A stretch of 21,979 nt of DNA, from positions 1 through 21,979 of IMG/VR virus record IMGVR_UViG_3300025598_000200, one strand, 5' to 3'. Positions 1-21,979 of this stretch are shown piece after piece. Origin of the DNA: a virus. The translations under genes and the position numbers were made by a program. Below the pieces are notes generated by a model that was not told where the DNA came from, ran no database searches, and worked only from the letters and a program-made list of their open reading frames with translations. The stretch's first letter is position 1; each line of letters starts with the position of its first letter.

Positions 1-641
1 AGGCAATCGACGACAACCTCTACAAAACACAGTTTGCACCTTCCAACCTCGGCTTGATCGAATCGTTCCAGCAGACGAAGGAAATCTACGGCGCTAACGT
101 GTTGAACACTGCAACCACCTACAACTCAGCTGTTGGCGGTGACGGTGTTGCTCTCTGCGCTACCAACCATCCGATCGACGGTGGTACGGTTGCCAATACG
201 CCTACCACGCAGGTTGACCTCAACGAAGCTACATTGCTCAACGCAATGATTGCTATCCGTACGAACTTCCGTGACCAAGCTGGTCTGAAGGTCTTCGCTC
301 GTGGCCGTAAACTGATCGTTCCTCCTCAGTTGGAGCCAATTGCAATTCGTCTGACGAAGACCGAACTGCGTCCCGGCACTGCAGATAACGATGTGAATGC
401 GATTCTGAGCACCGCTGGCGGCCTGCCAGAAAGCTACATGGTCAACGACTTCTTGACCTCAGCTTACGCTTGGTTCTTGCTGACCAACATTGACGGTCTG
501 TCGTATATGGAACGCATTCCCTTCGAAACCGATATGCAAGTCGATTTTGTCACGGACAACCTGCTTGTTAAAGGTTACGAGCGTTATTCCTTCTCGTACT
601 ACAACTGGCGTTCGATCTACGGTTCATTCCCAACTTCGTAA
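1..641 (+). CDS. Major capsid protein, C-terminal part (5' end outside window)
   Basis: The reading frame is open from the first base (first full codon at position 3) and gives the last 212 residues before a TAA at 639-641; the true start lies upstream. The protein would be the shell subunit of the phage head. The sequence resembles the C-terminal half of Mu gpT-like major head proteins: an alpha/beta stretch with 'GLKVFARGRKLIVPPQLEPI' (about residues 92-111 of the visible part), then a 'GLPESYMVNDFLTS' segment and an aromatic C-terminus 'YERYSFSYYNW'. The 'LIVPPQLE' pattern is typical of this HK97-fold group; that assignment rests on remembered family patterns. The next gene, a putative decoration protein, starts 15 bases downstream, as expected for a head module. 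A TTG at 54 could be read as a start but is internal, because coding continues upstream without a stop. Function fairly sure; subfamily less so. Confidence 0.8.
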   Translation, partial: AIDDNLYKTQFAPSNLGLIESFQQTKEIYGANVLNTATTYNSAVGGDGVALCATNHPIDGGTVANTPTTQVDLNEATLLNAMIAIRTNFRDQAGLKVFARGRKLIVPPQLEPIAIRLTKTELRPGTADNDVNAILSTAGGLPESYMVNDFLTSAYAWFLLTNIDGLSYMERIPFETDMQVDFVTDNLLVKGYERYSFSYYNWRSIYGSFPTS

Positions 642-656
642 GATTGGAGACAGCAA

Positions 657-1562
657 ATGTCTATTACAGCTTTCTCTGGTCCGGTTATCGCATTTGGCCA
701 AGCGCCTTATGCAGACTATAACCCCGAATTGGGTCCGTCTTTATTCTATGCTGGTGCGGGTCTTCTTGATCCGCGTCAGTTCTACACCTACGAGCCCGGT
801 CAAGGTTTTGGTAATATCACCGCAGGTTTCCTCGGTTTTACCCGCATCTTGACTGTTAACCAAGTCCCTTCCGCTTTGTCTGCAACCAACATTGCCACCT
901 CACAAACCCCTGTGTCCGGCACTGCTGTTACACTCACTGCCGGTACGGGCGTGACTGGTAGCGTTACAATTGTAAACGCCTCCACTGGTACATCCGTCAG
1001 CGGCCTTTTGGCTCTTGATGGTGCAGCTGGGTTGGTTTCTTTCGGCTCTGCTGGCACTGTTCAGTTGTGGGACCCTACCAAGGCTCTTGCTCGGAACGTG
1101 CGTATCACTACTGCATCGGGCGATACTGCCGTCTACACTGTTAAAGGTTATGACATCTATGGTTATCCAATGTCAGAAGCCATTACAGCAGCTGGCGCTG
1201 GTACCGTTTCTGGCGCAAAAGCCTTCAAGTACATTGCAAGCGTAACTCCAGTCGGCACCGTTGGTGCAACCGTGACTGTTGGTACCGGTGACGTGTATGG
1301 CTTCCCCATCTACTCAGCTGCGTATAACCCCGGAGCTGATGCTGATGTGGCCATTGCTTGGAACGGCGCTGCGATCACTTCGACGACTGGTTACACTGCT
1401 GGTGTTACTACTTCACCCGCAACCACTACCACTGGCGATGTGCGCGGTACTTATGCAGTACAATCGGCTTCAGATGCTACCAAGCGTCTGTTGGTTACCC
1501 AGTCACCATCACTTGCCAACATCAGTTCCATCACTGGGCTGTTTGGCGTAACACAAGCGTAG
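657..1562 (+). CDS. Putative head decoration / virion structural protein
   Basis: 301 residues, ATG at 657 with GGAG at 646-649 as a well-placed ribosome binding site. The composition is rich in Ala, Gly, Thr, Ser and Val with almost no charged residues, as in beta-rich virion surface proteins. The N-terminus is aromatic and Pro/Gly-rich ('YADYNPELGPSLFYAGAGL'); the middle has repeated Thr/Ser/Val strands. At about residues 160-175 there is a 'GYDIYGYPMSEAIT' motif that recurs as 'GLDANYNPISETIT' in the protein encoded from 2506, suggesting a shared beta domain. Its place directly after the major capsid gene argues for a capsid decoration or head-stabilising role. There is no signal peptide, transmembrane segment or enzyme motif. 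It could instead be a head fibre or minor capsid protein. The structural role is inferred from context and composition. Confidence 0.6.
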   Translation: MSITAFSGPVIAFGQAPYADYNPELGPSLFYAGAGLLDPRQFYTYEPGQGFGNITAGFLGFTRILTVNQVPSALSATNIATSQTPVSGTAVTLTAGTGVTGSVTIVNASTGTSVSGLLALDGAAGLVSFGSAGTVQLWDPTKALARNVRITTASGDTAVYTVKGYDIYGYPMSEAITAAGAGTVSGAKAFKYIASVTPVGTVGATVTVGTGDVYGFPIYSAAYNPGADADVAIAWNGAAITSTTGYTAGVTTSPATTTTGDVRGTYAVQSASDATKRLLVTQSPSLANISSITGLFGVTQA

Positions 1563-1574
1563 GAGTAGCTTACC

Positions 1575-2021
1575 ATGAAGGGTAAAGCACATCACGGGCA
1601 CCACGCGCATCATGGGCATCATGCAGGTCATCATGCTCATCACGCCCACCATGCCCACAAAGCACATATGCACCATGGAATGGATGATATGGAAGAAATG
1701 AAGAAGCATAACCGCAAAGTGCGCAAGCACGGCGGTAAGACAGAGCACGATCCAGAAGGTCACTTCGATACGGATCCAGCCCCGCATGAAATCTATGCTG
1801 GCAAAGGCTCTAACACTGTGAAGGAAGCGGAAGCCAAAAAGCGTGGCGGTCGTGCTAAAAAGCACCTCGGTCATGTCCACGGCATGCATGCAGCAAAGCG
1901 TCATGATCGTCCTGCCCGTAAACATGGCGGTCGCGCAGCTTCTGACATGAACCCCTTCTCTTCTGCTCACAAGGGCACCGAGCCCAAAGCTCATAAGTCC
2001 TATGAGCCAGAGCGTGACTAA
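1575..2021 (+). CDS. Histidine-rich basic protein of unknown function
   Basis: 148 residues, ATG at 1575, with AGGAG at 1561-1565 as ribosome binding site; the upstream stop codon lies inside that site. Residues 6-34 form an extraordinary run built from Ala/Gly-His-His units: 18 of the first 35 residues are histidine. The rest is strongly basic, with repeated short 'KHGGK', 'KRGGRAKK' and 'KHGGRA' motifs separated by acidic or Pro-containing stretches, and looks largely disordered. Such a protein could bind divalent metal ions through the His run and nucleic acid or capsid through the Lys/Arg patches; neither is shown. It sits at the end of the capsid transcription block and is followed directly by a terminator. 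The reading frame is intact and the codons mix CAT and CAC, so the His run is selected coding sequence rather than a simple DNA microsatellite. Gene confidence is high; function unknown. Confidence 0.8.
   Translation: MKGKAHHGHHAHHGHHAGHHAHHAHHAHKAHMHHGMDDMEEMKKHNRKVRKHGGKTEHDPEGHFDTDPAPHEIYAGKGSNTVKEAEAKKRGGRAKKHLGHVHGMHAAKRHDRPARKHGGRAASDMNPFSSAHKGTEPKAHKSYEPERD
1590..1676 (+). repeat. His-His-Ala/Gly codon repeat within the His-rich gene
   Basis: Imperfect 9-base units encoding His-His-Ala or His-His-Gly run through this stretch, about eight units with some insertions (Ala-Gly, Lys-Ala, Met). Third positions vary between CAT and CAC and spacer codons vary among GCG, GCT, GCC, GCA and GGG, GGC, GGT. 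This points to an old repeat kept at the protein level, although length change by slippage is still possible. Confidence 0.85.
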
Positions 2022-2036
2022 TCTGCTTAGTCAGAT
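2015..2036 (+). other. Small hairpin(s) across the stop codon of the His-rich gene
   Basis: TGACTAA (2015-2021) is the exact inverted complement of TTAGTCA (2027-2033), giving a 7-bp stem with a 5-base loop that contains the TAA stop codon. An overlapping alternative stem pairs ATCTG (2021-2025) with CAGAT (2032-2036). The two are mutually exclusive. They lie 12 bases before the terminator stem and could affect termination or mRNA 3'-end stability; a chance occurrence cannot be excluded. Confidence 0.4.
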
Positions 2037-2047
2037 GTGAAAACAAG

Positions 2048-2080
2048 CGGGGGGTCTGCAACGGCTCCCCGTTTCTTTTT
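2048..2080 (+). terminator. Rho-independent terminator after the capsid block
   Basis: A 9-bp GC-rich stem (2048-2056 with 2063-2071, including two G-T wobbles) closes a 6-base loop and is followed by TTTCTTTTT (2072-2080). This is a textbook intrinsic terminator between the stop codon at 2021 and the next ATG at 2092. No separate promoter is visible in the 11 bases that follow, so downstream genes probably depend on read-through, antitermination or a promoter inside the preceding gene. Confidence 0.85.
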
Positions 2081-2091
2081 AGAGGTTTACA

Positions 2092-2343
2092 ATGGCAAAG
2101 ACACCGAGTTGGCAGCGTTCCGAGGGCAAATCGCCTTCTGGTGGATTAAATGCAAAAGGTCGTGCATCTTATCATCACGAAACTGGTGGCCATTTACATG
2201 CGCCAACAAAAGATACACACAACGCACACCACAAGTCATTCTGTGCCAGAATGGAAGGTATGCGGGCTAAGTTGACCAATCATAAAAATGCACATGACCC
2301 AGAAAGCCGCATAAATAAAGCATTGCGCAAGTGGGGTTGCTAA
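2092..2343 (+). CDS. Small conserved phage protein, DUF6321-like
   Basis: 83 residues, ATG at 2092 with AGAGG at 2081-2085. It is very basic and polar. Conserved-looking segments are 'TPSWQRSEGKSPSGGLNAKG' (residues 4-23), 'SFCARMEGMRAKLT' (about 49-62) and 'DPESRINKALRKW' (about 69-81). This order of motifs (xxWQRxEGxxPxGGLNxKGRxSY, SFCARMxGMxxKLT, DPxSRINKxLRxW) matches a small protein of unknown function widespread in aquatic phages, which I recognise as DUF6321. Its stop overlaps the next ATG by one base (TAATG), so the two small genes are probably translationally coupled. No function is known to me; position among virion genes suggests a virion or assembly factor. Family assignment is from memory of the motif. 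Confidence 0.8.
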   Translation: MAKTPSWQRSEGKSPSGGLNAKGRASYHHETGGHLHAPTKDTHNAHHKSFCARMEGMRAKLTNHKNAHDPESRINKALRKWGC

Positions 2344-2504
2344 TGACTAAGAAGCCATTTTGGGATACAAAAGCACCAGAAGATCATGTGACAAAGCATT
2401 TGTCGCGCAAGAAGATACAGCTGGCTAAGGCTCATGCACGTGCTGCGGGCCGCCCATATCCAAATGCCGTAGACAATATAGCTGTAGCGAAGAAGGGTAA
2501 GTAA
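2343..2504 (+). CDS. Very small conserved basic phage protein (53 aa)
   Basis: A 53-residue frame from ATG 2343 (overlapping the previous TAA by one base) to TAA 2502-2504. It begins MTKKPFWDTKAPEDHVTKHL, has a Lys/Ala/Arg-rich helical middle and ends with 'AGRPYPNAVDNIAVAKKGK'. The 'AGRPYPNxVDN' tail is a pattern I recall from other small aquatic-phage proteins found next to DUF6321-like genes, which together with the stop-start overlaps on both sides supports it as a real gene. It is basic and probably helical with no membrane segment. Function is unknown; a minor virion or DNA-associated role would be a guess. The downstream gene starts one base after its stop, and its AAGGG end region doubles as the next ribosome binding site. 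Confidence 0.75.
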   Translation: MTKKPFWDTKAPEDHVTKHLSRKKIQLAKAHARAAGRPYPNAVDNIAVAKKGK

Positions 2505-2505
2505 T

Positions 2506-3297
2506 ATGGCAGCGTTCTCACAACCCGGCGTAACTTGGCCGTCCATCACACAGAACGGGAAGTATGAGCCATTTCAACTGCAAGTTGCACGTAACCAAAT
2601 TACGAATCACTCTGTTGTGAGCATTTTTGGCTATCAGTCCGTAATTCCAACATCTGGTTTTATTCCGCTTTGGGAAAATGCAACAACTTATGCATATCCT
2701 GCATCTGCAATCACAATGACATTGTTGAGCTCGTCGGCTTCTGATGCTGGTGTTTCTGTGCTGATCAATGGCCTTGATGCCAATTACAATCCCATCTCAG
2801 AAACCATTACGTTCACTGCTGGTAACTACACGGGTGTAAACACGACAAACGCCTACCTGCGTATTAACAACATGATTGTTACTGCTGTTCCAACAGCTGG
2901 GACGGCAAATGCTGGCACCATTCAACTTCAAAACACTGGTAAAACAGTTACATATGCCCAAATTGCTATTGGTGTGGGCCGTACGCAAGCATCTATTTAT
3001 ACCGTTCCAAACGGCTATACGTTCTATTTGCAACGCACTCAAGGTTTCACCAACATGTCCTATGCTGCAACGTCAACTGGCGTTTATCGCACATGGCAGG
3101 TTAACGCGGCTGGCGTTAATTCATTAATCACGCAGCGGCCATTTGTCGCAAACTTTTTGGTTGAGCGGTATTACCCCAATACATATGCCGCCAAAACCGA
3201 CATTCAGTGGCAAATGCAGGCTGTCACAGCGAGTTTTGCAGCTGGGTTCACCGCTGAAGGCGTTTTGGTTGCAGATAAGTCTGCCACAACCTTCTAA
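2506..3297 (+). CDS. Virion structural protein, probable decoration or capsid-associated
   Basis: 263 residues, ATG at 2506 directly behind the previous stop, with AAGGG at 2493-2497 as ribosome binding site. The N-terminus 'YEPFQLQVARNQITNHSVVS' followed by 'FGYQSVIPTSGFIPLWEN' is a pattern I recall from unannotated structural proteins of aquatic phages. The middle holds 'GLDANYNPISETITFTAGN' (about residues 88-106), matching a motif in the protein from 657. The C-terminal half is beta-rich with 'PNGYTFYLQRTQGFTNMSY' and ends in hydrophobic strands. Low charge and high Thr/Ala/Asn content fit a surface-exposed beta fold. There is no membrane segment or catalytic motif. I infer a capsid or neck structural role from composition and from the adaptor-like gene that follows 12 bases downstream; the precise role is unknown. 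Confidence 0.65.
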   Translation: MAAFSQPGVTWPSITQNGKYEPFQLQVARNQITNHSVVSIFGYQSVIPTSGFIPLWENATTYAYPASAITMTLLSSSASDAGVSVLINGLDANYNPISETITFTAGNYTGVNTTNAYLRINNMIVTAVPTAGTANAGTIQLQNTGKTVTYAQIAIGVGRTQASIYTVPNGYTFYLQRTQGFTNMSYAATSTGVYRTWQVNAAGVNSLITQRPFVANFLVERYYPNTYAAKTDIQWQMQAVTASFAAGFTAEGVLVADKSATTF

Positions 3298-3309
3298 TTG
3301 GAGGTTATT

Positions 3310-3996
3310 ATGACAACGAGCGGCACGACTGCATTTAACCCTTCGCTTGGCGAGATCACGCTTTATGCTTTTAATTTGTGTGATGTCCGTCCTACAGCAA
3401 TTACCCAAGAGCATATGCAAAGTGCGCGTATGGCTTGCAACTTTATGTTTGCAAATTGGGCAAATCAAGGCGTTAATTTGTGGGAAGTTTCGCTTGTAAC
3501 TCAAGCACTTACAGCTGGTACTTCAACCTACAATGTAGACCCCAGCACCATTATGGTTCTTGACGCATACATTGAAGACAGCAGCTCTGGGCAGCCAATT
3601 GACCGTCTGATCTTTCCTATTTCGCGCAGTGAATGGGCCTCATATCCCAACAAAACACAGCAAGGGCAAGTCACGGTGTTCTGGTTTGACCGTTTGATCA
3701 ATCCGACAATCACTCTCTGGGCCGTTCCAGATAATAGTAACCTTGTTTTGAAATATTACGTAGTAAAGCAGATCCAAGATGCCAACTTTACAAGTGGTCA
3801 GACGCTTGATGTGCCGTATCGTTGGCTCGATGCTGTTGCTAACGGCTTGGCTTATCGCCTTGCACGTATTTGGAACAAGCCCATAAGCCCACAATTGAAG
3901 ATTGAGGCTGACGAATCATACAAGATTGCGGCTGATCAAGACACCGAATACGTGTCATATTACATATCGCCGATGATTTCCGGCTATTATAGGTAG
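3310..3996 (+). CDS. Adaptor-like head-tail connection protein
   Basis: 228 residues. I chose ATG 3310 because GGAGG at 3300-3304 is an excellent ribosome binding site for it; an in-frame TTG at 3298 overlaps that site and is unlikely. The N-terminal helical part 'SLGEITLYAFNLCDVRPTAI' and 'MQSARMACNFMFANWANQG' (roughly residues 12-55) is followed by a beta part with 'LTAGTSTYNVDP', then 'FWFDRLINPTITLWAVPDN' (about 121-139), then a helical end with 'YRWLDAVANGLAYRLA' and a 'ADESYKIAADQ' helix. This helix-beta-helix layout is typical of P22 gp4-like or other podoviral adaptor proteins that join the portal to the tail. That comparison is by pattern, not alignment. The stop precedes the next ATG by 8 bases. 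A second adaptor-like gene occurs at 14147. Confidence 0.6.
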   Translation: MTTSGTTAFNPSLGEITLYAFNLCDVRPTAITQEHMQSARMACNFMFANWANQGVNLWEVSLVTQALTAGTSTYNVDPSTIMVLDAYIEDSSSGQPIDRLIFPISRSEWASYPNKTQQGQVTVFWFDRLINPTITLWAVPDNSNLVLKYYVVKQIQDANFTSGQTLDVPYRWLDAVANGLAYRLARIWNKPISPQLKIEADESYKIAADQDTEYVSYYISPMISGYYR

Positions 3997-4004
3997 GTTA
4001 TGTT

Positions 4005-4736
4005 ATGGCCTATGCATCACGGGCTGGTAGAGCAAGGGTAAGCACGAGAAACCCGCAGGCGTTTGCCGTCTGTGACCGCTGTGGCATATGGAACAACCAC
4101 GTAAACCTTCGCTGGCAATATGATTGGGCCGGTGCAAAGCTCAACAATTTGCGCATTTTGGTTTGCGATCGTTGCGAAGACATCCCACAACAGCAAAAAC
4201 GTGCCATTGTTTTGACGGCGGATCCGTTGCCCGTGTTGAATGCGCGTGTGGAACCTTATACCGCAGATGAAACCAACTACCATACAACCGTTGTACCGCC
4301 AGTTATTGACCCAATTACGGGCCTCAATGTGGCGCAAGGGCAGTATTTGTTGACGCAAGATGGTCAATACATGGTTGAGCAGCCTGTTGGAAAACCAAAC
4401 GGCCTCGAATCATATGCCATATCGCCTTTAAATGGCTCTGTGCACTATGGCGTTGTGTTGCCACTGTTGTCTGTCAACACGGACGGGTCAAACAAGGTTA
4501 CTGTTACATGTAACGGTGTGCATGGGCTGTCTACAAATGATCAGATAAGTATTGAAGGGCTTACAAACACCGATGCATGCGGCTTTTACAGTGTTACCGT
4601 AACAACGGCGACAGCATTTACTTATTTGACGGCTAAAACTATACCTGCAGCAAGCCTCTTGCAGTCGCAAACAGTGGCGAAAACTGTTATAGTTGGGCTT
4701 CCATATGACTTTAATCAGATACCGTTGGTGGGTTAG
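4005..4736 (+). CDS. Four-cysteine (zinc-ribbon-like) virion protein with C-terminal beta domain
   Basis: 243 residues, ATG at 4005, with AGG at 3991-3993 or GGTAGG at 3992-3997 as a modest ribosome binding site. The N-terminus carries two CxxC pairs, Cys23/Cys26 ('CDRCG') and Cys54/Cys57 ('CDRCE'), 27 residues apart, the spacing of a zinc ribbon. Around them 'NPQAFAVCDRCGIWNNHVNL' and 'WQYDWAGA' match a phage protein family I have seen beside adaptor genes. Residues about 165-210 form a beta domain ('GVHGLSTNDQISIEGL') resembling modules in the fibre at 4742 and the tail hub at 14861. A central acidic/Pro linker separates the two parts. It is probably a neck or tail virion component; zinc binding is inferred from the cysteines alone. 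No nuclease or other catalytic signature is seen. Confidence 0.6.
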   Translation: MAYASRAGRARVSTRNPQAFAVCDRCGIWNNHVNLRWQYDWAGAKLNNLRILVCDRCEDIPQQQKRAIVLTADPLPVLNARVEPYTADETNYHTTVVPPVIDPITGLNVAQGQYLLTQDGQYMVEQPVGKPNGLESYAISPLNGSVHYGVVLPLLSVNTDGSNKVTVTCNGVHGLSTNDQISIEGLTNTDACGFYSVTVTTATAFTYLTAKTIPAASLLQSQTVAKTVIVGLPYDFNQIPLVG

Positions 4737-4741
4737 TACGC

Positions 4742-7700
4742 ATGTCTAATACAACAATCCTCAATCTGCCTACCACCGCAGCACTCACTGGCTCGGAATA
4801 TGTTGAAGCGGTACAAAGTAACACATCTGTCCGTGTTACCACCCAGCAGATTGCTAATCTGAACGCAAACACTGGGACAGTTACGTCTATCACGGCATCT
4901 GCGCCACTTTCTGGCGGAACTATTACCACGACTGGCACCATCGGGCTGCAATCAAGTGGGGTTACCAATGCCTATCTTGCGCCTATGGCTACTTTTACGA
5001 TCAAAGGTAACAACACTGCTGGCTCTGCCAATCCGCAAGACCTTACTGGCCCGCAAGTTCTGTCGCTTATCGCTGGTGCGCCTCTTGCGTCACCTGCGTT
5101 TACTGGAACGCCAACTGCTCCAACTCCACTGAGCAGCGATAATAGCACAACCATTGCCACTACGGCTTTCGTCAAAGCCCAAAGCTACGGCGGCGGCACT
5201 GTAACGTCAATCACAGCTGGTGCTGGCTTGAATGGCGGGACAATCACTACATCGGGGACGATTTCATTACCGACAACTGGTGTTGCGCCGGGTTCATATG
5301 GTGATGGCGCTGACGTTGCGACATTCACGGTTGATTCGTATGGACGGATCACCTCGGCATCCACAAGCGCTATTACGCCAGCCACGATCGGCGCTGTGCC
5401 GACAAGCCGCACAATCACTGCTGGTACGGGATTAACCGGCGGCGGTGACTTGTCCGCTAATAGAACGCTGTCTCTGTCGCCCATTACAAGCGGCTACATT
5501 CTTGCTAACGAGACGGGTGTCAGTGCCGCTCCAACGGGAGTATCGCTGTCGTCTTTGATTGACTACGCACTCGGTAATACGCAAGGGCAAATTTTATACC
5601 GTGCGGCCTCCAACTGGCAGCCATTGGATCCCGGTTTTTCTGGCCAATTGCTGCAAACCGGTGGCGCTGGCGCAAATCCATCATGGAAGACAGTTACCGG
5701 TGCGGGCACTGTAACAAGCGTCAATGCTTCTGGCGGCACAACGGGCATGTCGTTTAGCGGCGGCCCAATCACTGTTTCTGGCACATTAACGCTTGGGGGC
5801 ACCCTTGGTACAGCGAATGGCGGAACTGGTCTTACAAGCTTTACAAGCGGTGGCGCTCTGTACGCTACTTCTACTTCTGCACTGACAACTGGCACCCTTC
5901 CAGTAACGGCTGGCGGTACCGGTGTCACAACATCGACGGGTAGTGGTTCGGTTGTATTAAGCAACTCGCCTACACTTGTCACGCCAACGCTCGGCGCGGC
6001 ATCCGCAACAAGTTTGACGCTATTTAGCCCATTAACTGTACCCAATGGTGGTACGGGGCTTTCTTCTGTTACTGGCTACCTCAAAGGTGCTGGCACAACG
6101 ATCAGTGGCGTTTCAACTATTCCTAACTCGGATCTGGCCAATAGCTCTGTCACGATTGGCACAACAAACATAGCACTGGGTGCTACAGCATCCACATTGG
6201 CTGGCTTGACATCGGTCACTGTTACGCAAGGCCCAACTGCTGCGCTGCAATTAGCGACAAAGCAATATGTTGATAATAATGTGGCAGCTGGCTTGGACAT
6301 CCATCCTGCCGTTGCCGCTGACGTAGATAGCAACTTGTCTGCCACTTATGCACAAGGCGGCACTACGCCAACTGTTACGACAATCACCAGCAATGTTCTG
6401 ACGACATCGACCAATCACGGCCTGTCAATCGGTGACATGATTGTGTTTAACAGCACAACGAATGGCATCACATCTGGTACGCCTTACTTTGTTTTTACTA
6501 CTCCTGCCCTTAACACACTGACAATTGCATCCGATTACGGCGGCCCACAAGTTACAACGCTAACTGACGGTAGCGGTTTGACTATTACCAGCCGCGCTAA
6601 CTCTGGTGTCGGTGCCACATTGACTTCGACCGGCACGGGCCCGTTAGTTTATGAGGGTTACACAGCAGGTCTCAATGACCGCATTTTGCTTGTTGGTCAG
6701 TCGGCTGGCTTGCAGAATGGTGCTTATTATGTTTCGCAAGTGGGTGTTGCGTCTGTATCCCCGTGGATACTTACACGCGCCACTGATGCTAATAAATACA
6801 TTCCGAACAGCGCTTCGGGTCTTGATCAAGGTGCTTATTTCCTTGTCACAGGTGGTAGCGATGCGGGTGAGGCGTATGCTCTCTCGACTACCGGCATTTT
6901 GATCATTGGCACGACCAGTCTGTCATTTGCTCAATTTAGCCAAGTGCCCGCGTACACCGCTGGTACGGGTCTGACACTAAGTGGCACACAATTTAGCATC
7001 ACCAACACTGCTGTCTCAGCCAATTCTTATGGCTCCTCAACGGCTATTCCGACATTTACGGTGAATGCCCAAGGTCAATTGACGGCGGCCTCCACAGCGG
7101 CTGTTATTGCGCCTGCAGGCACATTGTCTGGCACCACCTTGAATGCTTCGGTCGTATCGTCATCGTTGACCAGTGTGGGCACAATTGGCACCGGCGTGTG
7201 GCAAGGCACGGCTGTTGGGCCTACATATGGCGGAACGGGTCAGACATCCTATTTGACCGGCGATTTGCTGTATGCGTCCGCGACAAACACGCTGTCCAAA
7301 CTTGGCATTGGTGCTGCTGGCACAGTGCTAACATCAAATGGAACAAACGTGTCATGGTCGGCAACTTATGCCGGTACGGTCACAAGTGTTGCTCAAACCT
7401 TTACTGGCGGTATTATTTCGGTGTCTGGTTCGCCTATTACGACATCGGGCACATTGGCTCTAACTGTTGCGGGAACTTCTGGTGGCATCCCTTATTTTAG
7501 TTCTGGCACTACTTGGGCTTCTTCTGCTGCTCTGGCTGCTAATGCCATCGTGGTAGGCGGCGGGGCTGGCGCGGCTCCATCAACTATTACCACTGGAACG
7601 GGTGTTGTTTCAGCAATTGGTAACGCTGTGACTGGATCTGGCGGCATTGTCCTGCAAACATCGCCCTCACTGACAACGCCCAATTTGGGTACGCCATCAG

Positions 7701-8956
7701 CGGCTGTGTTGACCAATGCCACGGGTCTGCCTCTTACATCGGGCGTGACTGGCATATTGCCTATAGCTAACGGCGGTACAGGCATTTCGGCCTTTGGTAC
7801 GGGTGTGCAAACGGCACTAGGCCAAAACGTCACTGGGTCGGGCGGGATTGTCTTGCAAACATCGCCAACCATTACAACCCCAATTATTGCTACAATCAAT
7901 TCTGGTACAGGCAATGCATTGACTTTGCAGTCAAACAACACGACTGCTTTGACGATTGATACATCGCAGAATGTGGGGATTGGTACAACGTCTCTTTCTG
8001 CTAGGTTAGTAGTAAATGGCGGCACTGGCAATTCACAAGTGCGCTGGGAAGTTAACAATTCCTCATACGCACAAGAAGTTGTGACAAATGCGGCACAAAG
8101 TGCGTATTTGTATAAAAGCACTGACGCATCATACCATGTTTGGAAAGTTGCTAGCAGCGAACAAATGCGTATTGATTCTTCCGGCAACGTAGGGATTGGG
8201 ACGACATCGCCACAAACAAAATTGCAAATTCAAGGTTCACAAGCATCTGGAACCGCTAATGTTCTTTATCTTGATAATAGTAGCACGACAGGAACAACGC
8301 TTGCATCAGTCAGTTTTTCAAATGCTGGAACCGTAAAAGCGTCTATTGCGGCTTGTGTGGCTGGCGATGGCTACATGACGTTCAGCAACAACAGTAATAC
8401 TGAAAAAATGCGCCTTGATGCCAACGGCAATCTGCTGGTGGGGACGACAAGCACGTTAAACAATGCAAAACTCACCATTGTTCAAACGGGTCAAACAAAC
8501 GTCGTTAACCGCAATAGCGCAACTGCTGCTGGGAAATTTTGGAATAGCGTTTACATTGATAGTAGTAACTCTTGTTTAATTATTAATCAAAACAATGTTG
8601 GTGTTTACATAGCGGATGGCGCGACTGCGTGGTCAGCAAACTCTGATGAACGCTTAAAGGACATCATTGCGCCAATAACATCTGCGCTTGAAGGCGTAAA
8701 ATCATTTCGGGCTGTAAAATATAGTTGGAAAAGTGATGATGCTAAAACGCCACATGTTGGATTGATCGCACAAGACGTACAAAAGGTTTTGCCGGAAGTT
8801 GTGCATAGCGCAAAATTGCCGCTGTCAGATGACCAGACTGAGTATTTAGGCGTTGCATACACTGAAGTGATCCCGCTTCTCGTCGCCGCCCTTCAAGAAG
8901 CAGTCGCAAAAATTGATGCCCTTGAAACTCGTATAGCTACACTGGAGAAAAAGTAA
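4742..8956 (+). CDS. Long tail fibre / tail spike with C-terminal S74 intramolecular chaperone
   Basis: 1404 residues, ATG at 4742. Residues 1-40 ('TTAALTGSEYVEAVQSNTSV') are a usual virion-attachment end. Most of the body is Thr/Ser/Gly-rich with repeated 'GTVTSIT' plus 'GGTITTSGTISL' units near residues 45, 153, 322 and 878, 'NGGTGL' units, and an 'ATKQYVD' element near 505. Residues about 548-600 are a beta module ('NHGLSIGDMIVFNS'); 640-730 contain 'QSAGLQNGAYYVSQVG' and 'PWILTRATDA', a fibre module common in phages. Three 'NVGIGTTS'-type units lie near 1075, 1146 and 1226. Residues 1301-1404 are a peptidase S74 chaperone: 'SDERLK' supplies the Ser1301/Lys1306 dyad, with 'VGLIAQDVQKVLPEVV' and a final coiled coil. 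The domain should assist trimerisation and then cut itself off before Ser1301. Role: receptor binding. The stop overlaps the next ATG by one base. Confidence 0.92.
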   Translation: MSNTTILNLPTTAALTGSEYVEAVQSNTSVRVTTQQIANLNANTGTVTSITASAPLSGGTITTTGTIGLQSSGVTNAYLAPMATFTIKGNNTAGSANPQDLTGPQVLSLIAGAPLASPAFTGTPTAPTPLSSDNSTTIATTAFVKAQSYGGGTVTSITAGAGLNGGTITTSGTISLPTTGVAPGSYGDGADVATFTVDSYGRITSASTSAITPATIGAVPTSRTITAGTGLTGGGDLSANRTLSLSPITSGYILANETGVSAAPTGVSLSSLIDYALGNTQGQILYRAASNWQPLDPGFSGQLLQTGGAGANPSWKTVTGAGTVTSVNASGGTTGMSFSGGPITVSGTLTLGGTLGTANGGTGLTSFTSGGALYATSTSALTTGTLPVTAGGTGVTTSTGSGSVVLSNSPTLVTPTLGAASATSLTLFSPLTVPNGGTGLSSVTGYLKGAGTTISGVSTIPNSDLANSSVTIGTTNIALGATASTLAGLTSVTVTQGPTAALQLATKQYVDNNVAAGLDIHPAVAADVDSNLSATYAQGGTTPTVTTITSNVLTTSTNHGLSIGDMIVFNSTTNGITSGTPYFVFTTPALNTLTIASDYGGPQVTTLTDGSGLTITSRANSGVGATLTSTGTGPLVYEGYTAGLNDRILLVGQSAGLQNGAYYVSQVGVASVSPWILTRATDANKYIPNSASGLDQGAYFLVTGGSDAGEAYALSTTGILIIGTTSLSFAQFSQVPAYTAGTGLTLSGTQFSITNTAVSANSYGSSTAIPTFTVNAQGQLTAASTAAVIAPAGTLSGTTLNASVVSSSLTSVGTIGTGVWQGTAVGPTYGGTGQTSYLTGDLLYASATNTLSKLGIGAAGTVLTSNGTNVSWSATYAGTVTSVAQTFTGGIISVSGSPITTSGTLALTVAGTSGGIPYFSSGTTWASSAALAANAIVVGGGAGAAPSTITTGTGVVSAIGNAVTGSGGIVLQTSPSLTTPNLGTPSAAVLTNATGLPLTSGVTGILPIANGGTGISAFGTGVQTALGQNVTGSGGIVLQTSPTITTPIIATINSGTGNALTLQSNNTTALTIDTSQNVGIGTTSLSARLVVNGGTGNSQVRWEVNNSSYAQEVVTNAAQSAYLYKSTDASYHVWKVASSEQMRIDSSGNVGIGTTSPQTKLQIQGSQASGTANVLYLDNSSTTGTTLASVSFSNAGTVKASIAACVAGDGYMTFSNNSNTEKMRLDANGNLLVGTTSTLNNAKLTIVQTGQTNVVNRNSATAAGKFWNSVYIDSSNSCLIINQNNVGVYIADGATAWSANSDERLKDIIAPITSALEGVKSFRAVKYSWKSDDAKTPHVGLIAQDVQKVLPEVVHSAKLPLSDDQTEYLGVAYTEVIPLLVAALQEAVAKIDALETRIATLEKK
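5421..5443 (+). repeat. 23-base direct repeat shared by both fibre genes, copy 1
   Basis: These 23 bases are identical to 10404-10426 in the second fibre gene. They encode Ala/Thr-Gly-Thr-Gly-Leu-Thr-Gly-Gly in the same frame in both genes, inside the Thr/Gly repeat module. Perfect identity including third codon positions stands out from the surrounding diverged repeats. Confidence 0.8.
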
Positions 8957-9297
8957 TGGCCAACACATACACTTGGACAATTAATCAACTGGACTGCTAT
9001 CCAGCCTATGCGGGCCAGACGGATGTCGTGACGACCATCCACTGGACACTGAGCGGGTCTGACGGCGCAACGCCAACACCTCACACTGGTTCGGTTTACG
9101 GAACGGTCAATGTGAAGTATGATGCTGGTGAGCCATTTACGCCATACGCGCAGCTTACACAAGCGCAAGTGGTGGGGTGGGTTACAACGGCCCTCGGACC
9201 AGCACAAGTGGCTGCATATGAGGCAAACATTGACAACCAGATCGCGCAACAAATTAGCCCCAACCCGATTTCTCCTCCGCTGCCTTGGGTGAATTAA
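8956..9297 (+). CDS. Small fibre-associated protein, DUF7936-like
   Basis: 113 residues, ATG at 8956 overlapping the fibre stop codon (TAATG), so probably translationally coupled to it. It starts 'YTWTINQLDCYPAYAGQTDV' and continues with 'VHWTLSG'-type strands ('TTIHWTLSGSDG'), then 'GSVYGTVNVKYDAGEPFTPY' and a helical 'LTQAQVVGWVTTALG' region, ending in a Pro-rich tail 'ISPNPISPPLPWVN'. I recognise this as a small phage protein family of unknown function that I recall as DUF7936. It could be a fibre chaperone, a fibre tip adaptor or a structural cap. The 'VKYDxxxxPFT' segment resembles one in the 83-residue protein at 10737, which follows the second fibre. The reading frame is clearly real; the role is inferred from position. 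Confidence 0.7.
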   Translation: MANTYTWTINQLDCYPAYAGQTDVVTTIHWTLSGSDGATPTPHTGSVYGTVNVKYDAGEPFTPYAQLTQAQVVGWVTTALGPAQVAAYEANIDNQIAQQISPNPISPPLPWVN

Positions 9298-9298
9298 A

Positions 9299-10735
9299 AT
9301 GGCCAGTTCGTACACAACCAATAAGGGCTTAGAAAAGCCGGGATACAACGACTACGTTAACTCGTGGAACGTGCCGCTTAATAGCGACATGGACGTGGTT
9401 GATTCGTCCTTGGGAAGCACTTATTCGGTTGCGCTTACGAACGCCAATGTCAATTTGACACAAGCCAACTGCCAGAATGCCCGCATTAAGTTGACGGGCC
9501 TTCTGTCGGCAAACGTCACCATTTACTTCCCAGCCGGTGTCGGTGGCTTCTTCATCATCCAAAACACCACCACGGGCGCTTATACTGTCACTCTGGCCTC
9601 TGCTGGCGGCGGCACTTATGTAGCGGCCTCTGGTGGAAATGGCGTGACGCAGAGCACATTTATTTTCTCTGACGGCACAAACATCACGTTTGCCGATGAC
9701 TTACGCCTGCAATTGAATGCTGGTGCTGGTATCTCGATTAGCGCTGGCAATAACCCGACGATCAGCAATACGGGTGTGCTGTCCTTCAATACTCGCACGG
9801 GTTCGGTGTCATTGACATCTAGTGATGTTACGACCGCTTTAGGTTACACACCGCCAACACCCACTGGAACGGGTGCATCTGGCACTTGGGCCATCAATAT
9901 TTCTGGTAATGCCGCCACTGTCACCAACGGTTTAACAACGTCTAATTTTAACTCATATGCGCCAACCCTAACAGGTACGGGCGCTTCTGGAACTTGGGGC
10001 ATTAACATTACTGGTAATGCTGCTACTGTTACAAATGGCCTAACAACTTCAAATTATAACTCTTACGCACCCACTTTAACTGGTGGGAACGCTTCCGGCA
10101 CTTGGGGCATTAACGTATCCGGCAATGCCGCTACGGTCACCAATGGCGTGTATAACAATGGCGGCACATACGGCATCAACATTTCCGGCAATGCTGCAAC
10201 TGTTACCAATGGCGTATACAACAACAGCGGTACTTATAGCATCAACATCACGGGCAGTTCTGGTTACGCATCGACTGCCGGTACAGTTTCTGGTGGTTAT
10301 GTTTCCGCTGTCTATGCCGGTTCGGGCATTTCAGTTAATGCTAACCAAGGCGCGATTACTATCTCGTCCACACTTGCTGGCGGAACTGTAACCTCGGTTG
10401 CGACTGGTACGGGATTAACCGGCGGCACAATCACAACAAGCGGCACTATATCTCTTGTTACAACTTTTGGCGCTGTTGGAACTTATGCTATTCTTCGGTA
10501 TGTGGGAACTGGCACTGCAAATTATAACGCTGGCACTACATATGCTGGAAGCAATTTAAGATGGGCTTACATGTTTTTAGGCGGGCAAAACACACCAGTT
10601 GGGGGAATGGGAACTAGTGGTGATGGTGCTGCTGTAAGTGGTACATGGCAGGCAATGAATGGCCTTCATTTGCAAAGTGGTGGTGGATGTTGCAGTGGAT
10701 TATCGGGCGGCGGTTTATTTGTGAGGATTGCATAA
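9299..10735 (+). CDS. Second tail fibre protein with tandem repeats
   Basis: 478 residues, ATG at 9299, one base after the previous stop. Residues 1-35 ('NKGLEKPGYNDYVNSWNVPL') match the N-terminal attachment end seen in many aquatic phage fibres. A beta region (about 40-135) follows. Residues about 186-325 hold tandem copies of 'GTWGINISGNAATVTNG', first in 36-residue and then in 22-residue periods. Near residue 362 comes a 'GTVTSVATGTGLTGGTITTS' unit shared with the 1404-residue fibre. The last 90 residues (for example 'GSNLRWAYMF', 'SGTWQAM' and final 'GGLFVRIA') look like a compact receptor-binding tip and contain an unusual Cys-Cys pair. No S74 domain is present, so folding may need a separate chaperone; the small gene following is a candidate. 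Fibre identity is strong; receptor is unknown. Confidence 0.88.
   Translation: MASSYTTNKGLEKPGYNDYVNSWNVPLNSDMDVVDSSLGSTYSVALTNANVNLTQANCQNARIKLTGLLSANVTIYFPAGVGGFFIIQNTTTGAYTVTLASAGGGTYVAASGGNGVTQSTFIFSDGTNITFADDLRLQLNAGAGISISAGNNPTISNTGVLSFNTRTGSVSLTSSDVTTALGYTPPTPTGTGASGTWAINISGNAATVTNGLTTSNFNSYAPTLTGTGASGTWGINITGNAATVTNGLTTSNYNSYAPTLTGGNASGTWGINVSGNAATVTNGVYNNGGTYGINISGNAATVTNGVYNNSGTYSINITGSSGYASTAGTVSGGYVSAVYAGSGISVNANQGAITISSTLAGGTVTSVATGTGLTGGTITTSGTISLVTTFGAVGTYAILRYVGTGTANYNAGTTYAGSNLRWAYMFLGGQNTPVGGMGTSGDGAAVSGTWQAMNGLHLQSGGGCCSGLSGGGLFVRIA
9854..10273 (+). repeat. Tandem repeat array in the second fibre gene (108-bp and 66-bp units)
   Basis: Units begin with Pro-Thr codons at 9854, 9962 and 10070, exactly 108 bases (36 codons) apart, the third being cut short. 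They are followed by two 66-base (22-codon) units starting at 10148 and 10214. All encode a version of the 'INISGNAATVTNG' core; the short units replace the linker by 'VYNNGGTYG'. Bases differ mostly at third positions, so the array is old but could still recombine and change fibre length. Confidence 0.9.
10404..10426 (+). repeat. 23-base direct repeat shared by both fibre genes, copy 2
   Basis: Identical to 5421-5443; both copies are in direct orientation and in the same codon frame, about 5 kb apart. They could serve as a recombination point between the two fibre genes, or reflect recent exchange of this module. Confidence 0.8.
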
Positions 10736-10736
10736 T

Positions 10737-10988
10737 ATGAGCAAAGTTGAAAAAGTATCTCACCCAATTTATGCAAGTGAGGACCAAACGCGCATAGATT
10801 GCATGGTTAAGTTCGATACCGTTCCAGTAGAGATACCGTTTACGGCTGATAAAAATGATACCGAAGATCATGGTCGCGCATTGTATGACGCACTTGTATC
10901 TGGTGCATATGGAGAAATTGCGGCCTATGTGCCTCCTGCGGCTCCGATAATTGATCCCGCAAAACAAGTTGGACCAAAGGTGCTGTAA
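10737..10988 (+). CDS. Small protein following fibre; possible fibre assembly partner
   Basis: 83 residues. I chose ATG 10737, with GAGG at 10723-10726 upstream; an in-frame TTG at 10728 lies too close to that site. The sequence is acidic and soluble: strands up to 'IDCMVKFDTVPVEIPFTADK' (about 20-39), a helix 'DHGRALYDALVSGAYG', then a Pro-rich segment 'AAYVPPAAPIIDPAK'. It resembles in outline small proteins coded after phage fibre genes, and its 'VKFDxxxxxxPFT' part is like one in the 113-residue protein after the first fibre. Its stop overlaps the cupin start by one base (TAATG). I do not recognise a named family. A chaperone-like or fibre-accessory role is inferred from position only. 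Confidence 0.6.
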   Translation: MSKVEKVSHPIYASEDQTRIDCMVKFDTVPVEIPFTADKNDTEDHGRALYDALVSGAYGEIAAYVPPAAPIIDPAKQVGPKVL

Positions 10989-11254
10989 TGCTGCAATCAA
11001 AACCATTAGAACTTGGTAAATTAAAGGGCACTATCTACGACTTTCCCAATGTGGGAGACGAACTCCCGCTTCATGTTCATACGGAAGATGACGTTCATAT
11101 TTCTATCTGTGCGAAAGGTTCTATAAAAGCCTTTGGCGAAGGGTGGGAAAGTGTTATATCTTCCGGCGCGGTACTTGATTGGGAACCCGGTCAATACCAT
11201 GGGTTCATTTCACTTGAGCCAAATTCTAGACTTGTAAACATCATAAAGGGTTAA
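10988..11254 (+). CDS. Small cupin-fold protein
   Basis: 88 residues, ATG at 10988 overlapping the previous stop. Both cupin motifs can be read: motif 1 'GDELPLHVHTEDDVH' gives G(x)5HxH with His29 and His31 and a further His37; motif 2 'GAVLDWEPGQYH' gives the PGxxH turn with Pro67-Gly68 and His71. The length is close to the minimum for a single cupin barrel. The glutamate usually found 3-4 residues after HxH is not obvious; Glu33 or His37 may substitute. Such proteins bind a metal ion and may be enzymes, sugar-binding or purely structural. Its setting after tail-fibre genes is compatible with modifying or stabilising a fibre, but an effect on host metabolism is equally possible. Fold assignment is good; substrate unknown. 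Confidence 0.72.
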   Translation: MLQSKPLELGKLKGTIYDFPNVGDELPLHVHTEDDVHISICAKGSIKAFGEGWESVISSGAVLDWEPGQYHGFISLEPNSRLVNIIKG

Positions 11255-11256
11255 AC

Positions 11257-11427
11257 ATGAATATCACTCTTACTTTGACTGTTGATGAAGTGAACTACAT
11301 CTTGAACGCTGTTGCGGCCCGTCCGTATGCAGAAGTGAAGGATTTGGTTGAAAAACTTCAAAAACAAGGTGCTGAAGAGCTGGCAAAAGCCCAAGCTGCC
11401 GAAGCACCGCAGCCACCGGCCCAGTAA
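11257..11427 (+). CDS. Small conserved phage protein (56 aa)
   Basis: A 56-residue frame from ATG 11257 to TAA 11425-11427, preceded by AAAGGG at 11245-11250. It starts 'MNITLTLTVDEVNYILNAVA', a strand then a helix, followed by 'RPYAEVKDLVEKLQKQG' and an Ala/Pro/Gln-rich tail. The pattern 'ITLTLxxxEVNxILxALxxxPYxxVxxLIxKxxxQ' is a small phage protein I recall from many aquatic and T4-like phages, usually near fibre or lysis genes, with no known function. No transmembrane segment or cysteine is present. The gene fills the gap between the cupin and the small membrane protein, with short spacers on both sides. A real gene is likely; role unknown. Confidence 0.75.
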   Translation: MNITLTLTVDEVNYILNAVAARPYAEVKDLVEKLQKQGAEELAKAQAAEAPQPPAQ

Positions 11428-11443
11428 CATTTAAGGTGCAGCC

Positions 11444-11638
11444 ATGAGCAACCAGCAGGAACACGACACAGTTATAGATGCCTCACTTGCTGGAGGAGCG
11501 ATTACGATGCCCATCTGGGCGGCAGAATTGAACGCATGGCTGCACCTACTCATGGCTATCCTTGGTACGGGCCTTTTACTTTACCGCAGCTACAAAGCAT
11601 ATAAGGAAGCAACAAAGCGTAAAATGGATGGGTCGTAA
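11444..11638 (+). CDS. Small single-span membrane protein, possible holin or holin regulator
   Basis: 64 residues, ATG at 11444 with AAGGTG at 11433-11438. It has a polar N-terminus, one hydrophobic helix at about residues 29-48 ('LNAWLHLLMAILGTGLLLYR') and a strongly basic C-terminus 'KAYKEATKRK'. By the positive-inside rule the C-terminus should be cytoplasmic. Size and layout fit a small phage holin or a regulator of one, and it stands at the head of the lysis-type block. Proteins with a weakly hydrophobic 'GAITMPIWAAEL' stretch before the main helix could form a second shallow span. Its stop codon overlaps the next ATG by one base. Holin function is inferred from size and context; a better holin candidate lies at 12111. 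Confidence 0.62.
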   Translation: MSNQQEHDTVIDASLAGGAITMPIWAAELNAWLHLLMAILGTGLLLYRSYKAYKEATKRKMDGS

Positions 11639-12105
11639 TGGATCCATTAACCATTTTGGCGGCAGCGCAAGCAGCTTATGCGGGCATACAAGCTGGGATT
11701 GCCGCTGGTAAAGAAATACAAGGCATGGCAGCCGACCTATCCGAGCTTTGGGGTAGTGTCGCAAAGCTGACCCACATGACCGCTGAAAAGCCGTCTACCA
11801 ATATATTCTCCACCAAGACAGCGGAACAGATAGCCATTGAGCGCTACACGGCTAAGGCCGAGGCTGTTAGTTTGGCGGAAAAAGCCAAGAACATGTTTAT
11901 CGGACAGTTTGGTCTTGCCGCTTGGGATCAAGTGCAGCGTGAAGTGATCAGCATCCGCAAAGAAATTGAACGTCAAAAGTATGAAGAAGAGCGTTTGGCA
12001 GAAGCTAGATTGGAAGACATCAAAGAAGCTGGTATTGTAACAGCTATTGTTTTGTTTGTGTTAAGTATAATGCTGGGCATAGGGATTATACTTTTACGGA
12101 GTTAA
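11638..12105 (+). CDS. Membrane protein with coiled coil and C-terminal anchor, unknown role
   Basis: 155 residues, ATG at 11638 overlapping the previous TAA. The first 33 residues are an Ala/Gly-rich helix ('ILAAAQAAYAGIQAG'). Residues 62-130 are strongly helical and charged, with a likely coiled coil ending 'EIERQKYEEERLAEARLEDI'. Residues about 132-153 ('GIVTAIVLFVLSIMLGIGII') form a single transmembrane helix, followed only by 'LLRS', making this a tail-anchored protein. I recall similar 'DPLTILA...GMAxDLSxLW' proteins upstream of phage holins, without known function. A spanin is unlikely, since an inner-membrane spanin has its span at the N-terminus. It may regulate the holin or be a separate membrane factor. 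Confident that it is a gene; function open. Confidence 0.65.
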   Translation: MDPLTILAAAQAAYAGIQAGIAAGKEIQGMAADLSELWGSVAKLTHMTAEKPSTNIFSTKTAEQIAIERYTAKAEAVSLAEKAKNMFIGQFGLAAWDQVQREVISIRKEIERQKYEEERLAEARLEDIKEAGIVTAIVLFVLSIMLGIGIILLRS

Positions 12106-12110
12106 GTATA

Positions 12111-12632
12111 ATGGACCTTGGCAAGTTTGGCTCTCTCATCGAAACCATTGCACCCACGATCGCAACAGCAATTGGCGGACCAGTTGCCGGTATGGCTGTT
12201 AAGGCACTTTCCACAGCCTTGTTAGGTCATGAAAACGGCTCTGAGGACGACATCAATACGGCTCTTGCATCTGCTTCACCGGACCAGATAGTGGCCATCA
12301 AGAATGCCGAAAACAACTTCAAAGTTCAAATGAAGAACCTCGACATCGACCTTGAGCGCATCTCTGCGTCAGATCGTGATTCGGCAAGAAAAATGCGAAT
12401 AGAAACAAAGGACTGGACACCAGACATCCTTTCGTTTGTTGTTGTCGTCGCGTGGGTTGTCATTCAGTTTTACATTTTTAGCCACGTCATTGAGCCGACG
12501 ATGAAAGAGCTTGTCGCTCGTGTGCTTGGAACGCTTGATGCTGCGTTAACCTTAGTTCTAAGTTTTTGGTTTGGCTCCTCCAATGGTAGCCGTCAAAAGG
12601 ATGACACATTAAACAATTTAAGGTCTAAGTAA
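12111..12632 (+). CDS. Phage holin of the 3-TM family
   Basis: 173 residues, ATG at 12111 with GGAG at 12099-12102. Residues 14-38 form a hydrophobic Ala/Gly helix ('APTIATAIGGPVAGMAVKAL'); a polar helical middle with 'LERISASDRDSARKM' follows; then two clear membrane spans at about 105-126 ('ILSFVVVVAWVVIQFYIF') and 133-155; then 'FGSSNGSRQKDDTL'. The 'ADRxSARxxxxxTxDxxP' region before the first strong span and the 'FGSSxGSxxK' tail are characteristic of the 3-TM phage and gene-transfer-agent holins. It would open the inner membrane for the endolysin encoded about 1 kb downstream. The next gene begins 31 bases later; that spacer contains its AGGA site and nothing else that I can see. Confidence 0.82.
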   Translation: MDLGKFGSLIETIAPTIATAIGGPVAGMAVKALSTALLGHENGSEDDINTALASASPDQIVAIKNAENNFKVQMKNLDIDLERISASDRDSARKMRIETKDWTPDILSFVVVVAWVVIQFYIFSHVIEPTMKELVARVLGTLDAALTLVLSFWFGSSNGSRQKDDTLNNLRSK

Positions 12633-12663
12633 TCCAACCGAATCAACAACGTAGGATCACTAA

Positions 12664-13629
12664 ATGTCCAAGGCAAATTCGACTAAACTAAATGCAGATG
12701 CTTATACAGACAAATTTACCTTCATTGACCTACCAGACAGTGACCTGCCCGTCGAGGAGCTCATAGAGTGGCGCAAGCGGCAATTCACACAAAAAGCAGA
12801 AGCCAAGACATCTCGCAAGCTTGTCTCGCTTAACGTCAACTTAAACGGTGTCTATGGCATTCTGCACATGGGTGATCCCCATGTTGACGATGACGGTTGT
12901 GACCTTGCGCTGCTTGAGCATCACATGAACCTTACCAACATCACCCCCAACCTTATGGCTGGCAATGTTGGTGATCTTCGCAATAACTGGATTGGCCGCT
13001 TGGCTCGGCTGTATGGCAATCAAGCAACATCGGCAAAGCAAGCCCGCATGATTGTCGAGTGGTTTTTGCGTAAGGTCAATTGGCTTTACATTGTGAACGG
13101 CAATCACGACTGCTGGAGCGGAACGGACGACCCTATCAAGTGGCTATGCCGTCAAATTGGCACACCAAACCAAGATCACGGCATTCGGTTGAACCTAAAG
13201 CACCGCCAAGGCCGAGACATCCGAATCAATTGTCGCCATGACTTCCAAGGACACAGCCAGTGGAACCCAGCTCACGGCGTATCCAAGGCGGCTCAAATGG
13301 GTTGGCGCGATCATATCCTTGTCTGTGGCCACAAACACGTTTTTGGCTACAATGTCACTAAAGATCCCATGACGGGCCTATGGTCGCATGCCATTCGGGT
13401 TGGTGCCTATAAGGTCTACGATGAGTTTGCCGATGCGAAGGGCTTCCCAGATCACAACCTGCCAGCATGCGTGACCATTGTTGACCCCAATGCACTGCGT
13501 GAAGAGGGCATTATTACTGTCATTATGGATGTTGATGCAGCTGCAGAGTGGTTACAATGGGCGAATCACCGTCAATCTCAAGTAAAGTCGGTTGAATCCA
13601 TCAGCAAAAGTAAGGGTTTCCGCAAATGA
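12664..13629 (+). CDS. Calcineurin-like metallophosphoesterase
   Basis: 321 residues, ATG at 12664 with TAGGA about 9 bases upstream. The metal-binding motifs of the family appear in order: 'GDPHVDD' (Asp71, His73), 'GNVGD' (Asn101, Asp104), 'GNHDC' (Asn147, His148, Asp149), 'RHD' (His192) and 'GHKH' (His223, His225). The N-terminal 60 residues are an extra polar segment. The family hydrolyses phosphomono- or phosphodiesters using two metal ions; the substrate cannot be read from the sequence. Nuclease, nucleotide phosphatase or lipid-phosphate activity are all possible. It sits between holin and endolysin, and its last four bases (ATGA) overlap the endolysin start, so the two are probably translationally coupled. 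I recall homologues in other aquatic phages. Fold and metal binding are secure; role in the phage is not. Confidence 0.9.
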   Translation: MSKANSTKLNADAYTDKFTFIDLPDSDLPVEELIEWRKRQFTQKAEAKTSRKLVSLNVNLNGVYGILHMGDPHVDDDGCDLALLEHHMNLTNITPNLMAGNVGDLRNNWIGRLARLYGNQATSAKQARMIVEWFLRKVNWLYIVNGNHDCWSGTDDPIKWLCRQIGTPNQDHGIRLNLKHRQGRDIRINCRHDFQGHSQWNPAHGVSKAAQMGWRDHILVCGHKHVFGYNVTKDPMTGLWSHAIRVGAYKVYDEFADAKGFPDHNLPACVTIVDPNALREEGIITVIMDVDAAAEWLQWANHRQSQVKSVESISKSKGFRK

Positions 13630-14138
13630 AAGACAATTGGGACGATGTAATAAAGCTCATCATTAAGGAAGAAGGCGGCTTCGTGAACGACAAAAATGAT
13701 CCGGGCGGCATGACCAACTGGGGCGTGACCAAGAAGACCTTGGAGGACTGGTGTGGGCATGAAGTTAATGAACAAGCTATGCGAAATCTTATTCCTGCTG
13801 ATGTATATCCTCTGTATCAGCAGCGCTTTTGGGATGTTATCGGTGGGGACATTTGTCCTCGTGGCCTTGATTATGCCTTGATGGACTTCGCGGTCAACTC
13901 TGGTCCGGCGAGAGCTTTGCGGTACGTGCAGACCATTTTGGATGTTGAGGTGACCGGCAAGTTGGACGATGCCACAAAAGCGGCACTGGCCGACTGCGAT
14001 GGGGCTGAAACGGCTTCAAAACTATGCGATAATAGGCTAGAGTATCTGCAAAAGTTGCCAACCTTTGCCCGTTACGGCAAGGGCTGGAGCGCACGTGTAG
14101 GTCGCGTCAAGAGTGAGGCGGCAAAGATGGCAGGATAA
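13626..14138 (+). CDS. Endolysin, glycoside hydrolase family 108
   Basis: 170 residues, ATG at 13626 overlapping the upstream stop (ATGA). The N-terminus has the GH108 signature: the catalytic glutamate in 'EEGGFVNDKNDPGGMTNWGV' (Glu16 is the likely acid), where 'GGxTNWGVT' is typical. The second half ('DFAVNSGPARALRYVQTILD' then 'VTGKLDDATKAAL') matches the small peptidoglycan-binding domain that usually completes this family, and total length is as expected. It would cleave the glycan strands of peptidoglycan at the end of infection. No signal peptide or signal-anchor is seen, so export should need the holin. The following gene starts 8 bases downstream and returns to tail functions. Very confident. 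Confidence 0.93.
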   Translation: MKDNWDDVIKLIIKEEGGFVNDKNDPGGMTNWGVTKKTLEDWCGHEVNEQAMRNLIPADVYPLYQQRFWDVIGGDICPRGLDYALMDFAVNSGPARALRYVQTILDVEVTGKLDDATKAALADCDGAETASKLCDNRLEYLQKLPTFARYGKGWSARVGRVKSEAAKMAG

Positions 14139-14146
14139 GGGTTCCT

Positions 14147-14857
14147 ATGACAACTGGCCTTACATATTCTCAATATGTTACGCAAATAGCGACTATGGCC
14201 GTTGTCCCAGAGACGGATCCTAACTACATCGCCATCTTGCCTCAGATGATCACCTATGCGGAAAACCGCATGTGCCGTGACATTGATTTTCTGTCTACGC
14301 AAGTGTCGCGTACCTATTCTCTGACACCTAATAACAGCCAATTGGCAATTCCGACCGGCGACTTTGTAACGACCCAAACGATCACCGTGGGGCCGAACAA
14401 TACGCCGGTTTTGCCAGTTGCTAAGTCATTCATACAAAATGTTTACAGCACCAATTCGGGTGCCGCTCTGCCGCAATATTTTGCAACTTACGGCGGCGAC
14501 TTAGCTACCACGGGCAATACATCCCAGTACTTTGTATTTGGCCCATGGCCAGACAGCAACTACACCATTACAATCACTGGTACGGCAAGGCCCGCAAGTT
14601 TGTCTGCAACCAATACGACAACCTTTATCAGCACATATCTGCCAGATGTTATGATCATGGCCAGCATGATCTATATCAGCGCCTATCAGCGTAACTTTGG
14701 CCGCCAGTCGGATGATCCAGCCATGGCACAGAGCTATGAAGGCCAATACAACGCCCTCTTGAAGAGCGCCCTTGTTGAAGAAGTCCGCAAAAAGTATGAG
14801 GCGGCGGCTTGGACATCTTACTCGCCGTCACCTGTTGCCACACCGACAAGAGGCTAA
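14147..14857 (+). CDS. Phage adaptor-like tail connector protein
   Basis: 236 residues, ATG at 14147 with AAGGG at 14137-14141. The N-terminal helix region has 'LPQMITYAENRMCRDIDFLS' (about 30-49), a hallmark of short-tailed phage adaptor proteins such as the SU10-type family. A beta region follows, with 'SLTPNNSQLAIPTGDF' and 'FGPWPDSNYTITITGTARP'; then a helical end 'YLPDVMIMASMIYISAYQRN' and 'ALVEEVRKKYEAAAW'. This order of helix, beta, 'P.PDsxYxxxxxYxxxP', helix matches adaptors connecting portal and tail hub. The next gene encodes a P22 gp10-like tail hub protein 3 bases on, which supports the assignment. The gene at 3310 has a similar layout. Role likely; family named from pattern recall. 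Confidence 0.68.
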   Translation: MTTGLTYSQYVTQIATMAVVPETDPNYIAILPQMITYAENRMCRDIDFLSTQVSRTYSLTPNNSQLAIPTGDFVTTQTITVGPNNTPVLPVAKSFIQNVYSTNSGAALPQYFATYGGDLATTGNTSQYFVFGPWPDSNYTITITGTARPASLSATNTTTFISTYLPDVMIMASMIYISAYQRNFGRQSDDPAMAQSYEGQYNALLKSALVEEVRKKYEAAAWTSYSPSPVATPTRG

Positions 14858-14860
14858 CGC

Positions 14861-17146
14861 ATGCCACATGCAGCCCTCAAGTTAATTCCCGGTGTCGATA
14901 CTCAGAAAACGCCAGCCTTAAACGAGGTCGCGCTTTCGCAATCTAATCTCATTCGGTTCCTGCCCGATCGGTCTGGCCTTGGGTTGCCGCAAAAGCTTGG
15001 CGGCTGGGTTAAATATTACCCAAACACGATTGCATCGCCTGTCCGTAACATGAAGGCATGGCAAGATTTGAATGGTGTTAAGCGGCTTGCCGTAGGTGCG
15101 GAATTATCACTGTCTGTCATTTATGAAGGCATTAACCAAGACATTACACCCAAGGATGCCATTTACACCGTGGTGCCACCGTTCACAACAACGGCTGGCT
15201 CAACTACGATTACAATGAAAATCAATTCAAGTTTCGCTAACATTTACAGTTACATTTACTATGTAACGCCGGTATCTTTGGGCGGCACAAAGCTTTTTGG
15301 CGCGTATACGATTGATAACGTGCTTGATGCAAATGACTTTCAAGTCAATGCCGAAACCGCAGCGACATATACAAACACGCAGACAGCTACTATTAGCAAT
15401 GGATCGCCTGCTGTCATTACTGGTGCATCCGCACCAGCAAATGGCACTGTTGTAAAATTTACCACCACGGGTACGTTACCGACCGGCATTACAGCTGGGA
15501 CAACATATTTTGTCCGTTATTTGACATCGACCACGTTTAACATTTCGCTTACTCCAAGCGGCGCACTAATCAATACGTCATCTGCTGGGTCGGGTACTCA
15601 TACAGCATCATTTCCCGGCCAAGTTGCTTACTATCAAACACTGACAGCCTCACCGACCGTCACTGTTACATTTCCAAATCACGGGCAATATGTTGGTGCG
15701 CAATTAGCAGTAGAACCAGCCACAACTGTTGGCGGCATTCCGCTTACAGGTACATACACAATTACATCTGTAATTGACGCTAATACCTTTACGTTTACAG
15801 CTTCAAATACAGCAACATCAACAGCCGGTGCATTTGAAAATAATGGATATGTCGAAGCAATAATTTACTACGCGGTTGTTCCGCAACCTGCTGGCTCTGG
15901 CTACGGTATTGGTGGTTATGGGGTTGGCGGTTACGGTACTGGCTCCGGTATCACGCCCACAGCTGGGACAACAATCACTGCGACAGATTGGACGCTAGAT
16001 AACTGGGGCGAGTACTTGCTTGCATGCCCAACTGGTGGCCCCATTTATGTATGGCAGCCATATGGTGTTTTACAAAATGCGCAAATCATCGACAATGTGC
16101 CCCTAGCTAATACGGGCATGTTTGTTGCCATGCCTCAGCGGCAAATTATTGCGTATGGTTCGACATTTACTGGCGCAAGCGATCCTTTGCTGGTCCGATA
16201 TTCGGACGTTGAAAATTACACTGTGTGGGATGCAACAGTTACCAACCAAGCTGGCTCTTACCGTATTCCTACCGGCAGTTTGATTGTAGGTGGCTTGCAG
16301 GCCAACCAACAAGGCCTGCTATGGACTGACATTGACCTCTGGGCGATGCAATACATTGGCCCTCCGTATGTCTATTCATTCAACAAAGTCAAAACGGGCT
16401 GTGGTCTTATTGCACGTGGTGCAGCCGCTACATTAGGCGGCGTGACATATTGGATGAGCCAGAAGCAGTTTTTTAGCTATTCTGGCGGCGATCCAAACAC
16501 GATGCCGTGCCCAGTGTGGGACGTAGTATTTCAGAACCTTAATCAAGGCTATGATGCCAATGGTTTGCCTTACACAAACCGTATTCGTTGTGCAACTAAT
16601 GCGCAGTTCAATGAGGTGACTTGGTACTATCCATCTGTTGCTGGTAATGGCGAAGTTGACAGCTACGTCAAATTTAACACCGTGCTACAGCAGTGGGACT
16701 ATGGATCACTAGCAAGAAGCGCATGGGTTGATCAGTCTGTCCTTGGGCCGCCGATCGGTGCGGATCCGTCAACTGGATACATTTATCAGCATGAAGTAAC
16801 CAATGATGCGGACGGCATGCCCATGCTGTCTAGCTTTCAGACGGGTTACTTTGAGGTGTCTGAGGCTGATCAGTTAGTGTTCCTCGACCAAGTTTGGCCA
16901 GACATGAAGTGGGGCCAATATAGCCAGCAGCCTAATTCGACAGTGCAAATTACATTTTACTCGACAAATTACCCCGGCGATACACCGGTGGCATATGGCC
17001 CCTATAATATGACGCAGGCGGTTGAATACATCAGCACCCGCATCAGAGGCCGTCTAATTGCCATTAAGGTATCAAGCAATGACGTGGGAACATTTTGGCG
17101 GCTTGGTGACATCCGCTACCGCTTTCAACCAGATGGACGATTCTAA
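14861..17146 (+). CDS. P22 gp10-like tail hub / DNA stabilisation protein with inserted beta domains
   Basis: 761 residues, ATG at 14861 with AGAGG at 14849-14853. The first 75 residues ('LIPGVDTQKTPALNE', 'FLPDRSGLGLPQKLGGW') and the C-terminal half ('LLVRYSDVENYTVWDATVTN', 'TGSLIVGGLQANQQGLLWT', 'PPYVYSFNKVKTGCGLIARG', 'VTYWMSQKQFFSYSGG') form the repeat-propeller type pattern of P22 gp10-like proteins, which lengthen and seal the tail. Residues about 113-315 are an insertion of three beta modules, including 'FPNHGQYVGAQLAVEP' and 'GTYTITSVIDANTFTF', followed by a Gly/Tyr-rich linker ('GIGGYGVGGYGTGSG') near 350-365. Such modules also occur in the proteins from 4005 and 4742. P22 gp10 is shorter, consistent with the insertion. 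It begins a tail-hub set and overlaps the next gene by one base. Confidence 0.75.
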   Translation: MPHAALKLIPGVDTQKTPALNEVALSQSNLIRFLPDRSGLGLPQKLGGWVKYYPNTIASPVRNMKAWQDLNGVKRLAVGAELSLSVIYEGINQDITPKDAIYTVVPPFTTTAGSTTITMKINSSFANIYSYIYYVTPVSLGGTKLFGAYTIDNVLDANDFQVNAETAATYTNTQTATISNGSPAVITGASAPANGTVVKFTTTGTLPTGITAGTTYFVRYLTSTTFNISLTPSGALINTSSAGSGTHTASFPGQVAYYQTLTASPTVTVTFPNHGQYVGAQLAVEPATTVGGIPLTGTYTITSVIDANTFTFTASNTATSTAGAFENNGYVEAIIYYAVVPQPAGSGYGIGGYGVGGYGTGSGITPTAGTTITATDWTLDNWGEYLLACPTGGPIYVWQPYGVLQNAQIIDNVPLANTGMFVAMPQRQIIAYGSTFTGASDPLLVRYSDVENYTVWDATVTNQAGSYRIPTGSLIVGGLQANQQGLLWTDIDLWAMQYIGPPYVYSFNKVKTGCGLIARGAAATLGGVTYWMSQKQFFSYSGGDPNTMPCPVWDVVFQNLNQGYDANGLPYTNRIRCATNAQFNEVTWYYPSVAGNGEVDSYVKFNTVLQQWDYGSLARSAWVDQSVLGPPIGADPSTGYIYQHEVTNDADGMPMLSSFQTGYFEVSEADQLVFLDQVWPDMKWGQYSQQPNSTVQITFYSTNYPGDTPVAYGPYNMTQAVEYISTRIRGRLIAIKVSSNDVGTFWRLGDIRYRFQPDGRF

Positions 17147-17490
17147 TGCCAGCAACACTTGACGACCTTTTAACAGCGCAAAAGAACGGCGTGACTGCTA
17201 TTAACGGCGTGTCAAATGCTACACTGTTCATGGCTGGCAAGATTTCCGCACCAGCATTGAGCGCTGCAACACTTGTACGCACTGGAGCGGGGTGGGTTGC
17301 AAAGGTTTCTGTAACGACTGCGGGCTCTGCATCTGGTATGGTTTATGATAGTGTATCAACAGGATCCCCGACACTGCCAATCGCTGTTATACCCAACACA
17401 GTTGGCATTGTTACAGTTAATTTGCCCGTTACTAACGGTATCGTGTTTGTGCCCGGCAGTGGCATGACCGCAACAGTATCATATTCGTGA
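17146..17490 (+). CDS. Small conserved virion-type protein
   Basis: 114 residues, ATG at 17146 overlapping the previous TAA. An N-terminal helix 'LDDLLTAQKNGVTAINGVSN' is followed by a beta domain with 'AATLVRTGAGWVAKVSVTTA', 'GMVYDSVSTGSPTLPIAVIP' and a closing 'GSGMTATVSYS'. This arrangement (helix, then 'LVkTGxGWxxxVSVtxAG...xxxYDxxs...xPixvIPntvGxxxxxxPvxxGIxxxPGtGxxxxVSYS') is one I recall from many uncharacterised phage proteins coded after tail hub genes. It probably forms a small beta-sandwich bound to the tail or capsid. No charged active-site cluster is visible. A gene for certain; its place in the virion is inferred from neighbours. Confidence 0.7.
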   Translation: MPATLDDLLTAQKNGVTAINGVSNATLFMAGKISAPALSAATLVRTGAGWVAKVSVTTAGSASGMVYDSVSTGSPTLPIAVIPNTVGIVTVNLPVTNGIVFVPGSGMTATVSYS

Positions 17491-17497
17491 GGTCGTT

Positions 17498-18742
17498 ATG
17501 CCGCTTAAAAAAGGTAAGTCACAGAAGACAATCAGCACTAATATCAGCGAGATGATCCATGCCGGTCATCCGCAGAAGCAAGCCATTGCCGCAGCGCTAG
17601 ATGAGGCGCGTAAGGGTTATGGCACGGGTGGCGGTCAGCCCAGAAGTGCTTTTGAACGGTCTATTACAGAAGATTATAACCCAGACGTTTTGTTTAATGC
17701 GAGTGATGCTCGCTATGATACCCCGGGCGGTTCAACCAATTGGAAAAATATTGCACACAATGTAAGTGCTGCATTCAAAAATCGCAGAAATGAATTGGAC
17801 AACCCAAACGCTGCGCAAATTGCTTATAAGCCCATCATGAACCAACCCACAATGCGGTGGGATCCGTTGATGGATGTGCGAGATGATCACCAACAAATAC
17901 AAACGTCATCAGTTGCTTCTCCTCAAACATCATCAGTAGCCACTCCTCAACCACAATCAGTTGAAGATGTAACTTTTGGTCGTCGCGCTCTTGTCCCGCA
18001 ATCATATGATGCAAATCGGGCGGCCAATGAATATCCAGATATGACTTCGAGCCCAGAAGCAATTCTTGGTAAAATAGCAACATCGAGAGGCCAATCTGGT
18101 GCAACTGGATCTCAAAGTTTGCCCGAAAAAGCTCCATTGCCTCCCCAACGTCCATCTAACATTTGGGATGATAGCCGCATTCAACGCAGTGGTGAAGGTG
18201 GCTCTGAATCAGCATTAGATTTTATTCGCAACTCTGACATCTACAAACAACGGTTGTCCGAGCAAGGAATGGCAACGGGTGGCTACGCCCAAGGTGGGCA
18301 TACTGTCACTGAAATGCATGTGGGGCCAATCCACAGTTCGGTTGCTGGCCGCACCGACCACTTGCCCATGGTTGTGCCTAAGTCAAGTTACGTCATCCCA
18401 GCCGACATTATCTCGGCTAGTGGCGAAGGTAACACGATGGCTGGGTTCAAGCATGCAAAGCGTGTGTTTGAAGGGGAGCCATACAGCGGCGCAACCAATC
18501 CCTATTCTGGCCCGGCTACACCATATGGGGCTGAATTGCCTCACAGAGCCCACGGCGGTGCGGAAAGCGGAGTCCCGATAGTTGCGGCTGGTGGTGAGTA
18601 TGTGATTAGTCCAGAGGCAGTGGCACGTATTGGTAACGGCAATATGGAGCTTGGTCACGCTGCCTTGGATTTGTTTGTCAAAAAGATGCGGAACAAGACA
18701 ATCAAGACATTGCAGAAGCTCCCCGGTCCAAAGAAGGATTAG
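17498..18742 (+). CDS. Virion-associated protein with N-terminal helical motif and duplicated C-terminal motif
   Basis: 414 residues, ATG at 17498 with GAGG at 17489-17492. Residues 8-37 ('SQKTISTNISEMIHAGHPQK' then 'QAIAAALDEARKG') are a helical motif found at the start of many small and large phage proteins. Residues about 45-265 are low-complexity and polar (Ser, Gln, Pro, Asn), probably disordered. The C-terminal part has 'GRTDHLPMVVPKSSYVIPAD' from residue 284 and a second, ungapped copy of the same pattern from residue 359 ('VPIVAAGGEYVISPEAVARI'), both ending in G-x-G-N. The protein ends 'KTLQKLPGPKKD'. I recall 'EYVIPADVVSALGNG' motifs in virion proteins of other short-tailed phages. 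An internal or tail protein is likely; function is unknown. Confidence 0.65.
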   Translation: MPLKKGKSQKTISTNISEMIHAGHPQKQAIAAALDEARKGYGTGGGQPRSAFERSITEDYNPDVLFNASDARYDTPGGSTNWKNIAHNVSAAFKNRRNELDNPNAAQIAYKPIMNQPTMRWDPLMDVRDDHQQIQTSSVASPQTSSVATPQPQSVEDVTFGRRALVPQSYDANRAANEYPDMTSSPEAILGKIATSRGQSGATGSQSLPEKAPLPPQRPSNIWDDSRIQRSGEGGSESALDFIRNSDIYKQRLSEQGMATGGYAQGGHTVTEMHVGPIHSSVAGRTDHLPMVVPKSSYVIPADIISASGEGNTMAGFKHAKRVFEGEPYSGATNPYSGPATPYGAELPHRAHGGAESGVPIVAAGGEYVISPEAVARIGNGNMELGHAALDLFVKKMRNKTIKTLQKLPGPKKD

Positions 18743-18744
18743 CA

Positions 18745-19245
18745 ATGTCTAATGAGATCAAAGTTCGGATAGCGACACCTGCAGACGAACCAGAACTAAT
18801 GCGCCTTGCAATGGCTGTTTTCCACGAAAATGGGCTGTTTGACGCAGATTATGACAAGATTTTGGGCATGATTAGGCCAGCTTTGTACCTTTGGGAAGGT
18901 ATTTGCGGCGTAATTGGGCCTGTTGGCGCACTTGAGGGCGGTGTTCTGCTCCGTTTCTCTCAATTATGGTACGGCAACACAAAGTACATAGAAGAGAAGT
19001 GTTTGTTTGTAGACGACAAGTATAGAAAAGAACGTGGTGGTAGGGCGAATAAGCTTTGCGAGTTTAGTAAGCAAGTATCGGATAGTCTTGAACTTCCCCT
19101 TGTTATTGGGGTAATGTCAAATACTAGAACCCGTGCTAAGATGCGCATGTATGAACGTCATTTTGGGGAACCAGCTGGGACGTTTTTCTTATATAAGACG
19201 AAGACGGGTGAAGCCTTGCCCGATCAGATGGTTGTTGGAGTGTAA
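18745..19245 (+). CDS. GNAT-family acetyltransferase
   Basis: 166 residues, ATG at 18745 with AAGGA at 18734-18738. The N-terminus 'KVRIATPADEPELMRLAMAV' is the usual first strand and helix of the GNAT fold. A central strand pair ('GALEGGVLLRFSQLWY') precedes 'LFVDDKYRKERGGRANKLCE' (about 89-108), which fits the acetyl-CoA-binding motif A with the pyrophosphate loop 'RKERGGRA'. The end 'NTRTRAKMRMYERHFGEPAG' followed by 'FFLY' matches the last helix and strand. The loop is a variant of the classical R/QxxGxG/A, so cofactor binding should be tested. The gene lies between two virion genes and stops 3 bases before the next start. I recall similar enzymes beside tail genes in related phages. Substrate unknown; a virion or host protein is possible. 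Confidence 0.78.
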   Translation: MSNEIKVRIATPADEPELMRLAMAVFHENGLFDADYDKILGMIRPALYLWEGICGVIGPVGALEGGVLLRFSQLWYGNTKYIEEKCLFVDDKYRKERGGRANKLCEFSKQVSDSLELPLVIGVMSNTRTRAKMRMYERHFGEPAGTFFLYKTKTGEALPDQMVVGV

Positions 19246-19248
19246 TGA

Positions 19249-21979
19249 ATGTCGGGCGGCGGTGGTAAAGGGGGTGGCTCAACCAGTACAGTGTCTATCC
19301 CGCCAGAAGTATTGGCGCGGTATAATGCTGTCAACGCGAGAGCCGAACAGACGGCTACGCAGCCATTTCAGCAGTATAGCACTGACCCTAACGCCTTCGT
19401 CGCCCCTTTAACTGACACGCAACAATCCGGTATCGCCAACACAAATGCCATGGCTGGCGCAGCCCAACCTTGGTACCAAGCCGCCGGTCAAGCACTGGCA
19501 AGCGGTGTGCAGCAGGCTCAACCATACATTGCCGGTGCCACGCAGAATGTAGGTACAGCACAACAGCAAGGTACGGCCTATAATCAAGCAGCTGCAAATC
19601 TTTACGGTGGCGCTATGGGCGCTGCATCTCCTTACATGGCTGGCGCTACGAACGCTGTCGGGCAGGCATTAGGCGCTGGCGTACCTTTGACACAGCAAGC
19701 CTTGGCACAAGGCACTGGCCTTACTCAGCAAGGTCTTGGGCAGATTGGCGATGTTTATGGCCAAGCGCAAGGATACAATGCGGCTGCTACTGGTGCTTAT
19801 GGCGCAGGTGCCGCTGGCTCTGCTCCACTCGTTCAACAGGCTGGGCAACAGTACCAAGCGGGCCTCGGCATGGCTTTGCCGTTTACTTTGGCGGGCGCAC
19901 AAGATGTCAATGCGCAACAGATCGGTGGCCGTCAAATTAACCAGTTTATGAACCCATACATGAACACGGTTATCGGTGGCACATTGGCACCCCTGCAACA
20001 GCAGCAGGCCATGGATAGAGCTGCTCAAACGGGTCAAGCCATCCAAGCTGGCGCATTTGGCGGCGACCGGGCAGCAATAGCTCAAGCAGCACTGCGTGGT
20101 CAGCAAGATATTGCCACGGGTAATGTCGTTGGTAACTTGCTCAATCAAGGTTACGGGCAGGCATTGGGTGCCGCACAACAGCAGCAGGGCGTTAATCTGT
20201 CGGCTGCACAAGCGAATCGTGCCGCGCAGGCAGCAACGGGCCAGCAGCTCTACGGTCAATTCACTGGGACGGGGCAACAGCAGGCCGCACTGGCGAATCA
20301 GATCTACGGCATGGGCACTCAAGGTGCCAGCACTTTGGCAAACTTGGGCCAGCAAGGTTATCAGCAAGGCATGGGCAGCATTGGCCAGCAGTTGGCTGGT
20401 GCGCAGCAATTGTATGGTATGGGTAGTGGTGCCGGGCAGCAACTCTACGGTCAGTATTCTGGTGCCGGTCAACAGTTGGGCAATTTAGGCCAGCAATTGT
20501 ATGGCCAGCAGACGGGTGTGGCTCAAGGTTTGGGTGCCATCGGGCAGCAGCAATTTGGCCAAGGCATGACTGCGGCACAGCAGCAGGCAGCTCTTGCTAA
20601 CCAAGTCTACGGAATGGGCGCACAAACTGCTCAAAACCTCGGCGCATTGGGCACGGGCGCTCAGACGGCTGGCCTTACTGGTGCTCAAGCGCAGTTGGCG
20701 GCTGGTCAACAACAGCAGCAGACGCAGCAGGCTGGCCTCACTGCGCTCTACAATCAGTTCCTGCAGCAGCAATCCTATCCGTTCCAAGTCACGCAGTTCT
20801 TGGCAAACATTGCCGAAGGTACTGGCGCTCTCTCTGGTTCGACGACAACCACACAGCAGTCTGGTGGGTTCTTCTCGGACGAGCGCGTCAAGGAAGACAT
20901 TGAGCAAATCGGTGAGACCTATGACGGTCAAAAGATCATCAAGTTCCGCTATAAAGGCGAACATGGACCCAAGCAGATCGGTCTGTCGGCGCAGGACGTT
21001 GAAAAACATCACCCGCATGCAGTCGGTGACTATCACGGCATCAAGACAGTTGACTATGATGAGGCCACGAAGGATGCAGCCCACCGTGGCCATTTCTATC
21101 AAGGCGGCCTAGCGTCGATGGGTGGCGCAGCTATCAATGACAATGTGCGCGAAAACTTTGACATCGGTGGCTTGGCTGGGGCGGATCAGAGCGCATTGTT
21201 GCAGCAATTGATGGGCAGACAGGTAGTTAATCCATATGGTGCAGCTGGTGCGGCTCAAGGTGCAGCCGGGCTTGTGCCTACGCAGCGCAATATTATGACA
21301 AGTTCTATGCCAAATCGCAACTTGATGGTGGCACCTACACCGCAACGCCAGCAAAGTGGTTTGTCTCAAACAACGTCAGCCATCAAAGATTTGGGCGGCA
21401 TTGGTAGCCGTGGTGTCAAAGACACTAAAACTGGGCAATACACTGGCGGATCCGGTCTGCTTGGTGCGGCACAAGGCGTTAAAGATTGGTCTTCGGGCGA
21501 TACAACTAAATCAGCAAACGCGACACCTTCTACAACATCTGATAATACTGGCAAAAACTATGTTAGTGGTTCCGATGGACAACCCATGTCTGTGGATGAC
21601 ATGAGGAAATTTGAAGAAAATAGAGGGGGTCGAATTGGCTATGCTACTGATGGTAGCGTAGATGATGACAATATGCCTCCGCCTCAGCAAGAGGCTGATA
21701 TTGATAAGCCTAAAGATGTTGATTTGCTCAAACATCAAGGCAAAATGACCATTCCGGATGACAATCCGCAAGCGAAACTTGCCGTTGCCCAAGGTGGCGG
21801 CGGTGGAGGCGGCGGCGGTGGTGGCCTCGGCAGCTTACTTGGTGGTCTTGGCTCTTTAGGTATGGGCTTTGCTAAAGCGGCCCCATATCTGGGCTTTACC
21901 GCTGCAGCATTTGGTGGTGCCATTGATGGTCTTGCTGGTGCACGTGAACATCATGCTGGTAATACTGGCGATGGAAGCG
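19249..21979 (+). CDS. Large Gln/Ala/Gly-rich internal or ejection-type virion protein with internal S74-like module (3' end outside window)
   Basis: Open from ATG 19249 to the window end: 910 codons with no stop. An overlapping ATG at 19245 is in another frame and is not used. The N-terminus 'MSGGGGKGGGSTSTVSIPPE' is flexible. Residues about 60-530 are Gln, Ala, Gly and Tyr-rich with repeats such as 'GAGQQLYGQYSGAGQQLG', often 11 residues apart, likely long helices. Residues 543-620 hold an S74-like module: 'SDERVKEDI' gives Ser543/Lys548, with 'KQIGLSAQDVEKHHPHAV' after it. The following part is Gly-rich and acidic/polar, with an 11-glycine run (codons 849-859) before a hydrophobic Gly/Leu/Ala stretch 'LGSLLGGLGSLGMGFAKAA'. 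Length, composition and position fit a podoviral ejection protein, possibly with a lytic or membrane-inserting end beyond the window. No lysozyme motif is visible here. Confidence 0.72.
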   Translation, partial: MSGGGGKGGGSTSTVSIPPEVLARYNAVNARAEQTATQPFQQYSTDPNAFVAPLTDTQQSGIANTNAMAGAAQPWYQAAGQALASGVQQAQPYIAGATQNVGTAQQQGTAYNQAAANLYGGAMGAASPYMAGATNAVGQALGAGVPLTQQALAQGTGLTQQGLGQIGDVYGQAQGYNAAATGAYGAGAAGSAPLVQQAGQQYQAGLGMALPFTLAGAQDVNAQQIGGRQINQFMNPYMNTVIGGTLAPLQQQQAMDRAAQTGQAIQAGAFGGDRAAIAQAALRGQQDIATGNVVGNLLNQGYGQALGAAQQQQGVNLSAAQANRAAQAATGQQLYGQFTGTGQQQAALANQIYGMGTQGASTLANLGQQGYQQGMGSIGQQLAGAQQLYGMGSGAGQQLYGQYSGAGQQLGNLGQQLYGQQTGVAQGLGAIGQQQFGQGMTAAQQQAALANQVYGMGAQTAQNLGALGTGAQTAGLTGAQAQLAAGQQQQQTQQAGLTALYNQFLQQQSYPFQVTQFLANIAEGTGALSGSTTTTQQSGGFFSDERVKEDIEQIGETYDGQKIIKFRYKGEHGPKQIGLSAQDVEKHHPHAVGDYHGIKTVDYDEATKDAAHRGHFYQGGLASMGGAAINDNVRENFDIGGLAGADQSALLQQLMGRQVVNPYGAAGAAQGAAGLVPTQRNIMTSSMPNRNLMVAPTPQRQQSGLSQTTSAIKDLGGIGSRGVKDTKTGQYTGGSGLLGAAQGVKDWSSGDTTKSANATPSTTSDNTGKNYVSGSDGQPMSVDDMRKFEENRGGRIGYATDGSVDDDNMPPPQQEADIDKPKDVDLLKHQGKMTIPDDNPQAKLAVAQGGGGGGGGGGGLGSLLGGLGSLGMGFAKAAPYLGFTAAAFGGAIDGLAGAREHHAGNTGDGS
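20231..20700 (+). repeat. Gln/Gly/Tyr coding repeats in the internal virion protein
   Basis: This stretch encodes repeated 'QQLYG', 'IYGMG' and 'GAGQQ' elements. 'LYGMGSGAGQQ' is followed at once by 'LYGQYSGAGQQ', an 11-residue period. A longer repeat, 'QQAALANQIYGMG' versus 'QQAALANQVYGMG', recurs 303 bases apart (20281 and 20584). Codons differ between copies, so the repeat is conserved at the protein level. Confidence 0.75.
21793..21825 (+). repeat. Run of 11 glycine codons
   Basis: Eleven consecutive GGN codons (mixed GGT, GGC and one GGA) form a flexible polyglycine linker. It is followed by the hydrophobic Gly/Leu/Ala-rich segment of the last protein and preceded by 'KLAVAQ', so it separates two regions of that protein. 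Confidence 0.9.

Follow-up and report, generated by a model that had tools for sequence, protein, structure and literature searches.

A compact S74 domain inside a large phage ejection-type protein, possibly a self-cutting junction

The gene at the end of the window

The window analyzed here is the entire IMG/VR virus record IMGVR_UViG_3300025598_000200 (21,979 nt). Its last gene encodes a large protein that carries an S74-like module in its interior (Table 1), and the reading frame is cut by the contig end. A separate record, contig L006, is 100% identical to the window ORF (19249-21979, +) across all 910 residues, and there the full-length protein comprises 1519 aa, 976 of which follow Ser543. 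The initial annotation was right that the module is internal, although its count of more than 360 following residues reflects the truncated frame. The first unit (aa 1-542) is dominated by three residues (Gln 20%, Ala 19%, Gly 17%). The C-terminal part, previously described as membrane-active-looking, is instead a cell-wall hydrolase unit: Pfam places a cell-wall hydrolase domain (PF07486) at aa 945-1026 of the L006 protein, beyond the window end, and no segment of the window/L006 protein reaches the hydrophobicity of a membrane span (highest 19-residue Kyte-Doolittle mean 1.12). A membrane-active C-terminus was rejected on these two grounds. Gene order and relatives support the earlier assignment to the internal/ejection type, and the protein is probably carried in the phage head and injected into the bacterium.

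Table 1. Positions of the features discussed, numbered from the first nucleotide of the window.
Feature	Position	Strand	Remarks
Small protein	1575-2021	+	Strikingly His-rich N-terminus (MKGKAHHGHHAHHGHHAGHHAHHAHHAHKAHMHHG)
Classic S74 domain with coiled coil, tail-fibre C-terminus	8642-8806	+	Reference copy
DNA repair exonuclease-like gene	12664-13629	+	PHROG 7339
Glycosyl hydrolase 108 lysozyme-like gene	13626-14138	+	Adjoins 12664-13629 (+)
Tail-tube/stabilisation-type protein	14861-17146	+	PHROG 3287; phage endosialidase beta-barrel domain PF12195 at E 2e-5, below cut-off
Acetyltransferase-like gene	18745-19245	+	Directly upstream of the fused gene; PHROG 1249, E 1e-4
Large fused ejection-type protein	19249-21979	+	910 aa, open at contig end
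First unit, aa 1-542, Gln/Ala/Gly-rich	19249-20874	+	Place of P22 gp7 / T7 gp14 by gene order
Thr/Gln/Gly linker	20845-20874	+	Ends Phe-Phe before putative cleavage bond Phe542-Ser543
Short S74 (ICA-core) module, aa 543-613	20875-21087	+	Pfam match aa 543-592
Ser543, putative catalytic serine	20875-20877	+	Invariant in 195/195 modules
Lys548, putative catalytic lysine	20890-20892	+	Invariant in 195/195 modules
Second unit, start	21088-21979	+	Continues to aa 1519 in L006

A short form of the S74 domain

The internal module is a compact S74 domain, reduced to the core of the intramolecular chaperone (ICA). Peptidase_S74 (PF13884) matches aa 543-592 with an E-value of 8e-7 and 29.7 bits, above the curated cut-off of 22 bits, and S74 matches occur at two places in the whole record, the fibre (8642-8806) and this module (20875-21024). 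Ser543-Asp544 and Lys548 show the spacing of +5 found for Ser1301/Lys1306 in the fibre, as the initial annotation had observed, and a comparison of 70 short modules with classic S74 domains by hhalign (probability 99.4%, E 1.2e-21) confirmed its reading of an S74-like module mid-protein. A profile of the split proteins described below found MYRF ICA (7dc3) in the PDB by sequence (E 2.8e-4). A structure search of BFVD gave 18 matches (E up to 1e-3), and those with a name were mostly annotated as ICA/S74. In the PDB, the first three structural matches were the MYRF ICA domain, at non-significant scores, and a second model had no match; because this PDB structure search was weak, support for the fold comes from BFVD and the sequence profiles. 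AlphaFold predicted the window module with a mean pLDDT of 77 and the short module of a split relative with 91-95; in a model of a whole split protein, nothing but the module and one short helical segment was resolved. A chimeric assembly or chance match, as might be feared for one metagenomic contig ending within the gene, has practically no probability left, being refuted by L006, which is identical through the region, by dozens of other contigs with the same arrangement and by the profile comparisons. Recent duplication of the S74 domain in the fibre was likewise rejected as the source: the two cores align only partly, and the module is a member of a large, separate family.

To define this family, a profile built from relatives was run on the first 183 loci and recovered 137 distinct modules. 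Surveyed by placement, as the initial annotation had suggested, 86 of the 137 were internal and 47 terminal; in the terminal ones the protein ends 63-91 residues past Ser (median 72). Classic S74 domains retrieved with them continue for 85-223 residues beyond Ser, since a long coiled coil comes next. Aligned with these, the short module spans the core and breaks off where the last helix starts. The C-terminal trimerising coiled coil is absent from the short modules, whose last predicted helix spans 11-14 residues, and a hairpin (VGxTxDGxPIYxYxYKG) replaces the post-dyad stretch that is helical in classic domains. The module in the window is thus a real S74 domain, as first proposed, but shorter than the fibre copy, whose coiled coil it lacks. 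The accompanying generalization that S74 normally sits at the extreme C-terminus of fibres was not supported, as short modules commonly end podophage proteins in the ejection slot and that of MYRF is internal.

Two modules per protein were present in 16/71 internal-module proteins (L024, L026, L046, L049, L050, L053, L054, L057, L060, L062, L066, L068, L070, L089, L109 and L122). The second module of L024 and L026 sits where others have the hydrolase, preceded by an Ala-rich hydrophobic stretch like that preceding terminal modules. Cronobacter phage GAP52 (L185), Vibrio phage 199E37-1 (L186) and Pseudomonas phage AH02 (L187) have more distant short S74 modules, located at the C-terminus or close to it in proteins whose annotations read DNA ejection, DNA transfer or 'intamolecular chaperon'; this suggests that podophage ejection-slot proteins commonly carry the short module. 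Three fused module proteins (L122, L125, L136) come from contigs that binning had assigned to Paceibacterota and Chloroflexi; these are probably mis-binned free phage contigs.

Ser, Asp and Lys occupied the three dyad positions in all 195 distinct modules from all loci, with Ser encoded by TCN in 192 and by AGY in 3. One search pattern contained SDxxxK, and the dyad was therefore rechecked in sets chosen without the motif. It was present in 32/32 viral, 18/18 genomic and 16/16 second modules (66/66), and in 74/74 loci found via the segment upstream of the module, which excludes search-pattern bias as the source of its invariance. Among 70 representatives (mutual identity under about 68%), the never-varying positions were S, D, K and one Gly. 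The accessory basic residue of related domains (endoNF R897 / MYRF K671) has no conserved counterpart among the 195 modules; a K or R lies within 16 residues before Ser in 40 of them. Phe-Phe directly before Ser marked 41/71 first internal modules, compared with 2/47 terminal and 0/16 second modules.

Split relatives and the case for gene fusion

Split and fused arrangements of these genes both occur, as do the two-module proteins. In the split form, known from cultured podophages, the short module ends a protein of roughly 330 aa (range ~270-380 aa), as in Sulfitobacter phages pCB2047-C and phiGT1, EBPR podovirus 2 (metagenomic), Ochrobactrum OH, Rhizobium N2, Bradyrhizobium ppBeUSDA76-2, Pseudomonas PAE2 and Pseudomonas AH02. 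A gene for a peptidoglycan hydrolase or an injection protein often comes next, and the gene before it is often an acetyltransferase gene. In the phiGT1 record, the acetyltransferase-like gene is named head assembly protein and takes the place of P22 gp14, a C-terminal PF13884 domain is noted in the protein after it, and the two genes after the module gene are labelled as internal virion/injection proteins, a FlgJ-like hydrolase being assigned to the first of them. The podophage order of tail tube B, acetyltransferase, module protein and hydrolase/injection protein is found in the phiGT1 record and in the window. The acetyltransferase-like gene of the window has no Pfam match; a homologue lies upstream of 62/66 internal-module genes versus 9/45 terminal-module genes.

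Sequence links between the two forms differ by region. Several fused tails contain stretches that match genes lying after split module genes (phmmer, E 1e-94 to 1e-13), and hydrolase domains detected by Pfam in 41 fused tails comprised SLT (8), GH108 (3), Hydrolase_2 (1) and lysozyme (1). A GLGxMxxSPSR motif of the fused tails had no regex match downstream of split genes. For the first units, the profile comparison of fused with split proteins was weak (37%), and window aa 1-540 alone had no PHROG match. One protein (L003) matched the PHROG 4287 DNA ejection protein weakly (0.002), and an Ochrobactrum protein (L036) matched the same 'DNA ejection protein' family clearly (5e-19) and a fused first unit as well (6e-13). 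Elsewhere, the first unit of some fused relatives (L028:5995-10026, L029:5707-9396 and L226) runs into the second without a module.

The two units of the split form are one gene in the window lineage, so the internal position of the module is best read as the result of a gene fusion whose junction it marks. This reading, like the ejection-protein identity drawn from gene order, annotation and partial sequence links, is supported but not proven. The module tree, which is poorly resolved, would need several switches between terminal and internal placement. Since the module lies at the boundary of units that are separate in relatives, it is reasonable to hypothesize, as the initial annotation did, that one gene yields two internal proteins.

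Self-cleavage, docking and known systems

We hypothesize that the module began as the domain closing a small podophage ejection protein at its C-terminus (P22 gp7 / T7 gp14 place), and that in the window lineage this protein was fused with the downstream peptidoglycan-hydrolase ejection protein to give the 1519-residue chain with the domain mid-protein. After the ejection proteins assemble, the module would cut the Phe542-Ser543 bond, yielding a first protein of ~54 kDa and a module-plus-hydrolase protein of ~103 kDa from a chain of ~157 kDa. The tryptic peptide across this bond spans aa 325-546. For this explanation as a whole, an S74 core domain at a fusion junction that is still self-cutting, we see a little less than an even chance; self-cleavage of the window protein has about the same odds, and its timing and role are conjectural. 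Self-cleavage is favoured by the invariant dyad, the junction position and the precedent of MYRF, which is cut by an internal S74 domain with an S587/K592 dyad (PMC8326128). It is disfavoured by the missing coiled coil, which in MYRF is the main driver of trimers, the only state in which cleavage takes place (PMC8326128), and by the lack of a conserved accessory Arg/Lys. The retention of the module at plain C-termini, where a cut separates no second protein, also counts against cutting, as do the fused proteins without a module (L028, L029, L226), which at the least show that not all fused proteins depend on cutting at a module. The weak profile link between fused and split first units weighs against the explanation as a whole. 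A broader version, in which the widespread short coiled-coil-less S74 form is a self-cutting junction that turns a polyprotein into two injected proteins (three where there are two modules), strikes us as doubtful; the trigger would perhaps be oligomerisation of the ejection complex.

Cutting is, slightly, the most likely outcome, and a reading without it stands nearly level. There, architecture and origin are the same, and the module no longer cuts but serves the ejection complex in folding or docking, with Ser, Asp and Lys kept for the N-terminal edge of the fold or for a binding surface. We regard this as quite conceivable, though below an even chance. The absence of both the coiled coil and the accessory basic residue fits it, as do the persistence of the module at C-termini, its dispensability in some fused proteins and its prediction, on its own, as a confident single-chain domain (pLDDT 91-95); two modules per protein would suit a repeated docking domain. 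Against a purely structural role, Ser is never replaced by Thr, Ala or Asn, and Lys never by Arg, in 195 modules, whereas most core positions vary and the models place Ser where the ordered part only begins. An improbable third reading confines cutting to some relatives, or to C-terminal trimming in split proteins, and makes the window module a passive remnant of fusion. It draws on the fact that terminal and internal placements are both common and that placement changed several times on the poorly resolved tree, yet the dyad is equally invariant in internal modules, with no relaxed selection seen after fusion.

Self-cutting, if it occurs, would make the module a minimal S74 peptidase without the known trimer scaffold, and would provide a built-in route to several podophage ejection proteins from one chain, for which model phages use separate genes. 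If there is no cutting, an invariant Ser-Lys dyad without catalysis calls for explanation. The cultured phages phiGT1, pCB2047-C and Ochrobactrum OH carry the module, making the question of cleavage readily testable. S74 domains as such, internal ones as in MYRF, and podophage structural genes annotated with S74 are already known; our literature search found no paper on S74 in ejection proteins, the short form, the junction position or two-module proteins. Many podophage annotations as 'tail fiber domain-containing protein' probably denote ejection proteins.

Compared with known systems, the short module shares with the S74/ICA domains of tail spikes and fibres (PF13884; endoNF, T5 L-shaped fibre, phi29 gp12) the core sequence, the Ser-x4-Lys at the domain start and the GxxAQxV and P-x-x-V core motifs. 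It differs from them in lacking the C-terminal coiled coil and in having a hairpin in place of the post-dyad helix, and the window protein is of the ejection type with the module internal. MYRF ICA resembles the window module as an internal S74 domain with the same dyad, but belongs to a eukaryotic transcription factor with a trimerising coiled coil and demonstrated cutting. By BFVD match, the same module also occurs in large proteins of uncultured phages in UniProt, known from their database annotation; an example is A0A6J5LD05 (1487 aa, 'Intramolecular chaperone auto-processing domain containing protein'). The window protein shares its gene position with the ejection proteins P22 gp7/gp20/gp16 and T7 gp14/gp15/gp16, and likely their task (pore, peptidoglycan digestion and DNA-entry channel), although these are encoded by separate genes in P22 and T7. 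No significant direct sequence match to the P22/T7 ejection proteins was found, and we know of no S74 domain in P22 gp7/gp20/gp16 or T7 gp14/gp15/gp16. The same short module and neighbourhood as in the window are found in phiGT1_17, pCB2047-C, EBPR podovirus 2 gp27 and Ochrobactrum OH gp40, where, in contrast to the window, the module ends a protein of 326-379 aa and the hydrolase is encoded by the next gene.
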